Positions 1-64,000 of a DNA stretch of 64,000 nucleotides are shown piece by piece. The notes under the pieces were generated by a model that saw only the letters and a list, made by a program, of their open reading frames with translations, searched no databases and was not told where the DNA came from. A program made the position numbers and the translations under genes. The DNA lies in the NCBI GenBank assembly GCA_037576195.1, contig CM075102.1, positions 23,122,745-23,186,744 of the forward strand. Direction: 5' to 3'. The stretch comes from Phytoseiulus persimilis. Lineage: Eukaryota; Arthropoda; Arachnida; Mesostigmata; Phytoseiidae. Positions within the stretch are counted from its first letter, which is position 1. Every line of letters begins with the position of its first letter.

Positions 1-1054
1 CTTAAGGACATCTTGTCTCCAACAGGAAATCCGGTTCAGACTCGTAGCCACCAAATTTCCGAATTTCGCTCAGTGAATCAGCTGGCAAGACTCTTCCGAA
101 CGGATCTGTCTGTTATTCGCGAGATTTCAGGTTGTCGACATTGATACCCGCTGACAACCCTCGTTCGGGGAACTTGTATAAGATATCATTCTCGTGTATC
201 GTTTTCCCTGAGTATGGTCCGCTCGGGAACATTTTCCGTGCGCGTTTAGCCCGAGCATCAGACTTCGGAGCTCATGCTATTCGGGAAACACGCAATTTTC
301 GATTCTAAGAACAGGACGCTTGAATCACGGGACTGAGAATGCCCAATAACGTGACGGCAATGCTGAGTTGAGCCCGTAGTTTGCTGTATGAATGCATAAT
401 CTCGCTGGACCTCGCTATCGCCAAAGCGATTAGAAGAGCAGTGTGACTTCTACGTCGATTGAGCCGAATGATGTTCAAGGATTTCTCTCTTTTCGAATGC
501 GCTTCCATTCTCGGCGAGAACGTTGAAAAAACGTTCACAGAGTCTTTCGGCTGCAACTGACAGCTCATAGAAGTTTGCTTCCGATCTCGCGTGCTTCAAG
601 TCAACGACCCGATCTTCTCGACGGCCGTTTGTCTTCGTTCCAGCCACGGGAAGAGTTATAATCGTTGAGGGACGAGGATTCGACAAGTCTTCCATTCAGC
701 ATAGCGCCTTCTGGGTCGAGGTGAAGGTTATCACGTTCGACTAAAGCGGCGTATCCGGTGCCGAGAAGTGGCCGCGACCCGGTCACGGCCATCGATGTAT
801 GCACAGAAATCAAACTCAAACAATCTTGGCGCGGCTTTTCAGAAGGCGATCCGATGTTGCCCCCAATCGGCACCGAGTCCTCCAGCGAAGCTTCAACTGA
901 GTCTGCGAAGCCAGAGTGAAAATACTTTTCTACTGGTCACTGTTGATCCCACGGCGTAGAACGACGCGCAGAGGCCTTATTAGAAGTATGGATCGTCAAG
1001 GAGATGTCGCGGGGTTGAAGTCCGGCACCCAAGCTTGGAGACAACGAAATTCAA
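1..1054. other. Left-edge sequence, no gene recognised
   Basis: No protein family could be recognised here. Two minus-strand open frames, 450-695 and 601-873, have a somewhat protein-like composition but overlap in different frames, and neither contains the nucleotide-binding-domain motifs expected for the missing part of the ABCD gene. The stretch is most simply intron of that minus-strand gene, whose first exon is at 1955-2950, or intergenic DNA. Confidence 0.35.
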
Positions 1055-1672
1055 TTGGATCATCGCCTCGCATCCCATGAACTGACCGTTGCGAGTCGGA
1101 CCAAAATCTTCCTGGATCGTGCTGATAGAAACATGCTGCCGCCTCATTTTGGACTTGAGTGTCTGTGTCGGATTCATCCTCTAAAGACTAAACGCGCCGC
1201 TCTCGTCTTGCTCGTTCATTATGTGTGCATCCGCAACGGATTCTATTTCGTCGGACTAGGTTTCAAATGGCCGAAGGATGAGAAACCGGCTGACTCGTTG
1301 CCGCCCCGGTGGGCAGCATCGCGGAAACTGTTTAGATACATTTCACGTTCAAAGACAGGGAGGAAATTCACCGTGAAATTCTCGGAAAGTATTCGGGGCT
1401 CGTATCTCGTGGTTCTGTTGCGAACGATGGAAGATGGCAAAGTGTCGGTGCTGAACCTGAGAATCGATGACGAGGTGAACGAGACTGAGCTGTCGAGTAT
1501 GATGCCGAGGAAGATCTTCCCCCGGCTACCTCAGCTCATAAAACTAATCGAAACCGGACTACTGACGCCTAGCGGTCTCACGAGCTCCGTGAAGTCTATC
1601 AACTTCACATTTGCTGACGCAACGGATCTATTGAACAAGCTCCGAGAAAAGGCAGTCTCGAGAAACGCTTGA
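1055..1672 (+). CDS. Short PI31-like protein (PI31/Fbxo7 FP domain only)
   Basis: An uninterrupted 205-codon frame encodes the N-terminal (FP, Fbxo7/PI31) domain found in proteasome inhibitor PI31. It is clearly paralogous to the full-length PI31 at 8626-9513: shared stretches include FGLE, ALxLLVH, the SLP..W motif and FRYxSRS followed by KFTxKF. By eye identity is near 40 percent over about 150 residues. Translation may start at the first ATG (1055) or at the internal ATG at 1133, which matches the likely start of the full-length paralogue. The protein stops shortly after the FP domain and lacks the proline-rich C-terminal tail that contacts the 20S proteasome, so it may only dimerise or bind F-box partners. 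An ATTAAA follows the stop at 1686-1691. It is antisense to, and probably inside an intron of, the ABCD gene. It could be a young functional paralogue or a retrocopy; the intact frame despite divergence argues against a dead copy. Confidence 0.7.
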   Translation: MDHRLASHELTVASRTKIFLDRADRNMLPPHFGLECLCRIHPLKTKRAALVLLVHYVCIRNGFYFVGLGFKWPKDEKPADSLPPRWAASRKLFRYISRSKTGRKFTVKFSESIRGSYLVVLLRTMEDGKVSVLNLRIDDEVNETELSSMMPRKIFPRLPQLIKLIETGLLTPSGLTSSVKSINFTFADATDLLNKLREKAVSRNA

Positions 1673-1954
1673 ACGAAAGGAAATCATTAAAAATCCGAAA
1701 TTAGACTCTGTAGCGTTCGTAGTCCCTCCACTTGGTGTTCCGGTCGAAGCAAATCCCCATCAAACCTGATAACAGCGATGGTTCGACCGAGCAAGATTAT
1801 GGGTTGGGAGCCTTCTATCGGTAACCACAACCTCAGAATTCCACTTTCTATTTCGAACTATCTTTGGTTTCGCCGACGCCGCTAACGCGGATACCGCCAG
1901 CTGGTGCACAGGAAAATTCACGGAAAACTGCGAATGAGCGAGAAACTTTCTTAC
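1673..1954 (-). other. Start of first intron of the ABCD gene
   Basis: On the minus strand the open frame of the ABCD exon continues past the GT donor at 1951-1954, but the amino acids stop resembling the family at that point. The stretch is therefore read as intron. No second ABCD exon was found between here and base 1. Confidence 0.45.
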
Positions 1955-2950
1955 CTCGTGTCCTCCGTAGAAAGCGATTTCCTCAGCGTTCGCAATTATT
2001 CTCGAGTGAACAAAACGAAGATAGCCTTTACGCCGTGCTTCTTCGGCAACCATTTTGCCGAATTTAGGGGTAACTTGACGCAAAATGGCACCAGTCAAAA
2101 TCACTGATGCGGTTGCGACGGCTGGGCCGGGCAATCCGTAGGCCCCCATCTCGTTGGCCATTTTGAACAGTGTCAGTGAAATGATAGAAATATCCAACAA
2201 CGGTTTCGTGATCGATGAGTACAGATGAGCCACTGTCGTAGCGAACGTGGTGATATCTTCGGTGAGGCAATGGTCCGCATTTTCCAAACGTGAATCAAGA
2301 TTCGAAACCCTGTAGTACGTCTGATTCTTGAAGTACAGCGAATGTGCATGAGCCACCAGACGAGTTCGGAACGCGAGAGCCAATTTCCCTTCGAGGAACC
2401 TGATTAGTGAGTTGATGAACGTGGCCGGCACAGCCACGAGGAGCCACTTCGACAATTGCACTCCGAATTGAGCGACGTCTCGTCGAACGATGTATTTCAC
2501 CACCTGGCCCTCCAAGCGCGCCACATAGATCGACAGAAAAGTTCGAGAGACCAGGGACATCGTATGTAGGAAGAGGAGGGCAGCTTCTTTACTCCGTACA
2601 GACGGTATCATAATCTTCAAGAGAGACAGGAGTCTCGTGAAGAATTTCTTGTCGAACCGGAGGAGCACAGCTTCCAGTGCCTGTGAGATCCAGTCTTGCG
2701 GAGCAGTTTTGGGGCTGTCATTCTGATTGCCTGTGCGTTTGCTGGGCACTAATTGCAAGTCGGATTTCGAGCCCCCCTGATTCGACGTCCTCTGTTCGGA
2801 GGTCGCTCGAGCTAACTTCACTGTCAACGGGTACACGACTCGCACTCCGTACAGAGCCACCAGCGCCACACAGATACCCCTCGAGAGTGTTTCCGAGCGG
2901 ATGCCGGTCCTCGCTGAGGTGACAGCGAGCAGTTTGCTGAGGTTGGCCAT
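1955..2950 (-). CDS. ABCD1: ABCD1/ABCD2-type peroxisomal ABC half-transporter, first coding exon (partial)
   Basis: This 332-codon exon encodes the N-terminus and transmembrane domain of an ALD-family half-transporter, which in animals imports very-long-chain acyl-CoAs into peroxisomes. The start ATG (2948-2950) opens a protein with a short hydrophobic segment (LVALYGVRVVYP), as in ALDP. Diagnostic stretches follow in family order: LVSRTFLSIYVARLEG, FINSLIRFLEGKLAL, RLVAHAHSLYF, QTYYRVSNLDSRLENAD, LTEDI, and the EAA-like end EEARRKG...NAEEIAFYGGHE. The match is to ABCD1/ABCD2 rather than ABCD3, because AEEIAFYGGHE is typical of the ALD/ALDR branch. The exon ends at a good donor (GAG/gtaaga, minus strand, 1955/1954) in phase 0. 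The rest of the transmembrane region, Walker A/B and the ABC signature are absent and must lie left of the window. Confidence 0.9.
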
Positions 2951-3388
2951 CTAGCGTGAGACACCGGAGACTTCGATGACACCAAAAAGCGGATCTCACT
3001 TGCTTGTTGGGTACTGTCTCATTGGGACACTTCGCACTGCAACGCCACCGAACGCTTCTCGAACACCACGTCAACAGTCGGACGATGCAACACCGCCCGC
3101 TCGCCAGAAGACATCGACCAGCGGCTTCATGCGTGACCCTTCACAGACGCAGTGGAAAGAGCGCGCTGCCACCATGGAAAGGTAACAGCTAGAATCGCCA
3201 GAAGCCGCCGCGACGTCGGTACTCCTTGAACGTCGTAATCTGGCTCAGCGATTCAGTTCGTCACCTGGCGGGCGGGGAGAGCTTTCCTGACTCTTTCTCT
3301 GGAAGAAGAAACGTTCCAAAAGTCCTTCATGAGTGGATGCACGGAGCGATTATGTTGTTCTTCGAATCAAGCCAAGTGATCGTATTCA

Positions 3389-3399
3389 AGATGGCGCCT
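3389..3399 (+). promoter_or_regulatory. YY1-like core promoter word
   Basis: AAGATGGCGCC resembles the AAnATGGCGGC core-promoter element bound by YY1-type zinc-finger proteins. It lies about 440 bases upstream of the minus-strand ABCD start codon, but in plus orientation, so its target is unclear. The assignment rests on word match alone. Confidence 0.2.
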
Positions 3400-5723
3400 C
3401 CCGGACGGATTCGAAGGAAGGGATGTTGGGGGCGGAGCTTTGAACCAATTTTCAGCGCCTATCTGTGCGAATCGAAACAAAGCCGAGTGGCCGACTTTCT
3501 TGTGCTTACGAAAACGGATTGAGATGTAAACCTCAGCGTAGACTGCAGCTACGGAGCACGATCGAATAGAACGTTTCGCAGGGGATACTGAGTTCCATTC
3601 AGTCTTTCGTGGAAGGCGAGGCGACTGCGGATCTCTTTGGTTGGTTCTACAATCTCAGAGACGTTTCACGTCTCGAAGCGACGTAGGTCACGCGTGTTAG
3701 TAACGGGTTTTCATTATCCCATGAATGCTAGGATGATTCTCGCCAGAACTTCCCCTCTGTTGCTGGTCAACAGACAAGCTGAGCCGTGAGGCCTTGAACC
3801 GCCGAGACTTAGCAATGGGATGGCTTCAATGGTTACTTGATTTCTACGGAATCTGAGAATGAACTTCTCCATTGTTGGTCTTCACGTCAAAGACAGATGA
3901 TTTCGACTGACTCGTGTCTCAGTGACGCGTGACCTGAGTCAGCCGAGAACGCATGGCATGCCGACGCTGCCTCCATTGAATCTCTCGGGAACAAGTCTTC
4001 AGACGTTTCCCCCGGATCCCCTTAGTCGCTCCCAGGTTGATCATCAGCGTCGAAGTCACTTCGGGTTTCCTTCTCGACGATGATACGGCAGTCCGATCAC
4101 AACGGGTCGTTTCGCGACGCCAGTGGGTGCTGATCACTGCCGATGTCGCAGCAAATCTCGCATCTGGTACTGGGCGACGTTCGCAAGGAAACCTCTGCGG
4201 CTCTACTCACTCAACGGTCGAGAGACTTCACTTTTACAATCGATTCCAAAGCAGAAGGCACCATAACGACGGCCAGAACCCCGAGGCACTGCGACCATCC
4301 GCAATCGCCATAACAACCACACTGACATTCTGAATACATTCTGCACTAAACACACCACGCGACAAAACACGTCGTGGACCCACATTTCACCCAAGCGGCC
4401 ACATCTGATCAGAGCCGGCCCAATCCATGGTTTTTTTTCGCAATTCGGGTTCTTCACATAACACTTGCGAAAATGGGCTGCCTCCGGAGTGGTGGTCAGT
4501 TCCATTCCAGGGGTTAATTTTCTAGAATTCACGAATCACCTCGGGTGTTCCCCCATTATCCTAGGATTTCCTACGTCTTTCTCAGGTTTTTCAGTGCTCA
4601 ATCGGGGGAAGTCCGACTCGCTACGTGAATCATAGATACATTAACACCCTTCATTAAGTTTCAGTAATTGCTTAATTCAGCCCAAAGATAAGCCCTCAGT
4701 GTACGTCGGGACCGCAGGTCCCCCGCCAACTCGGCTCCAGCCAGCGGCTACGGGCATTCCAGCTGGGGTGTTTCGCTCTCTCTCGTTCCCGAATTACGTG
4801 TTTGTCGGTTGCGGGGCTCCACTTCGACCGCATATTATGTCGATGGAAGGATAACAGGAGTTTTTCCGAAGCGGCATTCCAGAGTCATCAAGTTTCCATT
4901 TACTAGCGTTCCAATTGTCTCATTCATGCGTAACGAGGCTGGCAGCGCCAATATCATGTTCCCGTGCTCGACTCTGCTCTGGACATTTTCGCAATCTGTT
5001 CATCCAACATTCATCTCACCGACAGCGGTTGCAAGATCTCGACGATATTCCAATCTACAGATCTTTGCCAAAATCGCCCTGTCTACCGCCTCGAGCATTG
5101 GAATCAAGCCTTCCTCCTCTACTCTCAGCGTCAGGGAGAACTGTCGCACCCTCCTCTCCGAGACTCCTGGAGCCTAACAACGAGCCAACATAAGCTAACG
5201 CCACATTGTATGCCTCTTGAAGAGCTGGAGGCTTCCGGATATCTGAGAATAATTTGATGCCGAACGGCCCGAATCTATGCTATCCGTTGAGATGCAACAC
5301 GCAAAAGTTGATGCATTCGAATTTAGGCTCAGCAGATTCGGTTCGTGCTAGATTCCATGCCACTCACAAACAATCCCGCAAACAAACAATCCCTTCATCA
5401 GAAAGTGGGGTTCAAGCTGTACAGAACCCATGTTTACCTAGATCCCCGGCTCGGTGCCGTGCTGACGAGCACCCTTGCAGTACTCTCCGAAGATTCGACC
5501 CCGTAGGTAACCACAAGGCTTTAATAACTCTCATCTCCCAATCACAACCCATGTAACCACACCAGAATAAACTACTGTTCATCTGTACGCCGTACGATAT
5601 TCTCATTTCTGACGTAGCGCCCGCGAGGTTGAGCTGCCTGTGTACGGAGCCTCCTAGCTAGTTTGCCACGGAAGACGAATTTCCCCTTCAACACTATCCG
5701 CTGGAAAATTCATCGATTTAGAA

Positions 5724-5765
5724 CAGTGGTTCCCAACCATTTTCGTCCCATGGCCCCTTCACCGT
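5724..5765 (+). repeat. hAT-like terminal end (CAGTGGTTCCCAACC)
   Basis: The word CAGTGGTTCCCAACC followed by CATGGCCCC is the kind of terminus seen in many hAT (Charlie-type) DNA transposons. A matching inverted end was not found nearby, so this is probably a truncated element. Confidence 0.35.
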
Positions 5766-5905
5766 ATCTTGTCACGTCTCGTGGCCCACTTGCTAGAATA
5801 CGTTCTGAGGTACATTAGCGCCGCGACTCATAGCACTGAATGAGTGGGAAAATTTGTCTGAAGAGGGCCATTCATGCTTCAATTATCATCGATGAATCGG
5901 ATAGG

Positions 5906-5945
5906 CAGTAGCGTGCCCAGGGTATGGGGGGGGGGCAAGGGGCCC
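5906..5945 (+). repeat. Transposon-end-like sequence with G-run
   Basis: CAGTAGCGTGCCCAGGGTAT followed by a run of ten or so G resembles the CAGTGGCGTxxCCAGG...GGGGG termini of short nonautonomous DNA transposons in arthropods. No partner end was located, so it is treated as a fragment. Confidence 0.25.
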
Positions 5946-7065
5946 GTCTAGATCGCCAACGCCCACATCGGTTATCACTGATTTAGATGAAAGCGAAGAA
6001 TGCAGAGACTCCCTCTCTAGACCCGCGCTCGTGGAACAGAAGGTTAGCTCCCGGGCTGGCGAGATCTGTCCATCATTCCGCGATGCTGGAATGTGAAAAC
6101 TAATTTCCCGACTCCTAAAAACTTCGCCCTGATACCGAGTCCACTTAGAAAACATTTGACTAGTTGGCAGAATCATGATTGATGTTGAGCGACACCATCA
6201 TAATTTTTTTGCGTATCTTCATTGTTCCCATGATACAAAGCTACAGACCAGCTGGCAGCAGCTCAAGAACCTCCGATCCTTCAAAGTTCGCGCTTAGCGG
6301 CTGTCTGCTCACGGCTATGGGTCAAGTGATCCTATTCTGATCGTGTTGTGGTTGTCTCTAACTCACGGATTCGAGAGAGAGGGGATACCGGGACAGCGCG
6401 CGGTCGAACGGTACACTCGATCTGTTGGAAATACACGGCGTTGCTTGCCCGAAAATTCCTCCCCCGCTCGGGACTCAAGCTCGAAACCTCCTCTCCAAGT
6501 TTGAGTTTCACCTTCAGCGCGGCTCGGGGAGACCGCAATCGAATATGCACAAACTCTATCCGGGCCGATTCAGCTCGAGTGTTCGGAAGGCCACATATTC
6601 GCTGTAGATTTTCACCAAACGACACAAAAACAATTTCATTCCAGAACACATAGAATACTGAAGCGATTCGTACAATACAGAGAAGGCCGACACATCACAG
6701 GTCCTACGACCCCTTCCTCTGATCGGTGGAGGTTGTGATTGCGGTTCACCGATGGGGTTGAGTTCGCCGCGGGCGGCTTCTCTCAGAACCGGAGTAGTTT
6801 CTGAACAACACCCCCTCGAGATGATCAGCCTCCATAGAGTGCCGTGAGGCGAATCGTCTGTTCTCTGTGTCTCACTCGCTGCCTTCAACGGATGAATATC
6901 TAGATACGATGCTCTCTCCGCGAAGGTGAGACCAAACCAGACTCGTCAAACGTCACTCTTTGACATGGAGCACCTGCTCACGCGGCGAGACAGACAACGA
7001 CCGCTAATAGCGCTACGAGAGTCAGCCGGAACGGGCGCCCGAAACTCAACACAGCTGATGTAAAC

Positions 7066-7077
7066 AAAGATGGCGGC
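7066..7077 (+). promoter_or_regulatory. YY1-type core promoter element upstream of TMUB
   Basis: AAAGATGGCGGC is a very good match to the YY1 core-promoter element, which usually sits at or just downstream of transcription starts of housekeeping genes. An ETS-like CCGGAA lies 40 bases upstream (7027-7032). The position, about 360 bases before the TMUB start codon, fits a housekeeping promoter. This is inference from words only. Confidence 0.35.
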
Positions 7078-7432
7078 CTCGTATCTTTAATAACGGAAGG
7101 TGTGAGTTACCGTCGATGTGTTTGCATCAGTGAGAGTTTCAGCACAAACGATGTCGTTATCAGGCCGGCTGGAATCGCGCAAGCGTTCATCACAACATAT
7201 TTGAACGACATGCTGTGGAAGTGACGTACGAGAGGCCACAACCCGCTCGGGTTTCGAGCAATACGTCCCTCGAACGTTCTCACGCATCAGAAATTTGTAA
7301 GCGGATCCGTGTGATGAAACAAATGTGGGCAGTATCCAGATCTTCATGACAGAAGCTGACCTCTTGATGTTTCCGCTCTCCCAGGTCGTTGAGCCAGCGT
7401 GGGCAGTCCATTCATCGAGACCGTCGACAGCA

Positions 7433-10400
7433 ATGTTTGCGCTAAATACGGAGCCCGTCATTGAGGGTTTCGGGGATGAAGTCGTGGTCGTCTTAGGCGC
7501 CACTCTGGGATATATGGTATTCATATGCTATCAGGTGAGGCAACAACTCGGCAGTCTCTGGATAATCGCTTTTCAAGGCGAAGTAGGTTCCACTCGGCAG
7601 TTCTCGAGGATTCCACACGAGTTCCTTGATCGCAGTCAGCGAGCTCTCGTCCCGCAGTGCGGAAAGGTTCGGAGGTTTCGGAGTCTAGTGATGCTCGCGG
7701 GAGGAATTTAGTGATCGAATGCCTTCAGGAGAGTTCCGGGAAATGCGTGGTGGCAGCGCTCCCTCAGGAACTAGCATGCTCGATATTGCGAGTCATCGAA
7801 TCAGGTCGTAAACCGGTTAGAGTGTTTCGAAAGACTTCCGTGGTTCGTCGTCTTCATCGCTTCTTCCTTAGAAAGGGGTCTACTGCTTGCGGGAAATACT
7901 GAAGTTGCCACCTCTAGTCAACGAGGTGACGAGCAAGGTCACTGTCGATGGATCTTCCATGGAATTTCAATGGCACGCTGTCCTCAACAGCTCCAAAGCT
8001 GGTGGTTCCTCATCCTTCTGAGCAGCGGAAGCAAGTGGCGTTCACTCGTCTGACTTGCAATGAGCAGATGCGGAACTTTCAGAGTGTAGTTTACATCGGT
8101 TCCCCTCAGCATCGATCAATCGAACTCGGTATCGCTCCGGAAATCTCCGGGAGGGCCTCCAACAAGGCCTCATCGATTCATCACATGTGCGATCAAGTTT
8201 AGACGTTTGCATTATTTGTATGATTCTGTGCGATCCGCCACCCTATTTCGAGGACTCCGAACGTGCTTCTCTGGATTAAGTTCCTCAATTTAAGGCTTGG
8301 ACAGTCCGGAATTCCGACTGCGTGAAAATGACAATTTCAAAGCAACGAATCCGTCACAGCGCTTGGCTTTCAACCTATCAGTGATCCATCACCACAAATC
8401 GGCGGCTGTTCTGCGGTGCTACGGCTTTGACCTCAGCCCCACGGAATTCTCCGGAGCGCCCGATTTGGGTTCTCACTCTCTGAGTATTTACCAACACACT
8501 TGTCGAAGCAGACCGTTCTTCTCGATCCCCGGAAAGTACACCTCATTCCGCGATTCAAAGTGAATAACGACGAAACTCCAAAGTGTCAAACAGTGCGCTT
8601 GGGACTCACAGGACCACAGGACGCCATGACGCCGGCGGACTTCGGATTGGAATCCCTCTACAAACTGCAACCCATCTCGTCGAGACAGGATGCGCTTATT
8701 CTCTTGGTGCATTTTGTACTCTCGAAAAACGGCTGGCAGTATGTTGGACGAGGCGAAAGTTGGGCGCAAGATGAAACACCCTCAGAGAGTTTACCCCAGG
8801 GCTGGGCCGAAACTGGAGACTCATTCAGATATGTCTCACGCTCGGATCCGCCGAAAAAGTTCACAATAAAGTTTGTCACCCACGACAAATTCCTGCTTGT
8901 CAACATGGTCTCAGTGAATGAAGAGACAACAGTGTCAATGAACATCAACATGAACCAAGAGGTGGTGGAAGGCGAGTTGGCGTCAAACGTGCCGAAAAAA
9001 GTCTATCCGAATCTCTTGACGCTGATCGGTAACATCTACGATCAGCTTGTCCAGCCTTGCGAGGTCTCGTCGCGTAGCATTGGCACATCGACGAAAGACC
9101 AAGCTCCTCAGAACGCCGGTACCCACAGGCCACGAGATCCGGGATACGAACCGGAGCACCGGCCCGTATCCGGGAGGATTCCGCACGCACCAGAAGCGGG
9201 AGTGCTTCCCCTTGGACGCCGCGATCTGGATCCGTTTGCTCCACCGGGAGCAGGGGGTGGCATGGTGTTCGACCCTCTGAGAGTGGATCGACGGCAACCA
9301 CCGTTCAGTCCAATCGGCCCCGATGGATTGCCGTTACCTCGAGGTGCAGTTCCTCCCGGAGCTCGATTCGATCCTTTTGGAGGAGAGCCGGATCCGGACC
9401 ATTTCATGCCGCCAGGGATGGGCAGGGGGGGCCGAGGCGGTGGAGGCTTCGGAGGAGGTTTCGGTGGCGAGTTCGGTGGTGGAGGCGGATTCTACGGCGG
9501 TGGTTTCATTTGAAAGAAGAAAATTAATATCAATGGCGTTGCTCTGTAAAACTGCGATTTTGATCGACAATAAAGCATTCATGCTGTCCCAGCGGTTTTA
9601 GTTCTCATTCGTCTTCCTCATTTGAATTAGTAGTGCGGCGTTCGGCGTTAGCGGGGCCAATGGAAGGTCTGCAGTTTTTCGCTCGGGTTCCTGCACCCAG
9701 TGAAACTGCATTGAGAGGAGTTTTGCAACTGAAGCTCTTACGTCGTTCCAGGTCTACCTATCTCTTTTGCCCGAGGCTGTCGAGGGCGTCTTGCGGGACT
9801 TGGTAGATACAGGCGCAACAAGCACTGTACTCGCGCCACCCGTCGCTGAATCAAAGCCTGAGACGGGGCAAGGGGACGCAGGACGACTAACCGAACCTCC
9901 CGAGCAAGAACCCGAGGACAACATTGAGGTTCAGTAGAAATTTCGGACTAACTTACTGAGAGATTGTCTAGGACAACTTCAGGGGCTATTTGAAGCCGTT
10001 GTGCGCCAAAGCCGTGTCTACGCTCGCACTTGTGATGTGGAACGCAATCCGAGAAACCATTCCCGGTTCTTCATCGATCCGTATTGAATTCTTCCATCTT
10101 GAACAGGTGCCAATTCGGCTGAAGTACCTGGACGACGTTACACTCACTGTGGGATGTACGTTGAGTACCAAAGTGGGCGTTTTCAAAAGCCGTCACTTCT
10201 CACAAGAGCTTCAGGACGGCAAGGTGGGTGCAGGTGAACTCATGATCACATGATATAATCTCAAGTATCAAGGAAGGCTTTCTTCGTTCATCTGATCGCT
10301 CCGCTCCGAGATAGAACGGAGCAAGGTTTCGTAACGGAAACGCGATCTTTCCCCCATTGCAGGTTGTGCGGCTCATATGTTACGGGAAACTCTTGAGAGA

Positions 10401-10676
10401 CGATCAGCAGAGTTTGAAACAATGCGGCATCAACGCGGAGAACAACATAATCCATGTCCAAGTTTCCGTGCCACCCGCCGGACCGCCCCAAACAGCTCTG
10501 CGGGTAAGAATCCCAAACTTAAATACTTTCAATTTGAGCGATCCATTTCAATTTCGAATACTTAGATCGAACTGTTCTTTAAGGATACAGCACCGTCGCA
10601 AGCGTCAAGACTGGAAGCAAATGTTGCTCCCTTGGCGTATCTTGTTCTGGGAGGAATGTTGGCACTCTTCTGGTAG
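7433..10676 (+). CDS. TMUB1: Transmembrane and ubiquitin-like domain protein (TMUB1/TMUB2 family), spliced
   Basis: Five exons join in consistent phase 0: 7433-7534, 9752-9928, 10107-10223, 10363-10503 and 10584-10676. The product begins with the family hallmark IEGFGDEV followed by a hydrophobic segment (VVVVLGATLGYMVFI). An acidic, proline-rich linker ends PPEQEPEDNIE. A ubiquitin-like domain follows (IRLKYLDD, then VVRLICYGKLLRDDQQSLKQ and CGINAENNIIHVQV). A second hydrophobic segment (LAYLVLGGMLALFW) ends at TAG 10674-10676, giving 209 residues. Family members are small ER or Golgi membrane proteins that carry the UBL domain in the cytosol and assist ER-associated degradation. The end is uncertain: a GT donor at 10673 overlaps the stop, so a further exon encoding the usual last hydrophobic segment may exist. 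The first intron (7535-9751) holds the complete PI31 gene on the same strand. Confidence 0.75.
7535..8625 (+). other. TMUB intron 1, part upstream of nested PI31
   Basis: No exon was recognised here. This stretch must contain the promoter and any 5' untranslated exon of the nested PI31 gene. The reading frame of PI31 stays open back to 8500, but residues before 8626 do not resemble the family. Confidence 0.45.
8626..9513 (+). CDS. PSMF1: Proteasome inhibitor PI31 (PSMF1)
   Basis: A single-exon 295-codon gene. Residues 1 to about 150 form the FP domain, beginning FGLESLYKL and containing DALILLVHFVLSKNGWQYVG, ESLPQGW and FRYVSRS. The C-terminal half carries the PI31 proline-rich tail: RRDLDPFAPP, GGMVFDPLR, GLPLPRGAVPPGARFDPFG and DPDHFMPPGMG. 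PI31 binds the 20S proteasome and is implicated in proteasome assembly, transport and inhibition. The ATG at 8626 is chosen because family similarity begins there and the short paralogue has an ATG at the same place; the frame is open to 8500. Unusually, the protein ends in a glycine-rich tail (FGGG-type repeats, ending GGFI) instead of the short hydrophobic-Tyr-X end of vertebrate PI31. A canonical AATAAA lies 56 bases after the stop. Confidence 0.9.
   Translation: MTPADFGLESLYKLQPISSRQDALILLVHFVLSKNGWQYVGRGESWAQDETPSESLPQGWAETGDSFRYVSRSDPPKKFTIKFVTHDKFLLVNMVSVNEETTVSMNINMNQEVVEGELASNVPKKVYPNLLTLIGNIYDQLVQPCEVSSRSIGTSTKDQAPQNAGTHRPRDPGYEPEHRPVSGRIPHAPEAGVLPLGRRDLDPFAPPGAGGGMVFDPLRVDRRQPPFSPIGPDGLPLPRGAVPPGARFDPFGGEPDPDHFMPPGMGRGGRGGGGFGGGFGGEFGGGGGFYGGGFI
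9569..9574 (+). terminator. AATAAA poly(A) signal of PI31
   Basis: A canonical AATAAA lies 56 bases past the PI31 stop codon and before TMUB exon 2 at 9752. It supports PI31 as a separate transcript unit nested in the TMUB intron. Confidence 0.7.
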
Positions 10677-13327
10677 GTGTATCAACTTCTTGCGAGAGAA
10701 TTAGCTAACTTTTACACGGAATGCGCGGCTGCGAGCCCTGTTCGAAGAGTGTAGTGGCATAAGGAACCCGCAGCTTCTTGGCAGGGTACAGATCGGCGCC
10801 CGAGCGGATCGCCCGTTTTTTTCTTTTCTACGGATCATAGAAAAAACGTCAAACGTTTCATCAAGGGTGCGAATTTCCTAGTTTGTGTTGGAGTCCATCT
10901 TAATTTCATTTTCTTGAGCAGGGAAGAAATGATTGAATATATGCTTGTTTACACCTTGGCCTTATGACGTTTTGCAAATCTCCGGCTCGAGGCAAGTGTG
11001 AGAGAGACTACTTACGGTGTATGGACTCCGACCCCGTATGCAGTTTTTGTGGAAGTTCTTTACTCGTCCATCAAATCGTCCAAGAACTATTGCTCCCGTG
11101 ATGCTCATTGCTTGAGCGTTGCTCTATTCGGCGTGCTTTGAATAACGCATTTGCTTCGCAAGCTTGAACGAGCGGCAATGCACTCAACATCAAATCTGAA
11201 GGGAACCGTATCTTACGAACTTTCAGGTATGCCCACTTCCAATATCGGGAACTCTTCACAACTTCTGCTACAACTGCTTTGATAGGTATCTCGGGTCTTT
11301 TTTGTGTGTTTGTATTCACGCCAGCCGAACCACTCTACTTTCCCAACTTGGCCGAACGTGAATTCCGACGAAGCTGAGCTGATTCGAGGAGAGGATCATG
11401 GAGCAAGAATATCTATATTTATATGCGACTCTACTCGGACACCGGTGTTAACGAATCTCTGAAACTATGGAGAACGTGTCCGAATCTCGAGTTGTCGGTG
11501 TCATAGGATTTCATGGTTCTTAGGTTATCTTAGTATCGACCGTTGTAGCGCACAGTCTGGATGCGGGAAATTGATTTTCGTTTCGAGTAGGAAAAATGAG
11601 ATCGAGAGTTAGAGTCTTTGGAACATGGTTCCACAGTTCTGTTAATCATCCCTCTTGTTCGGTCGTGGGAATTTCTTTCGACGTGGCCCACAGTACCACA
11701 TACTGTCAGATATGTTTCAGACTCATTTTCTCATGGAAGAGGGCTCGAAGACTCAAAAACGGTTGATGTTGGACAGTAACCTCACTCAGCCGTTGTTCCG
11801 GAATATCGAGACAAGTGATGCTTATCAACATGAATCCTCATCCGTAATCGCCGTAGAATCATTGCGGGTCGAGAGAAGGTTTTTTTTTAGTCCAAGAAGA
11901 AATGATTTCGTCAGAGAATACCCTGAGGACGTTAATAAAGCTGGACGAGAGAAGTTTTCCATATGAAATGTTGCCTCTCTGCGGAGTTCACTGCCCACAG
12001 GTTTCAGCCTGTCATCAGCAAAAGCTCGCGGACCAACTATCATTGCTATAACTATTCAGGTATTTATTATCAATCTCGGCCAGCTATAAGTGACGGTCAA
12101 GATTCCGGAGGCGAGCCCGCAATTTGAAACCGCGAGCTTGCGGGCTTTCCATCGCGGTTACCCGCAAACTTTCAGACCGCCGGCTTGCGGTACCGAGAAT
12201 GCGGGCTTTCGCAAACCCTAGCAGAGGCTTGAGAACTCCGGGAATGTGTCAGATGTATTTTTCGAGGCATAAGGACAGGGACAGTCCTCAATCGATTTTG
12301 CGAAGTCCGCGTTTGCAAGCATACTCGTGCCCGTAAGGTCCTTGTGGCGAACAGTTTACTGACCAAGTGAAGACACTGGGGTGACTTGAGCACTCGTGGA
12401 ACTTGTCCGCGCACGGGAACGAGTCGTTCTCGTTTGCTCGCCCGGCGGTCTCGAGAGAGCGTTTCCGCGGCGTCGACTCCGGCGGATTCCATATGACGCC
12501 ATGGCCGCCAAGCGAGGCCCGTGCTGGATGGAGTGATCAGAGTGATCTAAGATTTGCAGGGAAAATTTCTAATATCTCGACGTCGATGAATCCAACTTTG
12601 AAGACGGATCTGATTCTCTCGACTCGTTTCTGAACTCCTTCTGCCTGAGCTGATGAAATGTTCGAAGCCTTGATATTTCCTTTCGAGGAAGTCCGCGGTA
12701 GACCACCATTCATCTCTAGTTTATTCGAGAGAGAAACTCAACATCCGAGAGGAAAGCCACGGAGTCTGCTACCTTCGCCTACATCTCGGGGGAGATCTTC
12801 CACCTCGGATAGGCGGAAAAAGCAGATGCAGGAAGCCTCACCTATTTCTCAGTCTCCCGGTGAGTTCACGGCTCAGCGCATGATGCATGACAGCTTCCAA
12901 CATGGAACTCCGCCGCGATTTCGACCGCGCGGATAAAACTCTTGACTTCTCCACTCCTTTTCCAGCGGACTTGTGAGACTCGTAAAGCCTGGGGTACATC
13001 CTGATCGGGCATCTATGGAACGATGTTAAAAACCTGTGATAATTGCCTCGGATGAATCCTCATGAGATTCAGGATGGGAAATTGATCGGAAAACTCGCGC
13101 GATCGTTCTGAGTTTTATCATTATCCCCGAGAATTTCAAATCGGTGATGTGAAGCGATTCCGCCGCGGCATCCCTTAATGGACGGAACAGGAAAATCACG
13201 GAATATTTTGGCGGCAAAGCAGCTGAACGAACCTCACCGATCATACGGTGGGTCCATCATTTCATTCGATTGCCACCCCAAGTTTACTGTGACTCCGGCG
13301 CTCTATAGCGTCGCTTCCGAAAGTGAC
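10677..13327. other. Intergenic region between TMUB and WDHD1
   Basis: No coding exon was recognised. It contains the TMUB 3' end, possibly with a missed last exon, and AT-rich unique-looking sequence. Short open frames such as 11655-11966 and 12658-12936 lack family features. The right end contains the WDHD1 promoter with an E2F-like word. Confidence 0.5.
13206..13218 (+). promoter_or_regulatory. E2F-like site upstream of WDHD1
   Basis: TTTTGGCGGCAAA is close to the E2F consensus (TTTSGCGC with flanking A/T) and lies about 110 bases before the WDHD1 start codon. Replication genes are classic E2F targets, so the placement is sensible. This is a word match without conservation data. Confidence 0.4.
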
Positions 13328-14927
13328 ATGTCATTGAGTGAGGCTCGCTATGCCCATTGTGACGGCTACACCGAAGGCGTTCGTTTCAATGACAAGTGAG
13401 AACCTATGATCTGAACAGAATTGATTCGTTGGGTTTCTGTTGACGCCGGCAGAAAATCCTCGCATGAATCCTAGTGATCAGAGCTAGGAGCTTCTTTCGA
13501 GAGTTTTCTTCAGATTCATCGTCACTTGTGGCGCCGACGGCGAGCTCCGCATCTGGGATTCGGATGTTCTACTGGAGGAGAGCCCGATAAATGTCACCCT
13601 CGGATCTCAATGCAACTCGGTCACGGTCAGGGTGAGCTCTCTTCTGCTGATTCCGTCCACTGACTTCCCTGTCGAGCACGACAATCTGGCATGACGGAAC
13701 AGTCTCTTCGTCTCGTCGGAAGTGGAATCCGGCTGACGATCCGCAATCCGAAGGGTCCGAGTATGGCCGGGCTGAGTAACGACACCTTCGAACGACTATT
13801 CCCTTGCAGGGTCATAGTCTGCTCTGTGCCACTGACGGCTTCCGAGTCCAAGAGATTTGCGCTCTTCGTCCGGATGGATCTCTACGTTCCGAAGCTGAGC
13901 TCGAGGCGAAGACGATCAGGAATTTTAATGCTGAAATCTTGCACCTCGCGTGCGAAGGGAACATCTTCGTGGCGACGTTGGTGAATGGATCCGCCGTGAT
14001 CTGCAAGAGCGACCAGCAGGAGGACGACATCCGCCTGGAAGGCCACACGGCTGCTGTTCTCAGTGCAGCGCTGGATCCGAAAAAATCGCTCGTGGTAAAG
14101 TCGCGTTCGGCGCTCAAACAGCGAACTCTAACTCGTTTCTGATTCGGAGAGGCGTCCTTTACTGTTCCGTGACCTCTGCGGGGGGAGGGGAATTCGGAAC
14201 CAAGTCTCTCATGACCAAGATTTGATTTGAAGGCAACCGCTAGCGGCGACGGATCCGTACGCATATGGTCGGTAGATGATGGGAAATGTGTCAAGAAGCT
14301 CGACGATTTGTTCACACCCATCGAAACCGTCGAGGCTGTGCAGGATGTCTCCAGGTTCCACCGGCTGGCGTTTTTGAAGGATTCGAACCTGATCGTGGCG
14401 GCTGAGAGATCTCTCAAGCTATTCGAAGCGGATTCTTTCTCTCTGAAGAAAGACTTCGAGATCGATGAGATTATCGACGATGAAGAATATGTCTTCACGA
14501 TGTGGACCGGTGCGTTTCACTTGGCGATACCCTCCGCGAAGGACTTCGCAGGGGTGTACGTTGGTGTCAACCTAAAGAAACATCCCGTTCGCAGATGGAT
14601 TTTCCCGAGTTGCGCTAGCCACGAACCAAGGTCTTCTGTCCACGTACAGCCTTGCGGATTTCGAGCAGACCTGGCTGCATAAAACGGAAGAAACAATCAC
14701 CAGTATAGTTCAGCATCCAGTTTCTGAGAATACTCTGGTCCTTTTGTCCGACAAGGGCGAACTTCAGTTGGTCTCGGGAATTCCATCGAAGAAACAGACG
14801 ACAGATGAAGCGCCTGATGACGTCGGAGCTGAGGAAGCTTTCAATCCCGATGAGGAGATTCTTGCAGGAACTGGCGTCAACAGGAAGAGGAAGACCCCGG
14901 CTTCGGACGACGAAGACGATGCCATCG
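13328..14927 (+). other. WDHD1 exons 1-5: N-terminal WD40 propeller and acidic linker
   Basis: Exons 13328-13395, 13514-13631, 13810-14094, 14233-14509 and 14595-14927 encode about 360 residues. WD-type strands such as ELRIWD and SVRIWS, with GHTAAVLSAALDP, mark the propeller. The last exon ends in an acidic and basic linker (NPDEEILAGTGVNRKRK, then SDDEDD), which fits the linker before the SepB-type domain. Confidence 0.8.
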
Positions 14928-17540
14928 GTGAGGGCTCCACGCAAACCGAACGGAACAAAATTTCCCGATCTTTCTTATCACCAAACTCGTGGAATAGATC
15001 GAGGGTTATTCCATTGAGGTGACTCTGTAATTGAGTGAGTGCAGCAACGAGCTCGTTTCCGCGCAGATCTCGGTGCCATCAAATCGAGCTACATGCCGAC
15101 GATATTGGGCGAAGGTTTAGAGGAAGACGGACGTAAGGAGACAGTGGTCGTGCGAGAAACAGTCAAAACAGTTCACGTGAAAGCCTTCCATCAAAAACCA
15201 TTCCAGGTGCGAGACTCACAATCGGTCATCCACCGTTTATTCCGTACGAAATCTCTGTTCTCATTTAGAGCACGACTTCTCAATTTTCTTCAAGGTCGGT
15301 GAAGTTCTCGATCAAGCTGAAGGGGCAGGTGAGGATGATGTGGAAGAAGAGGATGACGTTACCCAAGAGCGACGGTGAGTTCTCTGCAGCAAACTCGCTT
15401 GGGGAATTCATTTGAGATACACAAAGCTCAGCCGGAACATTCATGAATCTTTCCACAGGTTCCTGACGTACAACCATGTCGGCTTTGTTGTTTGCTCAGT
15501 CAGTGCTGAGGAGTCGTCAATCGACGTAGATTTCCACAACGCATCGGATCGCCATCCCTTAACCCTGCAGAACAAGGGATACACAATGGCTGCGCTGGAC
15601 GGACACGCTTTGGCGCTTGCTTCAGATCAGGAAATGATGGTCTATCTCCTGGACCCGCAAGCCGGAGAAGCGCCCAGTTGGGAGGTGGAAATCAAACACG
15701 ACACTATATGCGGGCTCACAGTGGGGCCTAACTTCATCGCGATGGCGACCATCAATCAATTCCTCCGGCTGTTCTCTCCGGGGGGGATACAGAGAGAAGT
15801 TCTCGCGCTCCCAGGACCCTTGATCTGCTTGGCGGGAGCTTCCAGGTTCAGCCTCCGCACCGAAGAGGTCCAACCCCGGGAGAATCTATTAGTTTTCTGT
15901 CATCAGGGCACGGGGCTTGACGATCGGCAGAACATCATCTGCACCAGATACAGAGTGACTGGAAGCGGTGTGACTGTTCGCCCCGGGGAGCTCAGTGTTG
16001 GCATGCCAAGGAAGGTCAGAATGGTGTGGGCTGGTTTCACGGAGGAATATCGACCCGCGTATATGAACTCGAAGGGATTTCTCTTCATCTTCAATGAACG
16101 CCAGGGTTCGTGGTGCCCAGTTTTCGATAGCAGACAGAGTCTGGGCTGCAGCAGTGGCTGTTTTGTCGTGTCGGTTGGTGAACGTTACAATCGACTTCTT
16201 TACATCGCCTGCAAAAAATGGAGTCCGAGAGTCAAGCCTCTGCCTGTCATGGTCAGAGAGAAGCTCCGGATACCTTTGTTGAACGCATCCAGCGACAAGA
16301 GTCAGCTCGAGTCCAGGTACCTGCGACTTCGAAACGCTCAAGACGAAAGTTTGGAGACTGGAATGGCGAAGCTCTCCTTGCAGATGTTCGCCCTCGCAAT
16401 CAAAGCCGATCGATTGTCTCGAGCATCAGACATCATTCTCATGGAGGCTCGAAACAGGTGGGAGGAAATATGTGTTGAGCTCTTCGAGAAAGACAGAAGA
16501 CGATTAGACTGGCGAAACGTCTAATCTGGCGATAACGGTTCCAAGAATTTGATTTGTTCATCAGGGCAACACTCGAACTGCTTTCGGAATACGCGGAAGC
16601 ATCGAATCGCCACGGTAGGCTAGACGGGATACTCCGCACTATCAAGAAATACATGGAGACCGGGGCGCCCGACGAGGAGGCTGCATTCGAGGAGAATTCC
16701 CAAGATACTGCGATGGAGTTCGTTGAGGATTCCGAACCGGAACCGTTGAAATCCCAGGATCTCATGCCTTCCGCGCCCATCCTTGCTCCGAAACGGGTTG
16801 CCCTGGCGCCGCTGCCAACCTCAGCAGTATTGGAAAAGAATGGCACGAGTGATTTCAACCCGTTCAAGAAAGCATCCGCAGGTAGCTTGTGACACAAAAA
16901 CTGCTCTTTCTGAACTACCCGACCAATTAAGTAGAGGAGAACGTCTGGCCACTTGCTGGATGTTCGTGAAGGAAGGCTTAATGAGATTAGACACACGGTG
17001 CATCCGACCCAAATCATTGCTCTCGTTTGTAGCTCCGACCAAAACCAGAGGTGGACAACTCGATGAAATCCTCTCAAGAAAGATATCGAAACCGGTTCTT
17101 GCATCGGAACCTTCTCCCAAATTAGTGCCGAAACAAGCGAAGCTCGCTGTCAGCAGGAGTAAAGGTGAGCATATTCCGTTCCGAATCAGCCGGTTTCTGT
17201 CCCTCAAAAACACGGAGTCAATGAAGGATGTGGTTTGAAACTCTCAGTCCTCCTCGAATCGGAAAGAGAGCATGAGAGAAGCGAACATCTCCTAACTTGA
17301 GTTTGAGCAGTTCCAGTTCCCGATGCCAAAGAGAAACGCAGTCCCATTCAAATTTTCATGGACGAGATTTCGGACGAACTTAAGGAAGAAAGCCCGGATG
17401 GAGACGCTGGCACGTGGCTAAAAATGGCTGCGGATCGATTCAGGAAGCTCACACCGGAGCAGAGGGAGAATTATGTCCAGCTCAGCAAGAACCCCGCGAA
17501 TCCAGCGAATCCCGCGAAGCGACAAAAGGTTTCCTCTTGA
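13328..17540 (+). CDS. WDHD1: WDHD1 / AND-1 (Ctf4) replisome scaffold, 11 exons
   Basis: Eleven exons with GT-AG borders keep frame from ATG to TGA (3030 nt, 1009 residues): 13328-13395, 13514-13631, 13810-14094, 14233-14509, 14595-14927, 15040-15206, 15271-15374, 15459-16457, 16565-16881, 17033-17164 and 17311-17540. The N-terminus carries WD40 blades (CDGYTEGVRFND, FIVTCGADGELRIWD, ASGDGSVRIWS). An acidic linker follows, then the middle propeller and helical region typical of Ctf4/AND-1 (HQKPF, SIDVDFHN, FIAMATINQFLRLFSPGGIQ, GTGLDD). The C-terminus has NPFKKAS and an HMG-box-like end (RSPIQIFMDEIS...KLTPEQRENYVQLSKN). The family couples the CMG helicase to DNA polymerase alpha and acts in the nucleus at forks and in sister-chromatid cohesion. 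Human WDHD1 is about 1129 residues, so this one is slightly compact. Starts of exons 6 and 7 have weak acceptors and could move by a few codons. An AATAAA lies at 17796. Confidence 0.92.
15040..17540 (+). other. WDHD1 exons 6-11: middle propeller, helical bundle and HMG-like C-terminus
   Basis: The 999-nt exon 15459-16457 encodes most of the second propeller and helices, ending with heptad-like MFALAIKADRLSRASDIIL. Exon 16565-16881 carries acidic PEPL and NPFKKAS stretches. The final exon holds an HMG-box-like motif, then repeats of N-P-A near the C-terminus (NPANPANPAK) before KRQKVSS. Confidence 0.8.
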
Positions 17541-17795
17541 AGGTTCGCAGCCAATGAATGAATATTACAAGAATCAATTAATTAGGATGACTAAGCTGCA
17601 AGTCGGACGAAGCCGATCTGAGGATTTCAAGAGTCAGCGGCTGAACTCTCTCCAAGAGCTTGAGCTGAACTCCTGGGGTCACTGGACGATTCGTGCGTCG
17701 ACGCCGTCCTCGAGGCAAAGCCAGATTGATTCCCAACGAATCATTCCCACTTTTATCCCATCTGAGACATGCAATCATCATCACAATGGACTCAT

Positions 17796-17801
17796 AATAA
17801 A
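17796..17801 (+). terminator. AATAAA poly(A) signal of WDHD1
   Basis: A canonical AATAAA lies about 255 bases downstream of the WDHD1 TGA, in the expected orientation, with no other plus-strand gene in between. Confidence 0.55.
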
Positions 17802-18647
17802 CCATACGCATCCCGCAGCCGCGGAGTGTAGTTCTACGTTTCTCCCTCGAAACGGTTGTCCTTGAGCTCCGCGAAGTCCTGACAGATCGCAACGGCGGCC
17901 CTTGATATCACCACTATAAGGAAGTCACAGGCCCGCGGAATTCATCGGATGCTCTCCCGATGTGCCCCTGTATTCAAAGTTCTTCAGAGAACTAGGCTCC
18001 GCAGAATTCTCGGGTTGGATGAAGACCCACGCCTGATGGAATTTCTCTCAGCTCAGGCCTCAAATTGGACGAAGCATGATACGAGAAGCATATGACTTGA
18101 CTGACTGGCCGAGGAACAGCTCTGCAGGAATGGTTGTTCCGTACGTGGTAGCAAGTCATGGTGGGACCGATCAGTAAGCGGATGTGGCGAAGAAGAGGTT
18201 TTGCTGGTTGAGTTCGATCACCGTGGATTTTTCGTGGCGGGCGTTGACGCATTTTATTGTTTGTTTTCGTCCGAATCCCAGCTCTTCTCGAGCAACCACC
18301 GAGAAGTCTCCGGTCCAGCCGTTCCGGGAGACGCATGGTGACGATCGTACCTCCTCGAACTCATCGCTTCTCCTAGTAGTGTCTCACTGCGTTTGTGAAA
18401 TACTCTGTAGAGCGGGAGTAGGGCTCCTGTGTACCGCTCCGGACATCAGGTCGCTGTGGGCCTCAGAATGACTCTCCATGCCATGCCTCACATTAGCGTT
18501 TCTAAGCTCTTCCAGGTTGAGTTTTTCCCGGAACCCTCAGAGTGGGGGCGGAGTCCGATCGCGGCATTTGATTTTTCACCCTATTGACGAACAACCATAT
18601 GATATTCGCCCTCCGTCCTGCTCGAGAGGCAACGTTGAGTTCATATT

Positions 18648-18699
18648 GTCGAACCAGCGAACCAGATCGAACCAACGAACCAGATCGAACCAACGAAGT
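18648..18699 (+). repeat. Short tandem repeat (18-bp unit)
   Basis: The word CGAACCAGATCGAACCAA is repeated in tandem, with a shorter partial unit at the left. It lies just upstream of the BEL/Pao gag remnant. Confidence 0.6.
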
Positions 18700-18843
18700 T
18701 GACAAACCTCGCTGTCCTATCTATCGAGATGTCCATCACGGATGAGTTTAACTTCGAGGAGTCGATAGGAACTTCGCAGCTCAAGGAAGGAAGCAAATAG
18801 CCCTCCAAGAATACGTGATCATCAAGGTCTCTCTCCGGAGACC

Positions 18844-19185
18844 GTGGACCCGCGGGAGAACGACCCGGAGGCCTACCGGGAGGAGAGATCGCGAGGCAAC
18901 TCGATGTCGATTCAACACCAGAGTTCGCTCATCGATCTGCAGGTTTCGGGCACGAGACTGCCGGAGGCTCCGAGGATAGCCACGTTTCTGCGCACGTCGT
19001 GGGACGAGGTGATCAGAAGGGTCCCGAAGTTCGACGGAGATCCAGTCAAATTCAAGAACTGGCAGAATGCGTTTCGTCTGTACGTAGACTCCATCGACAT
19101 CGATCCTCTCGAGAAGTTTCATCTGCTGAGGGAGACCACCGGTAGGGACGTGGCCAACTGTATGGCAAGTCACCCTCAGTCGTGA
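18844..19185 (+). pseudogene. BEL/Pao gag fragment (DUF1759-like)
   Basis: The frame reads RRVPKFDGDPVKFKNWQNAF...EKFHLLRETTGRDVANCM, the PKFxGDPxxFxxWxxxF...EKFxxLxxxxxG pattern of BEL/Pao gag. The true start is probably upstream; an ATG at 18729 begins a short gag-like stretch in another frame, implying a frameshift. The frame ends prematurely at 19183-19185. Confidence 0.7.
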
Positions 19186-20655
19186 TCAGAACATGCAGAG
19201 CCTGAGCGACTGGCGTTTGCTCCTCATCGTCTGCGAAAAGGCTTCGCTTCATCAGAGCTGAAACATGAAGTAGGGGGAAAGATTAGAAGAATACATCAGA
19301 CCATCTTGTTCTCGTCCCACGTTCCCAAATGTCTTACTCGAGGTTTCACATATTCTGCACGTCCGCCTCATGGAGCGGAGTAGGTATTGAGCGTCTCGCT
19401 TGGCTGTCGAGATGGAAATGCTCTGCATCGAGAAATGTCCCAGAGATGCGAACAAAAAATATCAGTCAGAAAACTGTTCCTACCGCACGGTGAAAGCAAC
19501 GACCTGGGATGTCAGTACAATCAGAATTGGTGGAATAGAAACTGAATGGTTTTCGGTGGAATGCAAGCCCATTCAGACTTCTTCAATCTGAGGGAGGATG
19601 TCGGAATGAAGCCACATTTCCGGGTAGTTTTGGTTAGTCTCGGACTCTGGAGGAAGTGTCCGAATAAGTCACGAGTAGAGAACAGATCAACAGCTTAATC
19701 TCGGTATCTAATCGGCTCTTCCTGAGCCCGGTCAACCATCATGGATTGGGCAGTGTCGATGAATATTCTCCCCCGATCTTTGCCGACTATGTCAGTGCTT
19801 TCTCGTTTGGGGTTCCCATACTCTACCACCCATCCTGCGTAATCAGACATCATTCCCTCCCTTGTTGCAGTGACAGAAACAGGTGTAGCTTTCAAATTGT
19901 ATTTTATTTCAAGACTCATTAGTCGTTAACTCCGAGCCCGACTTCCCGTGCTATGTTGGTGATGACTGAAAAGAATTGGATTGCGTTACCTCGCGTTTCG
20001 GGAGCAAACAACAGAGACTGCTCACAGACCTCAGGTGGTTTTTGCAAAGAGACAGTTGCACGCGTGTTGCTCCAGGTCAACGAGGCGCCTAAGATCCCTA
20101 TCCCGCTCCGACCCTAGATCATCCGCCGCACTGGGGAGACTCCTCAGCGAATCAGCTGTCACGCTCCGGGAAATCCGACACCTTTCGATGTCAGACAGAG
20201 ATGCACGCTTTCTTCTGGATGACCCGTCTGATTATCTATTTCAAAACATCGTTTACCGTTCTTTTGCCCTGCTCATCATGAGGATCATTGTTGAAACGAT
20301 GGCATGTGGGTTCAAGTGATGTCCAAGTCCCCGTCTGTGATGCTGAATCCCTCCATCGTAGCACCCTCTAACATTCGGGTTCGCGGCCCTTCTCTCACCG
20401 GCTCCTCATGTTCCTCTCCCTCGTGAATCAGTCTGCTCAGTCTGCTATCCCGTCAGCAGTGTCTCTCGCGACAGTTCGTTCGAAATACGTTCCAGACGAC
20501 ATCTCGTTGCTGTGGGATACGGAGGTCCTCGGGATCGAACCGTAATTCAAGGAAAATGATGAAGTTCCTAACGAAGAGTTGACGGAATTCGTCCGTACAA
20601 CCACCCAGAGAAAACCGGACGGCAGATATATTATCCGTTTACCGTTCACGATACG

Positions 20656-21456
20656 TTGGGAGACAACCGCGAGCTGACGCTGCGGCGTCTGAAAAGTTTT
20701 TCGGCTCAGACAAGAAAAAATCAAGCGCTCTCAGAGGCAGTTGATGCCGAAATGGTGGACCTGTTGGATCAGGGTTTCATTGAGTTCGCGAAATCCCCGA
20801 GATCGGGGGAACAATGTCATTATCTGCCGCCGCAAGCAGCTCCGGCGGAAGCCAAGATGAAAGTGAGAGTGGTGAACGATGCAAGCGCACGTTCGAGGAA
20901 CGAAGCTGGCTTGAACGACGTGTTGTTTCAAGGCGAGAATCTCATCGCAGACATCGTCTCGGTCATACTCCAATTCCGGCAGCTTCCGATTGCGATCACA
21001 GCTGACATAGAGAAAGCATACCTGCAGTTCGAGATAACTCCGGAACATACGAAGTTTCTGAAATTCTTGTGGCCGTTAGGCATGAGTGAGAATCCGAGAG
21101 CCCCTCTCAGGGAAATGCAGTCGTGTAGGTTATCTTTCGAGCTGGTCAGTGCGCCTTACAAGCACTGTGCAGGCATCAGGCTCCATTCGGAGAATGTGAT
21201 CAGGAATCGGCCGCAGGACAAGGAGTTACTCGAGTTCATGAAAAAGTATTTCTATGTAGATGGTTTGATCGCAGTCGCAGAGAACGCCGGGAGCGGAGAG
21301 AAAGTTGTTGAAATCTTACACGAGTCGTTCAAGGCGGGCTGCTTTCCGTTGAAAAACGGTCGACGAACTCTGCGGAGTTGGGTAGATTCATACAACATCG
21401 AAACCCCGACGCGACAGTCACATTCGACGACGAGAATTTCAAGTTTCTCGGAGTGA
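20656..21456 (+). pseudogene. BEL/Pao reverse transcriptase fragment, altered active site
   Basis: RT motifs are in order: KVRVVNDASA, LNDVLFQGENL, IAITADIEKAYLQFEI and a FYVDGLI box. The last should be YVDD, and the second catalytic aspartate reads glycine here, a one-base change. The frame then shifts near 21400, where the downstream A17-like part continues in another frame. Confidence 0.8.
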
Positions 21457-21875
21457 GATGGAATCAGAGAGAAGACTCCATGCATATAGATGTTTCAAAG
21501 ACGATCACATTTTTCGAAACGAGCGTTCCAACGAAGCGATCCCTGCTCAAGGGAGCTAGCCAGGTTTTCGATCCGGTGGGAATCGTGGCACCGATTTCTT
21601 TGGGCATGGAGTGTTTACTGCAGCGTCATTGGCAGAAAAAGTTGGATTGGAATCAGGTTCTGGCCGGGGAAGATCTTGAAAAGTACAGGGATGTCACGAG
21701 CAGGCTTGAAAATATCAGTCACGTTAGCGTAGCAAGAGATTTTCTCGCGGCAAAAGGCAGCCGGGACACTGCGGTGCGAGAGTTGCATGTGTTTGCGATG
21801 CAAGCCTCACAGTTTATGGGTGCGTGGCATACGCGCGGGATGTTTCGGATCGAAAGAAGATCACGGTCTCGTTGA
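21378..21875 (+). pseudogene. BEL/Pao RT-RNase H connection (A17-like) fragment
   Basis: The frame reads FKFLGVRWN, then KRSLLKGASQVFDPVGIVAPI, a typical BEL/Pao segment after the RT, and HVFAMQASQFMGAW. It overlaps the RT fragment in a different frame and runs out of similarity after 21830, where RNase H pieces continue in another frame. Confidence 0.75.
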
Positions 21876-22450
21876 TCATGGCGAAAGGGCGAGTGGCTCC
21901 GTTGAAGGGGAATCGGTCAATCCACAGGCTAGAGTTGTTGGGCGCGGTTTAGGCAGTAAGGATCACCCACAAGGAAAAATCACCCAGGGAGTTGGCTTGC
22001 CGGTCGCGTTGACCAATTACTGGTGCGACAATGCATGCGTGCTAGCCTGGATTCGCGACAAGCCAGAAAGATGGAACGCGTTCGTCGAAAACCGGGTGAA
22101 GGAAATCCAAGCGTCTTCCGAGTCGAGTCAGTGGAGCTATGTCCGATCGGAGGAAAACAGTTGCGACTTGCTTCCAAGAAACTCAGCGCTGGATTCGAAA
22201 GGAATCGGAATTTTTGATTACACGGTCCAGCGTGGTTAAAATCCGGCAGGAAACCGCAAGATCATAGCTTGAATCCGAGCGAATATGAGTTCGAAGTCGC
22301 AAACGAGAAACGGTCTCAATGTTTCGTAGGAACGGTCGCGGTGAAACAGGATCCAATCGACATTAGGCCCATGTCATCGTGGGCAAAGACAGTTAGGGTC
22401 TTCGCATATTTGCGGCGCTGGAGGTTATTCAGGCGGGAGTTGAAACCGCA

Positions 22451-23325
22451 GTGGCTGGTGTCGATCGCCACGAAAGAATACACCAACGCCGAGACAATTA
22501 TCCTGAAGAACATCCAAAGCCAGCACTTCCATGCGGATTTGGAAGCCGGGTTCGAGAATTTGTCGAAGCGAAGTCAAATTTATCAATACAATTCGTGGAC
22601 AAGCAGGGCCTGATTAGGTGCCGCTCCAGGTTGAGCAATCTCAAAAATGTTGACTTCGAGACGACGAAGCCGATAATACTGCCTGGGGAGGATGCTCTGG
22701 TTGATTTGTACGTTCGTTGGACTCACGAAAAAGTGTGCATGCATGCTGGCAGCATACCGGGTGTTATTATATAGAAGGCGTTTTCTGATTCTGCGGGGTC
22801 GGCGCGCGGCGAAAAAAGCAATCAGTCGGTGCAAAGAAGTCGTGCGCGAAGTTCAGAGCTCAACCAGCTGTGGAGTCTACTCCGGATTTGCCAAAATTCA
22901 GAGTCGAGACAGTTCCAGCTTTCAGTACTACGGGGGTGGACGCGGCAGGTCCGATCTGGATAAGAGATCATAATGGCAAGAAAGCCACGGCGTTCATCAT
23001 GTTGTTCTGCTGCTCGGTTTCGAGAGCGGTCAGAATGGAGCTGGTCGAGAATTTGTCGACGTACGAATTTCTTTTGGCAATGAGAAGGTTCTACAATCGG
23101 AATCCAACGGTGGTCTGCTTCTTTCCGGATAATGCGTCATCCTTTCGAAGGGTGGCGAACGAAATCAAGCTTTTGTTCGACTTGGCGAGATCTGAGGAGA
23201 CTCAGAGTTTTCCCACAAAGCATAGGATAGAGTGGAAGTTCAATACGGAAAGAGCACCATGGAGGAACGGTTTCGTAGAGAGACTCTTCGGGACGATAAA
23301 AAAAAGCCTTTGTGGGAGGTTCTAG
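22451..23325 (+). pseudogene. BEL/Pao integrase fragment
   Basis: The zinc-binding region is broken between frames. The core reads TTGVDAAGPIWI (first catalytic Asp), FFPDNASSF (second Asp) and APWRNGFVERLFG (catalytic Glu), in the DDE spacing. Frameshifts before and after inactivate the pol frame. Confidence 0.75.
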
Positions 23326-23660
23326 GGAAGAATTTACCATCATTCAGAGAGCTCGAAACAATTCTCACAGATATCGAAAAAATCGTGAATGATCGACCGT
23401 TGGGATGCGTCAGCAACGATCCGAATGAACCTTTGCCAGTGACTCCGGCGGATTTGCTGTATGGCAACACGACGCGTCCAGCGTTGCCGGAGCTGAACGA
23501 GATCTTGGAAACACACAAGTTGCGACTCGACCGCGAGCGACACGCACACGATGCAAGCGATACGCTTGCAATTCCTTTAACCAAGTTCGCTTCGCGGAGA
23601 CCTGACTGGCGACTGCGGCCAGTAGACCAACATTCGGTGTCTTTCCTCAAGGATCCCGGG
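23232..23660 (+). pseudogene. BEL/Pao pol C-terminal tail fragment
   Basis: The stretch SFRELETILTDIEKIVNDRPL followed by PLPVTPADLLYGN is the conserved tail after BEL/Pao integrases. Family similarity ends near 23540 and the frame then runs into unrelated sequence. Confidence 0.7.
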
Positions 23661-26600
23661 CGGGTTTTGCAACACCACTCATGTCACAACCCTAGAAGCG
23701 GCCGCGGCGGCATAAACAAGGAGATAATTTCCCTCATAGGAATTCTTCGCGTTCTGCCGATCACAACTTTTCTTCTCAGCGTTTCAACGAATCAGGTGTT
23801 CCCGGGGCAACAAGTGATCAAACGATGTATTCCACAGGAAGGGGCGCATAAATTAGGTTTGAACACTCATTTAAGAGGGCAGCGAAAGGACCCTCTCTAG
23901 AGGCTGAAAGTGCTTAGCTCAACCTTCCCGACGGCGGTGCTGCTGCCGCTGTTGGCAAGCCGTGGCCCCACGTTGGAAAGGTTCACTCGAGGGTTAGTCG
24001 CTCCCGCATGGCTACAAATGGAAAACGAGCCATTGAGTCGGACATTCGCGAATACCATCGCATTCTGGATGCGGCGAGAGCCAAACATCAGGGCCAGGCA
24101 GCAGAAAGAAGCCGTTCGAGGTCCCGGAGAACAACGAGTGCTAGCGATATGCATTCAATTCATCTGTGTACGGCTCTGTTCCGGATGAATAAGGGTCTCG
24201 AAGAGACGTCGGTATGCGTTTGTCCGCTTTGCCAGAGGCAACATGCAGCCTATCGGTAGGGTTGAAGATTAGCGACACGCGCGGTCAGGTGAACATAAAA
24301 CTCAAGCCTGACACCCAGTTCAGCTCGACCTGAACATCTCAGGAAAATGGCATCGGTAGCTAGCTGCTGGCGAATGGCGTTCAGATTTCTGTTCGAGTGG
24401 AATTCAGGCTCGCAGCCCCGCATGATGTGAACCGAAGGTAACGCCCAGCATCTGTGAAATTCACAGGAAGCCATTCAGCGCTGGTTAGGGCTAGAAGCGA
24501 ACGGCTGAAAGCTCCAGAATCTCTTCCCGGTAGTTCTTGTAACAGGCAGCGATCTCTATATTGGTCTCTGAAAGCTGCGCCCCTTCTCCCTACAGCTTGT
24601 CGGCTGCTGCAGCAGCCGCGGCTGCAGGTCCAGACCACAGAGTGGTGGTTCACAGCGTGTCGAGTCCGTTACTTGGGAAGCTGCCCCTTTCTTTGGAACC
24701 TGACTGCTCTCCGTGCGCTCGTTAACTTCATCTGCTTTTCCTACGCTTATCAGCGGTCGAGGTATTCGTCAGCCCATGTACACCGGTCCCGTTCGCCCGG
24801 ATACAAAGACAGCGTCATCGTAGAGCTTCTCGACCTGAGTGCACAAGCCTGAGATCCGTGAACGTAAGTCGGCGTGGCCTGAGCTGAACAGGTGCAGGAA
24901 CTCCCCCAGAGCTTTCCCCTCACGTGAATCACCGGTAGCTTTGGTCCGTATAGGATTCGACTTCGTGGGCGAGTCGAAGAGTAGCAAGGGTAGAATAAAA
25001 CCTAGTGCCTAACCGATCGTTCTGGACACAATGTTTCAACTTTGAGCTCTGGAAGCTTCAAGATCAAGGCGGTTCGGGCGGTCGAGGGTGTGTTCTCGAG
25101 CACGATTGGCTTCTGGGAGCTTTGACTTCGGCGGGTTATCTTGTGACGTTCCGAGCAGGTGAAGCGGTTCCGACTCCGGTAGTGGCGGTCCTCGAACCGG
25201 TTCCTTGTATCCCCTCGAGGTGATCGAATTCCGAGCTTTCGAGTTCGATATCGCTGAATCGGCAGCGACTTTGAACCGTTTCCCGCATCCCGCAAAGAAT
25301 CCTCACATGATAGTGCGGTAAGTTAGACTTGTAGGCACACGAAATCGTCGGTATTTGGCGGTCGTTGTGGTGATGGCGGCGTGGTGCGCTCGTTTTCGAC
25401 CTCGGGCTCTTTACAAAACCGAGTCTATCTTCCTCCTTGTCTCCGAATTGCATCGGTTCGGCAGCCATTAGCTGCGTCACCGGTATTAGTTCGCACCTCA
25501 AGTGGGCTTTCCTTCCGAACGACTTCGAATCCTCTCATCGCCTGACCCGCCAGCTCGTTGTATCACACGCTTGCTAGGTGATATGTTGTCACCGGCACAA
25601 CTGCTAAATACATTCTTCAGCGTGAACGGAACTCACTATTCGCCTATGAATTCAACCCGCGAATTCGGAAGACCTCCGATCCCCGATGATCCCCCGAGTA
25701 GCACGTCTCAAAAGAACACGGCGACAACAACAAGGATCGGGGCCCCCGAATCCTATTTATTCTTTCGCTCCCTCGCGCCGGGAAGAGCACTCTGAGAGCT
25801 ATTGACACCGAATCGAGGATGGTAACCGAAGCATCACGAGAATTCGCACCATTGAGAAAGACAATGCAGGTGAACAGAACCGGTGTTATCCCTGCTGTTG
25901 TTAGTGGTGAAGGCCCTCCCGAGCGAACAGGGGACCCCGAACGTTGACCCGGATCTCCGAACAGGCTTCTTCGATAATTCCTACTCAGCGCATTCGAAGA
26001 TCGGCCTGAAATTCATGCCAATGTTGAAACCTCGACTCGCACGCTGTCACGATATCGATAAGTTCCCCCGCGTGGCAGAGAGAATCGAAGGCAGAGTGTC
26101 GCAGATCACGAGGATCTGGCCAAGCATCGAGAGCAGAAGAAGTCCGTTCGGTAGATGCGATTTCGGGAATACATCCCGGTTTGCAAATGCTATTTCAGCT
26201 CTTTCTCCTCTCTCTGTACGGGAACCGACGCGCTCGACAAGATCGACTCGTACCTTTCCAGAGCCTCATGATCCGGGCTGGACGTTCGTCGCGGCCGCGA
26301 TGGCCGCGCCAATATCCGCGGATTTCGACCTTCAACGGCGACGACGGAATTCCGCTGGAGTTCCGCTGGAAGTCGGAGAAATACCCGTTTTCAGCGTTCG
26401 ACGGGATCGAGAGATGCGCAGCCCTGGAGAATCACGAAAAAATTGGAGCGATCGGCGGAGAATAAGCAACGAATCGATGAAGCCAGTGGTCAGCGGTATC
26501 GCAACGAGTTGAGATGCGCGCCCACTCTTTCTCGTTCTCTGGCAACACATTTCATATCGACGCATGTCGTTGAGAGTTTGCGCAGGCAATTAAAACCGTC

Positions 26601-26760
26601 AGAATGTAAACAGAGCGGAGAAGCTGTGATACGCAGGTTACGTCGTCGTTATGCAGAGTCGAACGAGTGCAACATCTTGTCTCCACGGAGTCTACTCAAC
26701 GCCTCTGCGACCATGAGTGCACACAGCTCAACAGCTGTAGCGGCAATCAACGTAACTCCC
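23661..26760. other. Intergenic region with mobile-element debris
   Basis: No host gene was recognised. A plus-strand frame at 24008-24259 ends CVCPLCQRQH, reminiscent of the CPLC zinc knuckle of BEL/Pao gag, and may be another retroelement scrap. A GC-rich palindrome-like run (GCTGCTGCAGCAGC) lies near 24604. The open frame 25883-26512 (209 codons) has no recognised similarity. Confidence 0.4.
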
Positions 26761-26769
26761 AGGATGCGG

Positions 26770-27650
26770 GCGGAGGAATTCCCGAACGGGTTTTTAATGC
26801 AAGGGTTGACCGTATTTTCTGCACCACATGCAGTATCCCTTTAGATTAGAAGCGTAAAGACAGTTGTTCGGAACATCTCAAGAGTTCAGGTCATAGAAGA
26901 AGAGAGCAAAATCGCCAGAGCGCCGAGGCCAAGAAATCAAAACTGCAGTACACTCTCGTGGAAGCTTCACGAAGATGCGTCGGAGCGAAAGAGGAGCAAC
27001 AAGCCACCTTCGTGAGTCTAGTCGAAGCCTTTGCTGCTGTCAACGTCCCGTTACACGCCCTCGATAATCCCACGCTGAAAAACTTCCTGGATAGCAATTT
27101 GAGGTCCTGTTGATCGATGCAATCAGCGAGTATTCTGCGCCGCAACCATTTACTCGCAGCCTTCGACGTCCACGTCAGGAATCTCCAAACTCTTCTCGAG
27201 AAGAAGAAATCTGTTGCAATCGTCTGCGACGAGACAACAGACGTGGAGGATCGTTATATCCTGAACGTGCCAGCAGTTCCATGCTGCGAACCTGGTGGAA
27301 CCAAGGTCAAAGCCTTCTCATTGGAGTGCCTTCTTACATATACCAAGGAGCCAGAATCAAACTGGTGATCACGCTAAGCCAGTTAGACTTCCTCCTACGC
27401 CTGTTGTCACGAGGTGGAATAGCTGGTTCAGAGCGGCCCTTCTATCACGCCGATCATCTGGACGAGTACTCTGAGTTCTTCGGACGTGAGGTCTCCGGCA
27501 CTTCTATTCCAGCCATATCTTCGGTAGGGAGCTTGTGTAACTCCTAAAAAGTAAAAGAGCAACTTGCTCAACTGAAGAAGTATGTTCCTCATCTGACAGC
27601 AACGCTGACGAAACATGGTGGCTTTTTCACTCTCCCATGATGCCGCGAAC
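26770..27650 (+). pseudogene. Decayed hAT transposase (CGGBP1-related)
   Basis: In one frame: a BED/CGGBP1-like finger (RIFCTTCSIPLD, a stop, then KRKDSCSEHLKSSGH), LVEAFAAVNVPLHALDNPTLKNF, and the first catalytic region KSVAIVCDETTDVEDRYILNV. Next come VVTRWNSWF and YHADHLDEYSEFF in shifted frames. The order matches hAT transposases whose N-terminus gave rise to vertebrate CGGBP1. Stops near 26847, 27112 and 27366 plus frameshifts make it inactive. Element ends were not identified. Confidence 0.75.
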
Positions 27651-28015
27651 TCCCGGCTGAAATGCCGCGATGAACGTCCAGCCTTACTCATGATCATTGG
27701 GGTTCAGTAGCTTGAAACATGCATACTCGCAGTGAATCACCAGCTGCGCTGACTTCCTGTGTCACCAAAAGTGAAGCTTGCTGAACGAGCCTGAAGATGG
27801 TGATTGCCAGAGTCTGAACTCTATCACTGATCTTGAACTTGCAAGAAGGATTCGTCTTAGAATTCATTGCTGTGAATTTGAACTATGGAATCTGTTTCGG
27901 TCATAACAGCTTTGTGCGTTTTTCCAGGCATAGGAGCTCGACAGGGAGTGCGATGCTCAAGTTCTCTCCAAAGTTATGAATGTTTTTGGCGTGAGACTGA
28001 CTACGATTGCACATA
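27651..28015. other. Presumed promoter/5' region of twitchin
   Basis: A short spacer between the hAT relic and the first twitchin ATG at 28016. No TATA box or initiator stands out. The ATG context is acataATGT, and in-frame sequence upstream is not protein-like, so untranslated exons may lie further left. Confidence 0.3.
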
Positions 28016-28462
28016 ATGTCGAAGGAGACGGTAGCACCAACGTTCCTCCACAAACCTATACTTAGACAAGAGGACGATGGTAACCGTTTGGTGTTTGAAT
28101 GCGAGCTCATCGCCAGTCCCAGACCAACGGTAAGATCTCGGATCGAAAAAATATTTTTTGAACTCTGTGATGAAGCTCGACGCCGCTAGAGCCACATTGA
28201 AGGGATCCGACAGCTACTTCACCGCGTATGAACGGCTCTGACTCGAAACTTGTCCTTCCTTCACAGGTCCAGTGGTTCCGGAACGAGCACGAGGTTCTAG
28301 ACACTCAAAGGACGGAGTACAAAATTCTAGAGAAAGCTCCAGGAAAATATTATATTGCTCTCTCAATCGATGACATATATGAGCCAGACAAGGGTCTTTA
28401 CACCGTTGTAGCTAAAAATCATCTGGGCGATGTGAGCTCTTCCATCAACCTGAACTTTTTGC
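28016..28462 (+). CDS. bt: Twitchin exons 1-2: first Ig domain
   Basis: Exons 28016-28129 and 28267-28462 encode MSKETVAPTFLHKP, then an I-set Ig domain with FECEL, VQWFRN and the DKGLYTVVAKNHLG motif. It closely resembles the Ig domain at 39153 (shared RQEDDG and YxVVAKNxLG). Exon 2 ends in phase 1, while the next recognisable exon needs phase 2, so linkage to the rest of the gene is inferred, not proven. Confidence 0.75.
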
Positions 28463-31400
28463 GTAAGTCTTGATTGCAGAGGATCGTGTGTTTGTGTGCT
28501 TGCACCTAGATGTCTCCGTATCTTCCGGTGAACATCCATTAATGATTTGCAACCTCCATGCCGAAATTCGCACATGGAAGATGCTTACGCGATGCACGTC
28601 CTTTCCATTATCGAAAGCCTGAGGGGTCCTTTCTCAGTCATGAGCATTGGGGAGCGCGTTTCCTCGATAATATGACTATCGATAAGGCCGCTCGTGAGCG
28701 GAGTGGCACTTTTTTCGTGTGAAACTCTCCAAGAGCTCTGGGTACCATCGAACGAGCGTATCGAGAAAAGTCAGCGCCAGCAACCAGGCGGAATCCGCTG
28801 TTCGCGTGTATCCATTCCTGAAGAGTCTGTTTCAGAACTTTCCAGAACTGTGTCAAAACTGGCGAGCCTCCATGCTTCACTGAGCCTGAATGGGACGAAT
28901 CATAATTTATAGAAGTAGCTCTTCAGCTGCTAGGACTGCGACCGTATGTCTGCGTCACATGACTTCAAGCGCGAGGCATATCTGAAGTTCCCCTCTTGAT
29001 GCGCCTCCCCCTAGATGACGAGCTCGAGGCGACTCGCCGAGGTGGATCTCATTAAGAAACGTCCGAGGACGGAAGCTCACGATTTCCTGCTGAGCAGCTC
29101 TGTTATAGCGTTAGTTGGACTCGGACTAAGGGACGGATTCCACGGAAATGCACGAACTCGGCAATCTGTCGAAAACAGTATGCACAAGGCATCTCGAATG
29201 TAGAAGAGTAGAATTATGGAAAGAGAAAGAATCATGAGCCGTAGTTCCAAACTACTGCTGGATCCAACTCTGACCATACGAGTCTGCGAACATCGTTGAC
29301 CCTGGATTTAGGCTGTGGACATTCGCCCGGAAATTCAGGGAAACACCCTCGTTCCCACTCTCGTCTTTCGAAGTAGTAGGTCATAGGTGGGGCTGAAAGA
29401 AAATCGCGGAAGTTGCGGAAATCGCGATTCTTCACCCTTTCCGCGATTTTCGGCCTCCTCCGCTATTTATGTCGTGTCCGGCGATCACCGCGATTACCGT
29501 AGACGTCCGAATCACTGCAGTAGCTTCTGAGTTCGTCTCCGAGCATAATCCCGGGTGCGACAAAGTAGACTTGGCGAGGGCGGAGCTCAGAATGTTCTTG
29601 AACTCGATTGAGGATTTCAATGGCTTCAGTCACCCAGCGGACTTTTGGCTCGCCTCCGCCCAAGGCTTCACGAAACTTTCTCGAATAGCGCTATCGAGAA
29701 ATGACCGCCGTAGCGTCGCCGAGCCAAATTAGGTCGTCTACAACATGCTCCATCCGAACGCCGGTATGCTCTGGACCTTGGAAATCAAGCTCAACGCAAA
29801 TCGATATTATAATATTCCAAGTCGAATCCGTTCTCATTGTCTGAGGTGGACAAATTCCCAGGCTGTGATAGGAGGAGGACCTCTCCAGTATTGCAAGGTA
29901 GTCAGGTTGTGTTCTAATGGGAAAAATAGTCAGCTTCTGCATGGTTGCACCATGTGCTCAGTTTTGATCAGGTTTTCTGCGGAACTCACATGACCTCATC
30001 ACTCTCCACGATTCTCGAGCGATTTACTCGATTTCCGATCCGTCACCGCGACCCGCCCGCGATAGTTGCGATTTTTGACCGCGACAAATTCGCAGCCCTT
30101 GTCATAGGTACGACTTGAAATGTCCCATGGGAATCACATCTCTCCGAGCGTGCGGCCTGGGACCGACCGCTGACAGATAATTATCATTAGAGCCCCCATA
30201 TGAACGGACATTTGTCCGAAGCAGAGTTGGGCAGATTCGAATCACTTTGATTCGAATCACTTTTGATTCGAATCAAGTTGATTCGAATCACCTGATTCCA
30301 ATCAAGAAACATCGAATCAAAAGTGATTTGAATCAAAAACCGTCGAATCAGGCTGATTCGAATCAAAAGTGATTCGAATCATTTTGATTCGAATCAGGAT
30401 CGATCATCTGATTCGAATCAGAAAATGATTCGAATCATTTTCTGATTCGAATCCTTACTACATATACTCGGCTTAGTCCCGGACCAGTCTGACCATACTT
30501 TTCAAAAGCTGGAGGGGTGATTCCGAGACCAATCTGAGCATTACTTCCCAGTTGTTCCCAGAGTTGGGAAGGAATGCTCAGATTGGTCACGGAATCACCC
30601 CTCCAGAGTTGGGAAGTAATGGCCAGATTGGTCTCGGAATCACCCCTCCAGAGTTGGAAAGTAATGTGCGGACAAACTGACAAACTAAGCCGATCATATA
30701 TAGTAGGGATTCGAATCAGAAAATGATTCGAATCAGAACATGATTCGAATCCTCTGGTTCGAATCAAAAATGATTCGAATCAGGATCATCGAATCACTTG
30801 ATTCGAATCAGAATGATTCGACTCAGAAGCTATCGAATCACGTGATTCGAATCTGCCCAACTCTGGTCCGAAGGACATCTTTCTTGGAACCGGACGAGGA
30901 GGCGGACATGCGAATTCCGGACTTTCTCCAGATAAATTTACATGTGAGAGCATCGAATGAGGACTCCTTTGCTCCGACTGGCTTAGGTACCGTCATAGGC
31001 TCTTTATTCGTCGAAAAGTAAGTCGGCATGAAATTTATCGATAAGAGCCTACTAAGGTTCGATCGCGACAAACCATGTCTCCAGTCCGGAAAAAAGTTAT
31101 TGTGCATGGAAAACGATCGCTTCACTCGTACATTAGAGAGAGGATTTTTGACCCATGATCTCCTCAAGCCGTGTTGCAAAACGATCTTCGGGTATTCTCT
31201 AAATCGAGTTCAAGATGCCGATTAGGCAATCCTGGAAATTGCGCAACCGTATCCAGCTGCTTTGCCAGGTCTTGGTCATCTCAGGAGGACTTCAGCGACG
31301 CGCTGTCGGCGGTTTTTGCTTGAATTTTCGAGACGGACACTTTGATTTCCTCAAATTTTCAGGAGAGTGGAATGTGGTGCTCATAAATGTACCCCAGCGT

Positions 31401-34400
31401 ATGATCACTGGCGCAGGTGGTTTCATATCGACGGCGCCATCAGAGGGCGTCACCTCGCTTGCGAAGTACATCTCGCCATCTGTTTCGATACACAGCCCCA
31501 CAGATAAAGAGCGAGGACCGATATTCCGGCTGTTGGGAGAGCGCTCTTCGCTCGATCCTTTACGATACCAGAATCATTTCGCGCTCTATTGCCTTCTGAC
31601 CATCAAACTTTTAGATGAGGGAATGCATTCAGAGCCATGGTTGACCACCTGATCTGTGAGCCTGAAAACCGGACATTCTCTCGGTTGCTCCAGAGAACCG
31701 GGAAGCTGACAGTAAAGGACATGTCCGGTCAAACGGGTGCCCTGAGTATCATATATTGGGCGATTTAAATCGTTGCGGGATCTCTAGGGGGGCCGAACGG
31801 GGAAACATCATCCACGTGAGATGAGCAGGGATGCACCCGAACCCAGACGAACTGGGTAATTGACCCAACGTCCAGATCTCTTCTCGAGACTGTGTCCGGT
31901 ACCTCACGGAGCTCGCTCACCAATGAAATGATCTGCAATAGATGCTCCAGGGACGACGCTGGAAAACCCGTCTCTGTCGAATGAAATTGGATTGATCTCT
32001 GAACGTGTCCGTTTCAGACAGTGAACAGGACTGCCGGTTTCCGCAATACACCATAACATTATCGCACGTGAGAACCTAGCTGCGGCGTGCCGCTCCTGAG
32101 GGCTGCGAGTCTGTCAGACTCAAACCGATCTCCTTCGCCAATTTGAGTCCGCACGCTTCGGGCCCCCATGGACTTTCGGTGCGAGGGCCGAGAGATCGAA
32201 AGTCTCGTTGCGCCCATGTTTCTCGAAAATTCGTGTCGCCGCTTTGGGTCGGTTCCGATCTCTCTAACATTACGGTTGCGCATCCCGCTCGATGGTGATT
32301 CGTTCGGCTCAGCCTGAGTGCTCCGCTTTTTGGGGCTGTGTTCATCATGAGTTTCTGCATCGCGGAGACGATCATCTGGGACGCACATGTCGTGCCGGAG
32401 ATAATGGCACGATGCATGTGCGGGCTCCTAACTGTGTCTGAACAGATCAGGCGGCATCAGTCGGATGTATTACTGAGCGCAGCTTTGTATCTGATGAGGT
32501 CACTTCATCACCGTGTTGACACGTCGATCTTTCACGCTCATCATGACTGTGAAGTCGAGTAAACAGGCCTTGATCTTTGATGCGTCTCTAAATAACCTCC
32601 CTCATGTCAAACGAGCGCTACACTAAATCGGCAAACGCAAAGTGTATACTCTCAGATGTGGGAGACTATCGCGGCAGGAAACGATTCAACATCGTTGCTT
32701 TGAACGTCGTAGGCGATTACGGTTAGGACCTCAGGGTATGGTCGGAAGTATGTGGTTCCTCGAGTAATCAAACTGGTTAGCTCACCTTGAGCATGCCGAA
32801 CAGAATGGCTGCAGAGTTGGGCGAAAGTATTATTCTTGGCCCGCGAACGCATCTCGTAGTAACCATAATCTGGGCCCGAGCTCTCGATTTCGGCTGGCCA
32901 AATGGCTCTATATCTCGTCTCTTAGGTGAGCTAGACCGACGATTATGTTTCCTGCTCGCGCCTTCGTGGACCGCCGTTCCGCGGAATGACGCGGACGACG
33001 AGGAACCCACTTGGCAGTATTATTGTTGGGCACTGCAAGTGACATGCGTCTTGATTCGAAGCCTCAGCGGCGCGGTCGGAGTAAATTAGAATTTAGAGCC
33101 TTCTGAATGCGATACAGAGCCGGTGAACACAGAGAGAACCGTTGACGACATTCTTGGCTTCCGACGAAACTCTGTCCCGGTGACTTCACATGCTATCACG
33201 CATATGATGACCCCTCACTCGAGGATCAGCTGCTTGGCGTGAACGGCGATCGTCCCTAAGATAAACAATCAGATTCGAATCCTCGAGTAGGAGGGCTGGA
33301 AAACCTAGCGCCGATCGTCGCTCTCTCAGGAGATGAGGCTCGTCTATCGAAGTCGAATTGTTCTCCTTCCGTTACTCACGATAGTTTTTGTTTCCAGCTG
33401 CTGACAAGCCGTTCGAGAGGTGAGTCCAAATAGATAATTTCTGCGTAGTTCGTTCGTCCAAGCCTGTTTTTTTTTTCAAAATCGAGGGAATGATGTTCCG
33501 CCGAGGGCTCAGTCGGCTGGGTCCACCGGCTCTAACACCGAGGACCAACACTCGAACGTGTATGTATATCGTCACGCACTTTCGTGCCTGAGCTGCGTGG
33601 GACGTGCTCTGGACGAATTCTCGTTGTCACTTTCCCAAGCTGAGACATCATGTCTGCGCCAATTTACGATCTGTGGAAGATTTACGTTGGGTTCGGTTGT
33701 TGGTTTGCTCGGAAGCAGAGAAGAATAGAGAGCTTCCGGATTTCTCAAGTTCGTTGAACGCTGCTCAGAACAGCACAGCTCCTACATCACGCGCACGTCG
33801 AAGTCATTTCAATGGCGGCTATGCTCGTCAGATGAATTCACATCGGGCATAATCATGATGAGATTCTCGCTCAATCCAGAGCCCAGTCAAGCAGGGAAAA
33901 GTGAGCATCCCAATGATCTGGCCTCGTGCAACGACATTTGTTTGGCACTCGTACTCGTGAGCATCCCGAAACGGCGAACATCACTATGAGAGCTCACGCG
34001 ACTTGAAAGCGTTTTCTGAAAGCTCTTCAGCCTGCAGATCATCTGATGGTCTTCAAACGATGATTTCTCACTTCTACTCCGAGCAGTTGAGCGATTGACT
34101 GAGCCCAGAGTTCCCGGGCATCTGTCGGCCCTCTAGCCATCCACGTGGCGGAAAGCGGAGATCTAAACGTTATCTGGTAGATGAGCCCCCGAGGAATTAC
34201 TCGAACGATATGCCGGCTACCGGTCATTTGTGCGAAGCCCTCAGAGTTGCTTCGAGTGAAGGTCACCACGAGACACTTGATGATGGACGCGTGGCGGAAC
34301 GAATCTTGATTTCGACATCGAAACAAGCTGACGAAAGTACGGTGTGGGTGTGGGAGTGGACAAAACAGGGAAATAAAAAGCGCTGCTGAGCCGAGAGAGC

Positions 34401-37400
34401 TCACCGAGACTGCTACTGCTCCTCGACTCTCTTTGGCCCCGAGCCGTCCAGTGAAACTGAATGGTTTCGTTTTTTATGTCAGTGTCAACGAGAATGAGGT
34501 GTCACAACCTTGAATGATTTCCCCCGTTTCGTCAACTGGGCCCAACGGAATTCGCAACCGGAGAGCACGCGCCTCCCACTTCCCTCATCAGATGTTCCTC
34601 GTCGGATACGTCCATTTCGTGTCAAAGGCGAAGGAAGGTGCATAGGGAAGGGCTCCGGCTATTCCTTCCGGTGTGGCGCCACGAGTCGCCATGTCTCAAG
34701 TGCGCACGAAGGATGGAGAAGCACGGCAACAGACGGGCCGAGGAAAATGCCGAGATTCCCCGCGAGGAGGGGAACTCTCGAAATGAAGGGGAGCAAGGGT
34801 GATCAACCTGGAATTCGAAGCTGCGCGCACCGATTCGAATCAGATCTGAACTCATCTGAGGCTTCGTCTGGGCGGAGAGCTGGCGAATCGATGCGTGTGT
34901 ATTGTACTGGAAGCTTCAATTCGGGCGATTTTTCTCCCTGCGTCATCGTTAGGGAACGGAATCCGATCCGAGTTTGGACCTCTGCTCCGCGATCACCAGC
35001 CGAACTCCTCACGCGGGCTGTTTCTCAGAACTGTTCCGGAATCGCAGTACCGTGACGGGCGATCCTCGAGATCTTTTCGGGAGAAAATCACTCCCCGTGA
35101 ACTCCCCCGACTCTATGAGAAAACCGTTTGCCCCGCTCGAGTACGCCCACCTCCCGGAGACTGTTACCACGTTATCCACGTCACTCAGAGACAACGGCGA
35201 GCCTTGGGGATGAATCAAGCGACGAGGAAGAATTCATGTCACGCGCGTTCAGCTTGCACTTCGTTAACCGGACGGAGACATCTTTCACAATGAAGGGCCT
35301 GATTGGCTGAATGTGCGAGCTCGATGAGGTCACGGTCGATCGGGATGTCCGGAGCCTGTCTATGAAGCAGTTCGAGACAAGCACCGCTCTTATTGAGAGG
35401 CGGAGGAAAGTCGTCTGTTCATAGGGCGCGTCGGAGGAATTCTTGCAGAGAAATGAGTTCCCAGACTCTCACGACTCGATCTCTGGCTATAGGCAAACAA
35501 GAGCAAGATCATGCCCGAACGTGCTAACGAACCCTCTGCGCAAAGCGCTGAACGTTGACGTGCTGAGGTGGTGCATGTGTGACACATTGGCCTCAGCTGC
35601 GCCTTTTATACACATTTTATTTGCAAAGAAGGGAGACCTTCTTCTGTGTAGAACAATCACAACAATCAGTACATTCGCAAATAGATTCAGGTGCTTTGTC
35701 AGTGGCATTTGTAGTGGCACACAACACACTCCTAGAACATGAGTCACCTCTTTTATCTTGTGACCCGCTTGTATGTGAGTTGCTCTGTCCTCTGACCATC
35801 ATATTAATGTTTGGCTACAAGCGAAAACAGAGCGGACCGCACAGTAGGATCTGGTGATTACCGGGGTGCTAATGGATAAACTCATCCTGGAAAACGTGCT
35901 TGCTCGAGCCGAACGGAGGCTGTTCCTGGAGGAGTGGTTCCCTCGTTACTGAGGGACCTAGTCGAAAATCACCTTGCCGGACACATCGGTGAAGTATTAA
36001 AGGCGTCGATACGGCTTCTGAGAAACTTGCGGAAGGAACGGGTGGCCGAATCAGATGCACTGCTGCCGATCGGCGAGAAGTAGTGTCCTCGCGCTTGTTA
36101 GTTAGGCTGATCAACGTTGTCTAGTTGGTCTGAGTCCGGTTTGGTTTCCGCCCTCTGCGAGTCGTAGGGCTCGTCCAAACCGGGGCCCGGTTCGGACGAG
36201 ACTGAGGGTCTGTCTACGTTCTCCTCTAACCTCCTCCTCTCTTCGACGAGCCGAATCTGAGCGTTTAGGCTTTTCCAAGTCAGTCTCGTATCAACATAGC
36301 TGCCAATAGGGTGGCCGTAAAACTCCTGCCCGGGTTTTAGGCACCCAGCCCTGTGTTGATAGCGAACTTCGTTGCATCGCCACCGTTCCGTCTGAAAGTC
36401 GTGCCCCGACGTGCTCCGCAACTGAGTGTCGTCTTCAGATTGGGCTGAGCCGCAAACGCCGACATGGCTTCAAGGTCAGTGTCGACGATTGTGTTCCATT
36501 CACCTCCCGCTCGCCCGTGATCGGCCGATGCTCGTGCGTGCGCTGTGCTCTATTCACTGTGCGACGATTTGTGCGGTCGGTGCAACCTCAGTGGATACAT
36601 CATTGTGTGCTTCATTGAGCGCCAAGGCGGATACACACGGAAGTGTGTTCGGCTTGCCGTTTGTATCCGCAGCTCGCCGCTATATTTAGTCTGTGCGCAG
36701 AGGCCGGCCCACTGCAATAGCTTACTCTCTGTTTAGGGCTGGACGCGGCAGCAGGACCGACCATCTTCCACCATTCTGTCGAATGCCCTGCGGCCTGCCC
36801 GCACCGGGAAAAGAAGAACCAGGGAGAACTAACACATTTCCTCTATTCACCGGTCCTCCAATGAGAGCGAACAGTTTCTGGATTCCGTTCCCGTTCTGAA
36901 AATCGTAGATACGCGGATTTCCAAACAGGCGAGGATCCTACGCTTGCTCATTGAGAGACGTCGAGTTGGGGGACACGGGATGGCTGAACGGTTGGAATGG
37001 ATTTGTTTCTCAAAACGATTCCGCGTCCCCCGTTTTCTTCCCCGTTTGCTCACTCGGCCATCGTCCCCGATCTATTGGATGATGTTGTGGCGTACTCGGA
37101 AGGCGCGGGGACGGCTGCCGGGCTTCAACCAGTCTTTCTTCCCGGATTCCCGACTTCAGACCCGCGTCGGTTGCTCCGCGAGATGAAGATTGAGACGGAA
37201 GTCAGAATTAAAGTGGACCATCTGATTTTCGGAGCTGGGAGATCGATAAGACATCTGAGAACTCCTCGCGGGTTCATCCTATGGCCGTTCGGGACATGAT
37301 CATCCATACTTGCTCGGAATTCCGAACTTCTTCTCCGATCACGGAACAATATCGAGCAGCTGATTCATGCACGGGATGGCGAGCGAGCCGATCGAGCATC

Positions 37401-40400
37401 GCGACGTTCAATCGTACCAAGGCTCTCGGAATTCGACCGATGAGTAAGTTCGGCGATTTATGGTTTTGAGAAGCGGGAAACAACAAGTCGTCTCCTCGGC
37501 TCAGGTCTTCCTCCCTCTGTCCATGAGAAGTGTCACAACCCACCGTTGAACTCTCTCTTGACATGACCTCCCAACCACGAGCTGATGATTGAATGAGATC
37601 ACCGGAATCGTTCGAAGCCTCCTCCTGAGCCCATATCCGAGCTGAACTTACGCGAGTCGTAGTCTTTTCATGAAGTTGTACGTCCACGCATCTGATCGGT
37701 ATGCAGCAATTAAATTTAGACCCTCCCCGGATGGCTTGGTTGGCCCTTTTGTGCGCTGGCGTCTCCTCCGCTGCTGGTTCTTTCTGCGGGTTCGCCCTGC
37801 GGTCGGCCTCGCGTGGTATGCGCTCGCGAGCAGCCCGTGAGCACTTCGCAAACAGGCGGCTGCCAAGCAAGAAGCCAGCAGTGCGGGCGTCCCAGCCGCC
37901 CACGGTCTACTAGAAACAGCCGAGACCGTCATTGGGTCGGTCGGTCGACTCAGTTGGGTGGGCTTCAGCTGGTCGACGTGCGGACCGACTCACTAACAGA
38001 CAGACTCACTGCAAGGCTTTGAGGCGCGCAGGCAAATATGTGTCGATTGGGCAGTTACGCGCGTGTTCCACCTCGATCGCTCGCAGATTCCCTACAGCTG
38101 TCTCCGAGACTAGCAGGCATTTGGTCGCCCAGCAACTCAATCGGAAGGCAACACTTATTCGTTCCCGAGTCGTGTCTGCTAAGCAAAACAGCCGTTCATG
38201 AGGGGTTTACTCTACAGCAGTGGTTCCCTGAGCCTGGATTCCGTGGCCGGGGGCCGAAAGGGTTTCCCTGTGCGGTCTCGCTACTTCAAACTGTAGAACG
38301 TCTGTGTTAGACTGGGGGAACTTCATGGGCACATGCAAGCACGGAGCTGTTTGAGGGGGGGGGGGAATGGAGAACAAGGAGCGTAACCGCTCCTACGTAG
38401 GGGCAGATCCTTTCTCCAAGGTTCTCTCCGTTGAGGCCCACATTTGGGCTCTACTTGCCAATCCCTGGGATTAGGCATTGACACTGGTGACTGCCAATGA
38501 GTAAATGTTCACAATTCCTTTTGGTTTCTTCTGATCTGTTCGTCATCCGTCGCAGAACCGTGTGAATCATCGCGGATACCTTTGTGTAGTTTCTTGACCT
38601 CCTGGGCAAACTTTCCCTATTCTTTAGAGCATTGGCGCAACGATGGCTGCTGATCGGGTAAAGAGATCCCTGCTCGATGACCTAGCTCAGGTCACAATAC
38701 GGGTGAGACGCTCAACTTCCAAACATGATGGGAGTCGCTTGGGGTCCGTCGCGAATCCTGACGGAGCCCTGCGCTCGAAAGTTTGGTTAGTCGAAAGTAC
38801 TGCTGTGCCAGACTTCCCAAGGGTATTCTCCGTCGAGTATGTGTCACAATATATGGACGGAATTGTTGTTGGTGATTCCGGCGGTTTGGAGAAAAATATC
38901 CACACAGCTACTCGGGAGAGCCGATTCAAGTCCCGAGAATCCAACTTTGACCCCGGGTCGAAATTGAGATGGAGCCGAATATCCCCGGTCATTTTAGTCC
39001 AAATCCAAGCCTTCTCTGAATCCGTGAAATCCCGAGGCGTTTGTGCGAGACGAACTCTGACCCGTGCTTCTCCGTGGACCTGAAATCATGAGGGGCATGT
39101 CCACGAAGTTATTGGTGTGTTCGTCTAAATTTTCCTCACCCTCGAACAACAGGCAAATCGATGGAACGGCGCCCGCGTTCGTGAAAAAACCTTCGATTCG
39201 CCAAGAGGACGATGGAGAACTCCTGTTATTTGAATGCCGGATCACCGCCGACCCAAAACCAGATATATCCTGGTTTCACAACGGAACGCCGGTGGTCGAG
39301 AAACCGGGTCGCTTCAAGATCATCGTTCAACCTGACGGCGGACACAACTACAATTGCACACTTCAAGTGTCCGATGTCACGGTTGAAGACGCCGGAAAAT
39401 ATAAAGTCGTCGCGAAGAACGAGCTCGGCGAGAGCAACGCTACCATCTCGCTCAACTTCGATAGCGATGACGCCAACGTTCCCGAAGGCGGTACCAAGCC
39501 GACGTTCATTGAGAAACCTCTGATCAAGCAGAGCGATGACGGGAGCAAGATCACATTCGAGTGCGCCTTGATCGCCGATCCTGCCCCGACGATCAAGTGG
39601 TTCTTGAACGGTGCTCACGTGCCCGAAGGCGCCCGACACAAGTACCGACTGATCTCCGACAAGCATAACCACACAGCAGCTCTCGAAGTTTCAAAGGTCA
39701 AAACAGAAGACGGTGGCGAATATAAGGTTGTTGCGACGAACGCCCATGGGGAGGGCCACGCAACGATAACGCTCAATTTCGATGCCGGCAAACCCAAGTG
39801 AGTTGAATTTCCCCCTCATCTGAGGTCTGCGGTGTTCCGCTGTCTTCATTCTGTGCGGTCAGTGCGTCAGAGGTTTGTTTCTCTCCCACAGAATCCCAGA
39901 GGGCAAGGCTCCTCGCTTTCCGAAGAAACCGACAATCCGACAAGAAGGGGATTCTCTGATCTTGGAGTGCGTTTGTGAGGCTCATCCTTTCCCGGAGGTG
40001 ACGTGGTATCTGGGCTCGAAGAAAATTATGGAAGGAGCCCGACACAAAACAGCTCGCAAAGAAATCTCCAAACACACTTACCAGCTTTCGCTCGAAATCA
40101 GGGTAAGATTCCGGACGGAACCCACTCCGCACCCGGCCGTCATTGGTTGGAGTTAGCGAACGGAGAGAGACGTAATCTCGGTCCTTCGAATGGAACGCAC
40201 GATCAATCAATGAATCATCCATCTCTGTGACCTCCCACCAGGATCCAACGACCGAAGACGGAGGAAGTTACAAATGCAACGCAATGAACGAACTAGGTGA
40301 TAGCAACGCGAATATTACTTTGAACCTTCAAGGAGCAGAGCCTCCGAAGTCCGGAGATCCTCCTACCTTCACACAGAAACCGAAGATCGTACCCAAAGAC

Positions 40401-43400
40401 GGTAGGTGTCAACCTCGCTGATTTCCCTCGATCGAGCATTCTTTGCTTTGAGTTCGCGATTCTACACTGAGCCTCTCGATCCCACAGGTGGCGCAATCAT
40501 TCTCATGGAAGTCCACGTGAAGTCTAAAACTGCCCCGGACTACACGTGGTTCCATGGAACGAGCACGGTTAAAGAGTCAGCGGGTCACATCAAATTTTCT
40601 ATGGAGAAGGAAGGGAGTGATGAATATGCCATCATCTTGGAGATCCGCAACCCTGCCAAAGAAGATGGAGGCATGTACAAGTGCACAGTTCGCAATTCTG
40701 ACGGAGAAATCAATGCAAATCTCAACCTGAACATTGCCGGAGCTCCTGCACCATCTGGCGAAGCACCTTCATTTGTCGAGAAGCCGAAGATCCGAGCGGA
40801 AAACGATGGCAAACTTATTATCATGGAGTGCAAAGTTAAAGCCAACCCGGAACCCAGTATCACGTGGTACAGAGAAGGGGTAATCGTTCGCGAAGGAGCT
40901 CGCATCCGACAAAGTGTGCGCCAGGAGGGCAGCATCTACCACTGCAAGCTTGAACTCATCGACCCGGAACTAACTGACGCTGGGATTTATAAGTGCAACG
41001 TCAAGAATACCGCCGGAGAGTCGAACGCCAACCTTACTCTCAACATCGAATGTGAGTTGAGGGTCTCCCGATTCTGACTATTTTTGTGCGGAGGGGTCGC
41101 GACAATTCGCGGAAATTGATTGAGATGTGAAATGGGGATTCGGTTTGGTGAAAAGATTTTCAGCCCCCTGTTCCTAATCGACTCCTTTTCGCAGTGGCCC
41201 CTGTGATTAAGGAAAGACCAAAGGTCATCCGAAGGGAGCACCAGAAAACGATCATCATCGAATGTACGGTACAGTCCGCTAACAAACCTGATGTTGTATG
41301 GTACAAAGAAAACAGCATGGTGCGCGAGGACACTCGCCATCAAGTGCACATCAAGCAAGTGTCTCAGGGCGAGTTCGCCATCGCCCTCGAGATCGAGGCT
41401 CCCGACGTCAAGGATAAGGGAGTCTACAAGCTGATGGCGAAGAATACCAAAGGAGAGAGCACTTCTCAAACTGTCAACGTAGAAGTCGAGGGGCAGAAGG
41501 AAGAGAAGAAGAAAGAAGAGCCCAAAGGCGAGAAGCCCAAGCTCACTTCGCAGCTTCAACGCTTGGAAATCGAACAGGGGAAATCTGGCTCGCTAACTAT
41601 CAGAATCGAATCAAAGACCAAATGCACTGTTATATGGTATCATAACAGAACGGTGATTCGTGAAACAACTAAAATTAAGAGCACGTTCGATGGGACCACC
41701 GCGGAGCTCCGAATTTCTGAGGCTACCAAAGAAATGTCTGGAAGCTATAGTGTGGAAATCAAAAACGAATTCGGATCTGTGGAGACCTCAACGGAGGTCG
41801 TCGTGAAAGGTGATTGCGAACCGTTCGATGCATCAGACTCCGCTTCTGCATATTTGGTGCATGGAAGCCCCGCCGCCCTTACCATGTTTCCGCTGTTTCA
41901 ATTTGCAGAAGTCAAGAAGGTCGAGGAGAAGAAGGTCGAAGAGAAGAAGAAGGTCGAAGAGAAGAAGGTCGAGGAGAAAAAGAAAGTCGAAGAAAAGAAA
42001 GTCGAAGAGAAGAAGGTCGAAGAGAAGAAAGTCGAGGAGAAAAAAAGAGTCGAAGAGAAGAAGATCGAAGAGAAGAAAAAGGTCGAAGAGAAGAAAAAAC
42101 CTCCAGCACCGGAGAAAAAACCGGAAGAGAAGGTAAGCATACTCGATCCATACCTAAAGCAGACCCGCGTCTGGTTCGATTCGCACTCTAGGATAGAGTC
42201 ATTGGGCGTTTGGAATAAAGTTCGTATCGTTATTGTGAAAACTAGACTCCGGTTAGTATCAGTCCCAAAGAGGCTCTCCCGAGGCCGGAGCCTTCGACGT
42301 TGCAGCGTACTGGCTCCATAAAGCGAACGGGGTCCGTGAAAGCGCAAAGCCCGTCATCCACAACGAAAACCCCAGACTCATCCCGGAGATCGTCCGCGAT
42401 CTCGAAAGAGGACATCAACAATATTTATGAGGCGCTGCACCATTCGAGCTCTGGCGATCATTTGAAGCGGATGATGGGCATCGAGTACGCGTCCGACGTC
42501 AGCGGGTCGTGCACGGCGGATGACATCGCGAACATTCTCCGACCGTTCGCCCGAGAAGTATCTCGAGACAGTACCGAGCCACCCTCGTCAGACACTCCCA
42601 CGCCGATAGTGCGGTCGCCCTCGCCGTCCCCGGCGCCTTCCTCTCCTTTACCAACGATAACCATCGAGGACATTACCGACACCACGACAACAACGACGAC
42701 CTCGAAGAAAAAGCCGCCGCCACCGATTGTGATAGAGACACCACCATCGGGATTCACGCCTCAAAGCTCCCCTCTGCAGTCGCCAACGCCCTCCGCGCGC
42801 GATGCGACCCCGAAAAGAGGTTGGAAGAAAGTCAAAGTGTTCGCTGCGGATGAGGAGAAGGAAGAACCAATCGTTCGTCGGCGGAGTAGTGTCTGTGTGG
42901 CTCTGGACGCGACCAAAGATCTCGCGTCCCAGCTGGATACGATGGATCCAGCGGGTTCGGTACTCATTCATGGTCATGAGCTGGGAGTACAACAAGCCAA
43001 GGACATGCTGAAGGTTTGTCGCTGGGAGAGGAAGGAGCTCTTCTTGACGCTGACGCGACTAACAACACCACAGTGAACACGATGCAGAAACACCTAGGTA
43101 AAAATCTAGGTGCCTCTCGACTGCTCTGAGGATCAGTCGGCTCCGAACGAAACGAAAAAATGTGTGTCACGCAGCCGCTCTTTGTAGGCTCCGAGCCGAA
43201 AGCCCTCGATCAAGGAGCCCGAAAAGGTGGAGCGTAAACCTTCTGTCAAGAAGAAGGAATCCGTACCCGATATTAAAATCGAAGTTGAGAAGCGGCCCTC
43301 GGTCCCGGTGGTCAAGGAGCCCACTCCTGAACCCACCCCTCCCTCCTCTCGGAGGGGCTCGCTCAGGATCGAGGGCATCCCCCAAGGTCGCAGAGGATCC

Positions 43401-46400
43401 ATTATTATGGTTGCCGACGAGGTTGGTCACGAGCATTTTGTGTCTCGTGTCTTTGTTCTGCTATGTATCGCGTGTCGACTCGCTCTTGTATCCTATTCGT
43501 GCCGTTCTGTCTCCTGTATGGCATCGTCCTGCTCCTATCTTGTGTCGTCCTGTATCCTCTTCGTGTCCACGACAACTGCTATGCTGCGTGCATCAATGGT
43601 TATGTGTCCGAAACCTCAAAGTCCAGTATTCCACTGTCGTTCAATCGGAGGGAGGGAATGTTCGTCTCGTAGCTCGGCATCATGTCCAGATCGTAGTCCG
43701 GTACCGAAGTCAACACTTCTCCACACAATCAACACAACAAATTGCTTATTTCGGTTCAAAAGCTTATTTTCTAATCTTCGCGTTTTTTCAAGAGATTTCC
43801 ACGTTTATATCTCTGTTGCCTCAATCGTTAGTTTTCGGTGATCTTGTTTCGAAGTGGTTTCTTTTCGCAAATCTTGTCCGCTTCGGTTTTCAGCTTAGGT
43901 CAATGTCGTCGACCCCATCCGCGACTCCTTGAATGTTCTAACCCTCGAATTTTCTTCTAACCACTGTTTCGGTTGCTTCAATTGGGAACTTTTGATCGAT
44001 GAGCCTGACTTCTATCGTGCTTCGTGATTTGTTTCACTAAGAGATTGCCACTTCCTAAGAACATTTGTCTCACAGAAAGGAGTTTGTCTCGACGACAAGG
44101 GCCAGATGAAGAAGCTGCGACCTGGCGAAGTGCTGGAAGTCCGTCAAAGGCGAAAATCCAGCGTCGGGCTCGATCTCCGCAGAGGCAGGTGAGTGTATTG
44201 AAACGTCCGTTGGTATCAGGCAGAGTTCACAGGGTGCCGTGGTCGAGGTAAAACGTTCGAAACGATTCGTACGCCCATCTCCCCCGGTCGAGCGCGAAGC
44301 TTACGATCCTCTCCTCCAGTACTTCGGAGGACGGCCGAGTGGACATGCCGTCCACGCCTCTGCAGCCGACCGGCGAAGGTGGACCACCTGTGATCGTTGA
44401 CTTCCAAGAGAACAACTCCGCCACCGAGAATCAGACCGCCTATCTGACGGTCGTCGTGGAGGGCAACCCTGCGCCTCAATTCCGCTTCTACAAGGTAACG
44501 TCGAGCTTCGAGGCGTCTGAATTCATTCGTTGCCTGCTCCTCTCCCACCGGAAAAGCTCGTGACTGTGCGTTGGCCATAAGCGAGAGAAACGACTTTCAG
44601 GGCGCTTCCGAGATCTACGAGGGTGGTCGCTACAAAGTGGTTACCGATGGCTCTACGAACTCAGTGCACTTCTGCATTCGCAAGTGCAAGAGTAACGACG
44701 AGGGCAAATACACGGTCACTGCTTACAATTGTCACGGGGAAGACACCGTTCTGCTGTCGTTGTTCGTGGCTGCCGAAGGCGGATTGGACTTCCGAGCCAT
44801 GCTGCAACGCAGGCAGTATGGAAAGTGGGGGAAGGACAAGGAAGATCCGGACTGGCAGCTCAAGGAACGGGAGAAGGAGGAGGAAATGGCCAAGTTGCTG
44901 AAAAAGGTGCGTATCACTAATTGCGTGTTGTTCGTGGTCTCGGGACGGGGCCAATCATCGAATTCTAACCGGAAAGCTTATTCTACGCAGCCGACGGCTG
45001 GTCTGAGCTAGCGTTTAGCCGAGCCGTAGACTTAACCTCGATTGATTTTGAAAGAGTTTAGAACCTCCCAGCCCTCGCACCTCGAGGAGACCTTCCCTTG
45101 CTGATCTTATTCCGGATTGGCCGGTCCTTCACAGTATCGTCCAGCGCAAGGTGACCAGGGAGAGCTGAAGTGTTCGAAGTCGGCTTCGATCCGCTTTTTC
45201 GATCATTTTCAGTTGCAGAACTTCTTCTGTTCTTCCTCGTTAAGGTTATTTGCGGCTCCGTGTCTTTTTGTTTCTGGGATGGCTTTGTTTTTAGTTACGG
45301 ATCTGCGTTTGGAATTCCGTGATCAATCCTGGGTTACTTGCGGAAACTCGGCGGTCAAGAGAATACGCCATTCTTCTGTCCTACCTACCGTCGGTCGCTT
45401 TACATGTTTTCCGTTTGCAAGAGCCACGCAACCGGATCGAAAACTTCTGACCTCGTTTGTTGGTTTTTCGTAGAAACCGGATTCGTTCATCAAACCCCTG
45501 CAGAACGTCCACGTGAAAGAGGGTAAGGACATGAAGGCTAGGTTCGAAGCAGTTTTCTCGAAGAATGGAGTCAAGGGAAAATGGTTCAAGAACCGCCAGG
45601 AGCTGTTCATGGGAAAGAAGTACCACATGTCATCCACTGGGGATTTGCACGTGCTCGAGATCAGCAATCCCACTCAGGATGACGAGGGTACCATCACCCT
45701 GACTTGTCTGGAAACCTCTTGCAAAGCTCTGCTCGAGGTCGACGGTAGGTTTTCGCGTTTTTGTCCGTGCCGTTGTATTTTTTCGTGAGCCAGGACCGAG
45801 TTTCCAGGATCGAATTCCTCAGTCGGGACAGTTCAACAACTTCAGCGATCTGACCAGAGTTCTTACAGCGCCTGATCCGGTGTACAAATTCACCAAGAAT
45901 TTGCCCAAGAAGGCCGACGTCTACACCTTGAAGGAGATGGTTCTTGAGTGTACCTGCAACTCGGGCAAGGCCCAAGTACAGTGGTATAAGAACGACCTCA
46001 AAATCAATGCTTCGGAGCGATTCCAAATCGAACAAGACACGCACGGAAAGAAGATTTTGCGAGTCTTCAACCTGAACCTCGAGGACAACGGCGAGTACTC
46101 CTGCAAGATCGTACACTCAACCGAGAAGACGCAGTGCAAGGTTTCCGTCACTGAGCAGAAGTTCCAGTTCATGAAGATGCTCAAGTCACTCAGGATCCCT
46201 GAGAAGGAGCCGGCCACGCTGGAGTGCGAAGTCGACGAATGGGAAGCCCCGGTTCAGTGGTTCAAGGACGGCAAGGAGATCAAGGGTGACAAACAGTGAG
46301 TTTTTCGAGCAGTACATAACGAGTTCGCCCATCTTTTATCCGACCCCTAGTCGCCCCAGAGTCGTTTGCGTCCTCTCGAGAACGGAAAAGCTGACGCAAA

Positions 46401-49400
46401 GCTGCGATGAATTTTTCAGTCTCGTCATCTCCGCCGAGGGGAAAAAGCGTCGAATTTATATCAAGAACTCGAAGGTCGCCGACGAGGGTCAATACATGTG
46501 CAAGACCAACGCTGAAGAGACCACTTGCGAGCTCATCGTTGAGCGTAAGTCGTGGAGGCCGCTCTCCAGCGGTCATGCTGTCCGCTGCAATCGATCCGAG
46601 GGGATTCGATGAATTTTGATCTGAAAACGTGAAATTCCCTCTTCCAGCTGCGAACCGCTGGCAGAAGAAGCTCAAGGACACCACTGGTCTCGAGAGGCAG
46701 GACATCATCCTGGATGCCGAGCTGCTGGATCGAACTGCGCCGATAAAATGGTACAAGAACGGGCAGGAAGTGAAGCCTGGAGGCAACATTGAGTTGACTT
46801 CTCAAGAGGGCAAACACCAGCTGATCATTCGCAACGCGACGCTCGAAGATTCGGGTGACTACTCCATCGAGACCAAAGAGCTCAAGAGCACTTGTGTCCT
46901 CACGGTCCAGGAGGCTGAGAAAGCTCCCGTAATCAAGCCCGAAAAAACCGACTATGCCTTCGATCAGGGCAAGCAGTTTGTCATCGAGGTGCCGTACGTT
47001 GTCGTTGGTGTTCGGACTTCGGACGTGGTCTGCAAGCTCGAATGCAAGGGAGCTGTGGTTGCTTCGAAAGACATCGATCAGGTGGTCAAGGAGAATTCGG
47101 TGCTGCTGACATTCCGCAAGCCCCTCCGAGGCTCCACGGGACCCTACACGATCACCTTGAGCAACTCCCAAGGCCAGGACAGCAAGACCCTGAACGTGAA
47201 CGTCATGGATGTTCCCGCTCCTCCCGAAGGACCGTTGCAGGTGACAGACGTGTACAGAGACCGTTGCAAGCTCGCTTGGAAGCCCCCCAAGGACGACGGT
47301 GGCTGCCCGATCAGCCACTACGTCATCGAGAGACAGGATCTCAGCGCGAAAGGAGGCTGGACCGAGGTGCTGAGCTCGGAAACGACCAGCGTCGATGTCA
47401 CCGACCTCACAAACAAGAAGGAATACAAATTCAGGGTCAGGGCTGTGAATAAAAAAGGTAAATCCGAGCCGCTGGTCGCCGATAAAGCGACATTGGCCAA
47501 AGATCCCTACGATGAACCGACGAAACCAGGCTCTGTCGAGGTCACCGACTGGGATTCCGACCGCGTTGACCTGAAGTGGGACCCTCCAACAAGTGATGGA
47601 GGTGCTCCGATCGAGGAGTACATCATCGAAGTGAAGGACAAGTTCTCCAACACGTGGACCGAGGGTGCCCGGGTCCCCGCCGGCCAAACCAAAGGCCGCG
47701 TCAAGGATCTGAAAGAGGGAGTGCAGTACGAATTCCGTGTCCGTGCCGTGAACAAAGCCGGTCCCGGCGAGCCTTCCGATCCGACCAAGCCGATTATCGC
47801 CAAGCCGCGTTTCGTGAAGCCGTACATCATCGGCGATGGCGTAAAGGGCATGATGGTCAAGAAAGGAGCTACAATCAAGATCGATGTGGACTTCGGTGGC
47901 GAACCTATGCCTACTGTCACGTGGACTTTGAACGGTAAAGAAGTCCAGGAGGTGACCGGCAAGACGACCATCACCACCGTTGAAGACAAGAAGAAGAACA
48001 CTCTTCTCGTGACGAAGGAGGCAGTCCGTGCCGACAGCGGGACTTACGAACTCACCCTGACCAACTCGTCGGGAACCGTGGTTTCAAAAGGAGAAATCGT
48101 CGTCCTCGACAAACCGACGAAGCCTCGAGGACCTCTCGTAAGTAGAGAATTTCCAGCCGACTGGGGAAAAATGCCAGCCCTCGTGGTCTCAGGGATTTTC
48201 AGACTTTCAGCGGGAGTCAGTCACGCTTCACCGAGGTTTGGTTTCTTTCAGAACGCCGATAAGGTCCGCGAGAACTACGCTGAGATTTCATGGAAGCCAC
48301 CCGAGGACACCGGCGGTTCCGAGCTGAAGAGTTACGTCATCGAGAAGATGGACGTCGAAACTGGTCGCTGGGTCCCCGCCGGAGAGGTCGGACCCAACGA
48401 CACGAAAGCCAAGGTTACCGGTCTCCAGAAGGGCAAGCGGTACAAGTTCCGCGTGAAAGCCGTCAACAAGGAGGGATCTTCAGAGCCGCTCGAGTTGGAC
48501 CAGGAAGTGGTCGCCAAAAATCCTTACGACGAGCCAGGAAAACCGGGCAACCTTGTCATCGACGACTACGATAACACGATGGTCGAGCTCAAATGGGACA
48601 AGCCCGAAACCGACGGGGGCCGCCCCATCCTCCATTACGTAGTTGAGATGAAGGACAAACTGCACAACGAGTTCACCGAAGTGATGAAATCCGATGGTCC
48701 CGTCACGACCGCGAAGGTCACCGGACTGAAAGCCAACACCACCGTCCAGTTCCGTGTCCGAGCTGTCAACAAAGCTGGACAGTCCCAGCCGTCGAACGAG
48801 ACCGCTCCCCACGTCGTGAAGCACAGAAATCGTGAGTTTTCTCCGAGAAACCCCTCGTCCTTGGCGACATTCCAGAGAACTGGTTCCGACAGAACAAATC
48901 TCTGTTCTCTGGGAGAGCTCGACACTCAAATCCGTTTGTTTTGTTGCAGTTAAGCCTCGCATCGACAGAACCAACCTGAAGACCGTCATCATCAAGACCG
49001 GTCGAAACCACACATTCAATGTGGACATCAGCGGCGAGCCCCCGCCAGAAGTCAAATGGACACTGAACGACACCGAAGTGGTCGTCAATGATCACAACGT
49101 GATCAAAAACGTTGATTACCACTCCGATTTCGGGATTGTGAACGCTCTTCGCAAACAGACCGGCAAATACACTATCACGGCGACCAATCGCAACGGTTCC
49201 GATAGCGTCACCGTTGAGGTCACCGTGCTAGGCAAGCCGTCTCGTCCGGGAGGTCCGCTGGAAGTGACCGATGTTCGCAAGGAGAGCTGCAAACTGAAAT
49301 GGAACCCTCCTGAGGACGACGGAGGCAAACCCATCCAGTACTACGAAGTGGAAAAGCTCGACAAGGAAACCGGAAGATGGACTCGTTGCGGGAAGAGTGA

Positions 49401-52400
49401 CAAGCCGGAGTTCGATGTGCAAGGCCTGACACCCGGCAAGGAGTACATGTTCCGATGTGTCGCCGTCAACGACGAAGGCGAATCGGAGCCTCTCGAGACC
49501 ACGAAGGGCATCATCGCCAAAGATCCGTGGGGTGAGTTTTTGGTTCCGGCGAAGGGCGCCTTGGCTTATCGGGGAGGAGGGAACCCCTCGCGCAATTGGA
49601 AGGGTTAGAGCCCCGAGCTCATCCCCCAAGCCAATGAGAGCGAGGGAAAGACAGATGGGAAATGGAGAGCGGTCATGCGGGAGGCATTCTGAGAGTTTTT
49701 TGAGCTTTGAACCACTTTTCCAAAATGTTCTTCGAATAGCATACGATGGAATGCTGAATACGAATCAGCGAACTCCGAGCGGTCGGAGTCGGCACCGGTG
49801 CGTGGTTCTTTCCCAACGGTATGCTTCCCCTGATGCCAGGGAAATGGTTCTAGGCCCAACACTAACGTCTCTGGAATGATTTCCGCAGATCCCGCCGGTA
49901 AGCCCGGCAAACCGGAGATCGTTGATTACGATAACCGTATGGTACAACTGCAATGGGAGCCACCAAAGAGCGACGGCGGCGCTCCGATCGAGAAGTACAT
50001 CGTTCAGAAGAAGGACAAATTCTCACCCGAGTGGGAGAAGATCGCTGAATCGAAGGGACCCGAGCCCATGGCTAGAGTCGAGCCGCTGGTTGAAGGCGCG
50101 GAAATGCAGTTCCGGGTCATCGCCATCAACAAAGGAGGTGCCTCGGAGCCATCCGAAGCCACTGATCTTCACAAAGTCAAGCACAGGAAGCGTGAGTATC
50201 ACTGTTTGGAAGTTTGTACGCCCACATCGAATGTTTGAATCATCTCGAAAGAGGAGTCCATAGCATTTTGGAGATCTGAACATGCCTCTTCAATTCCAGT
50301 CAAACCCTACATCGACCGCACCAACTTGATCACCACGATGGTCAAAAAGGGCAAGCCGATCCACATCGATGTCAACGTTCGGGGTGAGCCTCCACCGAAG
50401 ATAAGTTGGCTCTTGAAAGGAACGGAAGTTGTCACAAAAAGCAACGTCGAAGTCATTTCGGTGGATTATCACACCGATCTGAAGATAAAGGACTCCGTCC
50501 GCGCCAACTCGGGAATGTACAAGATCACGGCTGTAAACGAACACGGCAAAGACGAAGCCGAAATCGAGATCTGCATCCTCGCCGCTCCCGCTCGTCCCGG
50601 AGGCCCACTTCAGGTGTCCGACGTCACTGCGAAGGGCTGCAAGCTCAAGTGGAACAAGCCCGAAGACGACGGTGGCAAACCCATTCAGGCCTACATTGTC
50701 GAGAAGATGGACACCAGCACAGGCACATGGGTGCCCGTAACTCGCGTCGATCCCGACGAGACCGAATGCCAGATTGGCGGACTGATGCAGGGTAAGGAGT
50801 ACCAGTTCCGTGTCAAGGCTGTCAACGCGGAAGGAGAATCCGAGCCGTTGGTGACAGACCACGCCACGGTGGCCAAGAATCCATACGACCCGGCCGGACC
50901 GCCTGGAAAGCCGGAAATCACCGATTGGTCCGAGAAGCACGTCGATCTCAAATGGACTCCTCCTAAAAACGATGGTGGAGCCGCAATCACCGGCTACCTG
51001 ATTGAGGCAAAAGAGAAATTCTCTTCTCAGTGGGTGGAAATGGTGACAACCACGTCCAACAAACCGGAGGGCAAGGTCGAAGGTCTCATCAAGGGCAAGG
51101 AATACCAGTTCCGCGTGAAGGCCATAAACAAGGCCGGTCCCGGTGAACCTTCGGAGCCCACTAGGAACCACCTCTGCAAAGAGAGACACCGTAAGTTCCT
51201 GGAGTCGAAGCGCGAGTTTCAAATTCTCATATTTCATTCCCAAAGTCTCAGTATCTCAGAACGCAAAATTCTCCTCTCCCCCAGTTGCGCCGCGCATCCT
51301 CCGCGAAAAACTCGAGAATGTCACCGTTCGCGCTGGACATCTCGTCAAGACCGTCGTTGAGGCTATCGGAGAGCCTGCGCCCACGATAGTTTGGTCGTTC
51401 AAGGGAAAACCTCTGGAGAAGAGCGAGAACTGTAAAGTCGACGAAGAGCCATACAAATCGTTCCTGACCCTGACGAACACTTCCCGGAAGAAGTCTGGAA
51501 AGTACACGATCACAGCCACCAACGAGTCCGGAGTCGACGAGGCCACGATCGACATCAACATCCTGGATAAACCATCGCCTCCAGAAGGACCGCTCGAGGT
51601 GAGCGACGTGCACGCTGATCACGTCAAGCTGTCCTGGAACAAGCCCAAAGACGACGGTGGCTTGCCCATCGAGAACTACACGATCGAGAAGATGGATATC
51701 GAGACCGGGAAATGGGTTCCCGCCGGCAAGGTCGGGAAAGACGACACGACCGCGGTTGTCAAGGGTCTCGAACAGGGCAAGAAATACCACTTCCGAGTTA
51801 AGGCCGTCAACGACGAAGGGTCCTCGGAGCCCCTCGAGACTGACCACGCCACTGTTGCCAAGAATCCCTACGACGTTCCCGGCGCTCCCGGGGCACCGGT
51901 CGTCAAAGATTACGACAAGGACTTCGTTGAACTGAAGTGGGACCCGCCCACCCGAGACGGTGGCGCTCCGATCACGGCCTGGATCATCGAGAAGAAAGAT
52001 AAATACGCGGCGGAGTTCATGCCGTGCGCCGAGATCCAGGGATCGACCCCCGTCGGGAAGGTCACGGGCCTGACCGAAGGTGAGAAGTACGAGTTCAGGG
52101 TCCGCGCCGTGAACAAGGCCGGTAAGGGCGAGCCTTCGGAGGCGACTCAGCCGATCCTCGTGAAGCACAAGAACCTCAAACCGAGGATCGACCGCACGAA
52201 CCTCAAGACGGTCATCGTCAAGACCGGTCAAACGGTGTTCTTCGACGTCAACGTTCGCGGCGAACCGCCCCCGACCATCGAGTGGTTCCACGGGAAGTCG
52301 GAGACCCCCCTGTCTTCCGGTGAGATGTACACGATCATCAACGTCGACTACAACACCAAGTTCACGATGCTGAGGGCTACTCGGAAGCTAACCGGGATCT

Positions 52401-55400
52401 ACAGGATCAAGGCCACGAACCGGAACGGCACCGACGAGGCCGATGTCGATATCACTGTCCTGGGCAAGCCGAGCCGTTGCGGCGGACCGCTGCAGGTGAG
52501 CGATGTCAGGAAAGACGGCTGCAAGCTCTCGTGGAAACCGCCGGAGGACGACGGAGGATGTCCCATCGAATGCTACGAGATCGAGAAGATGGACGAGGAG
52601 ACCGGAAAGTGGGTTCCGTGCGGTCGCAGCAACGAGCCGAACTTCGAGGTGAAGAACTTGCAGCCGGGCAAGAGCTACAAGTTCCGCGTCCGAGCCGTCA
52701 ACAAGGAGGGCGATGGCGAGGAGCTCGAAACAGAGAAGGCCACCCTTGCCAAGGATCCTTACGATCCACCGAGCAAGATGGACAAACCGGAAATCACCGA
52801 TTGGGACAAGGACCGCGTCGAGCTCAAATGGGACAAACCCAAGGAGGACGGCGGCGCTCCCATCGAGAAGTACATCGTCGAAAAGAGGAAGAAGGGCGCA
52901 CAGAAGTGGCACAAGGCAAAGGAGGTTCCCGGAACCACCACGACGACCACGGTCACCGAGCTCGAGGAAGAGGAGGAATACGAGTTCCGGGTGACGGCCG
53001 TCAACAAGGCCGGACCGGGAGAACCGTCGGATCCTTCGCGCTCCATCAAGTGCAAGCCTCGTCGTCTCGCGCCGAAAATCGACAGGACCAACCTGAAAAA
53101 CATCGTCATCCGCAACGGGCAGGGATGCAAGTTCGATGTCGATGTCAAGGGGGAGCCCGCGCCCACGATCACGTGGACCCACGAGGGCAAGCCGATCGCC
53201 ACGGACGATCACTTCAAGATCGACATCGAAGAGTATCACACACTGCTGGTGCTCACGCAAGCTCAGAGGAAGCTGCACACAGGAAAGTACACGATCACCG
53301 CCAAGAACGAGCACGGTGTCGACGAGGCAACAGTCGAAATCAAGGTCGTGTCCAAGCCCGGCAAGCCCAAGGGGCCCCTGGAAGTGTCCGACGTCCATGC
53401 CGAGGGCTGCAAGCTCAAATGGGACAAACCCGAGGACGACGGCGGGGAGCCGATTTCCCAGTACGTGATCGAGAAGCTGGACACCGACACCGGACGCTGG
53501 GTCCCTTGCGCGACGAGCAAGGAGCCCGAAGCCGACATCAAAGGCCTCATTCCTGGGAAGGAGTACAAGTTCCGCGTCAAAGCTGTCAATCCTGAGGGCG
53601 AGTCCGAGCCCCTGGAAACTGACGCCGCCATCGTCGCGAAGAATCCTTTCGACGAGCCCGGGAAGCCCGGAAAGCCCAAGGCCACCGACTGGGACAAGCA
53701 CTTCGTCAACCTCAAGTGGGACGCACCCGCGTCCGATGGAGGCGCTCCGATCACGAGCTACGTCATCGAAAAGAAAGACAAGCACTCGACCAAGTGGCAG
53801 AAGGCCGCTGAGACGATCGGGGACGCTTGCGAGTGTCGCGTGAACGACCTCCTCGAGGGGATGGAGTACGAGTTCCGAGTGAAAGCGGTCAACAAGGCCG
53901 GACCCGGAGAACCCTCCGATCCGTCGGACAAGGTCATCGCGAAACCTAGAAACCGTAGGTGTACTTGAGCTCTGTTCGTGTTCCGTGGCCGCATCTCTAT
54001 CCGCCACTCCCTCTAACTCTCTCCTTGCATGCCGTTCTTTTTGCAGAAATCCCGTCCGTTGACCGACTCGGCCTCAAGGACATCACTCTTCGCGCCGGCC
54101 AGACTCTCAAGTACGACATCAAGGTCGGTGGTGAGCCTCCTCCGTCCAAATCCTGGTTCCGGGAGAATGAGCAGCTCAAGAACGACAATCGAACCAAGAT
54201 CGACAGTGAGGATTACAGAACCAAGCTTACCATCACGAACGTGACGAGGAAAGACACAGGAATATACAAGCTGATGGTCAAGAACGTGAACGGGGAGGAA
54301 GACGCCGAAGCGCGCGTGACGGTCCTCGACAAACCCGGAGCACCCGAAGGTCCTCTCGACGTGTCGGACGTCCACGCCGAGGGCTGCAAGCTCAAGTGGA
54401 AACCACCCCTCGACGACGGTGGCATGCCCCTCGACGGCTATGTCGTCGAGAAAATGGATACCCAGACCGGACGCTGGGTGCCCTGCGGGCGAACCATGGG
54501 CAACGAGCTGAACGTCGAGAACTTGACCCCTGGCCAGGAATACAAGTTCCGAGTGAAGGCCGTCAATCCCGAAGGGGAGTCGGAGCCGTTGGAGAACGAA
54601 GCCGGTGTCGTCGCCAAGAACCCGTACGATCCTCCTGGCGCGCCGGAGAACGCCCAGGTCACCGATTGGGACAAGGAGTGGATGACCGTGAAATGGGAAC
54701 CGCCGCTCAAGGATGGTGGAAACCCGATCCAGAGTTACATCGTCGAGAAGAAGGAGAAAGGCAGCGGCGTCTGGACCAAGGCTGCGACCGTCGACGGCAA
54801 CACCACGACCGCCAAGGTCGTGGAGCTCATTCCCGGCGAGACCTACGAGTTTCGAGTTAAGGCCGTGAACGCCGCTGGTCCCGGAGAACCCTCGGAGGCG
54901 ACTAAGCCACAAGTGGCCAAGCCTCGAAGAAGTGAGTATCGCGTTTTTGCTCCGCCGCTCGAATGACGGTTATCGCCGTTTTCTCGACGAATTCAGCATT
55001 ATTCCTCTCTTTCCGCAGTGGCTCCCAAAATCGACCGCCGAAACCTGAGACCAGTGACGATTCGCGTCGGCCAAGTGTTCGAATTCGATGTGAAAGTCGA
55101 GGGCGAGCCCGCTCCCACCTGCACTTGGATGCTCGAAAAGAAGGAAGTCAAGGATCACGGGGCTGTCATCATCGAAAACCAGCCTTACCGCACGAAGCTG
55201 AGCTGCGACCGCGCCGAACGAAAGGACGCTGGCGTCTACAGACTCGTGGCGAGGAACGAGTACGGCGTCGATGAAGCCGAAGTCGAAGTACAGGTCCTGT
55301 CGAAACCGAGCGCACCCGAAGGCCCGCTCGAGGTTTCCGATGTCAACAAACACGGCTGCCATTTGGCCTGGAAGAAGCCCAAGGACGACGGAGGCGAACC

Positions 55401-58400
55401 GATCGATCATTATCTCGTCGAGAAACAGGACCCTGACACCGGGGCGTGGGTACCTATCGGTAAGTCCCACGGCACCGACTTCGACGTCACCGGACTCACG
55501 CCTGGCAAGAGCTACAAGTTCAGAGTGAAGGCTGTGAACCGAGAGGGAGAGTCTGAACCTCTCGAGAGCTTGCTGCCCATCATTGCGAAAGATCCGTACG
55601 ATGCGCCTGGAGCTCCAGGACAACCCGAGCCGACAGACTGGAACAGAGATCATGTCGATCTCAAGTGGACCGCGCCCGAATCGGTTAGTTATTGAACTCG
55701 TACATGAATATTTAGAGCTCTGCGGGGAGGGCTGCTTCCAGTGATCCGGCTGGAGCTCAAAGTCCGAAATATCGTTCTGAGTGGTTTTTTTTTCCCCTTT
55801 CTCGCGCAGGACGGCGGAGCACCCATTTCCCACTACGTCATTGAAAAGAAAGAAAAAGGTTCAAACAAGTGGGAGAAGGCCGGTGAAACTAGTGGTCCGA
55901 TCTGTCAAGGCACCGCCGCCTTCTTGGATGAAGGGAAGGAGTATGAGTTCAGGGTGGTTGCCGTCAACGCCGCTGGGCCTGGAGAGCCTTCTCTGGCTTC
56001 TAGGCCCGTTATCGCTAAACCACGATTCCGTAAGACCACCTCCATAAACCTTTTTCTGTCAGATGAGATGGTTTTTCTTTCTGAGGCGACTCGACAACCC
56101 GTCCCGACTCGGATGTTTTTTTCCACTCGCAGTGGCTCCGCGCATCGATCGCAAGAACCTCAACGAGCTCAAGATCAAGGTGGGCGAGCCCATCCGCTTC
56201 GACGTCGACATCACCGGAGAGCCCGCGCCCGACGTCCAATGGCTACTCAACGAAAAAGAGATCAGCGACACGAAACACCGATCTATCGAGAATGTCCCGT
56301 ACAACACCAAGTTCGGCATCCGCCGCGCGACCCGCGAGGACGCGGGGCGGTACACGATTCTCGCGACGAACTCGAGCGGCGAGGACAGGGCCAGCGTCAG
56401 CGTTGTCATTCTGGACAAACCCGGAGCTCCGGAAGGTCCCCTCGACATCAGCGAGGTGCACAAAGAAGGCTGCAAGCTCGCGTGGAAGCCCCCCAAGGAC
56501 ACGGGAGGAATGCCGCTCGACGGCTACGTCGTCGAGAAAATGGACACCGAAACCGGACTCTGGGTGCCCGTCGGGAAGACAAAGGAACCCGCAATGGAGG
56601 TTGGCGGCCTGACTCCAGGCCACGAGTATAAGTTCCGCGTGAAGGCTCTCAACAAAGAGGGCGAATCGGAGCCTCTCGAAGCCGAGAAAGCCGTGATCGC
56701 GAAGAATCCTTTCGATCCCCCCGGCAAACCCGAGGACCTCAAGGCGACTGATTGGGACAAGGACCATGTCGACCTGGAATGGAAGAAACCCGCGGACGAC
56801 GGGGGTGCTCCCATCGAGAAATACGTCATCGAGAAAAAGGACAAATTCGGCGATTGGGAACCGTGTCTCGAAGTGTCCGGGGACGAGGTCAAGGCATCTG
56901 TGAAGGGGCTCGAAGCCAACAAGCCCTACGAGTTCCGTGTCCGCGCCGTGAACAAGGCCGGCCAATCGGAGCCCTCGAACACGAGCGGACAAATTATTAC
57001 GAAGCCGCGCAAACGTGAGTTCAGGTTGATGGATGAACGCATCAAGTTCACGACCGAGCTCATTAGGGTTTCTACTTCATTGGCTTTTGTTCGCTTGCAG
57101 TGGCACCGAAGATCGATCGCACCAACTTGGAGAAGATCAGGATCAGGGCGGGTCAGAACTTCGCCTACGACGTCAAGGTCGAGGGTGAGCCCGCTCCTGA
57201 GACAACGTGGTCGCTAAAGGGCGCCAAGGTCACCAACACCGAGCGCACAAAGATCAGGGACGAGCCGTACAGCATGAAAATCAACTGTCGAGGAGCCACC
57301 CGTGCCGAGAGCGGCGTCTACAAGCTCAAGGCTGTCAACCAATGGGGAGAGGACGAAGCGGAAGTCGAGGTCGTCGTCATCGATCGACCTGGACCTCCGA
57401 ACGGCCCTCTCAAGGTCGAGGACGTTCATGCCGACGGCTGCACGCTCAAGTGGAAGCCACCTTCGGACGATGGTGGTGTTCCGATCGATCACTATGTCGC
57501 CGAGAAGATGGACATGGCGACAGGTTTGTGGACGCCAGCCGGAACCACGAAGGGCAGTGAGTGCGAGCTCGGAGTCGATAATCTCACTCCTGGCCACTCG
57601 TACAAATTCCGCGTGAGAGCCGTCAATAGACAAGGAGAATCCGATCCCCTCGAAGCCGACAAGCCGATACTCGCCAAAAATCCGTTCGGTTAGTATGGAG
57701 ATCTCAAGAACCCAAAGAAAACCCTCGGCAGAATCAGATTCCCTCATGATCTTCCCGAAAGAACATACTCGCCTCTAGAACCGTTTCTTGTTCTCGATCA
57801 GATACTCCCGGAAAGCCTGGCACTCCCGAGATTGCCGACTTTGACAAGGACTTCGTCCAGCTCAAATGGACTGCTCCCGAAAGTGATGGAGGATCGCCGA
57901 TCACTGGCTATGTCATCGAGAAGAAGGACAAGTACAGTCCCGATTGGACTCCGTGCGGAGAGACAGGGCCGGAGTGTCAAGGCACGGTCAAGGACCTGAA
58001 CGAAGGTCAGGAATACGAATTCCGTGTGGTGCCCGTTAACAAGGGCGGTCGCGGAGAGCCTTCAGATTCGACAGGAAAGCACTTGGCTCGACCCAAGAAC
58101 CGTGAGTCTCGTCGAACGGTCGAGCTGAATCTACGAACGATGTTGAGATCTATTCTCAGATATTTGCTAGAATTCTCCTCCGATGTCCCCTCGTTCAACA
58201 GTTGCACCCAAGATCGGTCCGATGTCGGACATCAAGATCAAGGCTGGGAAAAACTGGGAACTCGAAGTTCCCGTCGCTGGAGAGCCTGTGCCAACCACCA
58301 AGTTCGACATGGGAGGAAATTCCCTGGAAGAGTCACCGCGCTTCGTCACACTCCATACGCCACACAAAGCAAAGATCTCGTTGCATGGGGCGAAGAGAGA

Positions 58401-61400
58401 GGATAGCGGAGAACTTCAGCTGGTATACGCGTGATCCATCGGAAACTCAGTCCTCCCGAGTCCTTATGGCGGGAGGTATCCTTCTGGCTCTCGTCACGAG
58501 TTCCCCTTCACGCTCTCCTTTATTTTAGGTGGCCACGAACGTCAACGGCACAGATCGCCGCACAGTGAAGTTCACAGTTGTCGATGTGCCCACTGCTCCG
58601 GAAGGACTTTCCGCGAGCAACGTCACCCGCGACGGATGCGAACTCAGCTGGAGGAAACCCAAAGACGACGGCGGATGCAATATCCTGCACTACGTCGTCG
58701 AGAAGAAGGACATCGATTCGGGAAGCTGGACCATGGTCGCCGAGACCCCCGGACTCGCATGCAAGGTCGATCGTCTTCTCGAAGGCCACAGCTACCTCTT
58801 CCGAGTGAGAGCCGTCAATCACGAAGGAGACTCTCCCTACTGCACCATAAAGGAGCCGGTTCTCGCTAAAAACCCATACGGTGAGAGCCCTCAACCCGAT
58901 GTTCGACGCTCAACAATTCTGAGCCCGTGACCAATGCGGTCTCGATTAACTTTGCAGACACCCCCGGCAAACCCGCGCCTCCCGAGGTCAAGGACTGGGA
59001 CAAGGACCATGTCGACTTGGAATGGCGTGCACCCCGCGACAATGGAGCCCCGATCAAGGAATACATCATCGAGAAGAGACCGAAAGGTCAATTGGCCTGG
59101 GAAGAAGGAGCTCGCGTTCCCGGAACCGAGCTCAAGGGAACTGTGCCCGGCCTCACCGAAGGCCAGGAGTACGAGTTCAGAATCGTTGCCGTCAACAAGG
59201 CCGGACCGGGAGAGCCGTCGGATCCGTCTGACATGGTCATGTGCAAGCCAAGGCGACGTGAGTTGAATAGGAGTGCTGCGCATGTTCTCTCTGTTCCTTA
59301 TGCATTCGGTCATGCGACGGGTGGGCTATGATCTCAACACTTTCCACTCTTTTCCAGTTGCCCCATCTCTCGATCTGTCCGCCCTGAAAGATCTGAAAGT
59401 CAAGGCTGGTCGTCCGATCAATTTCACGATCCCCATCAAGGGCGAACCGACACCGAAAGCTACTTGGACGATCAACGGTCAACCGGTCACCGCGCGAGTG
59501 GACTGTGCCGCAACCTCGATTGTTTGCACGCTCGACATTCCAGTGTCAGTACGCGAAGACAGCGGAAGATACACGTTGGAGCTCAAAAACGAGTATGGAA
59601 CCGCTTCGGGAACTGCACAGGTCACCGTCATGGGTAAGGCAGACCTTTAGGGGGAAACGCGAGTACTGAATACTTGATCCGAACGAGAGAACTCGTCTCC
59701 GCCGGTGGCTCCAAGTGATCGAGGGTTTTCCTTTTCCCTCAGATCGTCCGGGACCGCCCGAAGGCCCTCTGAATGTCGGTACGGTAACTAAGGACAGCGC
59801 TGAGATCTCGTGGCAAGTTCCGAAGGACGATGGTGGATGCCCGATCAGCCATTACGTCGTGGAGAAAATGGACACCACGAGGGGAACTTGGATCGAGGCC
59901 GGTCAGACTCCGAACTTGAACTTCAAGGTTCCTAAACTGATCCACAAAAAATCCTACCAGTTCCGTGTCGCCGCAGTTAATGAAATGGGTCAGTCGGAGT
60001 ATTTGGAAACCACTAGACCCATAACTGCTAGAGACCAGTTCGAGGCTCCGAGCCAACCTGGTCGTCCGGATGTCGTGGATTACGACAAGGATCATGTGGA
60101 CCTCGAATGGACCGCTCCAAAAGACGACGGAGGCAGTCCCATCCAGAAGTATATTGTTCAGAAAAGAGAACGTGGAAATCCATTCTGGAGTAAGGGAACC
60201 GAAGTACCTGGAAACACGCTCAAAGCTACGGTGCCGGATCTTCGCGAAGGTCAGGACTACGAATTCAGGATAGTCGCTGTGAACCAGGGAGGAGAATCAG
60301 AGCCATCCGATCCAAGTCAGATGGTCACTTGCAAGCCGAGGAAGCGTGAGTATTCCTAGTTCTCAGCACCTCCCCCACCCCTCTCCCAGAAACCCTCGCC
60401 GAACCTTATCGATGACGCCTAGATGTCTACCAACCGTGGTGTTCTTCCAGTCCCGCCCAAGATCCTCACTCCAATGAAGGAGATAAAGTTGAGAGAAGGG
60501 GACAAACTGCATCTGGACATCAAGTTCGAAGGTGCTCCGACGCCCGCCATCACTTGGACCGTGAATGGGAAGCCGGTGTCAACGGACATGCGGGGCAGCA
60601 GGTCCGATTACGACGATCACACGATTGTCAACATCGTAGATGTGAAGCGCCCCGATGCCGGCGAATACAGACTCCACCTGAAGAACGAATTCGGTGAAGA
60701 CACGGGAACGCTCAAGCTTGTTGTGCTGGCGCCACCTGGACCACCGGAGGGACCCCTCAACGTCGAGGAGATCGGCAAGGACAGATGCACGCTCTCCTGG
60801 AAACCGCCGAAGGACAACGGAGGGAGCGACATCACGTTAGTATCTTTCCTCCGAATGGAGCAAGCGATCGAATACATGCAACTCATGGGAATATGTGGAA
60901 CGATCGACTTCAAAATTTCGTAATTCGTTATCAGCACCTCGTTCCCCTCCTTTTTCAGTGGATACGTGGTGGAAAAACGCGACAAGAGCGGCGGTGGTAC
61001 ATGGATGCCGGCGGTCCAGTACGTCTCGCCTCACAGCACGACGTGCATTGTGCCCAAGCTCATCGAAGGGCATGAGTACGAGTTTCGGGTGCGCGCCGAG
61101 AACGAACAGGGCTTGTCAGAGCCTCTCACCACCGACAAGCCGATTATCGCGAAGTCGGCGTTCGGGGTCCCGGGACGTCCGGGGCAACCCGAGGTCGTGG
61201 ACGCTGACCGTGATTTCATAAAAATCAAGTGGTCGCCGCCTGCTAACGATGGCGGATCACCGATCAAGGGATACGACATCGAGCGCAAAGATCTCACGAA
61301 GGCCGGAAGATGGATTCGCCTCAACCGGGACCCCGTCGGCCAGCTCGAATACAACGATGACACCGTAATCGATGGTCATCAATATGAGTATCGTGTGGTG

Positions 61401-64000
61401 GCCAGAAACGCCGCAGGTCCCAGTGAGCCATCCCTCCCGAGCAAACCGATCACTGCCAAGCCGCTCAAGGAGAAGCCGAAGCTGCACTTGGACGGCCTCT
61501 ACGACAAGACTATCCGTCTGAAGGCCGGAGAGCCTTTGAGGATTTCATTCCCGCTGACTGGTTCGCCTACTCCTACTGTCAGCTGGCAGTGCGGAGGAGC
61601 TGACATCTCACCGACGAATCGCATCGTCCACTCGTTCAAGGACGAAATCGTCAAGTTTGACATTCCGGAGACGAAGAGATCCGACACCAACAAGTATACC
61701 GTGACAGCCAAGAACGCTCACGGAGAAGACAGCGCCGTCATCGACGTCCTTGTCTACGACAAGCCTGGACCACCTCAGGGCCCGCTCGAGTATCCGAGCG
61801 TCCGCGCCAACGAGATCACGTTGAGATGGCGGAAGCCGTTGGACGATGGAGGCTCGGAGATCATCGGATACAAAGTGGAGAAGTGCGACGCAAACAGCGA
61901 TTTCTGGGCCTCTGTGCCCGGGTTCTGTCCAGGGAATCAACTAGAGTTCAAAGTCAAGGGACTCACCGAAGGCAAGAACTACAAGTTCCGCGTTCGCGCC
62001 GAAAACAACTTCGGAGTCTCCGAGCCCCTTGAAGGCAAGCCGGTCACCGCGAAGAATCCTTTCGACACTCCTGACGCTCCCGGACAGCCTCAAATCACCG
62101 ACTTCGGACGGAACCATTGCGGCCTCAAGTGGACGCCGCCGCTGAACGACGGCGGGCGTCCGATCGAGGGCTATATCATCGAGAAGAGGGAGAAAGGATT
62201 CCCGGACTGGACCAAGGTCAACTTGGCCCCTGTTCCCGGCACCGAGTTCGATGTTCCGAACCTCATCGAGGGCAAGACTTACGAATTCCGAGTGATCGCT
62301 GTGAACGAAGGAGGACCCGGGAAACCGAGCAAGCCGTGCGAGCCATTCCTCGCCAGAGATCCCAAATGTGAGTACCTTTCTTCAGATCTTCGAGAGACTT
62401 GCGAGAGAAAACCTCGAGCGAGGGAGGAGTGATGGAGTTTCCCCATCTCGATGGTTCCCGACCGCTCAAATAATTTTTTCCCGGGAATCCCTTGCAGATC
62501 CTCCCGGCGCTCCGGACAAGCCCCGCGTGGACAAAGTCACCAAGGACTCGTGCAAACTCTCGTGGAATAAACCGCGTGAAGACGGAGGTTCCAGGATCAA
62601 GGGCTACATAATCGAGAAACGTAAGAAGAGCGACAAGGATTGGAGTCGGGCGAACGCCATCCTATGCCCGGACCTCACTTATACGGTCCCGCACCTGAAC
62701 GAGGGCGACGAGTACGAGTTCCGGGTCATCGCCACCAACGACATCGGCGATTCTCCCGCTTCGCAACCGACCGATATCATCCGTATAGAGGAGCAACCGG
62801 ATCAGCCTCGGTTCGAGGCCGGATCCCTCAAGGATGTCACCATACGAGCTGGTCAGAATTTCACGCTGAACGCCAGGTTCACAGGATTCCCGAGGCCGGA
62901 GGCCACGTGGTCTAGGAACGATAACGAGATCGCCGTCGAGAAGGACATCCGTATCAAGGCGAGGACCGAAGATACGTTCGCCGAGTTCACGGTCACCAAC
63001 GCGAAACGCGAGGACGGCGGTCAGTACAAACTACAACTCAAGAACAAGCACGGTTTCGACACCGCCTACTGTAAAGTCACGGTGTTGGATCGTCCTGGAC
63101 CGCCTCAGAACTTCCGCGGTGAAGACGTGGATGGCGATGCGCTCACCCTGCGCTGGTCGGCTCCGAAGGAGGACGGCGGTTCTCCTGTGACGAATTATGT
63201 TCTCGAGAAGAGAGAGCACGGAACGAAGTCGTGGTCTCGTGTGGCCGGCTACGTGGTCGAGACCAACTACCGCGTCCGAGGACTCACGGTCGGCAAGAAG
63301 TACGAGTTCAGGGTCATGGCCGAGAACAAATACGGAACTTCCGATCCCACGGAGCTGGACGAGCCGATCCTGGCCAGGTACGGCTTCGATGTGCCCGGAG
63401 CTCCCGGAATTCCTCGCGGGATCGATTCATCGAACGACTCGATCACTCTCAGCTGGACCAAGCCGCGCAGCGATGGCGGCTCCCCGATCATCGGCTACAT
63501 GCTCGAGAGACGCAAAAAGGGCGAAAGCAAATGGCACAAAGTCAACAGCTATCCTCATCCCGAGCTCACGCTGCGGGCGGACAGTCTGATTCAGGACCAG
63601 CAATATGAGTTCCGCGTCGCCGCCGTCAACGCAGCTGGGCAAGGACCCTACTCGGAGAATTCGGACCTGATTTACGCCCGACCACCGCCTTGCAGGCCGA
63701 AGATCGATTCCGGATTCTCCATGCGCGACATTGTTGTCATGGCTGGAGATCCGTTCACGATTAGAGTTCCCTACGTCGGGATTCCGATACCCGAAGCCGA
63801 ATGGAGTGTCGTAAGTTATCATTTTCCGTTGTCAGTCATTCTGGTTGTTCCGATTCTGGTTCGATTCCTGTTTTGCTCTAGCCTCGATTGTTCCGAATCG
63901 ATTGTGTTGATTCCGAAGTCGTCTAATCACTTCCTACTCCGCAACAGAATGGCACCGTGAAGCTTCCCAAAGACGACGAGAGGATCCACACTGAAATCGA
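28016..64000 (+). CDS. bt: Twitchin (bent/unc-22), giant Ig/Fn3 muscle protein; truncated at right edge
   Basis: 37 exons were placed by GT-AG borders, phase and homology, about 20.06 kb of coding sequence: 28016-28129, 28267-28462, 39153-39797, 39892-40102, 40242-40401, 40488-41051, 41195-41809, 41909-42132, 42306-43013, 43188-43421, 44076-44188, 44320-44494, 44601-44906, 45474-45744, 45869-46295, 46420-46544, 46648-48137, 48252-48831, 48950-49531, 49889-50191, 50300-51190, 51285-53954, 54047-54931, 55019-55683, 55810-56029, 56133-57014, 57101-57688, 57802-58101, 58202-58422, 58529-58880, 58958-59257, 59358-59633, 59743-60345, 60451-60835, 60959-62367, 62498-63810, 63948-64000. By eye there are about 30 Ig and 33 Fn3 domains, in repeating Ig-Fn3-Fn3 units. 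Twitchin runs along thick filaments near the A-band and regulates contraction and relaxation through its kinase. The kinase and last Ig domains are outside the window. Phase agrees everywhere except across the 10.7-kb intron after exon 2. Confidence 0.93.
29400..29450. repeat. Short perfect inverted repeat (hairpin)
   Basis: AAAATCGCGGAA at 29400-29411 is exactly complementary to TTCCGCGATTTT at 29439-29450, a 12-bp stem with a 27-base loop. A similar CGCGATTT-rich patch lies near 30030-30080. It may be the edge of a small foldback element. Confidence 0.5.
29432..29942 (-). pseudogene. Possible Gypsy-like RT/RNase H remnant
   Basis: On the minus strand, VVDDLIWLGDATAV resembles the VDD box of reverse transcriptases. 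Shortly after, in another frame, SSALAKSTLSHPG resembles the ALAxATLLxHP segment before RNase H in Gypsy elements. The two are closer together than in an intact element and in different frames, so this would be an internally deleted copy. Confidence 0.35.
30214..30221. repeat. Left target-site duplication of the MITE
   Basis: GTCCGAAG directly precedes the left terminal repeat and is repeated exactly at 30866-30873 after the right one. Eight-bp duplications are characteristic of hAT transposition. Confidence 0.9.
30222..30865. mobile_element. Nonautonomous hAT-type MITE built of GATTCGAATC palindromes
   Basis: A 644-bp element bounded by perfect inverted ends: CAGAGTTGGGCAGATTCGAA at the left and its exact complement at the right (the match extends to 23 bases), flanked by an 8-bp duplication, GTCCGAAG. 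Both arms are arrays of the self-complementary decamer GATTCGAATC spaced by a few bases, about ten copies in the left arm (to about 30453) and about six in the right arm (from about 30708). Inside are a second inverted pair (30455-30477 with 30684-30708) and direct copies of GGAATCACCCCTCCAGAGTT. It has no coding capacity and could fold into long hairpins. It lies in twitchin intron 2. Confidence 0.9.
30590..30670 (+). repeat. Direct repeats inside the MITE
   Basis: The word GGAATCACCCCTCCAGAGTT followed by GGGAAGTAATG occurs twice in tandem, with an inverted relative near 30509-30550, giving the centre of the MITE a nested hairpin structure. Confidence 0.65.
30866..30873. repeat. Right target-site duplication of the MITE
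   Basis: GTCCGAAG is identical to the eight bases at 30214-30221 and directly follows the right terminal inverted repeat. Confidence 0.9.
36098..36421 (-). other. Unrecognised protein-like open frame
   Basis: A 107-codon minus-strand frame contains LKPGQEFYGHPIGSY, a basic and helical stretch (IRLVEERRRLEEN) and an acidic tail ending DNVDQPN. The composition looks protein-like rather than random, but I recognise no family. It may be a fragment of a retroelement polyprotein. Confidence 0.25.
38218..38260 (+). repeat. hAT-like terminal end
   Basis: CAGTGGTTCCCTGAGCC followed by CCGTGGCC resembles the end at 5724. No inverted partner or duplication was found, so it is likely a truncated element. 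Confidence 0.3.
38643..38657 (+). other. Possible alternative twitchin first coding exon (MAADR)
   Basis: ATG in a good context (gcaacgATGG) opens MAADR and is followed directly by a donor-like GTAAAG at 38658. It lies about 500 bases before the Ig exon at 39153. The phase (0) does not match the next acceptor (needs 2), so this is only a candidate. Confidence 0.15.
39153..40401 (+). CDS. bt: Twitchin exons 3-5: Ig domains 2-4
   Basis: Exons 39153-39797, 39892-40102 and 40242-40401. Three I-set Ig domains follow a common plan: P-x-F-x-x-K-P, F/LEC, W-F or W-Y, then D-A/G-G-x-Y-K. Examples are ISWFHNG and EDAGKYKVVAKNELGE in the first, IKWFLNG and EDGGEYKVVATNAHGE in the second, and VTWYLGSKK and TEDGGSYKCNAMNELGD in the third. 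The last exon also begins Ig 5 (PTFTQKPKIV). Confidence 0.9.
40488..41051 (+). CDS. bt: Twitchin exon 6: Ig domains 5-6
   Basis: The exon completes Ig 5 (IILMEVHVKSK, DYTWFHGTS, EDGGMYKCTVRNSDGE) and encodes all of Ig 6 (PSFVEKPKIRAEND, ITWYREG, DAGIYKCNVKNTAGE). Both keep the Ig tryptophan and the D-x-G-x-Y-x-C motif. Borders are CACAG/GT and GAAT/GTGAGT, phase 1 on both sides. Confidence 0.9.
41195..41809 (+). CDS. bt: Twitchin exon 7: Ig domains 7-8
   Basis: Ig 7 runs from APVIKERPKV through VVWYKEN and KDKGVYKLMAKNTKGES. A lysine- and glutamate-rich joint (QKEEKKKEEPKGEKPK) leads into Ig 8 (TVIWYHNRTVI, EMSGSYSVEIKNEFGS). The charged joint foreshadows the KVEEKK repeat in the next exon. 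Phase 1 both sides. The following 99-base intron has no stop in frame. Confidence 0.88.
41909..42132 (+). CDS. bt: Twitchin exon 8: KVEEKK charged repeat
   Basis: About 74 residues made almost wholly of KVEEKK-type units with occasional R or I (KRVEEKKIEEKK), ending PPAPEKKPEEK. The DNA is a run of GTCGAAGAGAAGAAG-like units. It resembles a short, highly charged elastic or coiled linker, comparable in spirit to titin PEVK segments but with little proline. Confidence 0.88.
42306..43013 (+). CDS. bt: Twitchin exon 9: Ser/Pro/Thr-rich linker
   Basis: 236 residues starting RTGSIKRTGSVK and rich in S, P, T and short acidic runs. It includes a compact, possibly folded stretch (SKEDINNIYEALHHSSSGDH...SGSCTADDIANILRPF), proline runs (SPSPAPSSPLPT) and a DTTTTTTTSKKK tract. 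No Ig or Fn3 fold is seen. RTGS and RRSS motifs look like basophilic-kinase sites. Donor is GTTTGT, weaker than its neighbours. Confidence 0.8.
43188..44188 (+). CDS. bt: Twitchin exons 10-11: RRGS-rich linker and LDDKGQ motif
   Basis: Exon 43188-43421 reads APSRKPSIKEPEKVERKPSV...SSRRGSLRIEG...GRRGSIIMVADE, with repeated R-R-G-S boxes. Exon 44076-44188 reads KGVCLDDKGQMKKLRPGEV followed by a basic RRKSSVGLDLRRG stretch, recognisable in insect twitchins before the next Ig block. The intron between them is 654 bases and holds no recognised exon. Exon 11 ends phase 2. Confidence 0.8.
44320..44906 (+). CDS. bt: Twitchin exons 12-13: Ig 9 and charged helix
   Basis: Exon 44320-44494 starts TSEDGRVDMPSTPLQP and runs into Ig 9 (PPVIVDFQENN, VEGNPAPQFRFYK). 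Exon 44601-44906 completes it (IYEGGRYKVVTDG, NDEGKYTVTAYNCHGED) and continues DFRAMLQRRQYGKWGKDKED followed by a Lys/Glu helix, exactly as in insect twitchin. The acceptor at 44320 was chosen because it restores frame with exon 11 (phase 2) and has a pyrimidine tract. Confidence 0.85.
45474..46544 (+). CDS. bt: Twitchin exons 14-16: Ig 10-12
   Basis: Exons 45474-45744, 45869-46295 and 46420-46544. Ig 10 has KARFEAVFSKN and KWFKNRQELF; Ig 11 has LECTCNSGKAQVQWYKND and EDNGEYSCKIVHS; Ig 12 has LECEVDEWEAPVQWFKDG and ADEGQYMCKTNAEE. The third domain is split between exons 15 and 16, phase 2 to 1. Confidence 0.88.
46648..48137 (+). CDS. bt: Twitchin exon 17: Ig 13-14, Fn3 1-2, Ig 15
   Basis: A 1490-nt exon. 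Ig 13 starts PANRWQKKLKDTTGLERQD with IKWYKNGQEV. A cysteine-bearing Ig-like domain follows (APVIKPEKTDYAFDQGKQFV). Then come the first two Fn3 domains (CKLAWKPPKDDGGCPISHYV; VDLKWDPPTSDGGAPIEEYI) and Ig 15 (FVKPYIIGDGVKGMMVKKG, VTWTLNGKEV). This is the start of the Ig-Fn3-Fn3 super-repeat. The following 114-base intron has no in-frame stop. Confidence 0.9.
48252..48831 (+). CDS. bt: Twitchin exon 18: Fn3 3-4
   Basis: Two Fn3 domains: AEISWKPPEDTGGSELKSYV with YKFRVKAVNKEGSSEPL, then VELKWDKPETDGGRPILHYV with VQFRVRAVNKAGQSQP. It ends HVVKHRNR, the usual joint before the next Ig, in phase 1. Confidence 0.9.
48950..49531 (+). CDS. bt: Twitchin exon 19: Ig 16 and Fn3 5
   Basis: Ig 16 starts LKPRIDRTNLKTVIIKTGRN with VKWTLNDTEV and QTGKYTITATNRNG. 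Fn3 5 follows (CKLKWNPPEDDGGKPIQYYE, YMFRCVAVNDEGESEP). Ends KDPWG in phase 1; the next intron, 357 bases, is long for this part of the gene. Confidence 0.9.
49889..50191 (+). CDS. bt: Twitchin exon 20: Fn3 6
   Basis: A single Fn3 domain: VQLQWEPPKSDGGAPIEKYI and MQFRVIAINKGGASEPSEA. Both borders are in phase 1, so the exon is a symmetric 1-1 module. Confidence 0.9.
50300..51190 (+). CDS. bt: Twitchin exon 21: Ig 17, Fn3 7-8
   Basis: A complete super-repeat unit. Ig 17 has LKPYIDRTNLITTMVKKGKP and ISWLLKGTEV. Fn3 7 has CKLKWNKPEDDGGKPIQAYI and Fn3 8 has VDLKWTPPKNDGGAAITGYL with YQFRVKAINKAGPGEPSEP. Phase 1-1 exon. Confidence 0.9.
51285..53954 (+). CDS. bt: Twitchin exon 22: three fused super-repeats (Ig 18-20, Fn3 9-14)
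   Basis: A 2670-nt exon with three consecutive Ig-Fn3-Fn3 units: Ig domains start LAPRILREKLENVTVRAGHL, LKPRIDRTNLKTVIVKTGQT and LAPKIDRTNLKNIVIRNGQG. Introns present at the unit borders elsewhere are missing here, so three ancestral units were fused by intron loss or never split. The sequence has very high GC at third codon positions. Phase 1-1. Confidence 0.92.
54047..54931 (+). CDS. bt: Twitchin exon 23: Ig 21, Fn3 15-16
   Basis: A full unit: Ig 21 (IPSVDRLGLKDITLRAGQTL, SKSWFRENEQL), Fn3 15 (CKLKWKPPLDDGGMPLDGYV) and Fn3 16 (MTVKWEPPLKDGGNPIQSYI). Its first linker residues (IPSVDRL) diverge from the usual xAPKIDR start. Phase 1-1. Confidence 0.9.
55019..56029 (+). CDS. bt: Twitchin exons 24-25: Ig 22, Fn3 17-18
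   Basis: Exons 55019-55683 and 55810-56029. Ig 22 starts APKIDRRNLRPVTIRVGQVF with CTWMLEKKEV; Fn3 17 has CHLAWKKPKDDGGEPIDHYL. Fn3 18 is interrupted by a phase-0 intron within VDLKWTAPES/DGGAPISHYV, an unusual intra-domain position in this gene. Confidence 0.88.
56133..57014 (+). CDS. bt: Twitchin exon 26: Ig 23, Fn3 19-20
   Basis: A full unit: Ig 23 (APRIDRKNLNELKIKVGEPI, VQWLLNEKEI), Fn3 19 (CKLAWKPPKDTGGMPLDGYV) and Fn3 20 (VDLEWKKPADDGGAPIEKYV). Phase 1-1. Confidence 0.9.
57101..58101 (+). CDS. bt: Twitchin exons 27-28: Ig 24, Fn3 21-22
   Basis: Exon 57101-57688 carries Ig 24 (APKIDRTNLEKIRIRAGQNF, TTWSLKGAKV) and Fn3 21 (CTLKWKPPSDDGGVPIDHYV). Exon 57802-58101 carries Fn3 22 (VQLKWTAPESDGGSPITGYV, YEFRVVPVNKGGRGEPSDS). 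Both are phase 1-1. Confidence 0.9.
58202..58880 (+). CDS. bt: Twitchin exons 29-30: Ig 25, Fn3 23
   Basis: Exon 58202-58422 holds most of Ig 25 (APKIGPMSDIKIKAGKNWEL). The usual Ig tryptophan position reads TKFDMGGN, so it is divergent. A phase-0 intron splits the domain before VATNVNGTDR. Exon 58529-58880 finishes it and adds Fn3 23 (CELSWRKPKDDGGCNILHYV). Confidence 0.85.
58958..59257 (+). CDS. bt: Twitchin exon 31: Fn3 24
   Basis: A single Fn3 domain: VDLEWRAPRDNGAPIKEYII and YEFRIVAVNKAGPGEPSDPS. One glycine of the usual DDGG turn is missing (DNGAP). Phase 1-1. Confidence 0.9.
59358..59633 (+). CDS. bt: Twitchin exon 32: Ig 26
   Basis: A single Ig domain: APSLDLSALKDLKVKAGRPI, ATWTINGQPV and EDSGRYTLELKNEYGTA. 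It is one of the few exons here coding for one Ig domain alone; phase 1-1. Confidence 0.9.
59743..60345 (+). CDS. bt: Twitchin exon 33: Fn3 25-26
   Basis: Two Fn3 domains: AEISWQVPKDDGGCPISHYV with YQFRVAAVNEMGQSEYL, then VDLEWTAPKDDGGSPIQKYI with YEFRIVAVNQGGESEPSDPS. Ends CKPRKR in phase 1. Confidence 0.9.
60451..62367 (+). CDS. bt: Twitchin exons 34-35: Ig 27, Fn3 27-28, Ig 28, Fn3 29-30
   Basis: Exon 60451-60835 holds Ig 27 (PPKILTPMKEIKLREGDKLH, ITWTVNGKPV) and the first half of Fn3 27. A phase-2 intron splits that domain after NGGSDIT. Exon 60959-62367 completes it (GYVVEKRDKSGGGTWMPA) and carries Fn3 28 (IKIKWSPPANDGGSPIKGYD), Ig 28 (KPKLHLDGLYDKTIRLKAGE) and Fn3 29-30. Phase 1 at the end. 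Confidence 0.88.
62498..63810 (+). CDS. bt: Twitchin exon 36: Fn3 31, Ig 29, Fn3 32-33, start of Ig 30
   Basis: A third consecutive Fn3 (CKLSWNKPREDGGSRIKGYI) breaks the two-Fn3 rhythm, as known near the C-terminal third of twitchin. It is followed by Ig 29 (ATWSRNDNEI, EDGGQYKLQLKNKHG), Fn3 32 (LTLRWSAPKEDGGSPVTNYV), Fn3 33 (ITLSWTKPRSDGGSPIIGYM) and the first strands of Ig 30 (RPKIDSGFSMRDIVVMAGDP). Confidence 0.9.
63948..64000 (+). CDS. bt: Twitchin exon 37 (cut by window edge)
   Basis: After a CAACAG acceptor the frame continues Ig 30 (NGTVKLPKDDERIHTE) in phase 0 from exon 36. The exon runs off the right end. More Fn3/Ig units, the kinase and terminal Ig domains are expected to the right. 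Confidence 0.8.

Follow-up and report, generated by a model that had tools for sequence, protein, structure and literature searches.

Perfect decamer palindromes fill the arms of a recently mobile hAT-type MITE of Phytoseiulus persimilis and are putative transposase-binding sites

The window analysed here, a stretch of 64,000 nucleotides of Phytoseiulus persimilis DNA, maps to contig C2 of the 181-Mb genome, whose assembly has four large contigs (54.7, 52.0, 38.9 and 28.1 Mb). At 30222-30865, in the coordinates as first described, lies an element of 644 bp, bordered on both sides by the same 8 bases, GTCCGAAG, as an earlier note on this DNA had claimed (Table 1). Its terminal inverted repeats are perfect, as was also said there, and measure 24 bp where 23 had been given. 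The tips, each of 12 bases, read CAGAGTTGGGCA...TGCCCAACTCTG; short terminal inverted repeats of this CAG...CTG form are characteristic of hAT elements. Behind each tip is an arm with many copies of the perfect palindrome GATTCGAATC, in which GATTC is followed by its complement. The element holds 16 exact copies of this decamer, 10 in the left arm and 6 in the right, and 4 more with one mismatch, against 0.001 exact copies expected per 644-base mononucleotide shuffle, so the earlier description of arms made mainly of a self-complementary decamer at short spacings holds. The first palindrome occupies bases 13-22 from each tip. The arms have 35-38% G+C in a window of 53%, and between them sits a core of inverted 45-base units. 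The further inverted pair nested inside, reported before, is present, and so are the 45-base direct repeats (30558-30647). The longest ATG/GTG/TTG frame fully inside the element, 110 aa, spans the core and the right arm.

Table 1. Features of the element and its borders (positions in the window).
Feature	Position	Strand	Remark
Left target-site duplication GTCCGAAG	30214..30221	.	same 8 bases on both sides
Left terminal inverted repeat, perfect over 24 bases: tip CAGAGTTGGGCA, then first decamer	30222..30245	+	
Left arm, 10 exact GATTCGAATC and degenerate ones; proposed subterminal transposase-binding array	30234..30453	.	putative function
Starts of exact GATTCGAATC, left arm	30234, 30249, 30265, 30280, 30355, 30371, 30386, 30410, 30427, 30444		
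Core left half, inverted partner of 30565-30645	30470..30550	+	pair 80% complementary
Core right half: 45-base direct units CCAGAGTTGGGAAG... at 30558 and 30603, partial at 30648	30558..30666	+	
Right arm, 6 exact GATTCGAATC and degenerate ones	30708..30853	.	
Starts of exact GATTCGAATC, right arm	30708, 30725, 30742, 30772, 30800, 30844		
Right terminal inverted repeat, 24 bases	30842..30865	-	
Right target-site duplication GTCCGAAG	30866..30873	.	same 8 bases on both sides

The insertion was earlier said to deliver more than a dozen decamers into an intron. The number stands; the intron setting is not established, as four neighbouring open frames that were searched (25874-26509, 27095-27544, 34498-35052 and 38628-39080) gave no Pfam match at E 0.01. 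Further away, retroelement-like open frames lie at 20572-23900, with one weak integrase-core match, below the curated cut-off, at 22789-23322 and none in the frame 20572-21453. Many open frames at 39061-63960 are titin/twitchin-like by eye, and the one tested, 39061-39798, contains immunoglobulin I-set domains. Outside the element, two isolated exact GATTCGAATC decamers occur at 33272 and 34832. Inverted relative to each other (ATCAGATTCGAATC / GATTCGAATCAGAT) and separated by about 1.55 kb, they are not part of any array.

The RNA fold of the element reaches -374 kcal/mol against a mean of -167 for 20 shuffles (z -28). When it lacks a loop, a palindrome of 10 bp forms hardly any stem, and the case for a cruciform role of the decamers is weak, though the whole strand folds far better than its shuffles. 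The arrays might instead serve the host or silencing, as sites for a host DNA-binding protein or as a hairpin source of small RNAs. The strong fold would suit such a role, and so would the two isolated decamers of the window, where about 0.06 are expected under uniform base composition; however, any element with inverted arms is expected to fold strongly, and we regard this explanation as very improbable.

The element is one member of a dispersed family. Counted with up to 3 mismatches, the 22-base end occurs 97+97 times on the two strands of the 181-Mb genome (reversed control, 0), the longer word TGATTCGAATCA 715 times (reversed control, 3), and pairs of decamers 2-12 bases apart 598 times (control, 0). 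The similarity search scored 40 of 1565 candidate places, hence the copy count is a lower bound; the loci fetched comprise 39 from this search, 20 further regions and smaller sets. Exact 8-bp duplications flank 42 of the 45 other copies having both ends in the fetched stretch, so the genome search that had been named as a check agrees with the first description. In the remaining three the duplication is one base off (L086, L090) or two (L037). With L102, compared by eye and showing 2 mismatches, the total is 42 of 46 exact and 4 of 46 off by 1-2 bases. The same duplication in L015 and L016, on a chromosome and a small contig, indicates one insertion, which leaves 41 independent exact duplications. 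Eight loci with one recognised end are uncounted: L018, whose left end lies beyond the fetched stretch, and L035, L041, L046, L093, L094, L095 and L096.

Ac-type hAT transposons make duplications of the form nTnnnnAn, and Buster-type ones nnnTAnnn. Among the 42 exact duplications, which are mostly nTnnnnAn, the second base is T in 34 and the seventh is A in 32, and by this target site the family appears to belong to the Ac-type branch. The joined flanks of L020 align gap-free across the junction to the overlapping loci L052/L094, and the 8-mer there is unduplicated and has one mismatch; this place is a paralogous empty site for L020 and the only clear one among 47 joined flanks compared with the fetched sequence. 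Between copies that differ in their duplications, identity over the aligned columns is as high as 99.9-100%, hence the family was recently active. The copies are short (60-1702 bp), numerous, uniform at their ends and apparently gene-less; in the window element the longest inner frame is the 110-aa one given above. The element in the window is best read as a non-autonomous hAT element (MITE), and the earlier assignment to the hAT-type MITEs is upheld by the many same-ended copies, by their differing and mostly exact 8-bp duplications and by the empty site.

In 47 elements of the family we count 872 exact decamers, 2-36 per copy, in arrays adjoining both tips. The interval between decamers is 14-17 bases, or about 1.5 helical turns, in 514 of 825 cases; the site is frequently extended to TGATTCGAATCA, and the spacers vary in sequence and length. 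The constant position of the first decamer is partly selected, as the paired set was defined with a 22-mer containing it (up to 4 mismatches). The smallest copy, L090, has 60 bp: two tips and two decamers with 16 bases between them, inside a duplication with one mismatch. Exact 8-bp duplications surround the core-less copies L091 (95 bp), L078 (154 bp), L092 (198 bp) and L087 (374 bp). To judge from these insertions, movement does not require the core.

A first comparison of 118 pairs of copies gave divergences of 1.7% for decamers, 6.2% for spacers, 2.1% for the core and 0.8% for tips, and was discarded as inflated by out-of-register alignment. With positions near gaps or other mismatches removed, as a guard against array slippage, 425 pairs gave 1.0% of sites for decamers, 2.0% for spacers, 1.25% for the core and 1.8% for tips; these pairs are not independent, and the decamer columns were picked for exactness in one partner. 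The filtered values are weak evidence for constraint on the decamers.

These numbers bear on the possibility that the arrays are passive, that is, that in the same hAT MITE slippage, unequal exchange or hairpin copying multiplied a short palindrome, and that movement requires only the tip and perhaps the first decamer. The decamers are barely more conserved than the core (1.0% versus 1.25%), the number of exact ones ranges from 2 to 36 per copy, and the 60-bp copy with two of them has a duplication with one mismatch, all of which speaks for passive arrays. On the other hand, the spacers vary where the decamers stay constant and intervals of 14-17 bases prevail, and plain slippage would have copied the spacers as well. 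We hold passive arrays to be unlikely, if clearly less so than a host or silencing role.

We consider it likely that the element is a recently mobile non-autonomous hAT MITE whose arms are putative subterminal transposase-binding arrays. hAT transposases have BED fingers at the N-terminus, with which they recognise the tips together with subterminal repeats. In Hermes, the hAT of Musca, the STR1-STR2 quasi-palindrome at bases 16-22 is cooperatively bound by two BED domains, and a one-base shift of it severely impairs cleavage (PMC10368747). The Herves transposase binds CGATTCAT, with GATTC or ATTCA suggested by the authors as the core, and one of its sites lies at bp 15-22 (PMC3143072). Taken together, the Hermes quasi-palindrome, the GATTC core suggested for Herves and the first GATTCGAATC at bases 13-22 lead us to interpret each arm as an array of putative double BED sites. 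The window family resembles Hermes in having a palindromic site, BED-bound in Hermes, adjoining the tip at nearly equal distance, and in its many subterminal repeats (PMC10368747). Hermes differs in its motif, AAGT/AAGC, in an imperfect palindrome, in asymmetric ends and in having, in the portion of the paper at hand, only one further palindromic pair mentioned (PMC10368747), whereas the window family has perfect palindromes at both ends, 2-36 per copy. Like it, Herves of Anopheles gambiae, also a hAT, repeats a short motif, C(G/A)ATTCAT, with GATTC or ATTCA as its suggested core, at both ends; unlike it, Herves is autonomous, and the part of its description at hand mentions no back-to-back pairing of the motif (PMC3143072). 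The binding-site idea thus fits published hAT subterminal repeats, and by this analogy the 10-letter palindrome is probably a docking site for the mobilising enzyme.

The proposed course of a transposition would be as follows. A hAT transposase supplied in trans would cut at the CAGAGTTGGG tips, and the excised element would be pasted into nTnnnnAn-like sites, giving the 8-bp duplications. Each GATTCGAATC would present two back-to-back GATTC half-sites to two BED zinc fingers of the oligomeric transposase, and the many further decamers may raise the chance of capturing an enzyme that is scarce. The core would travel as dispensable cargo, which the core-less copies demonstrate.

The near-identical copies imply that an autonomous partner existed recently. 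The earlier note had pointed to an autonomous hAT with the same termini as something to look for; none was found in the assembly by searches with the dimerisation domain, the BED domain, the Hermes DNA-binding domain and relatives or by TIR comparison, at least among the matches listed. The Pfam dimerisation domain has 145 genome matches, of which 143 were compared with 102 TIR sites; matches on the small contigs C6 and C70 and many TIR sites of already paired copies were left out, and the TIR sites are those among the matches listed, with late C4 and the small contigs partly covered. Five of the TIR-to-hAT distances are below 15 kb and two below 5 kb. The two nearest were rejected: at C3:23465080 the 154-bp family copy lies beside another hAT, and at C2:11127731 the dimerisation domain appears, by eye, to lie inside a different, nested hAT. 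No partner emerged from the 24 genome matches of the BED domain, compared by eye with the listed TIR sites, or from 56 matches of relatives of one Hermes-like transposase, likewise compared by eye. The Hermes DNA-binding domain gave 0 genome matches at E 0.1; a translated frame of L124 shows a weak match below cut-off. Within 1.5-kb flanks downstream of 30 dimerisation-domain loci, TGCCCAACTCTG with up to 2 mismatches was absent except for CGCACAACTCTG in L050 and L051.

Two other hAT groups of the genome can be set beside the family. Seven loci (L078-L084) carry a hAT of about 2.45-2.49 kb with the tip CAGRGGTGGGCA and the subterminal palindrome GCGGCCCGCGGGCCGC. The 8-bp duplication is exact in 5 of 7 and has one mismatch in L078, no matching 5' end was recovered for L079, and a 647-aa open frame is present in 5 of 7. 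This group shares 8-bp duplications and a similar tip with the window family and differs in its palindrome and in having the open frame. A Buster-type label for it was dropped: TA is central in 3 of its 5 exact duplications, which does not settle the branch. If the arrays are passive, the transposase possibly comes from another hAT family with similar tips, and the tips of L078-L084 would suit this; their hAT, intact-looking with its other subterminal word, could cross-mobilise the family, and the decamers would then matter less. The second group, included in L048-L054, L056 and L058, is a lineage whose tips read CAGRGYTGTG and whose subterminal sequence is GC-rich, with a dimerisation domain in L048 and L051 and a BED domain in L123, which adjoins L048. 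Of eight of its 3' flanks read by eye, 5 have T as the second base and 6 have A as the seventh. In contrast to the window family, no GATT word arrays were seen at the 3' ends read.

The 45-base unit of the core is found in a second context. It also forms arrays, up to about 7.5 kb, in a Helitron-like repeat (e.g. C4:26020191-26027669), which is present at 36 places or more (39 of 1692 candidates scored). In L098, L099 and L100 this repeat ends in a hairpin followed by CTGG, before T, in the manner of a Helitron 3' end; its 5' end was not recognised in the fetched loci. At L049:2587-3261 it lies between A and T, and the paralogue L048 is empty there (one junction read). The diverged hAT copy L102 already carries a related core, hence transfer of the unit from the hAT family to the Helitron-like repeat is more likely than transfer in the other direction. 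A derivation of the unit from the element's own end was tried: a gapped local alignment beats 5000 shuffles in both versions, only 2 points above the best of them, and the older unit of L102 aligns to the tip through a different stretch, so the candidate was set aside. The interior of L019 and the 3' ends of L057 and L067 have in common a tRNA-like box (GGTTCGATCCCCGGCC or similar) and the sequence after it, which suggests a tRNA-derived SINE family with one copy nested in the MITE at L019.

The tip is also found in front of other words. CAGAGTTGGGCA followed by T occurs 21+26 times (control, 0+2). Of 67 exact CAGAGTTGGGCA sites on contig C1, 34 have the perfect 22-mer, and about 140 bases were read behind 20 of the remaining 33 (L103-L122). 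GATT/AATC words are in excess in 14 of these 20, the observed count being reached by at most 10 of 300 mononucleotide shuffles; the same test gave no excess in L103, L106, L114, L116, L117 and L122. Such an excess behind the same tip speaks against passive arrays. Four of the 14 (L108, L111, L118, L121) resemble decayed GATTCGA copies, and the other ten carry other words, e.g. AATCATGATT and GATTATTCGTATGATCATAATC; L112 and L113, with similar flanks, are probably one insertion duplicated. By eye, L107, L109 and L119 continue into a core resembling that of the window element. From the shared tip we infer that the repeats with other words are hAT elements. At one such site, C1:2293935, a BED-like hAT fragment with a broken frame is found 3.3 kb inward (BED at C1:2297282). 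Its pairing with the tip as a partner was not accepted, since by our own estimate about one chance coincidence is expected (169 domain hits, about 200 tips, 5 kb).

These repeats allow a bolder reading, which we put forward tentatively and rather doubt. The tip CAGAGTTGGGCA would be kept and the palindromic word swapped wholesale between subfamilies (GATTCGAATC; AATCATGATT, GATTATTCGTATGATCATAATC and others), recording changes of BED specificity with constant recognition of the cleaved end, and the core arrays would be degenerate copies of the element's own ends, acting as internal decoys.

hAT MITEs and subterminal repeats are known already. The earlier note knew of no described family with this build, and our search of the open-licence PMC literature likewise found no description of the palindrome-array build. 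There, GATTCGAATC is in no paper about transposons by title, nor is CAGAGTTGGG among the matches listed, and the portions seen of PMC3630058, PMC3212995 and PMC2872659 hold nothing resembling it. Arms that are mostly perfect palindromic double sites, together with same-tip repeats that carry other words, were not found described in that literature, and the heavy arrays appear to be an unusual variant.

If the arrays are sites for BED fingers, the family offers natural transposon ends with 2-36 perfect palindromic sites, mostly 14-17 bases apart, a ready series in which the control of hAT transposition by repeat number and phase could be studied. The repeats that join the same tip to other words, if the reading of them is true, would show the DNA-binding specificity changing as the cleaved end stays fixed.
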